This document shows, piece after piece, positions 1-50,611 of a DNA stretch of 50,611 nt (position 1 is the stretch's first letter; each line of letters starts with the position of its first letter). This stretch comes from Longicatena caecimuris. Its GTDB lineage: Bacteria > Bacillota_I > Bacilli_A > Erysipelotrichales > Erysipelotrichaceae. The stretch spans positions 1 to 50,611 of the forward strand of contig NZ_SMBP01000024.1 in the NCBI RefSeq assembly GCF_004341945.1, given 5' to 3'. The notes under the pieces were generated by a model. That model did no database searches, was not told where the DNA came from, and saw nothing but the letters and a program-made list of their open reading frames with translations. The position numbers and the translations under genes were made by a program.

Positions 1-91
1 CTTCTCTTTTTCATTGAAATTGACGTTTCCTGTTCAGTTTTCAAAGACCGATAGCATCCACTGTTTGGTGGACGTCACTCTCGTTGAGTGC
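1..91 (-). promoter_or_regulatory. Probable rRNA operon leader (16S gene beyond left edge)
   Basis: The minus-strand transcript has two small hairpins (arms 76-80/86-90 and 58-61/68-71), then CTTTGAAAACTGAACA at about 32-47. That string is characteristic of Firmicute rRNA leaders and 16S-23S spacers. No rRNA gene body is in the window, so the identity is inferred from the leader and the promoter strength. Confidence 0.6.
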
Positions 92-126
92 CTGTATATA
101 ATATCAAATTATATCGTTCCTGTCAA
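91..126 (-). promoter_or_regulatory. Strong promoter, probably of an rRNA operon
   Basis: On the minus strand a perfect -35 TTGACA (121-126) is followed after 17 nt by -10 TATTAT (98-103); transcription would start near 91 and run off the left edge. The 45 nt upstream of the -35 (127-170) are almost pure A/T, like an UP element. The rRNA assignment rests on the leader sequence described in the next entry. Confidence 0.75.
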
Positions 127-258
127 TCAAAATAATAACTTTTTTATGATTATTTCAGATTATTTTTACTAATCTGCTATTCCATATGATCTAGGCAGAA
201 ATTCTTTCTATCGCTTTACGAATTTGCCTCTTGATATGGATACTTTTGATAATCACAA

Positions 259-287
259 AAGGAGTTCCTACATCGTAAGAACTCCTT
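259..287 (-). terminator. Terminator of the rpoB-rpoC transcript
   Basis: A 9-bp perfect stem (259-267 with 279-287, AAGGAGTTC/GAACTCCTT) lies 20 nt beyond the rpoC stop codon and is followed on the minus strand by a short T run. It separates rpoC from the downstream rRNA-type promoter. Confidence 0.8.
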
Positions 288-307
288 CTTGATATCCTTT
301 AGGATTG

Positions 308-3300
308 TTAATCGTGTAATTCCGGAAGAATTGGCTGTTTAATTCCAATTTCTTCATCAGATACATCTTCACCATCCATGATTTTCTGTACCATTTCACT
401 TGTTAATTTCTCAGGTGAAGGTACATATGCCATAAATTGATCATCATCTGGTTTCGCATTACGTTCGATACGCTCTTCACGTAACTCTTCTGCTCTTTCC
501 GCAATGATTTCATTTGTTTGGCGATCAGCTTTGCAGCCGGTTCCAGCTGGAATCAGCTTACCGATGATAACATTTTCTTTCAGACCAATGAGGTAATCTT
601 TCTTACCTTTGATTGCTGCATCCGTCAGAACTTTCGTTGTTTCCTGGAAAGATGCTGCCGATAAGAAGGAGTCTGTTTCAACAGATGCCTTAGAAATACC
701 TAACAATACCGGTTTGAAAGTAGCCGGTGTTTTACCGCTTAACAATGCCTGACGGTTGATTTTCGTGATTTCGGTCAAGGATACCTGCACACCTGGATTC
801 AAGTGTGTATCATTGCCTTCCAGAACGACTACTTTACGCAGCATCTGGCGAATCATAACTTCAATATGCTTGTCACTGATTTCAATACCCTGGCTAGCAT
901 ATACTTTCTTAACTTCTTTTAGAATGTAGTTTTGTACCTGACGTACACCAGCAACCTTTAATAATTCCTTAGGGTCAACCTGACCTTCCGTAATTTTGTC
1001 ACCAGCTTCGACATGTGCACCAACCTTCATCCAAGGACGAATTGCCTGTACCAAAGTCACCTTATGCGTAATACTTTCTTTATCATTTGCGACAACTACT
1101 TCGTAGCCTGTTTCAATCTGATTAATCGATGTGATTTCACCGGTAATCTGAGCTAATACAGCTACACCCTTAGGACAGCGAGCTTCAAACAGCTCCTCGA
1201 CACGAGGAAGACCCTGTGTGATATCTCCACCATCAGCACTTGCTACACCACCGGTATGGAAAGTACGCATGGTCAGCTGTGTACCTGGTTCACCGATAGA
1301 TTGGGCAGCCATGATACCAACAGCTTCGCCAACTTCAACATCTTTACCGGTTGCCATGTTACGACCATAACATTTCTTACATACACCGTAAATAGATTTA
1401 CAAGTAAATGCGCTTCGGATATATAAGCCTTCAACACCAGCATCTACAATTCGCTGCGCAATTGGCTCCGTGATGAATTCATCACTTTCAATGATGACTT
1501 CACCTGTCTTAGGATCTGTAACTTCTTGTTTTGTATAACGACCAACTAAACGATCATACAAAGATTCGATAATCGTATTCGTTTTGCGATCTACGATAGC
1601 TTCTACCCAGTACCCTTTATCTGTACCACAGTCTTCCTGTTTAACGATAACATCCTGGGCAACGTCAACCAAACGACGTGTCAGATATCCAGATTCGGCA
1701 GTCTTCAATGCGGTATCGGTCAGACCTTTACGCACACCGTGTGTTGAGATAAAGAACTCAGACACATTCAGACCTTCACGGAAACATGAATAGATAGGAA
1801 CCTCGATGATACTTGGTACATATTCACCCTTCGCTGATTTGGACTGTGATGGTTTCGCCATCAGACCACGCATACCAGCTAACTGAGTAAAGTTTGACGT
1901 ATTACCACGGGCACCAGAACGCGCCATCATGTTGATTGGGTTTTTACGTGGCAAGTTACCTAACAGCTCTTCGGCGATATCATCTTTGACATCTGCCCAC
2001 AGCTTATTTAAGTGACGTTCCCACTCCTGCATCGTAAGCTTACCTTTCTTACGCAGGGTTTTTAATTCTTCGGCTTTGGCTTTACCATATTCCACATGCT
2101 CTTCTTTATGAGGAGCAACCTCGATATCACTTAAGGATACCGTAACACCGGCAACTGTAGAATATTTAAATCCCATATCCTTGATCTGATCAAGGATTTC
2201 AGATGTTTTTTCAGTACTGTAACGTTTGAAGATCTCACCGATGATCTTACCTAAATCTTTCTTCTTGAAAGCAGGTGTTACAGGTAAATTACGGATAGCT
2301 TCTTTTACATCTTTTCCCATATCCAGGAAATACTTTTCCGGTGTTGCCTGGAAATTGGCTGCACTTACCTCATTCAAGAATGGGAAGTCGCTAGGGAACA
2401 TGTTGTTAAAGATAACCTTACCAACTGTTGTCAGCAAATACTGTTTCTGCTGTTCATCCGTAAAGCTTGTTTTATTTAATGCTCTTGCCGGAATGGCAAT
2501 ACGAGAATGTAAATGAATCTGGTCTGTTTCATAAGCCATCAAAATTTCATTGATGCTACCGAAGACATGTCCTTCATTATCTCCATAACGCTGCCACATA
2601 GCTGCTGATTTTGGACAATCGACAGATAAATAGCGCTGCGCTTCATCATGGAATTCTTCAGCCGTTTCTTCCATCGTCAGATAGAAGTTACCCATGACCA
2701 TATCCTGACCTGGGGTAACGATTGGTTTTCCATCCTTTGGACCTAGGATATTGTTAGAACCTAACATCATCACTAAGGCTTCGGCTCTTGCTTCTTCACT
2801 CAATGGTACATGGACAGCCATCTGGTCACCATCGAAGTCGGCATTAAAGGCAGTACATACTAATGGATGCAGACGCAATGCACGTCCTTCTACCAGTTTT
2901 GGCTTAAACGCCTGAATACCTAAACGGTGCAGCGTAGGGGCACGGTTCATTAAGACAGGATAGCCATCAATTACCTTTTCAACGATATCCCAAATACGTG
3001 GATCCTGACGATCAATCAGTTTCTCTGCTGTCTTTGGATTGCTGGCGATTTCCTGATTTACGATTTCATTAATAACAAATGGTTTAAACAACTGAATTGC
3101 CATTTCACGTGGAATACCACACTGATACATCTTCAAATCTGGTCCTACGGCGATTACAGAACGACCGGAGAAGTCAACACGTTTACCTAATAGGTTCTGA
3201 CGGAAACGTCCTTGTTTACCCTTTAAGGAATGTGATAAAGACTTCAAAGCACGTCCGCCGGCACCGGTAATTGGTTTAGAACGACGACCATTATCGATCA

Positions 3301-4183
3301 AAGCATCAACTGCTTCCTGCAGCATACGTTTTTCGTTTTGTACGATGATAGCAGGAGTTCCCAACTCTAACAGCTTCTTCAAACGGTTGTTACGTGTGAT
3401 GACACGACGATATAAATCATTTAGATCACTTGTCGCGAAACGTCCACCATCTAACTGCAGCATTGGTCTTAAATCAGGTGGGATTACCGGAATTACTGTC
3501 ATAACCATCCATTCTGGCTTATTGTCAGAATTACGGAAAGCTTCTACGGTATCTAAACGCTTGATTAATTTCTTACGTTTTTCACCCTGCGCATTTTCCA
3601 AAGCTTCTTGAATGTGTTTGTATTCTAATTCCAGGTCAACTTCTTTCAACAGGGTCAAAGCAGCTTCTGCACCAGTCTGTGCCGTAAAGCTTCCAGGACC
3701 GTACAGTGCCATATATTCACGATATTCTTTTTCAGATAAGATCTGTTTGTATTCCAGATTCGTATCCTTAGGATCTGTTACGATCCAGGATACGAAATAT
3801 ACTACTTCTTCCAATTGTTTTGGTGTTACATCCAGCAGCAGTGCCATACGGCTAGGAATACCGCGTAAATACCAGATGTGTGCTACCGGTGCAGCCAATT
3901 CAATGTGTCCCATACGTTCACGACGAACACTGGATTTGGTGATTTCTACACCACAGCGGTCACAGACAACACCTTTATAACGTACTTTCTTATACTTACC
4001 GCAATAACATTCCCAGTCCTTGCTAGGTCCGAAAATACGTTCACAGAACAATCCATCACGTTCCGGTTTCTGGGAACGATAATTGATTGTTTCCGGTTTT
4101 TTAACTTCACCATGACTCCATTCATGGATTCTTTCAGGAGATGCTAGGCTCACCTGAATTGAGGCAAAATCATTAACACTCAT
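308..4183 (-). CDS. rpoC: DNA-directed RNA polymerase subunit beta'
   Basis: Largest catalytic subunit of RNA polymerase (1291 aa, about 90 aa longer than the Bacillus protein). The N-terminal zinc ribbon has Cys59, Cys61, Cys74 and Cys77. The Mg-binding active-site motif NADFDGD is at 447-453. The second cysteine cluster and the trigger loop ([21 protein letters not shown] region) are intact near residue 900. It starts 4 nt after the rpoB stop and its AGGAGG lies inside the last rpoB codons, so the two are translationally linked. A terminator follows the stop. No disruption is visible. Confidence 0.99.
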
Positions 4184-4187
4184 CTAC

Positions 4188-7100
4188 TTACGCCTCCTCT
4201 ACTTGTTCATCATCTTCTGCAATTAATACATCTTCGTCGAAGTCATCCATGTTTTCTTCATCATCCAAAAGCACTTCATCATCTTCAACTTCAACATCTT
4301 CATTTATATCATTAATATCCTCTTCACTGACAACCTCTTCCTGTGGAATTGGTGGCAGTGCAGCAGGTTCACTTGATTCTTCTTTGTTGATATCGACTTC
4401 ATTTCCGTCTTCATCCAGCATTTTCACATCGATGGCTAATGCCTGTAATTCATGTTTCAATACGCGGAAGGATTCAGGAATGCCTGGTTCAGGAATATCT
4501 TTTCCTTTGATGATTGCTTCATAAGTCTTAGTACGTCCTACGATATCATCAGATTTTACCGTCAAGATTTCCTGCAGTGTATGGGCAGCACCATAAGCTT
4601 CCAGTGCCCAAACCTCCATCTCACCGAATCGCTGACCACCATTCTGTGCTTTACCACCTAATGGCTGCTGCGTTACTAAGGAGTAAGGTCCGGTTGCACG
4701 GGCATGCAGCTTATCGTCAACCATGTGCGCCAGTTTGATCATGTACATAACACCGACAGAAATACGTTCATCGAATGGTTCACCGGTACGTCCATCGTAC
4801 AGTACCTGTTTACCATCTACGGTCATATCGGCTTCTTTCATGATGTCGCTTAATTCCTGGTTGTTGATACCATCGAATACCGGTGTGGAGAATTTCACGC
4901 CCAGTTTCTTAGCGGCATATCCTAAATGGATTTCCAGAACCTGTCCGATGTTCATACGAGATGGCACACCGAATGGGTTCAACATGATATCAATTGGCGT
5001 TCCATCTGGCATATATGGCATATCCTCAACCGGTAAGATCTTGGAGATGACACCTTTATTACCATGACGGCCGGCCATCTTATCACCTTCAGAAATCTTA
5101 CGTTTCTGAACGATGTAAACTTTTACGGTTTCATTAACTCCAGGTGGCAAATCATGTCCTTCACTTCTTTTGAAGATACGGATAGAATGTACGATACCGG
5201 CACCACCATGAGGTACCTTCAAGGAGTTGTCACGCACTTCACGGGATTTCTCACCGAAAATAGCTAATAACAGTTTTTCTTCAGGAGAGATTTCACTCTG
5301 TCCTTTTGGTGTTACTTTACCAACCAGAATGTCACCCTCGCGTACTTCCGCACCAACCATGATGATACCACGGCTGTCTAAGTTACGGCAGGCTGCTTCA
5401 CTTACGTTAGGAATGTCACGAGTAATTTCTTCTGGCCCTAATTTTGTTTCACGACAATCAATGTCGTATTCTTCAATATGAATTGACGTATACACATCAT
5501 CACGTACCAAACGCTCACTCATGATGATGGCATCCTCATAGTTGTAGCCATACCATGTCATATAGGCGATCGTAACGTTTTGTCCAAGGGCAAGTTCACC
5601 CTTTTCCATAGATGGTCCATCGGCTAGGATATCTCCCTTATCGATGCGTTCACCTTTTTTTACGATTGGACTTTGGTTGATGTTGGTACCATTGTTAGAA
5701 CGCTGGAATTTACGCAAACGATATTCATGACGTTCTCCATCATCACCACTGACGATGATGCGCTGAGAATCGACGTATTCAACAATACCGTTTTCTTTTG
5801 CGACGATACCGACACCAGAGTCCTTGGCAATCTTATATTCGATACCAGTTCCTACATATGGAGAATGTGGCTGTAACAAAGGTACGGCCTGACGCTGCAT
5901 GTTCGCACCCATCAAGGCACGAGAAGCATCGTCATTTTCCAGGAATGGTACACAGGCAGTTGCCACGGATACGATCTGTTTTGGTGAAACGTCGGCCAAT
6001 TCTACTTCTTCACGTTTAGCGATGATGGTTTCTCCCGCTTTACGAGCAACGACATTTTCATTGATCAAACGGCCTTCTACAACCTCATTCGCCTGCGCGA
6101 TAACATAATCCGCTTCTTCATCAGCTGATAAGTAGATTGCTTCATCTTCTACTGTTCCATCTTTCTTAACGATACGATATGGTGTCTGAATAAATCCATA
6201 TTCATTGATCTTACCATAAGAAGTCAGGTTGGAAATCAGACCGATGTTTGGACCTTCTGGAGTTTCGATAGGACAGATACGACCATAGTGAGAACTATGA
6301 ACGTCACGTACTTCAAAACCGGCGCGATCTCTGGTCAGACCACCTGGACCTAAGGCAGAAATACGACGTTTGTTGGTCAATTCTGCCAATGGATTCTGCT
6401 GATCCATGAACTGTGACAGCTGAGAACTAGAGAAGAACTCCTTGATAGCTGCTGTTAATGGACGAATATTCGTTAATTTCTTAGGTGTTAAGGTTGCTGT
6501 TTCCGCAATGGACATACGCTCCTTAACAACACGCTCCATACGGCTTAAACCAATACGGAACTGGTTCTGGATCAATTCACCAACAGAACGGATACGACGG
6601 TTACCCAACATATCGATATCGTCGGTTTCTCCGACACCTTCCATAACATTTAAGTTATACGTATAGAATGCATACATATCGGAAATCGTAATGGTATGCT
6701 TGTTCGCATATGGGTCATTACCAATTACTTTTACTACTTGCTCATCGCCAGTACGTACAAGCACTTCCTGAACAGCTGCACCTACCAACCATGCATACAC
6801 AGTTTCACCATTGTTTACTTTATTACGTAAAGCTTCCTGGTCGTTTGCACTTAAGGTATCTGGCTTGTGACGAGGTAAATAGCCTTCTGCATAGAAGTCA
6901 CCTTCTTCATTTTCCAGATCATTGCCCTGTGCATCCGTTACACGGCCTAACGCATACATGCGCTGTCCATAGTTTAACACTGCATTGACATTGCCTTTTT
7001 CCAATGCCACCTGCTTTGCGATGATACCGCCATGTACAGAAATGGTTTCACATTCTTTTGCGATTGCGTCTACATCCTTCTGTGTTAATACGGTTCCTTC

Positions 7101-8384
7101 AAACAGGGTAGCATCACTCAATTCCACATCCTCTGCCAAAACACGGCCAACAAGACCAAGATGGTTAGATGCCGGAACTTCTACTTTATCCGGATGGTTG
7201 AATAATGGATTAAAAGGGAAAGCATGTACATGCATACCTTTTTCCAACTCTTCACGTAAAGTGTTACGTTCATCACGATGAATCATCGTACCGCTAGGCA
7301 TGAAGACACTGCCATCACTTGCCAAAATATCCATTGCCAAACGATTACCGTAAATACGGTTGATGGCATTTAATTTCTTACGTAATTTAAAACGTCCGGC
7401 TTTGGTTAGATCATAACGGCGAGGATCAAAGAACTTCGCATTCATTAAGGTGATAGAACCATCCAAGGTAGGTATTTCATCCGAACGCTGGTTTTCATAA
7501 ATAGACAATAAAGCTTCCTGTGTAGTCTTAACCTTATCGGCTAACAGGGTATTCTCAATTTCTTCGTATTTACCAAAGTAAGATGCATATAATGTAAGGT
7601 AAAGATTCATGAATTCACGATCTTCATCATCCTGTGCAACATCTTCGATCACATCACGTCCCATAGCCTTTAAGAACGTCTTGATCTGTGTTGTATCATG
7701 GGCATCTTCGCTGTGATCTAAATCAATAGACATACCGACAGCTTTAAACAATACAGAAGAAAGCATTTTACGTTTACGGTCAATGCTCATGTTTAAAACA
7801 CGTCCGGTAGACGCTTTTTTCGTTTCTGTCATGTATTCCAGCCAAGTACCGCGGCTTGGAATTAATTCACAGGCATACGATACTTTACCTGTTTTTTCAT
7901 CATAACCGGTAGAGAAGTACGCTCCCGGAGAACGCACGATCTGCGAAACGATGACACGTTCCGCTCCATTGATGATGAAAGTACCTGTTTCGGTCATTAA
8001 AGGGAAATCACCCAGGAAGACATCTTCCCATTTATTGATAACTTCACCTGTTGTGTTATCTGTTATTTCAAGTTCCATGCGTGCTTTCAATGGTGCTGCG
8101 TAATTACATTCGCGATACATTGATTCTTCCGCATTGTATTTAGGTTCACCGAATTCATAACCGGCGAACTTCAGCTTGATATTTCCTCCATAGTTTTGAA
8201 TCGGGTAGATTTCATTGAAAACTTCTCCAATTCCTTCGTTCTTGAACCACTCAAAAGAATCCGTCTGAATTTCAACCAGATTCGGCAGTTCCAGATGTCC
8301 ACTAACTTTTGAGTAATCGCGACGCTCTGCCTTTTTACCGGAAGCGACAATACGATAAGGCTGTTTTTTGTCCATGTACGCCAT
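4188..8384 (-). CDS. rpoB: DNA-directed RNA polymerase subunit beta
   Basis: Beta subunit of RNA polymerase, 1398 aa against roughly 1190 in Bacillus. The extra length comes from additional sequence upstream of the rifampicin region and from an acidic C-terminal tail of about 75 residues dominated by Asp and Glu. The rifampicin pocket ([14 protein letters not shown], then [13 protein letters not shown]) is complete, but residue 671, equivalent to E. coli His526, is Asn (codon 6372-6374). The first ATG (8384) has GAAAGG directly abutting it. Met4 (8375) lies 8 nt from AAGGA and is the better-spaced start, so the true protein may be three residues shorter. Transcribed from the promoter at 8459-8487. 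Confidence 0.99.
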
Positions 8385-8458
8385 CCTTTCTACAAGTTTT
8401 TCTTACCAAAATAGGGCATGAAAACCCATTTTAATATTTTAGTATTATGCAATTTATT

Positions 8459-8487
8459 ATAATATCAATGGTTTGTCAAATTGTCAA
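8459..8487 (-). promoter_or_regulatory. Promoter of rpoB-rpoC
   Basis: TTGACA (8482-8487), 17-nt spacer, TATTAT (8459-8464) on the minus strand, giving a 5' UTR of about 70 nt. A second TTGACA overlaps the spacer 2 nt downstream. This gives rpoBC its own promoter separate from the ribosomal protein genes. Confidence 0.8.
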
Positions 8488-8768
8488 TGCTTTTTCGATA
8501 TTTTAGCTATTTGTGTACGTTGGGTAGCAATCTGCATGGAAAGGTATATTTTCGTAACTGATTGCATGTGATAACGATTGTTGCACCATCATGGTGGCAA
8601 TTTCCATAAAGAAGAGCTTTCCTTCCTAATTTCGTGAAAGCGTGCATGTTGGCATTCCCTAATATCAACCGATTTAACTTCTCTACGTTATCGTTGGTAT
8701 TCTTGATATCAACCGACTTAATTTCTCCCTACGTTATAGCGGTACTATAGTTATAGCTGTACGTATAT
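8488..8768. other. Intergenic region with two imperfect direct repeats
   Basis: No gene is visible. Two copies of a motif of about 32 bp lie at 8662-8691 and 8704-8737; both contain ATATCAACCGA(T/C)TTAA and end in ACGTTAT. An imperfect hairpin is centred near 8590. No convincing terminator follows the methyltransferase gene, so some ribosomal-protein transcripts may read on into rpoB. Confidence 0.45.
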
Positions 8769-9365
8769 TTATTTCTTTGCCTTTAAGATCCAATAGCCTT
8801 TTTCTTTTTCAATGATGTCACAATTACCGAACACTTCTTTGATTTTATTCACTGCACTATTTGCGCCCTGTTGTTTACGAATAACAACCCATAAGCAGCC
8901 GCCTTCACATAAATGATCATAAGCTTTTTCAAAGATTTCATAAATGACCTTCTTACCGGCCCGGATGGGTGGATTGGTTAGGATGTCAGTATAAGTATTC
9001 CCAGTTACCTGTGCATATACATCGGACTCATGAATCTGCACATCCACATGATTGGCCTTGGCATTTTCTTTAGCTAGGGCGATTGCACGTGGATTGACAT
9101 CGACCATTTCCACATGCTTATCGGGATATGTATGCTTGATGATGATACCGATTGGTCCATATCCGCAGCCAACATCAAGTATCGTATCCTGTAGTTCATC
9201 TCTTTTCAGCAGGGTGTTTAAGAAGACCTGTGTTCCAAAATCAACACCGCCTTTTGAGAAGACACCGTTATCAGTTAAGAAAGTATAGTTAAAACACCAA
9301 AACCGGAAAGATATTTCCTTCCGGTTTTCTGCTAAATGACGATTATCTGTAAAATAATGATCCAT
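8769..9365 (-). CDS. Class I SAM-dependent methyltransferase, RsmC/YbxB-like
   Basis: 198-aa methyltransferase small-domain protein of the RsmC (16S rRNA guanine-N2) superfamily, found between rplL and rpoB as in Bacillus (YbxB). The SAM-binding motif ILDVGCGYGPIG is at 62-73 and the catalytic NPPI tetrad at 131-134. The reading frame is open 19 codons further upstream to 9422, but those codons are the rplL terminator hairpin, so I chose the ATG at 9365, where the protein begins MDHYF like the family. Its GGCGGG ribosome site is weak. The RNA target is inferred from family membership only. Confidence 0.85.
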   Translation of the reverse strand: MDHYFTDNRHLAENRKEISFRFWCFNYTFLTDNGVFSKGGVDFGTQVFLNTLLKRDELQDTILDVGCGYGPIGIIIKHTYPDKHVEMVDVNPRAIALAKENAKANHVDVQIHESDVYAQVTGNTYTDILTNPPIRAGKKVIYEIFEKAYDHLCEGGCLWVVIRKQQGANSAVNKIKEVFGNCDIIEKEKGYWILKAKK

Positions 9366-9390
9366 CGTTATCCCGCCTTTTTTAGGTGAC

Positions 9391-9410
9391 AAAAAGCCCG
9401 AAGGCTTTTT
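9391..9410 (-). terminator. Terminator after rplL (partial read-through likely)
   Basis: The 8-bp stem AAAAAGCC/GGCTTTTT closed by a TTCG tetraloop lies 25 nt beyond the rplL stop. The methyltransferase gene has no evident promoter of its own and probably depends on read-through. Confidence 0.85.
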
Positions 9411-9435
9411 GTAGTTCATCAAGATGTGTAAGTTA

Positions 9436-9810
9436 TTACTTAACTTCTACGCTAGCTCCAGCGTCCATCAATTTCTTCTTGATTTCTTCTGCTTCTTCTG
9501 GGCTAACATTTTCTTTGATTACGCTTGGTGCTTTGTCAACCAGACCCTTAGCGTCTACCAGACCTAAGCCTGTGATTTCACGTACAGCCTTGATAACAGC
9601 AACTTTTGTTCCACCGATGTCTGTTAATGTAACAGTTACTTCGCTTGGTCCTTCAGCAGCAGCACCTGCATCAGCAGCAGCTGCAACAGCAACTGGAGCA
9701 GCAGCCGTTACGCCAAATTTTTCTTCGATTGCTTTTACTAATTCATTCAGTTCTAAGATTGTAGCTTCTTCTAAGTAAGCTAAGATGTCTTCCTGGTTTA
9801 ATTTTGCCAT
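9436..9810 (-). CDS. rplL: Large ribosomal subunit protein bL12 (L7/L12)
   Basis: 124-aa stalk protein that recruits translation GTPases. The N-terminal dimerisation helix (about 1-35), an Ala/Val-rich hinge (35-55) and the conserved C-terminal domain containing [16 protein letters not shown] are all present. AGGAGG sits just upstream of the ATG. It lies 38 nt after rplJ in the same transcript, so expression follows the L10 leader at 10383-10547. Confidence 0.98.
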
Positions 9811-9848
9811 GTTCTTTTCCTCCTAGTTAATAGTTTGTCTGCATGCAA

Positions 9849-10382
9849 TTAAGCAGCAGCTTCTTCTGTAGCTTCGGCAGCTGGTGCTGCACCTTCTTCT
9901 TTGCTTTCTGCAACAGCTTTAACAGCACATGCGAATCCGCGTACTGGTGACTGTAAGCAGCTTAACAGCATTGATAACATACCTTCACGGTTTGGCAGAC
10001 TTGACAACTCTTTGATTGTGTCAACACTGACTACCTTACCTTCTACGATACCGCTCTTCAGTACAAGCTTGTCGTGTGTTTTCGCAAATTTTGCTAATAC
10101 ACGAGCAGGGGCAACTGCGTCTGGTCCAAATGCGATTGCGTTTGGTCCAACCAAGTCTTTTACTAATTCACTGGCACCGGCTTCTTCGGCAGCACGCTGA
10201 GCAAGAGAGTTTTTGTAAACCTTGAACTCTACGCCTTCTGCGCGAAGATCTCTACGCAGCTGTGTTACTTCCGCAACACTCAGACCACGATATTCAACAA
10301 CTACGGTTGAATCGGCTTCTTTCATTTTCTGAGCAATTTCAGAAACGACTGCCTTTTTGCTATCGATGATTGCCTGGTTCAT
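9849..10382 (-). CDS. rplJ: Large ribosomal subunit protein uL10
   Basis: 177-aa stalk base protein (MNQAIIDSKKAVVSEIAQKM start) that anchors L12 dimers to 23S rRNA. The frame extends upstream to 10448, but those codons are the attenuator hairpin. The ATG at 10382 has AGGAGGTG 9 nt away and gives the usual family N-terminus. The C-terminus is an Ala/Glu-rich tail that binds L12. The protein is expected to repress its own operon through the leader. Confidence 0.97.
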   Translation of the reverse strand: MNQAIIDSKKAVVSEIAQKMKEADSTVVVEYRGLSVAEVTQLRRDLRAEGVEFKVYKNSLAQRAAEEAGASELVKDLVGPNAIAFGPDAVAPARVLAKFAKTHDKLVLKSGIVEGKVVSVDTIKELSSLPNREGMLSMLLSCLQSPVRGFACAVKAVAESKEEGAAPAAEATEEAAA

Positions 10383-10547
10383 GAACTTCACACCTCCTGA
10401 TTTATATGTAACAATATACCTTTCAAGAGTGATATAAAACACCCGCAAACTGGACAGTCTACGGGTGAAAGTTTTATCTACTTGCTTTCTACCTCGGTAA
10501 CATGATTAAGCTGTTACGCCGTTACTGTCTATGGTATATTGATAACA
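10383..10547 (-). promoter_or_regulatory. L10 (rplJ) leader, autoregulatory RNA
   Basis: The 5' UTR of rplJL contains the strings expected of the Firmicute L10 leader: ATAGACAGTAACGG, then TTAATCATGTTACCGAGG and GAAAGC. L10 (with L12) binds such leaders to shut down the operon. The leader ends in an intrinsic terminator (next entry), so control here is probably transcription attenuation. A covariance search with the Rfam L10 leader model would settle it. Confidence 0.75.
10434..10466 (-). terminator. Attenuator in the L10 leader
   Basis: A 12-bp stem with G-U pairs (10441-10466, arms beginning ACCCG and ending CGGGT) is followed on the minus strand by GTTTTAT. It sits about 50 nt before the rplJ start, where an attenuator would act. 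Confidence 0.7.
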
Positions 10548-10553
10548 TCGAAT

Positions 10554-10582
10554 ATTTTAAACGTTGTTTTGCAGTTTGTCAA
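10554..10582 (-). promoter_or_regulatory. Promoter of rplJ-rplL
   Basis: TTGACA (10577-10582), 17-nt spacer, TAAAAT (10554-10559). It lies immediately downstream of rplA, so rplJL has its own promoter and leader in addition to any read-through. Confidence 0.8.
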
Positions 10583-10584
10583 CC

Positions 10585-11271
10585 TTATTTAACGATTTCG
10601 ACATGGATGCCAGGACCCATTGTTGTTGTTAATACAAGGTTTTTGATATAAGCACCCTTAACTGCAGCAGGGCGTGCTTTTACGATTGTGTTGTAGATTG
10701 CGTTGAAGTTGTCCACTAACTTCTCATCGTCAAAGCTTACTTTACCGATCATCAGGTTAATGTTACCTTCTTTATCAACACGGTATTCTACTTTACCTTT
10801 TTTGATGTCTTCAACAGCTTTTGCAACATCCATGGTAACTGTACCAGTCTTAGGGTTTGGCATTAAGCCCTTAGGTCCTAACAGACGACCTAATTTACCT
10901 AATTCACCCATCATGTTTGGAGTGGCAACGATCACATCGAAGTCAAACCATCCCTTCTGGATTTCTTCTAACAATTCTTTTCCACCAACGAAATCTGCGC
11001 CAGCGTCTTTTGCTTCCTGTTCCTTAGGTCCCTGTGTAATAACACAAACTTTCTGTGTTTTACCAGTACCATGTGGCAGTACCATAGCACCACGGATCTG
11101 CTGATCTGCATGACGTGGGTCTACATTTAATTTGAAGCTAACTTCAACAGATGCGTCGAATTTAGCGATGTTTGTTTCTTTTGCTAATTTTACAGCTTCA
11201 GCTACCGAATAAGACTTTGAGCGGTCGATTTTCTTAGCAGCTTCAGCGTATTTCTTTCCAACTTTTGCCAT
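10585..11271 (-). CDS. rplA: Large ribosomal subunit protein uL1
   Basis: 228-aa L1-stalk protein that binds 23S rRNA and, in many bacteria, represses its own operon by binding the mRNA. Full-length, with the typical start [21 protein letters not shown] and the conserved [14 protein letters not shown] segment near residue 130. It follows rplK by 22 nt in the same transcript. Confidence 0.98.
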
Positions 11272-11293
11272 ATCTATTTACCTCTCGCCTTTC

Positions 11294-11713
11294 TTATCCT
11301 TCATAACCTTCAACTTTAACGCCCATGTTTCTAGCAGTACCAGCAACGATACGCATAGCAGCTTCTACATCATTTGCGTTTAAGTCAGGCATTTTGTATT
11401 CTGCGATTTCACGCAGCTGATCAACTGTAATTGTTCCAGCGGTTTCTTTCTGATCACCACTAGCCTTCTTGATGCCAGCAGCTTTCTTGATCATGATGCT
11501 TGCTGGAGTTGTTTTTAATACGAAATCAAAGCTCTTGTCTTCGTATGCAGTAATAATAACTGGTACCATATCACCATTACGGTCCTTTGTAGCATCGTTA
11601 AATGCTGTACAGAACTGCGGCATGTTGATTCCGGCAGATGCCAGTGCTGGTCCCGGTCTAGCTCCTCCTGCAGGGAACTGAAGTTTACAAATCTTTGCAA
11701 CTTTTTTACTCAC
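11294..11713 (-). CDS. rplK: Large ribosomal subunit protein uL11, short proline segment
   Basis: 139-aa L11 of the GTPase-associated centre. I chose the GTG at 11713: AGGAGG lies 8 nt upstream and the product starts [12 protein letters not shown] as in the family; a GTG three codons upstream has no spacing for a ribosome site. Compared with Bacillus and E. coli L11, four residues (the APPV/SPPV part of PxPPVGPALG) are missing: here the sequence is [17 protein letters not shown]. Those prolines line the thiopeptide and elongation-factor interface. secE-nusG, the usual upstream genes, are not adjacent. Confidence 0.96.
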
Positions 11714-11845
11714 AAGACACACCTCCTATATATTGTTGTCTTATGCAGTGGTTTGATTGAAGGAGCTGCTCCTTCTCCCACGCATTCTAAAACACCACAA
11801 AATGTGGCGCTCTTGTATTTTAATACGAATGGAAATGAAATGCAA
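11714..11845 (-). promoter_or_regulatory. Promoter and structured leader of rplK-rplA
   Basis: TTGCAT (11840-11845), 17-nt spacer, TAAAAT (11817-11822). The transcript begins near 11810 with a hairpin (about 11793-11807, CCACA/TGTGG) followed by TGTTTTAG, then a palindrome GAAGGAGC/GCTCCTTC around 11763-11779. The first hairpin could attenuate and the second could be an L1 site; both roles are guesses. Confidence 0.6.
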
Positions 11846-11946
11846 GAAGAAGTGTTTATTTTTTTAAACTTCTTTTCCAAAAGCGATAGTAGGTATTAAA
11901 AAACGATACTCTTTATGAAATGCATAACGTTTGTCCCATATATAGC

Positions 11947-11979
11947 AAAGGTTCAATACCATCATGGCATTGAACCTTT
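11947..11979 (-). terminator. Terminator after glgB
   Basis: An 11-bp perfect stem AAAGGTTCAAT/ATTGAACCTTT with an 11-nt loop lies 7 nt past the glgB stop. The tail beyond the stem is only moderately T-rich. Confidence 0.65.
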
Positions 11980-11985
11980 CTTACT

Positions 11986-13845
11986 TTATTTCACTTGTTT
12001 TTTCGCAGTTGGTTTTTTTCTCTTATATTCTAATAAGACACCGCCAAAACTTGGCACATCTACTGTAATGGTATAAGGACGTTTATTGCATTCTTCTTTT
12101 ATCGTTTTATATTTCTGCAATGTTGTAGTTTCTCCTCCATATATATCCATATCCGTATTCAGAATTTCCTGATAGGTTCCACTTTCAGAAACCCCGAAGG
12201 TATGAGCCTTATATACATTAGGTGAAAAATTCAGAAGAACGATATAATTCTTAGTTTCCCCTTTTCGCATATAACTAAAGAGATTTTCATCCGCATTATC
12301 CGCATCGATCCATTCAAAAGATTCCCAGTCATATTCTTTTTCATACAGCGTAGCCGATTTACAGTATACTTCACCTAGTTTCGCAAAGTATTTATGGAAA
12401 GCGTCATGCATCGGATATTTTAATAGATCCCAATCGCACTGTTTTTCTTCATCCCATTCACGGAAATGAGCCAATTCATTTCCCATGAAGTTTAGCTTTT
12501 TACCAGGATGTGTAAACATATACAAATATAACGTTCTTAATTGCGCAAATTTTTGTTCATAGGTTCCAAAGATTTTATCAACAATTGTCTTCTTGCCATG
12601 TACTACTTCATCATGAGAAAATTCCATCAAGAATCTTTCAGAATAGAAATAGGCCATTGAGAAAGTAATATTATTATGATGCCATTTACGGTAAATAGGA
12701 TCTTTTTCTAAATATTTCAAGGTGTCATTCATCCAGCCTAAATCCCATTTATAGTCAAAGCCCAAACCACCTTCAACCGTCGGATGTGTAACCTTAGGGA
12801 AATCACTGGAATCCTCTGCTATCAGCATGATTCCAGGGAATGCTTCATGTAAATTAAAATTCATTCGTTTAATAAAGTGCAATGCTCCTTCGTTTGTTCC
12901 TAAGTCTTTATTGCCATGCCAGTGAATGACATTGCTGATTGCATCCATACGAAGACCATCGACATGATATTTATCAATCCAGAAAGCTGCCGCTGACATT
13001 AAGAATGAGCGTACTTCTTCTTTCCATAGATTAAAATTAGCGGTTCCCCATTGTGAGTCTGCATCACATGCTTTCTCATATTCATATAGAGGCGTTCCAT
13101 CAAAATAAGACAAAGAAAAATCATCTCGTACAAAGTGTACCGGCACAAAGTCCATAATGACACCAATTTTTGCTTTATGACATGCGTTAATCAGATACAT
13201 CAGATCCTCACATGTACCATAACGGCTCGTTGCACTGAAATAACCGCTGCATTGATAACCCCAAGAACCATCGAATGGATATTCATTCAAAGGCATCAAT
13301 TCAATATGAGTAAAATGATTTTCTTTTACATAAGCGATTAATTCTTTTGCTATGCTGCGATAATTTACCCATTCCACATCTTCTTCCTTTTTCCATGAGC
13401 CTATATGCAACTCATAGATATTCATTGGTTTTGCAAAGTTCTTATCTCTTTCTGCGAGCCATTTGCCATCGCTCCATTTTTTATATTCCAGATTTGTCAC
13501 AATGGATGCTGTGTTCGGACGCAACTCTGAATAAAATGCATATGGATCCATTTTATCGACAACTCTGCCAGTTGCCTGTGTGATACGGTATTTATACATA
13601 TCTCCTTCTTTAGCACCAGCAATAAATAATGTCCATACTCCTTTATCATCACTGCGACGCATCTTGTGTCCTTTACAGCTCCAATCATCAAAGCTTCCAA
13701 TGACCTGTATTTCCTGTGCATGCGGCGCAAATGTCGTAAAACGAACACCCTTTTTCCCACGTTCTTCACAGATATGCGCACCAAAAAACTCATATGCATT
13801 GATGGCATTTCCTTTATAATAATTATCTAAAATTTTATTTTTCAT
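11986..13845 (-). CDS. glgB: 1,4-alpha-glucan branching enzyme
   Basis: 619-aa GH13 enzyme that makes alpha-1,6 branches in glycogen. An N-terminal CBM48-like domain (about 20-115) precedes the catalytic barrel. The nucleophile is Asp301 in GLRMDAISNV, the acid/base Glu344 in LIAEDSSDFP, and the third carboxylate Asp412 in FSHDEVVHGKKT. The C-terminus is Lys-rich. GGAGG precedes the ATG; a weak TTTACA-17-TAAAGA promoter may lie just upstream. No other glycogen gene (glgC, glgA, glgP) is adjacent, so either these lie elsewhere or the enzyme acts on imported or stored polymer made by another route. Confidence 0.95.
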   Translation of the reverse strand: MKNKILDNYYKGNAINAYEFFGAHICEERGKKGVRFTTFAPHAQEIQVIGSFDDWSCKGHKMRRSDDKGVWTLFIAGAKEGDMYKYRITQATGRVVDKMDPYAFYSELRPNTASIVTNLEYKKWSDGKWLAERDKNFAKPMNIYELHIGSWKKEEDVEWVNYRSIAKELIAYVKENHFTHIELMPLNEYPFDGSWGYQCSGYFSATSRYGTCEDLMYLINACHKAKIGVIMDFVPVHFVRDDFSLSYFDGTPLYEYEKACDADSQWGTANFNLWKEEVRSFLMSAAAFWIDKYHVDGLRMDAISNVIHWHGNKDLGTNEGALHFIKRMNFNLHEAFPGIMLIAEDSSDFPKVTHPTVEGGLGFDYKWDLGWMNDTLKYLEKDPIYRKWHHNNITFSMAYFYSERFLMEFSHDEVVHGKKTIVDKIFGTYEQKFAQLRTLYLYMFTHPGKKLNFMGNELAHFREWDEEKQCDWDLLKYPMHDAFHKYFAKLGEVYCKSATLYEKEYDWESFEWIDADNADENLFSYMRKGETKNYIVLLNFSPNVYKAHTFGVSESGTYQEILNTDMDIYGGETTTLQKYKTIKEECNKRPYTITVDVPSFGGVLLEYKRKKPTAKKQVK

Positions 13846-14024
13846 GAGAACTCCTCCAGTTTCTATATCATATCTTTATTTTACTCTATTTTGCCTGTAA
13901 AACCTACAAGAATTTTGTTATTTTAAAGAATTTGTAATGGGTTTCAAGGTTTTTTGCTGTTTTTTTATACAAATCATGAAAATTGTCGTTTAGCCTTTGA
14001 TAATCAAAGTTTTATGCATCTATG

Positions 14025-14053
14025 TTGACTTCTAATCCCATATAAGTTATTGT
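14025..14053 (+). promoter_or_regulatory. Promoter of the 31-residue peptide gene
   Basis: TTGACT (14025-14030), 17-nt spacer, TATTGT (14048-14053), followed after 31 nt by AAAAGGAGG. It drives a rightward transcript of about 300 nt ending at the terminator at 14316-14362. Confidence 0.6.
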
Positions 14054-14094
14054 ATATATAGAGTTATCCTAAGCTAACAAAAGGAGGTGTTTTT

Positions 14095-14190
14095 ATGATC
14101 ATCTTAATCCCTTTACTTGTATTATCTTTTGCCTATAGTACCTTTTTCATTAAGAAAAAACTATTGCAGATTGTTAAACTATGTGCATAA
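14095..14190 (+). CDS. 31-residue hydrophobic peptide, unknown
   Basis: Small open frame beginning MIILIPLLVLSFAYS, then TFFIKKK and LLQIVKLCA: one predicted membrane span at residues 2-20 followed by a basic tail. AGGAGG is 8 nt from the ATG, a promoter lies upstream and a strong terminator downstream, so it is a complete stand-alone gene pointing opposite to both neighbours (glgB, pgcA). The layout resembles small membrane peptides and type I toxin mRNAs, with over 120 nt of 3' UTR, but I found no convincing antisense promoter. Function unknown. Confidence 0.6.
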   Translation: MIILIPLLVLSFAYSTFFIKKKLLQIVKLCA

Positions 14191-14315
14191 GACATCATTC
14201 AATAAGCTTTGTCTTTCTATTGATCATTTTGGTTACCTTGACCTGGCATCCCGCATAAACTTTGCCTTTTCATGGCAGATGGTAAAATCTTCATACTCCT
14301 TTGCTAATTAAAACA

Positions 14316-14362
14316 GGAAGTCTTTACTATTTTTCAATAGTCTTAAGACTTCCTTATTTTTT
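14316..14362 (+). terminator. Bidirectional terminator between the small-peptide gene and pgcA
   Basis: A 9-bp outer stem GGAAGTCTT/AAGACTTCC (14316-14324, 14345-14353) with an inner ACTATT/AATAGT stem, followed by TTATTTTTT on the plus strand. On the minus strand a weaker T-rich tail follows, so it may also end the pgcA transcript. Confidence 0.8.
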
Positions 14363-14400
14363 CCCAAATCGGGCATTAAAATGTACTTTGCTATGTTCTA

Positions 14401-16095
14401 TTAACCAATCAGTTTCTTCATAGCATCTTGATAAGCTAATGTTTTTTCATGTGCGTCCTGTAAGGAAGTGCCTTTGATACAATAATAGAACTTACATTTT
14501 GGTTCTGTACCGCTTGGACGTATTGCTATCCAGCTGCCATCTTCTAAATAGTATTTCAAGACGTCTGATTTCGTAAAGCCACATAATTCACTCTCTACAC
14601 CATTTTCTAAGATACGACATTCCTTGTAATCCTCAAAACGCGTTACCTTTGTTGCATTGATTTCTTTTACTTCACTCTTACGCAAAGTAGCTAAAATTTC
14701 CTGAATGCGTTCAGCTCCAGCCTGTCCTTCTAATTTCAAAGAAGTTTGACTTTCTTCATAATAGCCCAATTCAGCATACAAATCATATAATACATCCACT
14801 AATGTCTTACCTTTTGCTTTATAGTAGCAAGCAGCTTCAGCTAGCATCAAACAAGCCTGTGGAGCATCTTTATCGCGTACGAATGGTTTAATCAAAGAGC
14901 CATAACTTTCTTCATAACCAAATACATACTGCTTTTCATTTGTCTTTTCATATTTCGCAACCTTTTCACCAATAAATTTGAAACCGGTTAATGTCTTTTC
15001 TGTTGCAACACCATACTTTGTCGCAATCTTTTCTCCAAGATCACTGGTTACAACGGTATTAAACATGACAGGATTGTTTGGCATTTCCCCTTTTGCTGTC
15101 AATTGTGAGAAGATGTACTCAATTAAAACGGCACCACTTTGATTCCCTGTTAATAGTTTATAGTCTCCATTATGTTTAACACCGACACCCATACGGTCTG
15201 CATCAGGATCACATACCAAAATAATATCGGCATCTTCACGTTTTGCATATTCTAATGCCATTTCATAAGAACCTGCTTCTTCAGGATTTGGTGTTGGTGT
15301 ATTCGAGAAATCAGGATCTGGCGTACATTGTTCTTCCACAGCCACAAAATGATATCCCGCACGTGTATATACCTCTTTCACTGGAATATTGGCTGTTCCA
15401 TGCTCTGGGGTAAAGATAATTTTCACATCATCTTTTGGAATATCCGGATTCAACTGGATACTTAATACATTAGCATAATATTCTTCATCAACATCTTTTC
15501 CGATGACCGTAATGAGTTTCTCCTGTTCCGCTGTTGGATTCGCCTCAATTGCCAATTCATCCGCAACCGCATTCACACGATCAATAACTTGTGCAGCAAG
15601 TGCCGGTACTAGCTGACAGCCTTTTTCATCATACAATTTATAACCATTATATTCTTTCGGATTATGACTAGCCGTTACCATGATACCGCCGAAACATTGA
15701 AAATGTCTGACTGCAAAGCTTAATTCAGGAGTCGGGCGCAAGGATTCAAACACATAAGAACGAATGTTATACGTAGCCAACAACCTTGCAGAATCCATAG
15801 CAAACTCTTTTGACATATGACGGTTGTCATAACCAATCGCAATGCCGCGTTTCATAGCTTCTTCGCCATGTGCGCAGATATATTCAGCAAATCCCACATT
15901 TGCTTTACGAATCGTATGAATGTTAATACGATTTGTTCCAGGACCCAACAAGCCTCTCATTCCTGCTGTTCCAAATTCTATCGTTGTATAAAAAGCATCA
16001 TTCATCGTCTCTTCATCCATGTTTTCAAGCACTTCTTTATAAGAAGGATCTAGGTTAGGATGATGTAACCATCTTTCATAAATATCTTTGTACAT
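14401..16095 (-). CDS. pgcA: Phospho-sugar mutase (phosphoglucomutase)
   Basis: 564-aa alpha-D-phosphohexomutase that interconverts glucose 6- and 1-phosphate (family may also take mannose phosphates). The catalytic phosphoserine is Ser143 in TASHNP (141-146), the Mg loop DPDADR is at 296-301, the sugar-binding loop is GYEES near 395, and the phosphate loop RPSGTEPK is near the C-terminus. All four domains are present and the length is normal. It sits next to glgB in orientation and theme (glucose 1-phosphate supply) but has its own transcript. Confidence 0.95.
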   Translation of the reverse strand: MYKDIYERWLHHPNLDPSYKEVLENMDEETMNDAFYTTIEFGTAGMRGLLGPGTNRINIHTIRKANVGFAEYICAHGEEAMKRGIAIGYDNRHMSKEFAMDSARLLATYNIRSYVFESLRPTPELSFAVRHFQCFGGIMVTASHNPKEYNGYKLYDEKGCQLVPALAAQVIDRVNAVADELAIEANPTAEQEKLITVIGKDVDEEYYANVLSIQLNPDIPKDDVKIIFTPEHGTANIPVKEVYTRAGYHFVAVEEQCTPDPDFSNTPTPNPEEAGSYEMALEYAKREDADIILVCDPDADRMGVGVKHNGDYKLLTGNQSGAVLIEYIFSQLTAKGEMPNNPVMFNTVVTSDLGEKIATKYGVATEKTLTGFKFIGEKVAKYEKTNEKQYVFGYEESYGSLIKPFVRDKDAPQACLMLAEAACYYKAKGKTLVDVLYDLYAELGYYEESQTSLKLEGQAGAERIQEILATLRKSEVKEINATKVTRFEDYKECRILENGVESELCGFTKSDVLKYYLEDGSWIAIRPSGTEPKCKFYYCIKGTSLQDAHEKTLAYQDAMKKLIG

Positions 16096-16240
16096 TTTCT
16101 CATTCTTCCTTTCTGTATTGCTGTTTCTATTATAGCATACTTCATTTACATTTTATATCAAACTTTATCGAAATGTAAGCGATTACCACAGATTTCTGTG
16201 ATGCATTATGTTTCTTTTTTATTACCTTATAAAAGAGTTG

Positions 16241-16269
16241 AAAAAAAAGATGACCTTTGTCATCTTTTT
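16241..16269 (-). terminator. Terminator after ptsH
   Basis: An 11-bp stem (AAAAAGATGAC/GTCATCTTTTT) followed on the minus strand by eight T, 14 nt beyond the ptsH stop. Confidence 0.9.
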
Positions 16270-16282
16270 CATCATAATTTCA

Positions 16283-16549
16283 TTAACCGATGATTTTCTG
16301 TGCGCGCAATACTTCTTCGATAGCAGCGATTGCAGAATCTTCATCATCACCATTACAAGTGATTGTGATTTCAGACTGTGTTGGGATTCCCAGTGACATA
16401 ACACCCATGATGGATTTCATGTTTACTTCACGGCCTTTGAAAGACACGTTAACTTCACATTTGAATTTGCTTGCAGCGTTTACAGCAACAGTAGCTGGAC
16501 GTGCATGCAAACCAACTGGGTCGATTACAGATACAGTAATTTGTTTCAT
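16283..16549 (-). CDS. ptsH: Phosphocarrier protein HPr
   Basis: 88-aa HPr that passes phosphate from enzyme I to PTS permeases. His15 in GLHARPAT is the catalytic phosphorylation site and Ser46 in NMKSIMGVMSLG is the HPr kinase site, so it can act both in transport and, as P-Ser-HPr, as the CcpA corepressor. It is monocistronic: no ptsI follows. It is the likely phosphate source for BglP and for the LicT PRD domains encoded at 42950-45843. Confidence 0.97.
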   Translation of the reverse strand: MKQITVSVIDPVGLHARPATVAVNAASKFKCEVNVSFKGREVNMKSIMGVMSLGIPTQSEITITCNGDDEDSAIAAIEEVLRAQKIIG

Positions 16550-16586
16550 TTTATATTCCTCCTAAATTAACTTATTTACATACTCT

Positions 16587-16615
16587 ATTTTAAACCATTT
16601 TGATACCACTTACAA
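16587..16615 (-). promoter_or_regulatory. Promoter of ptsH
   Basis: TTGTAA (16610-16615), 17-nt spacer, TAAAAT (16587-16592) on the minus strand; AGGAGG follows just ahead of the ptsH ATG. Confidence 0.65.
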
Positions 16616-16648
16616 TCTTTTTTTTAACGAAAACAAAGGAAATCGCCA

Positions 16649-17092
16649 TTATTTTAAAAAGCCGATTCGTTTTTCAAGAAATTCGTCACAATTCCACACT
16701 TCAATTCCCTGCTTTTTACAGAGCTGTACAAAAACACCATCACCATCTTTTAATTTCCCTTGAAAAGTACCGTCATAAATACGCCCTTTTCCACAGCTTG
16801 GGCTTCTTGGCTGTAAGATTACCAAATCTACTTTTTCATCAAGCAACCGCTGTACTTCCTTTTCAGCGCCTCTTATAAAAGCGTCTGTCACATCTTCCTT
16901 ATCTGTATTCAAGATACGTCCGTTAACGATCTCACAACATGCCCGCGGAACCGGTAAACCACCGGCTATTTCAGGGCATACTGTAAGATGAGGACGATCC
17001 TTTAAAAATGCTATAATTTTGGCATTTTCATTGTTACCGCCATTGTATTTACAATTCACGCCCATAAGACATGCACTCACCGCATAGTTCAT
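16649..17092 (-). CDS. DUF523 family protein
   Basis: 147-aa protein of the DUF523 (YbbK-like) family. It has the family signature in order: VSACLMGVNCKYNGG at the N-terminus, CPEIAGGLPVPR near 39-50, and RSPSCGKGRIYDGTF near 96-110. The conserved cysteines (Cys8, Cys14, Cys39, Cys99) suggest metal or thiol chemistry, but no biochemical role is established to my knowledge. An extended -10 (TGGTATAAT, 17138-17143 core) lies upstream. Monocistronic. Confidence 0.85.
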   Translation of the reverse strand: MNYAVSACLMGVNCKYNGGNNENAKIIAFLKDRPHLTVCPEIAGGLPVPRACCEIVNGRILNTDKEDVTDAFIRGAEKEVQRLLDEKVDLVILQPRSPSCGKGRIYDGTFQGKLKDGDGVFVQLCKKQGIEVWNCDEFLEKRIGFLK

Positions 17093-17143
17093 TCATTTTG
17101 CCCCTTTCCCTTTCGATTTGATCACTCATGTAGCATCATTATA

Positions 17144-17381
17144 CCATACTTTCAAAGAACGCAACAATTTCAACAAATCCTCTGAGTAAGTGCTTTGATC
17201 GGTTATCCTTTTATAAAAATCATATAGCTTATTATTTTATTAAATAAGCTAACTTTTTATTAAATAAGCTATCTTTCTCATCAGCCGATATAGAGATTTC
17301 CTATATCTTTCACATAGACCAATATCAAATACGTCCCTAGATCCTTCATGTGTCAATCTGCTTGCTATTTGCTTCTATCTC
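17144..17381. other. AT-rich intergenic region with small inverted repeats
   Basis: No gene. AGCTTATT and AATAAGCT arms (17227-17250) form a hairpin, and the segment TTTTATTAAATAAGCTA is repeated in tandem (about 17235-17251 and 17255-17271). A second hairpin GATATAG/CTATATC lies near 17286-17308. They may terminate the cyclotransferase transcript, but none is a textbook terminator. Confidence 0.4.
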
Positions 17382-17798
17382 TTATATTGCCTCTTTCTTT
17401 TCTTCCTTAACATATTTCACAAAATCTCCATGCGGAATTACCGCTTTTAAACGCTCCGCATTCTTTTCATAATCCAAGGAAAAGCAATAGACTTCCAATT
17501 CTAAAAGTGCGCCTTGTGTTGTACGTATTATCTTTCGTGCTTTGTAGTACTCCCCTAACGCATCTTTATGACAGCCCTCCAGCTCATCAATCGCTGATGC
17601 AACCTGTTCATCAATCTCATAAATTTCACCAAAGACATCTTGATCACCATCCAGCAATGCCGGATACGCCGCATCTTTTAATGCGTAGAGGCAGCCTTTT
17701 ACATATCCATATCCAACAAAGCGGCTTTTCCCTTTCAGATAGCGTTCATAGTTATACATTCCCTTACGTAAAGAACCATATACAAATATCTGTTTCAT
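17382..17798 (-). CDS. Gamma-glutamylcyclotransferase family protein
   Basis: 138-aa GGCT/AIG2-like protein. The N-terminal [13 protein letters not shown] is the family substrate loop, and the acidic catalytic segment (IDEQVASAIDELEG) is near 65-78. Family enzymes cleave gamma-glutamyl amides and release 5-oxoproline. Its ATG overlaps the pcp stop (TAATG). A TTG six bases upstream (17804) has the better-spaced GAAGG and is an alternative start. It follows pcp, whose reaction also releases 5-oxoproline, so the pair looks like one functional unit. Substrate not provable from sequence. Confidence 0.85.
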   Translation of the reverse strand: MKQIFVYGSLRKGMYNYERYLKGKSRFVGYGYVKGCLYALKDAAYPALLDGDQDVFGEIYEIDEQVASAIDELEGCHKDALGEYYKARKIIRTTQGALLELEVYCFSLDYEKNAERLKAVIPHGDFVKYVKEEKKEAI

Positions 17799-18439
17799 TA
17801 ACAAATCGTGCCTTCACTTTCTTTAACATCAATTGCTTGCTCAACCATTGCCGTTATCGCCGCTTGAATACCTTTTACAATGATATCCAATGCCATACTT
17901 GGCTGATTTGGTTTATCAACAACCTGACTTGGGAGATATGGAATATGAATAAACCCACTTTTTTGTCCTTTTCCACGTTTTTCTAATAAATAGCGAACGC
18001 CATAGGTAACATGATTGCACACAAAGGTCCCTGCTGAATTAGATATAGAGGCTGGTATACCTGCAGAGCGTATGCTTTTGACCATCGCCTTAATCGGCAG
18101 ATTAACAAAATAAGCATCCGGACCATCCGCAAAGATTTTTTCATCGATAGGCTGCTGATGACCATTATCTGCAATGCGATAATCATCAATATTGATACCA
18201 ATGCGCTCTACCGTGATATCACTTCTGCCTCCTGCCTGACCAATGGATAGCACCATGTCCGGTTCATGGTCTTCAATCGCCTGTTTGATGACGGCAAGAG
18301 ATGTATGGGCAATCGTTGGTATTTCTAATTTTATGATCTGTGCATTCGCAATTTCATCATCTAAACGTTTCACTGCCTCAATTGCCGGATTGATACTTTC
18401 CTTTCCAAACGGATCAAAACCTGTTACTAATATTTTCAT
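17798..18439 (-). CDS. pcp: Pyroglutamyl-peptidase I
   Basis: 213-aa cysteine peptidase (C15) that removes N-terminal pyroglutamate from peptides in the cytoplasm. The catalytic triad is Glu78 (in TVERIGIN), Cys141 (in AGTFVCNHV) and His165 (in GFIHIPYLP), matching the usual 81/144/168 pattern with a three-residue offset. It lies downstream of the DUF969-DUF979 membrane pair and overlaps the cyclotransferase gene, so the four probably share the promoter at 20159-20187. Confidence 0.96.
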
Positions 18440-18523
18440 AATCTTATGATACAGCTGTTATGTGCTGTATGTGCTCCTTTCCATACGCTTTATTCTGTGC
18501 CAATCAAAGCTTTTTAAACTTTT

Positions 18524-19453
18524 TTAAAAAGCTAAGGTCAGCATCAAGATGATATGAATGAGAATCAACAACAAAGCCATTGGTGCCTGTGCTTTGATGA
18601 TGGTCCATTTATCCTTTGTTTCTAATACGGCCGTCGGTACAATGTTAAAATTTGCCGCCATCGGTGTTAATAATGTTCCACAATATCCACACGTCATACC
18701 TAAAGCTCCAACAACACTGGCATCACCGCCTTGAGCAATCACAAATGGAATACCTATCCCTACCGTTATAACTGAAAAAGCCGCAAAAGCATTTCCCATG
18801 ATCATCGTAAAAATGACCATCGCAAGGCAATAGACAACCACACCAAAGAAGATACTGCCTTCTGGCAAGATACCAGCCATCATTGTTGATATGACATCGC
18901 CAACACCGGCTTTGGTAAATACCTGCCCCAATGCTCCTAACAACTGTGGCAACAAGGAGGCACTTCCCACCTGCATCAGCAATCTAGCCGTATCATGGCG
19001 TGTATCCTGAAAGTTTGGACGACAAATAAACATAGCGGTAAATAAAGCAAGGATGCATCCTGTTCCAACCATTACCGCACCGGGTAACGCTAATTCACCA
19101 AGTTTCACTCTTGACAATATCAACGCCACAACCGCTACCAACACCGCCGGTATAAATATCTTATTACCAATTTTTTCACTGTATTGTTGACGTGCTTTTT
19201 GATCTACTGGCGCAAATGTACCAACTTGTACTTGATGGGTCATGGTCAAACCGCCCATCACTAATAACAAGATGCCGCACACTTCATAGGGTAACACCTT
19301 ACCAAACATAAAGATAACCCCAAGGATGCTCCAAAACAATGTCGTCCCCACTTTGGCATTTTCATTTTCCAAAGCCCGATAGGCTGCATTAAAACTGATA
19401 AATCCACAAAGGATAAAGATAAATTCCGCTGCATAATCTAAGAATGCCGCCAT
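18524..19453 (-). CDS. DUF979 family membrane protein
   Basis: 309-aa polytopic inner-membrane protein with about nine hydrophobic segments and a conserved late motif GALGMTCGYCGTLLTPMAANFN around 249-270. It belongs to DUF979, which in Firmicutes is usually paired with DUF969 and often placed beside pcp. Two bases separate it from the DUF969 gene, as expected of subunits of one complex. A transporter for pyroglutamate, pyroglutamyl peptides or a related substrate is inferred from context only. Confidence 0.85.
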   Translation of the reverse strand: MAAFLDYAAEFIFILCGFISFNAAYRALENENAKVGTTLFWSILGVIFMFGKVLPYEVCGILLLVMGGLTMTHQVQVGTFAPVDQKARQQYSEKIGNKIFIPAVLVAVVALILSRVKLGELALPGAVMVGTGCILALFTAMFICRPNFQDTRHDTARLLMQVGSASLLPQLLGALGQVFTKAGVGDVISTMMAGILPEGSIFFGVVVYCLAMVIFTMIMGNAFAAFSVITVGIGIPFVIAQGGDASVVGALGMTCGYCGTLLTPMAANFNIVPTAVLETKDKWTIIKAQAPMALLLILIHIILMLTLAF

Positions 19454-19454
19454 T

Positions 19455-20129
19455 TTATTCTTCCCTCCTTCGCAATTTCTTATCCTTTAGCCAAACCTGC
19501 ACAAAGCTTAAGCACAGGACAATTATGGCCACCGGTATGGAAGCTGCTGCTACAGAACTGATCGTAACTTCTCCATAGCCGGCTTCTGCTAACGCTCCCT
19601 GTATCAATAAGACACCACTTGCGGCAGGAAACAGATTTTGCGCAAAAAAGTTCCCATAGTTCTCAATGGAGGCTGTCATTCCTTTTAATGTATCTCTTTG
19701 CTTTTCATTTAAGGGTTCCCCCTTAGCCTTCTCTGCTGCCGCCTCTGACATCGGCAAAATCAAAGGGCGTACAAATTCTACATGTCCGCCGATTCGTATA
19801 TTTGCGGCACTGGCAATACTGCGTATGATCATATACAAAGCCAATACCTTGGCGGCAGATGCATTTTTAATCTTCCCTATCAAATAAGCAGAGCGTTCCT
19901 TAAGTCCATATCGCTCGATAATCGCAATAACAGGAAAAATCACCAAAAAAATCGACATCAAGCGATTATTCACAAAGGATTCTCCCATAATGCGTAATAT
20001 TTCCATAAAGCTTAATCCGGATACCAAGCCAGTTACAAAACCGGCAATCAACACGGTCGCTAAAACATCAAATTTCATGACAAAGCCAGCGACGATGATA
20101 ACGATACCGATAAGTTTTATATAATCCAT
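19455..20129 (-). CDS. DUF969 family membrane protein
   Basis: 224-aa protein with about six membrane segments and the motif ANIRIGGHVEFVRPLILPM near 108-126 typical of DUF969. It is the first gene of the DUF969-DUF979-pcp-cyclotransferase unit, 30 nt after a near-consensus promoter. With DUF979 it probably forms a two-component permease; the substrate is unknown. Confidence 0.85.
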   Translation of the reverse strand: MDYIKLIGIVIIVAGFVMKFDVLATVLIAGFVTGLVSGLSFMEILRIMGESFVNNRLMSIFLVIFPVIAIIERYGLKERSAYLIGKIKNASAAKVLALYMIIRSIASAANIRIGGHVEFVRPLILPMSEAAAEKAKGEPLNEKQRDTLKGMTASIENYGNFFAQNLFPAASGVLLIQGALAEAGYGEVTISSVAAASIPVAIIVLCLSFVQVWLKDKKLRRREE

Positions 20130-20158
20130 TCTTTTGACTCCTTTCTAGAACGGTTTAA

Positions 20159-20187
20159 ATTTTATCAAGGAATCAATCTCTATGCAA
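20159..20187 (-). promoter_or_regulatory. Promoter of the DUF969-DUF979-pcp-GGCT unit
   Basis: TTGCAT (20182-20187), 17-nt spacer, TAAAAT (20159-20164) on the minus strand; AAAGGAG follows just before the first ATG. Confidence 0.7.
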
Positions 20188-20214
20188 ACAGGATTACCTT
20201 AAAATCTTATCATT

Positions 20215-20970
20215 TTATCCTTTTTTATAAAATACGATCTGCTGATTTCCAGTTCGTTCCTTATCTAGCTGATAACCATCTTCTTGAAACTGATAAACTT
20301 CTGCCAAAGTTTCTACTTGTCGCTGTGCCAAAAAGTGAACCATGCGTCCTCTTGCCATCTTGGCCTGTGTTGCCTCAACTTTACGTTTTCCCTTTTTTTC
20401 TACTTGGAAAATAACATCAATCCATTGTTCTTTTGGAATATAGGGACGTATTGCTTTCTCATATTCTTTACTTGAAAGATTCAAAAGATAGTTCTCTTTA
20501 TGCGTATGAACTTCCTTTAGCAATACTTTAGCCAAAGTATCTTGCCAATATGCATATAGATCGTTATAATCTTGTACCTTTAGTTTACATTGCATTTCTA
20601 AGCGATAAGGTTGAATACTGTCAAAGGGTCTGACAATGCCATAAAAAGCGCTTAGGATACGCAGATGTTCCTGAAGATAGGAAAGCTCGCTCATCGCTAA
20701 ATTTTCCATTTGCATATATTTAAATTGTAAGCCATCATAAGCTTCTATTGCACAATAGCCATTCTCATGAAAAGACAATTGATCAAAGCGTTGTTTTGTC
20801 TGTATAGCCAATGCTTCTTTCACATGCATGAAATGCATAATATCTTCTACTGTTAACATCTTTATATTCGCTAAAAGCAACTCTGCTTTTTCCCACAGCT
20901 GTGGCAGGGCAGATGGTTTGTAATGGGTCGTTGTTTTCATTGTTTTTGTCGGTGAAATGATATAAAGCAT
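20215..20970 (-). CDS. yaaA: Peroxide stress protein YaaA family
   Basis: 251-aa UPF0246/YaaA protein. The ATG at 20970 gives the family start MLYIISPTKTM, with GAGGG 5 nt away; a GTG four codons upstream overlaps that ribosome site and is unlikely. Family landmarks are RILSAFYGIVRPFDSIQPYRLEM near 103-125 and VEATQAKMARGRMVHFL near 197-213. In E. coli YaaA lowers free iron and DNA damage during peroxide stress. The -10 TATAAT is at 20994-20999 with a poor -35. Confidence 0.9.
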   Translation of the reverse strand: MLYIISPTKTMKTTTHYKPSALPQLWEKAELLLANIKMLTVEDIMHFMHVKEALAIQTKQRFDQLSFHENGYCAIEAYDGLQFKYMQMENLAMSELSYLQEHLRILSAFYGIVRPFDSIQPYRLEMQCKLKVQDYNDLYAYWQDTLAKVLLKEVHTHKENYLLNLSSKEYEKAIRPYIPKEQWIDVIFQVEKKGKRKVEATQAKMARGRMVHFLAQRQVETLAEVYQFQEDGYQLDKERTGNQQIVFYKKG

Positions 20971-21058
20971 AAAATCCCTCACTTTCTGTATGTATTATAA
21001 CAGATATCCTCCATTTTGACAGAATGCTGATGGCATAAAAAAAGGGGGTATCCAAAAT

Positions 21059-21104
21059 CTTTAGGGGTCTGAAATTTCTTGTTTGTTTTTTCATTCCCCT
21101 AAAG
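21059..21104. repeat. 9-bp inverted repeat with 28-nt loop
   Basis: CTTTAGGGG (21059-21067) pairs perfectly with CCCCTAAAG (21096-21104). It sits between the yaaA promoter and the BIG2 remnant; no T run follows, so it is not a plain terminator. Confidence 0.5.
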
Positions 21105-21151
21105 TTGCCCCGTAATTTTCTGGTGAAACTTCCTAAAAGTTTGGTTGCATT

Positions 21152-21183
21152 AAAAAAGAACAGCAGATTTTCTCATGCTGTTC
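21152..21183 (-). terminator. Terminator after the BIG2 remnant
   Basis: An 8-bp stem GAACAGCA/TGCTGTTC followed on the minus strand by six T, 8 nt past the stop. Confidence 0.85.
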
Positions 21184-21191
21184 AATTAGCA

Positions 21192-21716
21192 TTATCTCAC
21201 AACAATCTTACAGGAAACTTTTTTGCCATTTACACTACGTGCATAAATATAGGCAGTTCCTTTTTTCTTAGCTGTAACCTTTCCTTTTGCACTGACGGTC
21301 ACAACATTCTTATTAGATGTTGACCAGGTAACTGTTTGAATGGTTCCTTTCGGTGCCAGTGTTGCTTTTAAGGTAAAAGAAGATCCTTTTTTCAATGTTT
21401 TGTTCTTATAATTTAAAGTCACCTTTGAAGGAGCATTTACAACCTTTACAATACATTGTGCTTTTTTCCCATTCAATGATTTCGCTGTAATGGTTACACT
21501 TCCTGTGGCTTTTGCGCTGACTTTACCATATTTATCCACCGTTGCAATTTTTTTATTACTACTCGACCAAATAACATTCTGAGATGCTTTTGAAGGTAAG
21601 ACGCTGGCTTTTAAGGAAGATTTCTGTCCTTTATACATCGTCTTTTTCGTTGTACTTAATTGTACCTTGGCTGCAGCAGGACGTTTTAAAATTCCGTAAA
21701 TTATTTTACGAAGCAA
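21192..21716 (-). pseudogene. BIG2 (Ig-like group 2) surface protein, C-terminal remnant
   Basis: About 174 codons encoding two tandem bacterial Ig-like group 2 repeats (about 16-93 and 96-174; both end with an NGKK(A/V)xC strand and carry VTWS/VIWSS-SNK cores). The frame can only begin at TTG 21716 just after an in-frame TAA, with no ribosome binding site, no ATG and no signal peptide, whereas such domains normally sit at the end of large secreted proteins. A strong terminator remains downstream. I read it as the 3' end of a gene that lost its 5' part. The alternative is a small intracellular protein from a TTG start. Confidence 0.65.
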
Positions 21717-21731
21717 GGTGTGTTATTGTTT

Positions 21732-22133
21732 ATGGAAAATGGACGTGATTTTCAAATACCTTCCTTTTTATATGAACCAACCACATTAGCAGAACGCCTT
21801 TATGTCCTGCGTAAGATCTTAAAACAAAATCAAGAAGATAATAGAGCTGACTTCCTATTAAAAGAAGAATACTTTTCTTTTGAAAGCATCCTTTCTATCA
21901 GCTGTTATTCTCCAACGAATATTATTTTCTATTACGGAGAAGATATGGATAAAAGCACCTTCTTCTTTAAGGAGAATAGTTTAAATCATTGTATTTATGA
22001 CTTTTTAGCGAATTTATGGGACACAGAAATGGTTTATTCTGTGGAAGAAACGAATGCTTTTTATGAAGAAGTCATACAGCACTATGAAACGCTTCTTGAA
22101 AGCTCAAACACCGATCATAAAACAAGGCGATAA
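21732..22133 (+). CDS. Hypothetical protein
   Basis: 133-aa acidic soluble protein (MENGRDFQIPSFLYEPTTL start; a GTG four codons upstream is possible). I do not recognise a named family. The pattern of a short strand section (SFESILSISCYSPTNIIFYYGEDM) followed by helices (FFFKENSLNHCIYDFLANLW) faintly recalls C-terminal parts of Firmicute transcription regulators, but no DNA-binding helix pair is visible. AAGGTG precedes the ATG. Its stop codon lies in the loop of its own terminator. It abuts the truncated BIG2 gene head to head. Confidence 0.55.
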   Translation: MENGRDFQIPSFLYEPTTLAERLYVLRKILKQNQEDNRADFLLKEEYFSFESILSISCYSPTNIIFYYGEDMDKSTFFFKENSLNHCIYDFLANLWDTEMVYSVEETNAFYEEVIQHYETLLESSNTDHKTRR

Positions 22134-22170
22134 GAATGTATGACTTCCTACCGCCTTGTTTATTTTTTAT
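22121..22170. terminator. Bidirectional terminator, overlaps the end of the 21732 gene
   Basis: The 9-bp stem AACAAGGCG/CGCCTTGTT (22121-22129, 22152-22160) has TATTTTTTAT on the plus side and TTTTATG on the minus side. It serves both the hypothetical gene and the leftward permease gene. Confidence 0.85.
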
Positions 22171-23339
22171 GATGCTTGTTTTGGCAAAGGTTGCTTTGAC
22201 TTTTCTCCTTCATCACTTTGTCTTTTCAAACTGCTTCGCCGATGCATTTCTTCACGCAATAAAGCATAGATGATGGAGAAAATCGGCAAGCCCAATAACA
22301 TACCGGCAAAACCAAAGAAACCTCCGCCTACCGTGATTGCAAATAACACCCATAAGCCAGATAAGCCTACTGTATTCCCCACAACACGTGGATAGATGAG
22401 ATTAGACTCAAATTGCTGTAGACAAATACCGAACAAAATAAAGAAGATTCCTTGCAGCGGATCAACAAAAGCAACAAGCAAGGCACTTAAACCTACACCG
22501 AAGATTGCTCCAAAGATAGGGATAATATTTGTACAGCCAATGATTACGCTAAGAATCGGCGCATATGGGAATTGTAAAATCAGACATCCGATATAACAAA
22601 GGATACCGATGATGATTGCTTCTACTAATTGCCCGGTAACAAAATTAGCAAAGGTTACATTGGTTAAATGTGCAACCTTTAGTAAATACTCGTTTACCCG
22701 CTTTGATGTAAAGGCATATAAGAATTCTTTTGCTTGGGTTAATAAGCGGTTTTTGGAAATTGTCAGATAGACCGCAATCACCAAAGCCATAAAGATATTC
22801 GCAATGCTGCTCGCAAAGCCACTTGCCATATCAATGAGATGAGGCAACCCATTCTTTACGATATTAACCGTCATTTTTTGAATATCCATCGCATAGGTTT
22901 CAATTTGTTTTAAAACTTCTTCCGGTATCTGTTTATTCTCAATCGCCGTTTGAATATTCTTTTGCACTTCTTCTAAATACCCCGGCAATGCATTTGCCAG
23001 TGTGGTAACACTGTGAATTACTTGCGGCATGACAATCCAAAAGATAAAGGTGATCACACCTATAATAATGATCAATGATAACAAGGCTGCCACTGCACGT
23101 TTACCTTTACCCAAGGATGCAGGCAGTTTCTTCATAAAGTACTTCATTGGCAGATTAAAGACAAATGCCATCATAATACCATAAATAAATGGCTTTAATA
23201 AATTTATGATCATCTGTAAAGTACCCATGACCTGATCAATATGTAAAATGACCCAAACCAAGGCAATGGTATAGGTGATGATGAATATAATGTGTTTCAT
23301 CGTCAAACGATTTAACTTCTTATCCTTATCTTTTAACAT
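22167..23339 (-). CDS. AI-2E family transporter (PerM/YdiK-like)
   Basis: 390-aa membrane protein with about eight spans (for example 16-34, 38-60, 82-108, 185-200, 240-257, 265-290 and a cluster at 318-358) and a large central soluble region, typical of the AI-2E/UPF0118 exporter family. GAAGGAG lies 8 nt before the ATG. It follows uvrB by 29 nt and may be the last gene of a ctpA-uvrB-permease transcript ending at 22121-22160. Despite the family name, the substrate is unknown; some homologues are Na+/H+ antiporters. Confidence 0.85.
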   Translation of the reverse strand: MLKDKDKKLNRLTMKHIIFIITYTIALVWVILHIDQVMGTLQMIINLLKPFIYGIMMAFVFNLPMKYFMKKLPASLGKGKRAVAALLSLIIIIGVITFIFWIVMPQVIHSVTTLANALPGYLEEVQKNIQTAIENKQIPEEVLKQIETYAMDIQKMTVNIVKNGLPHLIDMASGFASSIANIFMALVIAVYLTISKNRLLTQAKEFLYAFTSKRVNEYLLKVAHLTNVTFANFVTGQLVEAIIIGILCYIGCLILQFPYAPILSVIIGCTNIIPIFGAIFGVGLSALLVAFVDPLQGIFFILFGICLQQFESNLIYPRVVGNTVGLSGLWVLFAITVGGGFFGFAGMLLGLPIFSIIYALLREEMHRRSSLKRQSDEGEKSKQPLPKQAS

Positions 23340-23368
23340 TGCCCCATCTCCTTCTTCCTTATTAGTGA

Positions 23369-25351
23369 TTATGAATTACGTAATTCAATCAAAATATCGC
23401 GTAATTCCGCAGCTCGCTCGAAATCGAGCACTTTTGCCGCTTCTTTCATTTCCTTTTCCAAATTTACTAAGAGTTTTTCTTTATCCTTCTTTGTTACTTT
23501 GGCTTTTTTGCTCATATATTTCGCCGTCATTTCCTGTGTTTCTTTACTGCGAACAACCTCATGAATCGGCTTGATGATTGTTTTTGGTGTGATTCCATGT
23601 TCCTTATTATAAGCAATCTGGATTTCACGTCTTCTGGCTGTTTCATCCAAAGCCTTCTGCATACTGCCGGTAATCGTATCGGCATACATGATAACTTCAC
23701 CATGCGCATTACGGGCAGCACGTCCAATGATCTGAATCAAAGAGCGTTCGCTACGCAAGAAGCCTTCCTTATCCGCATCTAATATCGCTATTAAGGAAAC
23801 TTCCGGAATATCCAGACCTTCTCTTAGCAAGTTGATACCAATCAATACATCATATTTCCCACGACGCAAATCACGGATGATTTCCGTTCGCTCAATTGTT
23901 TTTACTTCATGATGCAGCCAGGCAACCTTAAAGTCCATCCCTTTCAAGTAGCTGGATAAATCTTCTGCCATTCGCACGGTTAATGTGGTTATCAAGGTAC
24001 GCTCATTACGAGCGATCCGTGTTTTTATCTCATCCACCAGATCGTCAATTTGTCCTTGTGTTGGACGAACTTCAACCTTAGGATCTAACAATCCTGTAGG
24101 ACGTATGATTTGTTCAATGACTTCACCATGCGTCTTCTCCATTTCATAATCTCCCGGTGTTGCGGAAACAAAGACTGCCTGATGGTACATTTTTTCAAAT
24201 TCTTCAAAACGCAGCGGTCGATTATCCAATGCACTTGGCAAACGGAATCCATAATTCACCAAAGTTTCTTTTCTTGCCCGATCGCCATTATACATCCCAC
24301 GAATCTGTGGCAAAGATACATGACTTTCATCTACGACCAATAAAAAATCATCCGGGAAGTAATCAAATAAGGTATAAGGACGTTCCCCTGGTTTTCGTCC
24401 ATCGATATGACGAGAATAGTTTTCTATACCGGGGCATACGCCAAATTCACGCAATGCCTCCATATCATAACGAGTACGTTGTTCCAAGCGCTGTTTCTCT
24501 AGCAGCTTTCCTTCATTATCAAGTTCTTTTAAGCGTTCTTCTAATTCCGCACCGATCGTATCTGCGGCACGATTGATAATTTCTTGCTTTGTCGCATAGC
24601 CACTTGCCGGATACACAACATATACCGTATAGGCGTTTTGTACCTTACCAGTCAAAGGATCTACTTCACAAATACGTTCAATTTCATCATCAAACATCTC
24701 AATACGCAAGATATAAGAATCGGTATGTCCAAGTGCCACCTCAATCACATCACCACGTACACGGAAGGTACCACGTATTAAATCCATATCATTGCGCTGA
24801 TACTGACGTGCTACTAATTTCCCCATTAATTCCTTACGATCTATGATATCCCCTACGCGAATACTGAAAAACATATCCCGATATTGCTCTGGGTTACTGG
24901 CACCATAGATACAGGCTACAGACGCAATAATAATCGTATCTCTTCGTTCCAGTATCGAATTGACGGCTGCCATTCGAAGCATATCCAATTCCATATTGGT
25001 TGTGGCATTCTTATCAATATAGGTATCAGAACTTGGTATATAGGCTTCAGGCTGATAATAATCAAAGTTAGATACGAAATATTCCACACGATTATTAGGA
25101 AAGAATTCTTTAAATTCTGAATATAGCTGTCCAGCCAACGTCTTATTATGCGCAAACACTAGCGTAGGTTTATTGACCTGTGCAATGACATTCGATATCG
25201 TAAAGGTCTTACCCGTTCCGGTTGCCCCTAACAAAACCTGCTGTTTCTTTCCTTCCTTTATGCCTTCTACAAGCTCTTTGATTGCCTTAGGTTGATCTCC
25301 TTGAGGCTGATATTCTGATACTAAATCAAATAGCTTTTCCTCATTTTTCAT
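23369..25351 (-). CDS. uvrB: Excinuclease ABC subunit B
   Basis: 660-aa nucleotide excision repair helicase that loads UvrC at lesions. Walker A GATGTGKT is at 42-49; the beta-hairpin tyrosines (YYQPEAYIP) near 92-100; the DESH box near 335; the UVR domain that binds UvrC or UvrA is at the C-terminus ([17 protein letters not shown]). The start overlaps the upstream protease gene by 11 nt in another frame, suggesting coupled translation. uvrA does not follow. Confidence 0.98.
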
Positions 25352-26822
25352 TTGCTATTTCCATCGCTTTCTTTAATTGTAAATCATATTTATATGGATC
25401 ACTCCGCCATTTTCTAAGGCAGTCTGATACCAGTGATCTACAGACTTCTTCGCGAATCTTTCCATCCGCTTTCAATTCATGATCTTTTTGATACTGTGTT
25501 AATGCTTTTGCAGAGGTATAAGAGAAATAGGCATCCGTACGATCAACTGCGTATCCTAAAAACTTTAAGTAGATCTGTACGGGAGATGCCGCTTCATTTA
25601 CGGTATCAAAAGCAAATTCTTCTTTATCTAATTGCGGCATGCCTGTTACATATGCCGCTTCCTGTGCTACTTTGATATCCGGAGTAATTCCAACTTTATT
25701 AAGCTTATTACCTTTTGGTGTTATCCATTCACCGGTTGTGTATTTTAGCATACTGCCATCCTTAAATGGTAATGGAATCTGTACCGTACCCTTACCATAT
25801 GTTTTTTCACCGATAACGATTGCTTGCGCCTGTTCTTTTAAAGCCGCTGTTAAAGCCTCTGATGCACTTGCCGTTCCACCATTGACTAGTATCAATAATT
25901 TATCAAAGGTATAATGCTCATAACCATTCAATGTCTTATATTCCGTGATATTGCCATCATGATCATCTTCCTTAAAAATAACCTGATCATCCTGCATTAA
26001 ATAACTGGCAATCTGTAGTGCCGCTTTTAAATAGCCTCCACTGTTATCACGTAAATCAATAATCAAATGCTTAACTTTTGCTTTCTTGATATCCTCTAAA
26101 TGGCGACCAAATTCATCACCACTTGTTTCCGCAAAAGTCGTTAGTTCAATTTTTGCTGTATCTCCCTTGATTTCACTGAACACAGTTCCATTTACTTTTT
26201 TACGGGTAATCGTTTTTTCTATATGTTTTCCACTGCGAATGATTTCCAGCTTCACTTTTGTGCCACTTTCCCCTTTAACTTTTTTAGCCACTTCTTCTGT
26301 TGAAGTGTTTTTTAATACTTTGCCATCTACTGCATAAATCTGGTCACCTGCATGAAGTCCTGCTTTTTCTGCCGGTGAATCCTTAATAATATCAGAGATG
26401 ATAAACGTATTATCATCTAAGGCATACATTGTAACACCAATGCCGACAACACTGCCTTCCATAGAGCTTGTAAAGCTTTCACTTTGCTCATTATTCAGGT
26501 ACATCGTATGCTGATCACCGCCGGCATCGACCATACCCTTGATAGCTCCATTGATCAGTTGCTCATTGAAGTCTTCTTTATCTTTCCCAAAATAAAATTT
26601 ATTTTTCATGATGGTATATACTTCACTCAATTTAGCAAAAGTTTTATCATTGGTGACATCTGAACGGCTTAAAAATCGGTTAAGACCATATCCAGAAAAG
26701 AAGAAAATAACACATAGAGCAATTATGCCAATGCGTCTTTTCCTTTGTTTCTTCTCTGCTTCTATCTCATCCGGCCATTTATGGCGCACTAATTTATAAC
26801 GAACTACTTTTTTTTCAGACAT
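25341..26822 (-). CDS. C-terminal processing peptidase (S41, CtpA/CtpB-like)
   Basis: 493-aa membrane-anchored serine protease. The N-terminus is cytosolic and basic; one membrane span at 31-47; PDZ domain about 115-205; S41 catalytic domain with Ser319 (GGTASASE) and Lys344 (YGKGTVQ), the expected 25-residue spacing; a peptidoglycan-binding domain near 413-480. Of several Met codons I chose 26822, six bases after GAGGTG. An extended -10 promoter is at 26866-26894. Members process secreted or envelope proteins. It overlaps uvrB. Confidence 0.93.
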
Positions 26823-26865
26823 CATCATCACCTCATCAGCATAACTGAAAATTATTACGTGTATT

Positions 26866-26894
26866 ATCATACCATATTTCAGCGTTCATGATAA
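26866..26894 (-). promoter_or_regulatory. Promoter of ctpA-like/uvrB transcript
   Basis: TTATCA (26889-26894), 17-nt spacer, TATGAT (26866-26871) preceded by TGG, an extended -10 element. Confidence 0.55.
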
Positions 26895-27023
26895 GTCATT
26901 CCCTTCGTAATCATCTGAATGATCAAAAAGGTAATGACAAACGTAGTAAATATGAATAAATATCCACCGATTTATGATTTATACCCAGAATTCTTATCAC
27001 TATTTGAAGGATTTTTTTCATAC

Positions 27024-27051
27024 AAAAAGAGCCCTCTGTTTTAGAAGGCTC
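27024..27051 (-). terminator. Terminator after the cytidylate-kinase-like gene
   Basis: A 9-bp stem GAGCCTTCT/AGAGGGCTC (one G-U pair) followed on the minus strand by five T, 18 nt beyond the stop. Confidence 0.85.
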
Positions 27052-27069
27052 AACATATGCACATCCTTT

Positions 27070-27687
27070 TTATAAACTCTTATTGACCGCAACTTCTTTA
27101 ATGATTTCCACACAACCATCAATACCAAAGGTACTGGAGTTTAATGAAATATCATAATTTTCTGCACGGCCCCATTTACGATCGGTATAATACTCATAAT
27201 AATTCGCACGACGCTTATCAATTTTATGAATAGAATTTTCAATATCGCGTTCATCTACTTCATAAGAATGAATAGCGCGTTCTTTTTTCTCTTTCATATT
27301 ACCATGAATAAATACATTTAATACCGTATCATAATCTTTTAAAACATAATCTGCACAGCGTCCGACAATAACACATGCGCCTTCCTTTGCCACCTGCTCA
27401 ATAACCTGTGATTGTACCAGAAACAGACGATCATTCAAGGAAAGTTCAGTAATTGTTGATAACGGTCCTCCTAAGGAATAACCAAGAGCACCTAATAAAC
27501 GGAAACCTTTGCTTGTACGAGAATCTTCTTCCTCAAACAATTCCTTATCTAATCCGCTTTCCTTTGCAGCAATTTCGATAAGTTCTTTGTCATAGAAAGG
27601 TACATTCAGCTGTTCAGCCAGCTTTTTGCCGATTTCTCTACCGCCGCTTCCAAATTCTCTACTGATTGTAATAATGGTCTTTTTCAT
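27070..27687 (-). CDS. Cytidylate kinase-like family protein
   Basis: 205-aa P-loop protein of the cytidylate kinase 2 family. The N-terminal MKKTIITISREFGSGGREIGKKLA contains the phosphate-binding loop (9-20), followed by FYDKELIE and, near 105, the CVIVGRCADYVL strand. The ATG at 27687 has GAGGAGG 8 nt away; the frame is open 10 codons further but without a ribosome site. The true substrate of this family is not well defined; the housekeeping Cmk is a different family. It is driven by a good promoter and transcribed divergently from the phosphonate operon. Confidence 0.85.
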   Translation of the reverse strand: MKKTIITISREFGSGGREIGKKLAEQLNVPFYDKELIEIAAKESGLDKELFEEEDSRTSKGFRLLGALGYSLGGPLSTITELSLNDRLFLVQSQVIEQVAKEGACVIVGRCADYVLKDYDTVLNVFIHGNMKEKKERAIHSYEVDERDIENSIHKIDKRRANYYEYYTDRKWGRAENYDISLNSSTFGIDGCVEIIKEVAVNKSL

Positions 27688-27715
27688 AAAATCGACCTCC
27701 TCACCTTGTAATTTC

Positions 27716-27744
27716 ATTATACTATCATCTGCTTACAACATCAA
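27716..27744 (-). promoter_or_regulatory. Promoter of the cytidylate-kinase-like gene
   Basis: TTGATG (27739-27744), 17-nt spacer, perfect TATAAT (27716-27721) on the minus strand. Confidence 0.75.
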
Positions 27745-27935
27745 TGTTTCCGTTTTCATTTTTGTAAATAGCATTGCATCAAGTTTTTTATCACTGCCTT
27801 TCTTAAGGTATTCCCGGATAGTATCTATCCTATACAGAAAGAAGCAAACGGCTAGTTACAAAGGCTATTATTTGTTCATATTATAGCGATTAATTCAGAT
27901 AGAAAAAACATTTATATTGATATTTTCCTTGTATT

Positions 27936-27977
27936 TGTTCAATTTATGTATTATCATAACGATATTGAACATATAAT
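27936..27977 (+). promoter_or_regulatory. Promoter and inverted-repeat operator candidate of the phosphonate operon
   Basis: A perfect TATAAT (27972-27977) has no recognisable -35 at 16-18 nt. Instead TGTTCAAT (27936-27943) and ATTGAACA (27964-27971) form an 8-bp perfect inverted repeat with a 20-nt centre; the right arm abuts the -10. That geometry fits a regulated promoter. The regulator is not identifiable from the sequence. Confidence 0.5.
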
Positions 27978-28012
27978 TATCTTATATGATTCATCAAAAG
28001 GAGATGCTAAAA

Positions 28013-29101
28013 ATGAAGCCTACTGTCTTATTAACACCGGGTCCTTTAACAACCAGCGCTGCTGTAAAGCAAGCAATGTTACAAGATCTTGGCACTAGAG
28101 ATGATGAATATCGTATGATAATCCAATCTTTGCGTGAACAACTATGCGAATTGGGACAAGTGCATCCAGCGCAATACGCTTTGATTTTCATGCAAGGTTC
28201 TGGAACCTTTGGAGTAGAAAGTGTCTTAACAAGCACGATTCGTCAAGATGAGCATGTTCTGATTTTAGCGAATGGAGCTTATGGAAACCGCATGGCACAA
28301 ATATGTGAAACTGCTCATATCCCATTTACATTAAAAAATTATCCTATGGATAAAGCTTTACCACTCGATGAAGTAAAAGAGCAGATAGCCGATCCTCGCT
28401 ATACCCATGTTGCCTATGTGCATTGTGAAACAACGGCAGGTGTGATGAATGATCTTTACCGTATACAAGAATGTATCCGCAGCTATCACAAAATCAGCAT
28501 TGTCGATGCCATGAGCAGTTTTGGCTCTGCACCGATTGCTATTGCAGATGCAGGGATTGATTATCTGATAACCAGTGCGAATAAATGTCTGCATGGTGTA
28601 CCGGGAGTAGCTATCATCTTTGCCAGAAAAGCACATTTGGATACATGTCCGCATTGTGCTGTTAGCCTGTCCTTAGATTTGTACGAACAATATCGCTCTA
28701 TGGAAGAAACCCAAGGCGCATTTCGCTTTACTTCACCAACGCATGTCATGTTAGCTTTGCAAGAAGCTTTGACAACACTGATAACAAACGGAGGCATTCC
28801 AGCACGTCGTAAACGCTATATGCATGTCCAAAAAGAATTGCATGACAGTATGACGAAGTATGGTTTCCATACCTTAGTAGAGCCTGACGTGCAATCTTGT
28901 GTCATAACGACATATTTGTGTCCGAAAGGTTTTGATTTTACGCATTTCTACAACTTTTTTAAAGCCCATGGTTTCTTGTTATATGCTGGGAAATTACCTG
29001 GTATAGATGCATTTAGGATTGGTAATATAGGGGAAATCAGCGATGCAGATATTCTTCACTTTAAAAAAGTCTTACGCATGTATATGGAGGAAAACAGATG
29101 A
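28013..29101 (+). CDS. phnW: 2-aminoethylphosphonate-pyruvate transaminase
   Basis: 362-aa PLP aminotransferase interconverting phosphonoacetaldehyde plus alanine with 2-aminoethylphosphonate plus pyruvate. The N-terminal LLTPGPLTTS, Asp165 (VDAMSSFG) and the PLP lysine Lys191 (SANKCLHG) match the Salmonella enzyme with a constant offset of 3. The ATG at 28013 is 9 nt from AGGAG; upstream Met codons lack spacing. It is usually catabolic, but here it is followed by aepY and aepX, so it most likely runs in the biosynthetic direction. It overlaps aepY by 4 nt. Confidence 0.95.
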   Translation: MKPTVLLTPGPLTTSAAVKQAMLQDLGTRDDEYRMIIQSLREQLCELGQVHPAQYALIFMQGSGTFGVESVLTSTIRQDEHVLILANGAYGNRMAQICETAHIPFTLKNYPMDKALPLDEVKEQIADPRYTHVAYVHCETTAGVMNDLYRIQECIRSYHKISIVDAMSSFGSAPIAIADAGIDYLITSANKCLHGVPGVAIIFARKAHLDTCPHCAVSLSLDLYEQYRSMEETQGAFRFTSPTHVMLALQEALTTLITNGGIPARRKRYMHVQKELHDSMTKYGFHTLVEPDVQSCVITTYLCPKGFDFTHFYNFFKAHGFLLYAGKLPGIDAFRIGNIGEISDADILHFKKVLRMYMEENR

Positions 29102-30222
29102 AAGCAGAAACTTTGATAAATGCTTTAGAAGCAATTGCTATCCACGATTATATTGGTGTTCCAGATTCCACATTAAAAAGCTTTTGTGATTATTTATACT
29201 TGCACAAGAGCCCTGCACAGCATCATGTGCCTGTAAATGAAGGTGCAGCACTGGCTATGGGAGCTGGCATCTATTTAGCAAGCAGTCAGATATCTTGTGT
29301 TTATATGCAAAACAGTGGCTTAGGTAATGCTGTAAATCCTATCACCAGTCTGCTGCATGAAAAGGTATATGCGATTCCAATGTTATTCATCATCGGCTAT
29401 CGCGGTCAGCCCGGATATGCAGATGAACCACAGCATAAGTTTCAGGGAGCGATCACCTTACCTATGTTAGAGCTGTTAGAAATTCCCTATGCCGTGTTGA
29501 AAAAAGACGATGATGCCTTCTCCCTTTCACAGATACTAAAAAAAGCACAGACATGTTTTCAAGCGAAGAAGCAATTTGCCATCGTTGTGGAAAAAGGTGC
29601 TCTTGAAAGCGAAGAAACCTTACACTTTCAAAATGGCTTCCATATACGAAGAGAAGAAGCCATTCAACACGTTATTTCTTCACTGCAATCAGAAGATGTC
29701 ATCATCAGTACGACCGGCAAGATTTCCCGAGAGGTTTATGAACAGAGCAATGCTATATTAGGTCATCATAAACAAGCGTTCTTAACCGTAGGCTCTATGG
29801 GACATGCCTCTATGATTGCACAAGGTATAGCCTTAAAGTGTCCGCATAAGCGTGTCTTTTGTTTTGATGGCGATGGAGCTGCGCTGATGCACATGGGTTC
29901 TATGAACTATATTGCCCAACAGCCTTGTGAGAACCTTATCCATATCGTTTTTAATAATCTTGCTCATGAATCCGTTGGTGGCATGCCGACACAATGTGCT
30001 AAGACGCCCCTTTATGATATCGCAAAGGCCATGGGCTATAAACATGTTCTCTATATTACTGATTTACAAGAATTGGATAGCACTTTACAAAGAAACTATC
30101 AAGGACCGGTATTTATCGAAATCGGTGTTGCAGTAGGTTCTCGTGCTGACTTAGGAAGACCGAAAGAAACTGCTGTAGAAAATAAAGAACAATTTATGAG
30201 CGTTTTGAAAGGAGAATACTAA
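29098..30222 (+). CDS. aepY: Phosphonopyruvate decarboxylase
   Basis: 374-aa ThDP enzyme that decarboxylates phosphonopyruvate to phosphonoacetaldehyde, the step that makes phosphonate synthesis irreversible. The catalytic Glu48 lies in PVNEGAALAMGAG, the pyrophosphate/Mg motif is GDG at 258-260 ending in NN at 286-287. The start overlaps phnW in an ATGA, and one base separates it from aepX. Full length. Confidence 0.95.
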   Translation: MKAETLINALEAIAIHDYIGVPDSTLKSFCDYLYLHKSPAQHHVPVNEGAALAMGAGIYLASSQISCVYMQNSGLGNAVNPITSLLHEKVYAIPMLFIIGYRGQPGYADEPQHKFQGAITLPMLELLEIPYAVLKKDDDAFSLSQILKKAQTCFQAKKQFAIVVEKGALESEETLHFQNGFHIRREEAIQHVISSLQSEDVIISTTGKISREVYEQSNAILGHHKQAFLTVGSMGHASMIAQGIALKCPHKRVFCFDGDGAALMHMGSMNYIAQQPCENLIHIVFNNLAHESVGGMPTQCAKTPLYDIAKAMGYKHVLYITDLQELDSTLQRNYQGPVFIEIGVAVGSRADLGRPKETAVENKEQFMSVLKGEY

Positions 30223-30223
30223 C

Positions 30224-31519
30224 ATGAAAAGTGTTTATGCATGTTTTAGTACCGATGTCATTCACGAAGGACATCTTCATATTATTCAAGAAGCACAGGC
30301 CTATGGAGAGCTCACGATAGGGGTATTAACAGATGAGGCATTGATAAAGTTTGATCGTTTTCCGACAATTACCTTTGATGAACGTTTTCAAATGATGCAA
30401 AAGTTGGATGGCGTTGCACATGTTGTTGCGCAATCCACGGTTTCATATACCGAAAACTTACAAAAGTTAAAACCGGATTATGTCATTCATGGTGATAATT
30501 GGAAGACGAACGAACAAAAAATCATACGTGATAACGTGCTTAAGGTTCTATCAACATGGGGAGGACAACTCATTGAGGTTCCTTATACACGCACGGAAAA
30601 GGTACAGCATATCGATAAAGTGATGCATGATAAGTTAGCTATGCCTGAATTTCGAAGGAAACGATTGCGTCAGCTTTTACAGCTGCGTCCTATCGTAAAA
30701 GCACTGGAAGTCCACAGTGGCATTACGGCTTTAATTGCCGAAAAAACAATTGTGCAAAACAAAGAAGAACTTGATCAGTTTGATGCCATGTGGATCAGCA
30801 GTCTGTGTGATTCTACCGCAAAAGGAAAACCTGATATCGAACTGGTGGATATGTCCAGCCGCATACGTACCATTGATGATGTGATGGATGTATCTACCAA
30901 ACCCATCATATTAGATGGCGATACTGGTGGTTTGATTGAACATTTTGTATACAACGTACGAACCTTGGAACGTCTTGGCGTTTCGGCAATTATTATTGAA
31001 GATAAAACAGGATTAAAGAAAAACTCTTTATTTGGTAATGATGTAGAACAGACACAAGACAGCATTGCCCATTTTTGTGAAAAAATCCAAGCCGGGAAAC
31101 AGGCACAGCTAAGCGAGGACTTTATGATCATCGCTCGTATCGAAAGTTTGATTCTTGAAAAAGGCATAGCGGATGCATTACAACGTGCTTATGCGTATGT
31201 CGCGGCTGGGGCAGATGGCATTATGATTCATTCAAGACAAAAAACACCGGATGAAATTTTTGCCTTTTGTGATGCCTTTCGCCAAAAAGATAAGAACACC
31301 CCGATTGTGGTAGTGCCTACTTCCTATCATAGTGTATTGGAAGAACAGCTGGCAGCGCATGGTATCAACATCGTTATCTATGCCAATCAGTTAACGCGCA
31401 GTGCGTTCCCAGCCATGCAAGAAACAGCAGCCAGCATCTTAAAACATCATCGCGCGAAGGAAGCTGATGCACAACTCATGTCGATTAAAGACATCATCAC
31501 GCTAATTGATGAAATGTAG
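30224..31519 (+). CDS. aepX: Phosphoenolpyruvate mutase with N-terminal cytidylyltransferase-like domain
   Basis: 431-aa two-domain protein. Residues 1-140 are a nucleotidylyltransferase fold with the HxGH motif at 14-17 (HEGH) and a late YTRTEK loop, similar to CTP-dependent cytidylyltransferases. Residues 150-431 are PEP mutase: WISSLCDS (190-197), LDGDTGG with Asp231 and Asp233, and the gating motif EDKTGLKKNS (259-268), which converts PEP to phosphonopyruvate. The N-terminal domain could activate a phosphonate (for example to a CMP derivative), which is inference. Last gene of the operon, ended by the terminator at 31543-31588. Confidence 0.95.
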   Translation: MKSVYACFSTDVIHEGHLHIIQEAQAYGELTIGVLTDEALIKFDRFPTITFDERFQMMQKLDGVAHVVAQSTVSYTENLQKLKPDYVIHGDNWKTNEQKIIRDNVLKVLSTWGGQLIEVPYTRTEKVQHIDKVMHDKLAMPEFRRKRLRQLLQLRPIVKALEVHSGITALIAEKTIVQNKEELDQFDAMWISSLCDSTAKGKPDIELVDMSSRIRTIDDVMDVSTKPIILDGDTGGLIEHFVYNVRTLERLGVSAIIIEDKTGLKKNSLFGNDVEQTQDSIAHFCEKIQAGKQAQLSEDFMIIARIESLILEKGIADALQRAYAYVAAGADGIMIHSRQKTPDEIFAFCDAFRQKDKNTPIVVVPTSYHSVLEEQLAAHGINIVIYANQLTRSAFPAMQETAASILKHHRAKEADAQLMSIKDIITLIDEM

Positions 31520-31542
31520 CCTCTCTGATTCATATATGAATT

Positions 31543-31588
31543 ACCGGTAGTTGACAATGGTCTGAATCCCTGTCTGCTACTGGTTTTT
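31543..31588 (+). terminator. Terminator of the phosphonate operon
   Basis: An 8-bp stem ACCGGTAG/CTACTGGT (one G-U pair) followed by TTTTTC, 23 nt past the aepX stop. Confidence 0.75.
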
Positions 31589-31662
31589 CTTTCCCTATTG
31601 GCATTTCCTATACCCCATTACAAGGAATATGCTAAAATGAACATAGAAGATGAGGTGATTAT

Positions 31663-32337
31663 ATGCGTATTCTTTTAGCCGAAGATGAAAAAGAACTAAA
31701 TCGTATCGTATGTGAACGATTACGGGAAGAACAATACAGTGTTGATGCTTGCCTAAATGGTGAAGAAGCCTTAGCATTTTTACAAGTCATGGAATATGAT
31801 GTTGTCATACTGGATATCATGATGCCCATCGTAGATGGTTTAGAGGTTTTACAAACCTTGCGAGCTAATGGCAAGCAAGTGCCGGTTTTGATGTTGACAG
31901 CAAAAGACAGCATTCAGGATAGAGTTAAAGGATTGGATGCCGGAGCAGATGATTACCTTGTAAAGCCATTTGCCTTTGATGAACTTTTGGCACGAATCCG
32001 TGTTTTATTACGCAAACCATCCAATCAGCACACCGGTTTTTATCAGGTAGATGATTTAGTCTTATATCCAAATACTCATAAAGTGTTACGTGCTGATAAG
32101 GAAATTCATCTCTCCGCAAAGGAATTCTCATTATTACGTTATATGATGCAAAATACCGGTATTGTCTTAAGCCGAGAAAAACTGGAACAGCATATCTGGA
32201 ATTATGATTACAGCGGAGAATCGAATGTCATTGATGTTTATATCCGTTATCTGCGTAAGAAAATCGATGAAGGGCATACGCATAAGCTGCTGCATACGAT
32301 TCGCGGTGTTGGCTATGTTTTGAAGGTGGACGTATGA
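31663..32337 (+). CDS. OmpR/PhoB-family response regulator
   Basis: 224-aa two-component regulator. Receiver domain with phospho-acceptor Asp51 (VVILDIMMP), Asp8 acidic pocket, Thr79 (MLTAKD) and Lys101 (VKPF); winged-helix DNA-binding domain 125-224 ending RGVGYVLKV. An extended -10 (TGCTAAAAT, 31633-31638 core) precedes it. It overlaps the kinase gene by 4 nt. The likely target is the adjacent PepSY lipoprotein gene; the stimulus is unknown. Confidence 0.95.
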   Translation: MRILLAEDEKELNRIVCERLREEQYSVDACLNGEEALAFLQVMEYDVVILDIMMPIVDGLEVLQTLRANGKQVPVLMLTAKDSIQDRVKGLDAGADDYLVKPFAFDELLARIRVLLRKPSNQHTGFYQVDDLVLYPNTHKVLRADKEIHLSAKEFSLLRYMMQNTGIVLSREKLEQHIWNYDYSGESNVIDVYIRYLRKKIDEGHTHKLLHTIRGVGYVLKVDV

Positions 32338-33710
32338 AACGATTATCTATTAAAGCCAAACTGACAGTATTGTACAGCTCATTGATGATGCTTTTGATCA
32401 TCTTTATCATAGGGCTATTCTTCACATACAGCTCCCAAGAGATTCTTTCCCATACCAAAGCAACTTTAGAAGAACATGTATCATCTAGTTTTGATAACAT
32501 CGACTATAAGCATGACAGCTATCATTTTGATAATGATATATTAGAATTAGAAGATGGTGTCTATCTTTCTGTATATGATGCAAAAACGCAGGAATTGGTG
32601 TATGGGCGAGTTCCTTATGGCTTTGCGTATGATCTTCCTTTTGCGGATGGACAGGTGCGCAAGATTAAAAGCAATCAGACTAAGTTTTATGTGTTAGATA
32701 TGCAGTATCAGGTAAAAAAGAGTGCCCCTTCTTTGATGGTGCGCGGTATCATATCCATCAGTGATGCACAGGAAAACGTTTATGCTACCCTGCGTTTGAG
32801 CTTACTGTTACTGCCTTTGTTTGTACTCGTCAGCTCAATTGCCGGTTATTTTCTTGCGAAAAAAGCATTGTCACCGGTTGCGACCATTACCCAAAGAGTC
32901 CAGACCATTTTAAAAGGACAAAATCTGACGAAACGCGTGGCTTTAGGAAAAGGAAAAGATGAAATCTATGAGATGGCTGAAACCTTTGATAAACTGTTAG
33001 CGCAGATGGAAGACAGTTTACAACGAGAACAGCAATTTACCAGTGATGTTTCACATGAATTAAGAACACCATTAACAACTATCCTAATGCAATGTGAACA
33101 GCTGTTACATGAGAAACAGAAGGATGAAGCATCCGCCAAAGAGTTAAAAGTCATCCAACAAAAAGCCATTGCCATGCGTAATATCATCTCCCAGTTGTTA
33201 TTGTTGTCGAGAGCCGATATGGGTAATGCCCAGTTGACGATGGAACCACTGAACTTTAGTGAATTAAGTGCTTATGCCATTGAAGAAATACAGCTACAGG
33301 CAGAAAAGAAACAGATACAGGTAACAAGTGACATACAGAACAACATCATGGTCTATGGTGATCAGACATTGTTAATTCGTTTCTGGATGAACGTGTTACA
33401 TAATGCAATTCAATATGGTAAGGAGCAAGGACATCTTTTCCTACAGGTAAAACTTATGGAAGATCATGTGCAGATTATTGTGGATGATGATGGAATCGGC
33501 ATAACAGAAGAACAGCTTCCTTATATATGGAATCGGTTCTATCGCTGTGACAGTGCCAGAAACAACAGCACTAGCAGTGGCTTAGGATTATCTATGGTAA
33601 AATGGATTATTGAAGCGCATGGTGGTTTATGTGATGTGAAGAGCTGCTATGGAAAAGGTACAACCTTCATTTTCACTTTACCCGTTTTAAAAAAAGATGA
33701 AAAGCTTTAA
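32334..33710 (+). CDS. Sensor histidine kinase
   Basis: 458-aa membrane kinase. Spans at about 11-31 and 155-176 flank an extracytoplasmic sensor of about 120 residues; HAMP about 177-230; HisKA with His241 in DVSHELRTPL; HATPase with the N box NVLHNAIQYG, G1 DDGIGI and G2 GLGLSMVKW. Intact and paired with the overlapping response regulator gene. The sensor domain is rich in Asp, His and Tyr and has no family I can name. Confidence 0.94.
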   Translation: MKRLSIKAKLTVLYSSLMMLLIIFIIGLFFTYSSQEILSHTKATLEEHVSSSFDNIDYKHDSYHFDNDILELEDGVYLSVYDAKTQELVYGRVPYGFAYDLPFADGQVRKIKSNQTKFYVLDMQYQVKKSAPSLMVRGIISISDAQENVYATLRLSLLLLPLFVLVSSIAGYFLAKKALSPVATITQRVQTILKGQNLTKRVALGKGKDEIYEMAETFDKLLAQMEDSLQREQQFTSDVSHELRTPLTTILMQCEQLLHEKQKDEASAKELKVIQQKAIAMRNIISQLLLLSRADMGNAQLTMEPLNFSELSAYAIEEIQLQAEKKQIQVTSDIQNNIMVYGDQTLLIRFWMNVLHNAIQYGKEQGHLFLQVKLMEDHVQIIVDDDGIGITEEQLPYIWNRFYRCDSARNNSTSSGLGLSMVKWIIEAHGGLCDVKSCYGKGTTFIFTLPVLKKDEKL

Positions 33711-33776
33711 TCTTCCTTTAATCTTTCCATGGTACTGTGTATGTGTAAAGAAGGAATCGCATAGGAGGAAACGATT

Positions 33777-34661
33777 ATGAAAAAACAATTATATCTGACA
33801 ACTCTTCTCAGTGCCATTATCTTAGCTGGCTGTGGCAGTGCCGTAACTCCATCCTCAGCCGCAAGTGACATTGGGGAAGCAAAGGCAAAAGCGATTGCGC
33901 TGGAACATGCAAAGGTAAAAGAGGCAGAGCTTACCAAAATTCATGTGGAAAAAGAAACAAAGAAGGGCAAAGCGGTATATGATATTGAATTTGAAACAAA
34001 AACAAAGGAATATGATTATACGATTACGCAAGAAAAAGGAGAAATTCTATCTTCATCCATTTCCAACAACATGAAAGACGACGATAAGAAAAAGACGACG
34101 GAAGATAATAAAACAGCAGACAAGAATACACAGAATTCACAAAACAATGTTCAAACAAAGGCAACCGAGTCTACTGATAACCATGCATCCTCACAGCCAA
34201 ATACATCGGATTCCACAAAAGAAATCAGTGCGGAAAAAGCGAAAGCAATTGCTTTGGCGCATGCCAAGGTCACTGAAAACAACACGCAATTGTTGAAAGT
34301 AAAAAAAGAACGTGAAGATGGCATTAAGGTGTATTCCGTTGAATTCTACGTTGGTAATACCGAATATGACTATGACATTGCCCGCAGTAACGGAAAGATT
34401 ATCCAGTATGATATTGATGTGGAAGAAAAGAAACACCATACACCATCTACTTCTATTATCTCATTAGCGAAAGCTCGCTCTATCGCATTGCAGAAAGTGC
34501 CTGGCGCAACCAGTAAAAACATTCACTTATCCTTAGATGATGAAGATGGCAAACAGGTATATGAAGGAGAAATCAAGTATAAACAAATAGAATATGATTT
34601 TGAAATTGATGCGAAAACCGGAACTTTCTTAAAATGGACCAGTGAAAGAGATGATGATTAA
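33777..34661 (+). CDS. PepSY-domain lipoprotein
   Basis: 294-aa secreted lipoprotein: signal peptide with lipobox LAGC (Cys19), then three PepSY repeats (about 35-90, 145-205, 220-290; each begins with (A/S)KAKAIALxHAKV-like and ends with a YDY(T/D)I strand and a Gly-Lys turn). A low-complexity Lys/Asp/Asn/Thr linker (93-145) separates the first two. PepSY domains are thought to inhibit or modulate extracellular proteases. It lies 66 nt after the kinase with its own AGGAGG, so it is likely part of the two-component regulon. Confidence 0.92.
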   Translation: MKKQLYLTTLLSAIILAGCGSAVTPSSAASDIGEAKAKAIALEHAKVKEAELTKIHVEKETKKGKAVYDIEFETKTKEYDYTITQEKGEILSSSISNNMKDDDKKKTTEDNKTADKNTQNSQNNVQTKATESTDNHASSQPNTSDSTKEISAEKAKAIALAHAKVTENNTQLLKVKKEREDGIKVYSVEFYVGNTEYDYDIARSNGKIIQYDIDVEEKKHHTPSTSIISLAKARSIALQKVPGATSKNIHLSLDDEDGKQVYEGEIKYKQIEYDFEIDAKTGTFLKWTSERDDD

Positions 34662-34730
34662 ACTCATATAACATAAAAAAGCTGCCTAAGACGGCTCAAT
34701 AATACAGTATGATCAAAATTATTTTCAGGA

Positions 34731-34766
34731 AACGGCGTAACTTACAGGTTATGCCGTTTTCATTTT
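34731..34766 (+). terminator. Terminator of the two-component/PepSY unit
   Basis: An 11-bp stem AACGGCGTAAC/GTTATGCCGTT (one G-U pair) followed by TTTCATTTT. It is 70 nt beyond the PepSY stop. Confidence 0.75.
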
Positions 34767-35029
34767 GCACTCGTTAGTAAAGAGGTGGGAAGTCTTCCCA
34801 CAGTTATTCCTGCTTATGCTCATCATTAAAAAGAGCATTTAGAAATCTGTTGTCAGATAGTTCTCGATTTTAAATACGATGGTAATTGTAAAATGCCAAA
34901 ATAGATAAAGAAAATTTGCACCAAAATTTTTATTCATCTACACTATATATAAGTTTACAAAAGAGCGCATCAAAAGCGAGGAATAATAAGTAATGAGAAG
35001 CTATGATTATATAGAAGGAGGCACACAAA
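34767..35029. other. Intergenic region ahead of the AraC gene
   Basis: No gene. A 7-bp hairpin GTGGGAA/TTCCCAC lies at 34784-34800 without a T run. The stretch from 34860 is AT-rich with a TTGCAC near 34917 and TATATATAAG near 34945, but the spacing is too wide to call a promoter with confidence. Confidence 0.35.
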
Positions 35030-35887
35030 ATGGAATGGTTGAGAAAGCTAAGCGCAGCCATAGATTATATAGAAAACCATTTAGACGGTGATATATCCTA
35101 TGACGAAGCTGCAAAAATCGCCTGTTGTTCAACCTTTTACTTTCAACGGGTTTTCTCTTATGTGGCAGGTGTTTCACTGTCTGAATATATTCGGCGCAGA
35201 AAAATGACACAGGCAGCGTTTGATTTACAACGGACAGGCGCGAAAGTAATTGATATTGCCTTAAAATATGGATACGCTTCTCCGACTTCATTTAATAGGG
35301 CATTTCAGAGCGTCCATAATATCACACCCGCAGCTGCGCGCAGCATAGGAAATACATTCAATGCTTATCCAGCAATTCGCTTTTCCGTTCAAGTTTCAGG
35401 AGAAACTGCTATGTCCTATCATATTACACAAAAACAAGCCATGCGTATGGTAGGTGTTCGTATTGCGTTAAGTGAGGACATGGAGGAAAATCAAAGAATA
35501 ATTCCAAAATTTTGGAAGTCTGCTTTAAAGAGCAGTTTATTTTCCGAAATATGTGATTTATCAAATCAATCTCCCGAAGGAATATTAGGCGTTAGTGTTT
35601 ATGAAAATCCCAAAAAGATATTTTATTATATTGCAGCAGCCACGAAAGAACCTGTCCCATCCGGTATGTTTGCATTTGAAATTCCGGCTGCTGTATGGGC
35701 TGTCTTTGAGAACAAAGGAGATTTTAAAGAAAATGTGCAGGACATTTTTCGAAGATTTTATACAGAATGGCTGCCGTTTTCAGGATATGCATATGCTGGA
35801 CTTCCAGACATAGAAGTATATCCTATTACCAAAGAAACACCGTCAAGAGGTCATTCTGAAGTGTGGATTGCCATAAAAAAAGATTAG
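35030..35887 (+). CDS. AraC-family regulator with GyrI-like effector domain
   Basis: 285-aa transcription regulator. Two helix-turn-helix units occupy residues 1-105 (DISYDEAAKIACCSTFYFQRVF and AKVIDIALKYGYASPTSFNRAFQ), followed by a GyrI-like small-molecule-binding domain (about 130-285). Such regulators respond to hydrophobic or drug-like ligands and usually control a neighbour. AGGAGG is 9 nt from the ATG. The next gene starts 11 nt downstream, so the pair is probably one unit. Confidence 0.92.
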   Translation: MEWLRKLSAAIDYIENHLDGDISYDEAAKIACCSTFYFQRVFSYVAGVSLSEYIRRRKMTQAAFDLQRTGAKVIDIALKYGYASPTSFNRAFQSVHNITPAAARSIGNTFNAYPAIRFSVQVSGETAMSYHITQKQAMRMVGVRIALSEDMEENQRIIPKFWKSALKSSLFSEICDLSNQSPEGILGVSVYENPKKIFYYIAAATKEPVPSGMFAFEIPAAVWAVFENKGDFKENVQDIFRRFYTEWLPFSGYAYAGLPDIEVYPITKETPSRGHSEVWIAIKKD

Positions 35888-35898
35888 GAGGATGAAAT

Positions 35899-36942
35899 AT
35901 GTATCATTTACGATTGAAAGGCGACCATTATCAAATGGGCGTTAAAAGAGGAAAAATTTTTCAAAAAAGCAATATCACATTTCCTCTGCATCTTGATGAT
36001 TTTCAACTTGAGCATGGAAGAAAAAGCGAACGGATATTGAAAGAGTATTTTCCTGAAGTATGTGAAGAAATAAAGGGCGTCAGTGATACCATCGGGGTAA
36101 GTTATCTACCCTTTGTATCATGGATGTTATGCATGGGCTGCTGTATGTATAACCTGGAAGATAATATCCCCGTAGAAATCAGGGGGTGTACAGCCTTTGC
36201 CTATTCCAAAAACAACAACATAATCTATGGAAGAAATAATGATTTACCACCATATTTGAAAAAAGGGAGTAAAAGTGAAATCTATTCCCCGTTAAATGGG
36301 AATAGATTTAATATAACAACTTCTTCTTTCATTAACGGAGAAGAAGGGGTGAATGAACATGGATTGGCCGTAGCAATGACTTTTGTTATGACTAGTCTGA
36401 AAAACATACAAGCGGGTTTTAATTCCTGTTTTGTCGTAAGGTACTTGCTTGAAAAAGCGAATAGCACAGAAAATGCACTGTTTCTGCTGATGAAACTGCC
36501 GATAGCATCTAACTGTAATATTCTTATCGCAGACAAGAGTGGAGAAATGCTTGTTGTCGAATGTACACCGTATGAAAAAAGAATCCGTGAAGCGGTAAGC
36601 ATCGATGATGCTAAAATTGTGTGTACTGTTAATAGCTTTACATCTGATGAAATGAAGCAACACGACGCAGCTAAGGGAAACGATTATCAATCTGCAAAAC
36701 GCTATCGTACGGTTATGGAAAATTTCAGCACCCACATAAAAGGAAATCTGATAGAAGCGACTCAACAGCTTTTAAGAGGCAATTTCGGGTTCATGTGTCA
36801 ATATGATGAACCAGATTTTGAAACTGTCTGGAGTTCCATCTTTGATTTGAAAAAGCTGATGATATATCGGGCAGAGGGTGATCCACGAAAAAAGAAATTT
36901 ATCGTAGATAGCAGATTGCATAACATTGTGCAAAAAAAATAG
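35899..36942 (+). CDS. C45-family autoproteolytic acyltransferase/hydrolase
   Basis: 347-aa N-terminal-nucleophile hydrolase resembling isopenicillin-N acyltransferase. Family members self-cleave at a Gly-Cys bond to free the nucleophile: here Gly96-Cys97 in EIRGCTAFAYS, followed by the typical GRNNDLP strand at 111-117 and NEHGLAVAMTF near 153-163. No signal peptide is visible. The substrate may be an acyl amide; linkage to a ligand-responsive AraC regulator fits degradation or modification of a small amide. Substrate unproven. Confidence 0.85.
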   Translation: MYHLRLKGDHYQMGVKRGKIFQKSNITFPLHLDDFQLEHGRKSERILKEYFPEVCEEIKGVSDTIGVSYLPFVSWMLCMGCCMYNLEDNIPVEIRGCTAFAYSKNNNIIYGRNNDLPPYLKKGSKSEIYSPLNGNRFNITTSSFINGEEGVNEHGLAVAMTFVMTSLKNIQAGFNSCFVVRYLLEKANSTENALFLLMKLPIASNCNILIADKSGEMLVVECTPYEKRIREAVSIDDAKIVCTVNSFTSDEMKQHDAAKGNDYQSAKRYRTVMENFSTHIKGNLIEATQQLLRGNFGFMCQYDEPDFETVWSSIFDLKKLMIYRAEGDPRKKKFIVDSRLHNIVQKK

Positions 36943-36952
36943 GGATTTAGAT

Positions 36953-37051
36953 ATGTATCATTGGATCCTGTGTCCTATCTGTAATCACGCAATAAGGCCA
37001 GAAAGGACAAAATTCGGTTTTTCTCTTTTGGAAGAGGTTTTATTATGTTAA
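36953..37051 (+). pseudogene. Cys-rich KTR-like protein, decayed fragment
   Basis: A 32-codon frame starting MYHWILCPICNHAIRPERTK resembles the N-terminus of the cysteine-rich KTR proteins often carried by Firmicute mobile elements (pattern W-x-L-C-P-I-C), but it ends early and lacks the second CPKC pair. I read it as a remnant. It is short, so coincidence cannot be excluded. Confidence 0.35.
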
Positions 37052-37395
37052 TTACCATCATGCAAACGTTATGGAATTCATAAAAAAGCTGAATCCATAT
37101 GACGGAATTTTACCCATGCTTATCCATACATTATACATACTTATATAAATCACATTATTCAAACGCCTATGTAGTTTTATGCCGCATGGGCGTTTGTTGT
37201 AAACGTTCCTATTGGAAACAGACAAAAAAAGACGGGCAAAAAGCAATTGCTTCTTACTCGTCTTTCTTCACATCCTATACAACAGCTACTCGCTTTCTGT
37301 TTGTTGGTTGATATTGTTTTATGAGTAGCTACCTATTAAAACAATATCTTTTATGTTAGAGCTTTGACGTATCTGTAAAGCCTTTTATTTGGATG
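37052..37395. other. Intergenic region with terminator-like hairpin
   Basis: No gene. A 12-bp perfect inverted repeat GATATTGTTTTA/TAAAACAATATC (37310-37321, 37337-37348) is followed by TTTTATG on the plus strand and could end transcription from the accessory pair. A second pair AAACGCC/GGCGTTT lies at 37161-37195. Confidence 0.5.
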
Positions 37396-37866
37396 CTATT
37401 CACCTTGTGAACATTTCGCCGCATCAATTGCCAATACAATCATCAGGCAGAGTAATGCGTCCTTTTCATGTACGATATCCATTGTATATGTATCAGAAAG
37501 TTGAAACAGCTCTTTATGAACATCCATAATATGCCCACTCTGGCTGACAACAGCATAATCCCATTCCATGACGTTTCCATCTACTTCCCAATCATTACAG
37601 GTTAAATGAAATTTAGGCCGTAAAAAGGTTAATTCTTTTTGGATAGTACCAACTTCTTCGCCGTCGATATACATAGTAAATTTAGGCAGAAAGCTAAATG
37701 CTTTTTCTTTGATTTCGCCTAGCATATTACCATCTCTGTCATAAATTTGTAGGCGATGTCCAAGTGACATAACCCCCTTCACATGATAGCGTGGCTGTTG
37801 TTCTTCATCATAAATATCATAGCTATCAAACCAGCTGAAGATCCGTTGTTTAAATAATAGTTTCAT
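37396..37866 (-). CDS. LURP-one-related family protein (YxjI-like)
   Basis: 156-aa protein of the LURP-one-related/Tubby-like beta-barrel family (Bacillus YxjI). It starts MKLLFKQRIFSWFDSYDIYDE and has the repeated strand pattern (YHVKGVMSLGHRLQIYDRDG, then LGEIKEKAFSFLPKF) typical of the fold. Function is not established; a membrane-lipid or scramblase-like role has been proposed for relatives. Monocistronic, near mnmG but not linked to it. Confidence 0.8.
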   Translation of the reverse strand: MKLLFKQRIFSWFDSYDIYDEEQQPRYHVKGVMSLGHRLQIYDRDGNMLGEIKEKAFSFLPKFTMYIDGEEVGTIQKELTFLRPKFHLTCNDWEVDGNVMEWDYAVVSQSGHIMDVHKELFQLSDTYTMDIVHEKDALLCLMIVLAIDAAKCSQGE

Positions 37867-37934
37867 TTTTTACCTCTTTATACATTATCTTTTTTTATGC
37901 TAAGCACCTTTTATCTTGTAGATAAATAAACATA

Positions 37935-39809
37935 TCATGATTCATTTTTATGATCTTCACGCTTTAATTGTTCAAGATAAACAGCTAAAACGGCAATATC
38001 TGCCGGATTGACACCGGAGATACGAGAAGCCTGCCCCATTGTCATTGGCTGCACTTCATTTAATTTTTGTCGCGCTTCTAATGATAAATGCTGAATCTGC
38101 TGATAATCTATATGTTCCGGCAAACGGACGGCATCCATTTGTCGCAAATGAGCTGCGTCACGTTTCGCTTTTTGAATATAACCTTCATATTTTATTTCTA
38201 TTTCTACTTGCTGCGCAATGGCTGGCGCAAAGGTTTTTTCTAAATAAGGTGCTAAACCTTCCATTGTCACTTTCGGACGTTTTAATAAGGTTTTTGCGCT
38301 AATGCCTTCCTTTAAAGGCTCATAGCCCAATTCCTGCATATACGTATTTACAGTAGATTTCGGTGTAAAGCGAACGGTATCTAAATATTCCAGACAGTCA
38401 ATGATCTGTTGTTCTTTTCCTTTAAAGTTTTCATAACGTGCATCTGAAATCAAGCCTATTGTATGACCATAAGGTGTTAAACGTAAATCTGCATTATCAT
38501 GACGCAGCAACAAACGATATTCTGCTCTCGATGTTAATAGACGATAAGGTTCTTTTGTCCCTTTGGTAACCAAATCATCAATCATTACCCCAATATATGC
38601 CTCATCACGACGCAAGATAAAAGGTTCTTTGCCATCCAGTTTTAAGACTGCATTTATGCCTGCTAGTAACCCTTGGGCAGCTGCTTCTTCATAGCCGCTG
38701 GTTCCATTGATTTGTCCTGCAGTATACAAATTAGCAATCCGCTTGTTTTCTAAGGTTGGTTTACACTGTAAAGGATCGATTGCATCATATTCAATCGCAT
38801 ACGCATATTTTTTAATGACACAATTTTCCAATCCTGGTAAGCTATGCAGCATAGCTTCCTGTACATCATGTGGCATAGAGGTTGAAAAGCCTTGTACATA
38901 GGTAGTATCCAAGGATTCACTTTCTGGCTCAAGGAATATCTGATGTCGTTGTTTATCCGCAAAGCGCACCAATTTATCTTCAATGCTTGGACAATAGCGA
39001 GGTCCTACTCCCTTTACCAAACCGGAATACATGGCAGAACGTTCTAGATTTTCATTAATGATACGATGGGTTTCAGGGGAGGTATAGGTTAAATAACATA
39101 ATGCCTGTTCTTTAAAAGGTCTAATGTTTGTTGTTTCATGAGAGAAACAAAGAAAGGCATCCGTACCAGGTTGTACTTCTGTTTTAGAAAAATCAATAGA
39201 GCTTGTTAAAACACGTGCCGGTGTACCTGTCTTTAAACGGAAAGTACGAATACCTAAATCACGCAGGCTTTGAGATAAGTTATTCGTTGTTGGTTCTCCA
39301 TCCGGTCCACTTGGTGTAGAGGTATGACCAACCAGTATATTGCTTGACATGAATGTACCGGTCGTCATGATCAATGCCTTACATTCTTCCATATGTCCAT
39401 CAGCCTGCAAAACGCCTTTTACGACACCATCTTCTGCAATGACTTTTTCAACGCACATTTCTCTTACTTCCAGATGTTCCTGCGCTAACAGTACTTTCTG
39501 CATATAGGCCTTATAAGCCAATTTATCCGATTGTACACGTAAACACTGCACACCTGGGCCTTTTGTGGTATTTAGCATCTTAAACTGCAACGCTGTTGCA
39601 TCTGCCGCTTTGCCCATTTCACCGCCAAGCGCATCAATTTCTCTTACAACAATTCCTTTTGCAGGTCCTCCAACACTTGGATTGCATGGCATAGATGCAA
39701 TCATATCTATGTGCATGGAGTATAAGATTGTTTCTTTCTGTAAACGAGCACAAGCTAATGCGGCCTCAACACCCGCATGACCTCCGCCGATAACGATAAC
39801 ATCTGCCAT
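37935..39809 (-). CDS. mnmG: tRNA uridine-5-carboxymethylaminomethyl modification enzyme
   Basis: 624-aa FAD enzyme that, with MnmE, installs carboxymethylaminomethyl groups at U34 of tRNAs. N-terminal Rossmann motif [14 protein letters not shown] (6-19), the [14 protein letters not shown] segment near 41-54, and the C-terminal [21 protein letters not shown]. The ATG at 39809 has AGGAGG 7 nt away; the frame is open 12 codons further without a ribosome site. It follows the zinc-ribbon membrane gene by 11 nt. mnmE is not in the window. Confidence 0.97.
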
Positions 39810-39820
39810 CCTGTTTCCTC

Positions 39821-40147
39821 CTAATTCTTTCGACAATATCCGCATTTAGGGCAAATGCCACTTGCCCCGATCTTAGCCCCACATGAAGGACATAATACCT
39901 CTTTACTACGAATATCTTTATCTAGTTCATATATAAATTCTTTCTGAATACGTTTCCTACGCAAATTCATTTTTAATACCATACCTGCTAATAAAAGATT
40001 CAATAAGGACATCACCAGCAAGATACTTCTTGACACGATTTGATTTGTCAGAAAAGCTGCCAGCAAAATAATCAAGGTACTTATACATAAGAATCCAAAA
40101 CTTATCCAGCGCTCTTTTCCATACAAATATGTTTTCTGATGGTACAT
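39821..40147 (-). CDS. Small membrane protein with C-terminal zinc ribbon
   Basis: 108-aa protein: two membrane spans (about 15-33 and 40-58), a basic cytosolic linker, and a C-terminal zinc ribbon CPSCG...CPKCGYC. The ATG at 40147 lies 7 nt after GAAGGAAGG. It probably shares a transcript with mnmG. No named family recognised; possibly a membrane-tethered adaptor, but that is a guess. A TTCAAT-17-TAATAT promoter may lie about 40 nt upstream. Confidence 0.7.
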
Positions 40148-40184
40148 AAACATTCCTTCCTTCATATATAAAGCAAATACATAT

Positions 40185-40454
40185 TTACGTGGTATATTAT
40201 AAAATATTTTCTATCCATTGAACAGCAATATTTCATGTTATTTCATATAATCTGTAAGTAACCCCTTACCCCTTTTCCTATTTGATACAAAGGAAAAGGT
40301 TGCGTGTTTTTCTTTTTCTAAATGCTCAAATAAAATACATACACCTGTTTTACCCGCTTTTTCTTTCGGTTGGAAATCATAGCACATTAATTATAAACCC
40401 TTCTTTTATCAAGGACAATTCGTAAGATCTTTTAAGCTGTCTTCATCTAGAAAA
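40185..40454. other. Intergenic region with a long hairpin
   Basis: No gene. A 9-bp perfect stem CCTTTTCCT/AGGAAAAGG (40271-40279, 40291-40299) has a T-rich stretch shortly after it on the plus strand, though no plus-strand gene precedes it. Nothing else recognised. Confidence 0.45.
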
Positions 40455-40484
40455 GGAAAACGGATACGCTTAAGACGCATCCGT
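40450..40484 (-). terminator. Terminator of prfA-prmC, overlapping the prmC stop
   Basis: A 9-bp stem (40460-40468 with 40476-40484, ACGGATGCG/CGTATCCGT with one G-U) followed by TTTTCCTTTTC on the minus strand. The prmC stop codon (40470-40472) lies in its loop, so the last prmC codons form one arm. Confidence 0.8.
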
Positions 40485-41330
40485 ATGCAGATAAATAAAT
40501 AACATGCGATTTTTTCCACTCATATCCTGTAAGACTTCAATCTTAGCTTCCGGAAAATATTCTTTTGCCAATGCTGTCAGTCTTTCTTTTTGATCATAGC
40601 CCATTTCAAAAGCCATAAAAGCTTTTTCATTTAATACCTTACGCGCATTCTCAAAGATGATACGATAGAATTTTAAACCGTCTTCACCACCAAACAATGC
40701 GACATGTGGCTCATAATCAACAACACTCTCCTCCATCACTTCCTCATTGGGAATATATGGCGGATTGGAAATTAAGATATCCAGCTTAATATTGCGTTCG
40801 ATCAAAGGCTGCAGCATATCCCCTACCATGAAGCACACGGTTGCCTCATTGGCAGCGGCATTTTCTTTGGCAACCATAACGGCTTTTTCACTGATATCCG
40901 TTGCCAACATATGCAATCTATCTTCTTCCTTTTTCAAGGAAATCGCGATTGCTCCACTACCGGTACCGATATCTGCGACCGTTACCTGTTTACCATCAAA
41001 TACTTCATCATAAGCAGCTAATACATTCGCCACCAATTCTTCGGTTTCCGGTCTGGGAATCAATACGTCTTCATTGACTTTGAAACGATAGCCATAAAAC
41101 CATTCAAAACCTAAAACATGCCCTAAAGGTTCTCCTTTAATCAGACGACATAAGCCCTGTTCAAATTGTTCGGCTATATCGGCAGGTACTTCCTGCTCAT
41201 ATTCCATATAAAGGTTATGGGCCTCCATATTGGTAAGTTCCAACAAATACAATAAGGCTGCCTGCTCCCCACGATCGGCCTCTTCCATGCGTCTGTTGGC
41301 ATCTTTTAACAGCTCACGATACGTACTCAT
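40470..41330 (-). CDS. prmC: Peptide chain release factor N5-glutamine methyltransferase
   Basis: 286-aa SAM enzyme that methylates the GGQ glutamine of release factors. N-terminal helical domain 1-75; SAM motif VADIGTGSGAIAIS (118-131); catalytic NPPY at 189-192. It overlaps prfA by 4 nt (ATGA), so enzyme and substrate are co-translated. The gene runs into its own terminator. Confidence 0.97.
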   Translation of the reverse strand: MSTYRELLKDANRRMEEADRGEQAALLYLLELTNMEAHNLYMEYEQEVPADIAEQFEQGLCRLIKGEPLGHVLGFEWFYGYRFKVNEDVLIPRPETEELVANVLAAYDEVFDGKQVTVADIGTGSGAIAISLKKEEDRLHMLATDISEKAVMVAKENAAANEATVCFMVGDMLQPLIERNIKLDILISNPPYIPNEEVMEESVVDYEPHVALFGGEDGLKFYRIIFENARKVLNEKAFMAFEMGYDQKERLTALAKEYFPEAKIEVLQDMSGKNRMLFIYLHTDAS

Positions 41331-42403
41331 TCGTTATTACCTGCCAGTTTTGCTTGTTGATCAGCACTTGTTAAGGCATCTAATAAATCCTGCATCTTGC
41401 CTTCCATGATGCGATCCAACTGATTCACGGTATAACCAATACGATGATCGGTCACACGGTTTTGTGGATAGTTATACGTACGAATCTTCTCTGCACGATC
41501 TCCGGTACCAATCTTGCTTCTACGCTCCATGCCCTGCTCTTCTTCCAGCTTGCGCTGATGTTCCTCATACACACGAGAACGAATCGTCATCAAAGCAGTT
41601 GCGCGGTTTTCATGCTGTGAACGTCCATCCTGACATTTTACCGTAATACCGGTAGGTTTATGCACGATACGAACAGCGGAATCTGTCTTATTGATATGCT
41701 GTCCACCGGCACCACTGGAACGCATCGTTTCAATTTCCAAATCATTCATATCAATATCAAAATCTTCAGCCTCAATCTCCGGTGTAACTAAAACCGTTGC
41801 TGTAGAAGTATGGATACGTCCCTGGCTTTCTGTCTTTGGCACACGTTGTACGCGATGACTGCCAGATTCAAATTTCAGCTTGCCATACACACCATCACCC
41901 TTCACCATGAAGGATACCAAAGAGAAACCACCGGCTTCACTATCATCCATTTCAACAATTTCAATCTTCCAGCCCTGACTTTCCGCATACTTGCTATACA
42001 TACGATACAAATCACCCGCAAAGATATTGCCCTCATCGCCACCGGCAGCTCCACGGATTTCCACAATGGCATTGTGCGAATCATTTGGATCTTTAGGAAT
42101 CAAAAGAATCTCCAGTTTTCCTAAATATTCTTCAATCTTCGGCTCTAATTCCTCAATTTCCATCTTCGCCATTTCTTTAATTTCTTTATCTTCTTCCTTT
42201 AACAGTTCTTTTGCCTCTTCTAAGGCTTCCATACTGTGTTTATAATCCTGATAGGTTTCAACGACCTGTGTTAAGTCTGCTTGCTCTCTTCCCAGCTTTG
42301 CCAATTCTCTGCTGTCAGAGACAATATCCGGCTGCATCATCAGTTCTGTAATCTCATGATACCGGTTGACCATACCTTCCAGTCGCTCGATCATAATGCT
42401 CAT
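41327..42403 (-). CDS. prfA: Peptide chain release factor 1
   Basis: 358-aa RF1 recognising UAA and UAG. The stop-codon recognition tripeptide PKT (189-191, PxT of RF1) is in RVQRVPKTESQGR; the peptidyl-hydrolysis motif GGQ is at 233-235 with Gln235 as the PrmC target. The ATG at 42403 lies 7 nt from AGGAGG; a TTG two codons upstream is less likely. First gene of the prfA-prmC transcript. Confidence 0.98.
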   Translation of the reverse strand: MSIMIERLEGMVNRYHEITELMMQPDIVSDSRELAKLGREQADLTQVVETYQDYKHSMEALEEAKELLKEEDKEIKEMAKMEIEELEPKIEEYLGKLEILLIPKDPNDSHNAIVEIRGAAGGDEGNIFAGDLYRMYSKYAESQGWKIEIVEMDDSEAGGFSLVSFMVKGDGVYGKLKFESGSHRVQRVPKTESQGRIHTSTATVLVTPEIEAEDFDIDMNDLEIETMRSSGAGGQHINKTDSAVRIVHKPTGITVKCQDGRSQHENRATALMTIRSRVYEEHQRKLEEEQGMERRSKIGTGDRAEKIRTYNYPQNRVTDHRIGYTVNQLDRIMEGKMQDLLDALTSADQQAKLAGNNE

Positions 42404-42467
42404 AAACAAACCTCCTTGTTTTGCGTCTTTTCTATTGTTGCCTTTATATGCGCAAATATCCTTATAT

Positions 42468-42473
42468 ACTATA
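42468..42473 (-). promoter_or_regulatory. Extended -10 promoter of prfA-prmC
   Basis: TGGTATAGT on the minus strand (core TATAGT 42468-42473) with no good -35. It leaves a 5' UTR of about 55 nt. Confidence 0.5.
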
Positions 42474-42792
42474 CCATTGAAAGTAAAAAATGAAAAGCAA
42501 TTCTTATAGAGTAATATAAGGTTTTACTGTGTGGAAAAAGATAAGAAAAGTTAATGTTGATGAAGGTGGTACACCCTGTATTAAAGGATAAGAGAAACGA
42601 ATTTTAATGAAGGGAATACATCATAGAAAAGGCTGACAGTAAACAGGTGCTTATAACATGATATGATGATAAGCAACGCTTAGAAAAAATGAGATGAGCA
42701 TACAAATGATTCAATAGAAAAATGAAACTATCGTTCAAATAATCGCTGCTTATAAAAGCACGACACACCTGCATATCAAACAAAAAATCATC
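42474..42792. other. Intergenic region between prfA and the bgl promoter
   Basis: No gene supported. A leftward frame overlapping this stretch and the licT leader has no ribosome binding site and runs through the bgl promoter and terminator, so I do not call it. No other structure is convincing. Confidence 0.5.
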
Positions 42793-42830
42793 ATGAAAGC
42801 GTTGACATCTAAAAAAAGGCTTGTTATAAT
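42793..42830 (+). promoter_or_regulatory. bgl promoter overlapped by a cre-like (CcpA) site
   Basis: Perfect consensus promoter: TTGACA (42802-42807), 17-nt spacer, TATAAT (42825-42830). ATGAAAGCGTTGACA (42793-42807) matches 14 of 15 positions of the catabolite-responsive element WTGNNARCGNWWWCA and covers the -35. CcpA with P-Ser-HPr bound there would block RNA polymerase. Confidence 0.8.
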
Positions 42831-42844
42831 GAAACCGCAAACAA

Positions 42845-42876
42845 GGATAGTTATTGTTGAAAGACAAGCTCGACCT
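42845..42876 (+). promoter_or_regulatory. RAT (ribonucleic antiterminator) site for LicT
   Basis: GGATAGTTA, inner stem TTGT/ACAA with a 6-nt loop, then GCTCGACC: the asymmetric internal loops and outer GG/CC pairing are those of LicT/SacY-type RATs. Its 3' end overlaps the 5' arm of the terminator at 42872, so the two structures exclude each other. Confidence 0.8.
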
Positions 42877-42931
42877 GTATAAATTAACGTATATGCTTTC
42901 ATGCATATGGTTTCTTATATGGGTCTTTTTT
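42872..42931 (+). terminator. Leader terminator of the bgl operon, controlled by LicT
   Basis: The outer 11-bp stem GACCTGTATAA/TTATATGGGTC (42872-42882, 42915-42925, two G-U pairs) encloses an inner TATATGC/GCATATG stem; six T follow. It ends 18 nt before the licT ATG. Confidence 0.85.
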
Positions 42932-42949
42932 GTTAGGAGGATGGCATAG

Positions 42950-43795
42950 ATGATATTTAAGAAGCGCTTAAACAACAATGTTGTGATTGCGATTGATGGG
43001 ACAGATGAAAAAATTCTTACAGGGAAAGGATTAGGCTTTCAGATGCAGGCAGGCAGTGAAGTGGATGAAGCAAAGATTGAAAAAGTATTTGCCTTAGCGG
43101 ATAAGAAAGCGAATCAGAAATTGTTGGAGCTGTGTGAAACGATTCCGATGGAGCATGTGGAATTAGCTGAAGAAATTGTAAATTATGCAAAGATCCATGT
43201 GAATGAGGCAATGAATGAAAATGCCATTCTTGCTTTATGTGACCATATTTATATGGCAGTAGAACGTAAGAAACAGGGCGTCGATGTGAAGAATGTTCTC
43301 TTGTGGGATATTCAAAAGTTCTATCGGGATGAATATGAAGTCGGCCGCTATGCAGTAAAAGCGGTGCAAGAACGCTTTCATGTTGCATTGAGCGAAGATG
43401 AAGCAGGCTTTATTGCCCTGCATATCGTAAATGCGCAGTTGAATCTGCAAACGAAGACGGTAAAAGAGATCACGGTACTCATGCAGGAAATCGAACGTAT
43501 CGTTCGCATTGATTTTGCGATTGATATCAATACGGATTCTATCTATTATGATCGCTTTATTTCCCATTTGAAATTCTTTGCCGAACGTGTCTTTTCCCAC
43601 AAAACCTTTACCGGGCAAGAAGTCGATGGCTTATTGGATGTCATCATTCAAAAATATCCGAAGGCTTATGCCTGTGTGAATAAAATCAGTGCCTTTCTAA
43701 CAAAAAAATATGCTTATACCTTAAGTGAGGAAGAAATCTTATATTTAAGCATTCATATCTCACGTATTGTTCAGGTATCTACTCAGAAAAGCTGA
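42950..43795 (+). CDS. licT: BglG/LicT-family transcriptional antiterminator
   Basis: 281-aa RNA-binding antiterminator. CAT domain 1-55, which binds the RAT; PRD1 about 65-170 with His99 and His158; PRD2 about 172-281 with His206 and His269, matching the four LicT phosphorylation sites. BglP phosphorylates PRD1 when no sugar is present; HPr phosphorylates PRD2 to activate. AGGAGG precedes the ATG. It controls its own operon through the leader at 42845-42931. Confidence 0.96.
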   Translation: MIFKKRLNNNVVIAIDGTDEKILTGKGLGFQMQAGSEVDEAKIEKVFALADKKANQKLLELCETIPMEHVELAEEIVNYAKIHVNEAMNENAILALCDHIYMAVERKKQGVDVKNVLLWDIQKFYRDEYEVGRYAVKAVQERFHVALSEDEAGFIALHIVNAQLNLQTKTVKEITVLMQEIERIVRIDFAIDINTDSIYYDRFISHLKFFAERVFSHKTFTGQEVDGLLDVIIQKYPKAYACVNKISAFLTKKYAYTLSEEEILYLSIHISRIVQVSTQKS

Positions 43796-43841
43796 GTTTG
43801 ATATAAGTCGTTACAAGCGACAGCTAAGCAGCATTTAAGAA

Positions 43842-43868
43842 GGATAGTTACATTGAGTTGGCTTGACC
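43842..43868 (+). promoter_or_regulatory. Second RAT-like element between licT and bglP
   Basis: GGATAGTTA ... GGCTTGACC repeats the outer half-sites of the leader RAT, but its inner stem is weak and no T-run terminator follows. It may be a degenerate RAT or tune bglP translation, whose ATG is 46 nt downstream. Confidence 0.45.
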
Positions 43869-43890
43869 TTCGTTTCGTGTATTTCATTAA

Positions 43891-47284
<3,394 letters not shown>

Positions 47285-47355
47285 ATAAAGCTATTACTAA
47301 AAAACACTATGTGATTTCATCTTGACAAATTATTAAAAATCAGTAAAATATAGTC

Positions 47356-47412
47356 ATCAGGACAATGCCTTCGGGCAAAGGAAAGGGAACGACCGAGAAT
47401 CGTTCCCTTTTT
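47356..47412 (+). ncRNA. Putative antitoxin RNA, copy 1
   Basis: Promoter TTGACA (47322-47327), 16-nt spacer, TAAAAT (47344-47349). The predicted RNA of about 57 nt carries TCAGGACAATG at its 5' end, hairpin TGCC-TTCG-GGCA (47366-47377), and an 11-bp terminator stem AAAGGGAACGA/TCGTTCCCTTT with loop CCGAGAA, ending in five T. The same hairpin, read on the minus strand, lies at the 3' end of the convergent peptide mRNA, so the RNAs are complementary there. Antitoxin role inferred from layout. Confidence 0.65.
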
Positions 47413-47435
47413 GACGTTGAAAGGAGTTCAGGACA

Positions 47436-47522
47436 ATGAGAGAATGGCTAATGGAAACCTACACGTGTGATAAGGACCACGGCAGGGCTATCTTACGCTT
47501 CAATAAATCAATTATCTGCTAG
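47436..47522 (+). other. 28-codon plus-strand frame present in every unit (doubtful gene)
   Basis: Open in all five units (47436-47522, 47844-47930, 48238-48324, 48634-48720, 49028-49114), starting MREWLMET after AAAGGAG 9 nt upstream and ending KSIIC. Most differences between copies change the residue (for example YTC, CMC, CSC; His/Arg; Gly/Asn; Arg/Gly/His; Asn/Asp), unlike the peptide gene on the other strand. It lies beyond the RNA terminator and is antisense to the 3' part of the peptide mRNA. I think its SD-like motif is more likely the complement of an anti-SD segment in that mRNA, but a short read-through peptide is possible. Confidence 0.3.
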
Positions 47523-47583
47523 TACGCAGGTATTCGATCCATATCAGCAGAAAGATAAATAAATATACCAAATCCACTGTCAT
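47512..47583 (-). CDS. Putative type I toxin-like membrane peptide, copy 1
   Basis: 23-residue peptide: MTVDLVY, hydrophobic core LFIFLLIWI, then EYLRTSR, so one membrane span with a basic end, like Fst/BsrG/Ibs-type peptides. It overlaps a second frame (47519-47620, 33 codons, start MAHIECGVV) that has a strong AAGGAGG 8 nt from its ATG; the peptide's own GGAGG is only 2 nt from its ATG, so translation may be coupled to that leader frame. Across the five copies, five of six variable bases are silent in the peptide frame, while all six alter, truncate or extend the leader frame. The mRNA would run from about 47635 to the shared terminator at 47382 (about 250 nt). Toxicity is untested; the family is not one I recognise. 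Confidence 0.7.
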   Translation of the reverse strand: MTVDLVYLFIFLLIWIEYLRTSR

Positions 47584-47641
47584 TTCCTCCCATAACTACG
47601 CCACACTCAATATGTGCCATTAGTTAGACCTCCTTCCTTTT

Positions 47642-47647
47642 TATATA
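47642..47647 (-). promoter_or_regulatory. -10 element for the peptide mRNA (copy 1; conserved in all units)
   Basis: TATATA directly upstream of AAAAAGGAAGGAGG; no consensus -35 is present 17 nt away. If used, the mRNA would begin almost at its ribosome binding site. The same arrangement occurs in each unit. Confidence 0.4.
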
Positions 47648-47763
47648 CGACACGAGCGAGTAAAAAACATAAAGAAAATGAAAAGAGTTTATTTTTCTAA
47701 AACCACCTTTTAAATCCACCTTTATTATCTTGACAAATTATTGAAAATCAGTAAAATATAGTC

Positions 47764-47820
47764 ATCAGGACAATGCCTTCGGGCAAAGGAAAGGGAACGA
47801 TTCTCGGTCGTTCCCTTTTT
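47764..47820 (+). ncRNA. Putative antitoxin RNA, copy 2
   Basis: Promoter TTGACA (47730-47735)-16-TAAAAT. Same 5' motif, UUCG hairpin and stem as copy 1, but the terminator loop is TTCTCGG, the exact reverse complement of the copy 1 loop. Confidence 0.65.
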
Positions 47821-47919
47821 GACGTTTAAAGGAGTTCAGGACAATGAGAGAATGGCTAATGGAAACCTGTATGTGTGATAAGGACCACAACAGGGCTATC
47901 TTACACTTCAATAAATCAA

Positions 47920-47991
47920 TTATCTGCTAGTACGCAGATATTCAATCCATATTAGCAGAAAGATAAATAAATATACCAAATCCACTGTCAT
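47920..47991 (-). CDS. Putative type I toxin-like membrane peptide, copy 2
   Basis: Protein identical to copy 1 despite three base changes (a Leu CTA, an Ile ATT and a Tyr TAT codon), all silent. The same changes put a stop (TGA) in the overlapping leader frame after 28 codons. This is the clearest sign that the 23-residue frame, not the leader frame, is under protein-level selection. Confidence 0.7.
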   Translation of the reverse strand: MTVDLVYLFIFLLIWIEYLRTSR

Positions 47992-48157
47992 TTCCTCCCA
48001 TAACTACGCCACACTCAATATGTGCCATAAGTTAGACCTCCTTCCTTTTTATATACGACACGAGCGAGTAAAAAACGTAAAGATGATGAAAGGAAATCAT
48101 TTTTCAAATACGACTACTTTATCTTGACAAACTATTGAAAATCAGTAAAATATAGTC

Positions 48158-48214
48158 ATCAGGACAATGCCTTCGGGCAAAGGAAAGGGAACGACCTCGA
48201 ATCGTTCCCTTTTT
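48158..48214 (+). ncRNA. Putative antitoxin RNA, copy 3
   Basis: Promoter TTGACA (48124-48129)-16-TAAAAT. Terminator loop CCTCGAA, same orientation as copy 1 with two base differences. Confidence 0.65.
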
Positions 48215-48313
48215 GACGCTTAAAGGAGTTCAGGACAATGAGAGAATGGCTAATGGAAACCTGTATGTGTGATAAGGACCGCAACAGGGCTATCTTACGC
48301 TTCGATAAATCAA

Positions 48314-48385
48314 TTATCTGCTAGTGCGCAGATATTCGATCCATATCAGCAGAAAGATAAATAAATATACCAAATCCACTGTCAT
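48314..48385 (-). CDS. Putative type I toxin-like membrane peptide, copy 3
   Basis: Protein identical to copy 1; differences are a Tyr TAT and an Arg CGC codon, both silent here, but Pro to Ser and Tyr to His in the overlapping leader frame. Confidence 0.7.
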   Translation of the reverse strand: MTVDLVYLFIFLLIWIEYLRTSR

Positions 48386-48553
48386 TTCCTCCCATAACTA
48401 CGCCACACTCAATATGTGCCATTAGTTAGACCTCCTTCCTTTTTATATACGACATAAACGAGTGAAAAACGTAAAGAATATGAAAAGAGCTTATTTTTTC
48501 TGAACCCTCCTTTATTGTCTTGACAAATTATTGAAAATCAGTAAAATATAGTC

Positions 48554-48610
48554 ATCAGGACAATGCCCTCGGGCAAAGGAAAGGGAACGATTCGTGGTCG
48601 TTCCCTTTTT
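48554..48610 (+). ncRNA. Putative antitoxin RNA, copy 4
   Basis: Promoter TTGACA (48520-48525)-16-TAAAAT. The first hairpin has a CTCG instead of TTCG loop, and the terminator loop is TTCGTGG, inverted relative to copy 3 apart from one base. Confidence 0.65.
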
Positions 48611-48709
48611 GACGTTTAAAGGAGTTCAGGACAATGAGAGAATGGCTAATGGAAACCTGCTCGTGTGATAAGGACCACGGCGGGGCTATCTTACGCTTCA
48701 ATAAATCAA

Positions 48710-48781
48710 TTATCTGCTAGTGCGCAGATATTCGATCCATATCAGTAGAAAGATAAATAAATATACCAAATCCATTGTCAT
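48710..48781 (-). CDS. Putative type I toxin-like membrane peptide, copy 4
   Basis: The only copy with an amino-acid change: residue 3 is Met instead of Val (GTG to ATG). Other differences are silent. The hydrophobic core LFIFLLIWI is unchanged. Confidence 0.7.
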   Translation of the reverse strand: MTMDLVYLFIFLLIWIEYLRTSR

Positions 48782-48948
48782 TTCCTCCCATAACTACGCC
48801 ACACTCAATATGTGCCATTAGTTAGACCTCCTTCCTTTTTATATACGACACGAGCGAATAAAAAACGTAAAGATGAAGAAAAGAAATCATTTTTTTAAAT
48901 ACGACTACTTTATCTTGACAAACTATAGGAAATCAGTAAAATATAGTC

Positions 48949-49004
48949 ATCAGGACAATGCCTTCGGGCAAAGGAAAGGGAACGATGGTGGTCGTTCCCT
49001 TTTT
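48949..49004 (+). ncRNA. Putative antitoxin RNA, copy 5
   Basis: Promoter TTGACA (48915-48920)-16-TAAAAT, with a slightly diverged spacer (ACTATAGG). The terminator loop is shortened to six bases, TGGTGG. Confidence 0.65.
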
Positions 49005-49103
49005 GACGCTTAAAGGAGTTCAGGACAATGAGAGAATGGCTAATGGAAACCTGCTCGTGTGATAAGGACCACGGCGGGGCTATCTTACGCTTCAATAAAT
49101 CAA

Positions 49104-49175
49104 TTATCTGCTAGTACGCAGATATTCAATCCATATTAGTAGAAAGATAAATAAATATACCAAATCCACTGTCAT
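49104..49175 (-). CDS. Putative type I toxin-like membrane peptide, copy 5
   Basis: Protein identical to copy 1, with two Leu CTA codons, an Ile ATT and a Tyr TAT, all silent. As in copy 2, the leader frame is cut by TGA. Last unit of the array; unique sequence begins 90 bp to the right. Confidence 0.7.
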   Translation of the reverse strand: MTVDLVYLFIFLLIWIEYLRTSR

Positions 49176-49313
49176 TTCCTCCCATAACTACGCCACACTC
49201 AATATGTGCCATTAGTTAGACCTCCTTCCTTTTTATATACGACACAAACAAGTGAAAAACGTAAATTTCTTATCATGAATTATCTAAAACAAAAAAAGTC
49301 AAATGACAAAGAC

Positions 49314-49361
49314 ATTTAAAAAGATGAACGTTATCAAATTAATTAATCAAACGCTCATCTT
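49314..49361 (-). terminator. Terminator after tdk
   Basis: A 12-bp stem AAGATGAGCGTT/AACGTTCATCTT (one G-U) followed by TTTTTAAATG on the minus strand. It insulates tdk from the tandem array. Confidence 0.85.
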
Positions 49362-49364
49362 TTC

Positions 49365-49970
49365 TTATTTCTTCATTTCTACATGTATTTGAGGTCGTCC
49401 TTCTACCTCATGACAATGACGACATCTAGCCTCATATTGTTCACTGGCTCCCACAACGATAATAGGATCATCATAGCTTGCAGGCTTACCATTTACCAAA
49501 CGCTGTGTCCGTGTAGCAGGTGCTCCACACTTTGTACAAACAGCAGTCAGTTTCGTAACAAATTCCGCGTGCGTGAATAATTCCGGCATAACACTAAATG
49601 GAACACCGCGAAAATCCATGTCTAATCCAGCCGCCATGACACGCTTGCCACGATCAGCAAAATAGTCACAAATCTGCACAATTTCTTCATCGAAAAACTG
49701 TACTTCATCAATAGCAATTACATCATAACTGTCATCTATGTAATCAAAAATTTCTCTTGCCTTACTGATGTTAAAGCTTTTTACACTGCTTCCGGCATGT
49801 GATACAACGCATTCCTCACTATAACGATTATCAATCTTCGGTTTAAAAACAGCTATTTTTTTCTTAGCATATTCCAACACCTTGATTCTACGAATCAATT
49901 CTTCTGTTTTTCCTGCAAACATACAGCCACTGATGACTTCCAGCCACCCTTCACGATATTGTTGATACAT
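49365..49970 (-). CDS. tdk: Thymidine kinase
   Basis: 201-aa type II thymidine kinase of the salvage pathway. P-loop GCMFAGKT (15-22), Walker B with the base Glu89 (AIDEVQFF), and the zinc site Cys145, Cys148, Cys183 and Cys186. Full length. It is normally adjacent to prfA in Firmicutes; here the bgl operon and the tandem array lie between. A TATAAT at 49999-50004 is the likely -10, with a poor -35. Confidence 0.97.
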
Positions 49971-50152
49971 ATCTTTTCACCTCATTACAACAGTATCTAT
50001 TATAACGAATTTATGTGGGAAATGGTAGAAATAAACATAAGAAATTATCATATTTCCCAAATACTTTTTCAATATGTAACATCTGTTTATTGATTGGAAA
50101 CAATTGCCTCAATGCCATTCAATTATGAAAGGCTAGGCTTCCCTATGAAAGA

Positions 50153-50176
50153 AAAAAAGAGGTTACCCTCTTTTTT
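50153..50176 (-). terminator. Terminator after rpmE
   Basis: A 9-bp stem AAAAAAGAG/CTCTTTTTT with a 6-nt loop and seven T on the minus strand, 10 nt beyond the rpmE stop. Confidence 0.85.
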
Positions 50177-50186
50177 ATGTGTGTTC

Positions 50187-50390
50187 TTATTTAAGTCCGT
50201 ATTTCTTATTAAACTTCTCGATACGTCCCTGGGCAGCAGCAAATCTCTGACGACCAGTGAAGAATGGATGACAGTTTGAGCAAGTATCAACACGTAATTC
50301 TTTCGCTGTTGAACCTGTTTCAAATTCAGCTCCACAAGAAGTACATTTCACCATGATACGGTGGTATTCTGGGTGAATTCCTTTTTTCAT
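50187..50390 (-). CDS. rpmE: Large ribosomal subunit protein bL31, zinc-binding type
   Basis: 67-aa L31 with Cys16, Cys19, Cys37 and Cys40, the zinc-binding (A-type) form, [20 protein letters not shown] start and [20 protein letters not shown] end. GAAGGAGAG precedes the ATG. Zinc-type L31 is typically exchanged for a zinc-free paralogue under zinc starvation; none is in the window. Its own promoter and terminator make it monocistronic. Confidence 0.97.
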
Positions 50391-50446
50391 AATTTTACTC
50401 TCCTTCCGCCTTAGACCTCAGGTGGGTCCAAAGTAAGTGCTATACC

Positions 50447-50475
50447 ATTATAGCAACACTTTTTTCAAATCGCAA
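50447..50475 (-). promoter_or_regulatory. Promoter of rpmE
   Basis: TTGCGA (50470-50475), 17-nt spacer, TATAAT (50447-50452). The short leader can form a GACC/GGTC hairpin near 50413-50429. Confidence 0.75.
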
Positions 50476-50577
50476 GTGTTTCTCGCGAAAAAGATGGTAA
50501 AATACATTAAATTTTTCCCGTCTTTAGAAGTTAGCACCATGTTTCTTTAGGAGCAAAAAAACAAATGTTAATCAGAG

Positions 50578-50598
50578 CCCGTATTTATGCGGGTTTTT
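50578..50598 (+). terminator. Terminator-like hairpin at the right edge
   Basis: CCCG/CGGG stem with an 8-nt loop followed by five T on the plus strand. No plus-strand gene precedes it in the window; it may belong to a transcript from outside or be inactive. The rest of 50476-50611 holds nothing recognisable. Confidence 0.4.
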
Positions 50599-50611
50599 AT
50601 GTGCGAAAATA

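Follow-up and report, generated by a model that had tools for sequence, protein, structure and literature searches.

A five-unit type I toxin-antitoxin-like array with a competence-type promoter in Longicatena caecimuris

In several Gram-positive bacteria, competent cells pause their growth or attack siblings, by means other than the kind of module described here. The genome of Longicatena caecimuris (Erysipelotrichaceae) contains a tandem array in which every unit opposes a strong short-RNA promoter to a convergent frame for a tiny hydrophobic peptide. What is this array, and under what circumstances would its peptide be made? A sequence-only reading had proposed a new type I toxin-antitoxin family. 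Here, we analyzed the whole 50,611-nucleotide stretch of contig NZ_SMBP01000024.1 that holds the array (the window) and extended the comparison to the genome and its relatives. Beyond the earlier reading, we describe a competence-type promoter, which is the main new result, together with a leader open reading frame (ORF), a second RNA pairing site, a predicted fold-back over the peptide start, and inverted hairpin loops. The array is probably a competence-controlled type I toxin-antitoxin-like module in five copies. Because each copy has a competence-gene promoter, production of a toxin-like peptide appears to be tied directly to natural transformation. If this is true, a type I module that belongs to a competence regulon would connect DNA uptake with the control of growth in a new way; furthermore, the analysis yields a testable competence promoter for the Erysipelotrichaceae, the Firmicute family of L. 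caecimuris. In a literature search for competence-regulated toxin-antitoxin systems, only toxTA of Haemophilus influenzae was found (PMC6957337). It resembles the array as a toxin-antitoxin module with a competence promoter but is type II (with a protein antitoxin), Sxy/CRP dependent, single copy, and unrelated (PMC6957337).

Organization of the array

TRF identified a single array at 47319-49265 (period 394, 4.9 copies, 91% matches, score 3140), which confirms the five tandem units of about 395 bp claimed for 47322-49265. Position 47322 is the start of the first plus-strand −35 box, and the array ends at 49265 with the last minus-strand −35 box. Elsewhere in the window, a ribosomal protein L10 leader (RF00557) lies at 10426-10552 on the minus strand.

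47319..49265, tandem array of five ~394-bp units (starts near 47320, 47729, 48122, 48519, and 48913)
45848-47284, plus strand, BglA-like glycosidase ORF left of the array (name read from translation)
49365-49970, minus strand, thymidine-kinase-like ORF right of the array (name read from translation)

The plus strand of each unit carries a sigmaA-type promoter, TTGACA-16-TAAAAT (11/12), followed by a predicted short RNA of 59 to 60 nt whose 3′ end falls in the T-run of a hairpin. The strongly promoted RNA of the sequence-only reading therefore keeps its promoter, although not its length of ~57 nt. Weak matches to the promoter in two relatives (G241 and G142) were rejected as homologues; because these fall on tRNA promoters, the promoter in the array looks like a strong sigmaA promoter. 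Within the short RNA, the terminator hairpin is preceded by a small one, GCC-UUCG-GGC, with CUCG as the unit 4 loop; the RNA's 5′ end and hairpins are very conserved across units. The unit 2 RNA folds better than dinucleotide shuffles (z −4.0). No Rfam family matched the array. We set aside as unlikely to be coding a 28-aa plus-strand ORF (MREWLMET...) with a good-looking ribosome-like site, given that one of its 10 changes is synonymous and nine are nonsynonymous; what resembles a ribosome site there is complementary to the 3′-UTR element predicted to fold on the peptide start.

47322..47349, plus strand, sigmaA-type promoter of the short RNA, unit 1 (others at 47730, 48124, 48520, and 48915)
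47353..47412, plus strand, short RNA, unit 1, ~60 nt (5′ end inferred)
47761-47820, 48155-48214, 48551-48610, and 48946-49004, plus strand, short RNA, units 2 to 5

Peptide, leader frame, and predicted mRNA fold

The minus strand would give a convergent mRNA, as previously described, with a length of ~264 nt instead of ~250 nt. It contains a 23-aa ORF with a hydrophobic core that is intact in all five copies. A GGAGG motif lies 8 nt upstream of codon 3 and only ~2 nt upstream of the first ATG, which makes codon 3 the more probable start; the peptide is probably of 21 aa, (M)DLVYLFIFLLIWIEYLRTSR, a shortening of the 23 residues first read from this intact hydrophobic frame. Among the five copies, the 23-aa frame has six variable sites, of which five are synonymous third-position transitions and one is at codon 3 (GTG to ATG in unit 4). 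Since ~39% of transitions in the frame would be synonymous, five of five would arise by chance with a probability of ~0.01. The variation between copies is supportive of a coding frame, not conclusive, and because no homologue was found, the case for conservation rests on five recent paralogues.

47377..47640, minus strand, peptide mRNA, unit 1, ~264 nt (ends placed from the promoter and hairpin)
47512..47577, minus strand, peptide, unit 1, 21 aa from GTG (23 aa from 47583 with the first ATG)
47920..47985, minus strand, peptide, unit 2, 21 aa
48314..48379, minus strand, peptide, unit 3, 21 aa
48710..48775, minus strand, peptide, unit 4, 21 aa, start ATG rather than GTG
49104..49169, minus strand, peptide, unit 5, 21 aa
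47519..47620, minus strand, overlapping leader ORF MAHIECGVV..., unit 1, ribosome site AAGGAGG
47942-48028, 48321-48422, 48717-48818, and 49126-49212, minus strand, leader ORF, units 2 to 5

At the start of the mRNA, the leader ORF (28 to 33 aa) overlaps the peptide frame in a Mok-like arrangement and has a better ribosome site than the peptide frame does. It is invariant before the overlap, all six variable sites inside the overlap are nonsynonymous, and it stops earlier in units 2 and 5.

The unit 2 mRNA has a predicted fold of −82.1 kcal/mol, compared with a mean of −61.8 kcal/mol for dinucleotide shuffles (z −4.4). Two 3′-UTR segments, CAUUGUC and CUCC, are paired in this fold with GACAGUG and GGGAG of the peptide start region, and the full mRNA is predicted to have an unpaired start codon only very rarely. 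The 3′ UTR is thus predicted to fold back over the peptide start, and the GTG-to-ATG change in unit 4 preserves the predicted pairing.

A promoter in common with competence genes

Upstream of the peptide frame, all five units carry WTTAYG-N18-CGTATATAAAA, which matches the competence promoter of the genome; on the minus strand of the array, no sigmaA-like promoter was found upstream of this frame.

47644..47673, minus strand, competence-type promoter, unit 1 (TTTATG variant)
48052..48081, minus strand, competence-type promoter, unit 2
48446..48475, minus strand, competence-type promoter, unit 3
48842..48871, minus strand, competence-type promoter, unit 4
49236..49265, minus strand, competence-type promoter, unit 5

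The sequence TGTCGTATATAAAA occurs exactly six times in the 2.95-Mb genome, once in each array unit and a single time upstream of dprA. The match outside the array (C1:261387), which at first looked like part of a sixth unit, proved to be the promoter of dprA. A genome-wide search with WTTACG-N18-CGTATA gave 11 exact sites, compared with one for the reversed control. Four are array units (unit 1, with TTTATG, is excluded), and others precede dprA, comEA-comEC, comGA (named by its T2SSE match and the pilin-like genes after it), and the radC operon. Further exact sites lie before a protein kinase ORF, before a 93-aa ORF of the MG284/MPN403 family, and within an open frame. The start codon lies 19 nt from the promoter in both dprA and comEA, 22 nt in comGA, and 23 nt in the leader ORF of the array. 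Because the element is common to dprA, comEA, and comGA at a similar distance from the start, sequence comparison gives good support for placing the array promoter in the competence regulon; a promoter element common to core competence genes is what marks a late competence (ComX/SigH-type) regulon. The element also occurs in a genome of another genus of the family (G014), where it lies upstream of dprA, of the radC operon, and of a hypothetical gene. At least one exact site is present in 67 of 268 family genomes, and no comparable promoter arrays were seen among the exact sites listed in these genomes or in viral contigs.

Outside the array and the known competence genes, loci with the element are L124 (C9:97722+), L125 (C9:42224+), L126 (C18:23543+), and L128 (C7:47858+), with downstream ORFs for, respectively, the protein kinase, a hypothetical 165-aa protein, a hypothetical 154-aa protein (at a weaker site), and the 93-aa MG284/MPN403-family protein. 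These ORFs are candidate new members of the competence regulon. The hypothetical gene in G014 is a 154-aa ORF (L182, G014:C142), possibly the counterpart of the C9:42224 ORF. In addition to the comG-like cluster on C1, the L. caecimuris genome has another type IV pilus cluster, which is PilB/PilT-like and includes pilin-like proteins (L148, G000:C13:5500-11500).

Which sigma factor might recognize the promoter? The genome has one sigma factor gene between rlmB-like and nusG-like genes, the position of sigH in Bacillus subtilis; its scores against SigH models are under the curated cutoffs. A SigH-like factor could plausibly recognize the array promoter. Factors of the sigmaH type drive competence genes in Lactobacillus sakei and Staphylococcus aureus (PMC3364868, PMC3486894). 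The streptococcal SigX box, TACGAATA, lies ~20 nt before the ATG of dprA, comEA, comGA, and radC (PMC6001120), and CGTATA in the array promoter resembles its CGAATA core. A directed search of the Erysipelotrichia literature found no description of a SigH competence regulon.

Pairing between the two RNAs

As the sequence-only reading had it, the two RNAs overlap at one shared hairpin, AAAGGGAACGA-loop-TCGTTCCCTTT, which can fold on either strand and is a candidate terminator of both; the U-tract that follows it on the minus strand is weak. Complementarity between the RNAs amounts to 36 to 37 bp at the hairpin. An 11-nt direct repeat, TCAGGACAATG, present in two copies in every unit, provides 11 extra base pairs between the 5′ end of the short RNA and the 3′ UTR of the mRNA.

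47382..47410, both strands, shared hairpin, candidate terminator of both RNAs, unit 1
47790-47818, 48184-48212, 48580-48608, and 48975-49002, both strands, shared hairpin, other units
47357-47367 (short RNA 5′ end) and 47428-47438 (opposite the mRNA 3′ UTR), plus strand, direct repeat TCAGGACAATG, unit 1

Within the first 100 nt of the mRNA, the short RNA pairs no better than its shuffled versions do, and complementarity to either ribosome site does not exceed chance. Since the short RNA targets the element that would mask the start, its effect could be decay, refolding, or release, and it could therefore also activate. Decay of the mRNA appears the likeliest effect in view of Gram-positive precedents (PMC4147584).

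Relationship to known systems

No credible DNA homologues were found in 60 relatives or in 316 genomes of the order, nor were credible protein homologues of the peptide in 273 family genomes, a search that is weak for short peptides. Viral contigs, phages, and plasmids yielded no homologues of the array, and 32 pattern matches in genome contigs were set aside as probable chance matches. The peptide had no match in Pfam or NCBIfam up to an E value of 10; the sequence-only reading, which did not recognize it as a named family, agrees with this test, which is weak at such a length. The proposed new type I family is upheld in its layout, but because no homologue was found, the "family" at present amounts to five paralogues within a single genome.

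A hydrophobic peptide, an antisense RNA convergent with its mRNA, a 3′ hairpin common to both, and tandem copies bear out the type I-like layout of the sequence-only reading; the same arrangement is known from Gram-positive type I modules (PMC4147584). As in type I modules, the peptide is small and hydrophobic (21 to 23 aa), and the predicted antisense RNA is complementary to the mRNA. The tandem multiplicity recalls Ibs/Sib and Ldr/Rdl of Escherichia coli, where tandem copies likewise encode tiny hydrophobic peptides and every copy has an RNA of its own. Unlike these, the array has convergent RNAs with a hairpin common to both, and its short RNA lies off the peptide ORF (47353-47412 versus 47512-47577 in unit 1), whereas in Ibs/Sib the RNA covers it.

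The closest systems in terms of how they work are Fst/par, txpA/RatA, bsrG/SR4, and hok/sok. In Fst/RNAI-RNAII (par of pAD1), as in the array, convergent RNAs share a terminator and direct repeats create a second complementary region (PMC4147584). The repeats of the array, however, lie at the short RNA 5′ end and in the mRNA 3′ UTR rather than pairing over the toxin ribosome site; no Fst similarity of the peptide was found (Pfam and NCBIfam profiles, weak at this length), and the competence-type promoter and five tandem units also set it apart. The RNAs of txpA/RatA and bsrG/SR4 of B. subtilis are likewise convergent and overlap at their 3′ ends, with the ribosome site outside the complementarity; txpA/RatA acts by decay and bsrG/SR4 by refolding (PMC4147584), either of which would suit the array. 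Their overlaps are 75 to 120 nt compared with ~37 nt here, and the array differs in its 21-aa peptide (without TxpA or BsrG homology in Pfam/NCBIfam profiles, the basis for this comparison), its tandem copies, and its competence-type promoter. As in hok/sok of plasmid R1, the leader ORF overlaps the toxin-like ORF and a predicted 3′-to-5′ fold-back masks translation; in contrast, the antisense RNA of the array is convergent at the 3′ end and leaves the leader ORF uncovered, and the peptide is unrelated in both length and sequence. Judged by its sequence, the array is type I-like and outside any named family.

Proposed mechanism and alternative explanations

We propose that in growing cells the strong sigmaA-type promoter of each unit would produce the ~60-nt antisense RNA. 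At the onset of competence, a competence sigma factor, most likely SigH-like, would transcribe the ~264-nt mRNA from WTTAYG-N18-CGTATA alongside the dprA, comEA-comEC, and comGA transcripts. Ribosomes would load at the leader ORF, with its strong ribosome site, and the 21-aa hydrophobic peptide would be translated from the overlapping frame by coupling, as in mok/hok, while the 3′ UTR would fold back on the peptide start. The antisense RNA would pair with the mRNA at the hairpin and, via the 11-nt repeat, at the masking 3′ UTR, probably leading to RNase III decay. Where mRNA exceeds antisense RNA, the peptide would enter the membrane and slow or arrest the competent cell. The sequence itself shows the layout, the promoter common to the array and competence genes, the conserved frame across copies, and the complementarity of the two RNAs; transcription, the part played by SigH, coupling, decay, membrane action, and toxicity are inferred. 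In the fullest form of this proposal, which is somewhat less likely than not, the locus would be a competence-triggered type I toxin array, with a membrane peptide encoded by five genes, an antidote RNA from a housekeeping promoter, and a dose-set growth arrest or self-killing in each round of competence.

The peptide might instead be a nontoxic small membrane protein, or a signaling or bacteriocin-like peptide of the competence programme, silenced by the short RNA outside competence and raised in dose by its copies. The competence-type promoter and conserved hydrophobic 21-aa frame would fit, and bacteriocin-like operons occur in streptococcal late competence regulons (PMC6001120). We consider this unlikely, given that an antisense RNA that is convergent with its mRNA, shares a hairpin with it, and pairs with it through a repeat is a type I hallmark (PMC4147584) and that the predicted masking of the start suggests a product whose leakage is costly. 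The five strong, tRNA-like promoters of the short RNA and its very conserved 5′ end and hairpins could also mark a multicopy regulator of other mRNAs; the competence-driven minus-strand RNA would then serve it as an antisense switch or a sponge, and the encoded peptide would be incidental. The synonymous bias and preserved start codon of the peptide frame, as well as a leader ORF with a canonical ribosome site at a com-gene-like distance from the promoter, make such a regulator quite improbable. Finally, within the searches made, the array is found in one genome only, as might be expected if its minus-strand promoter resembled the competence element by accident and the locus, whether or not it is type I-like, were just an ordinary repeat, either constitutive or silent. 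An accident is highly improbable: the motif counts, spacing, and association with dprA, comEA, comGA, and radC are far beyond chance, dprA and radC recur with the element in another genus, and the minus strand lacks a sigmaA-like promoter 5′ of the peptide.

History of the array

The hairpins of units 1 (47382-47410) and 2 (47790-47818) are exact reverse complements of each other, and those of units 3 (48184-48212) and 4 (48580-48608) are one base off the same pattern. Units 1 and 3 have the same loop orientation, and units 2 and 4 have the opposite one. Together with the spacers of units 2 and 4, which are 93% alike, this orientation suggests that a two-unit block was duplicated. Inversion of the hairpin between neighboring units keeps the stems and alters loop pairing between units; because hairpins 1 and 2 are reverse complements, the loop of short RNA 1 is identical, not complementary, to that of mRNA 2. 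The inverted terminator loops may give each unit its own pairing specificity.
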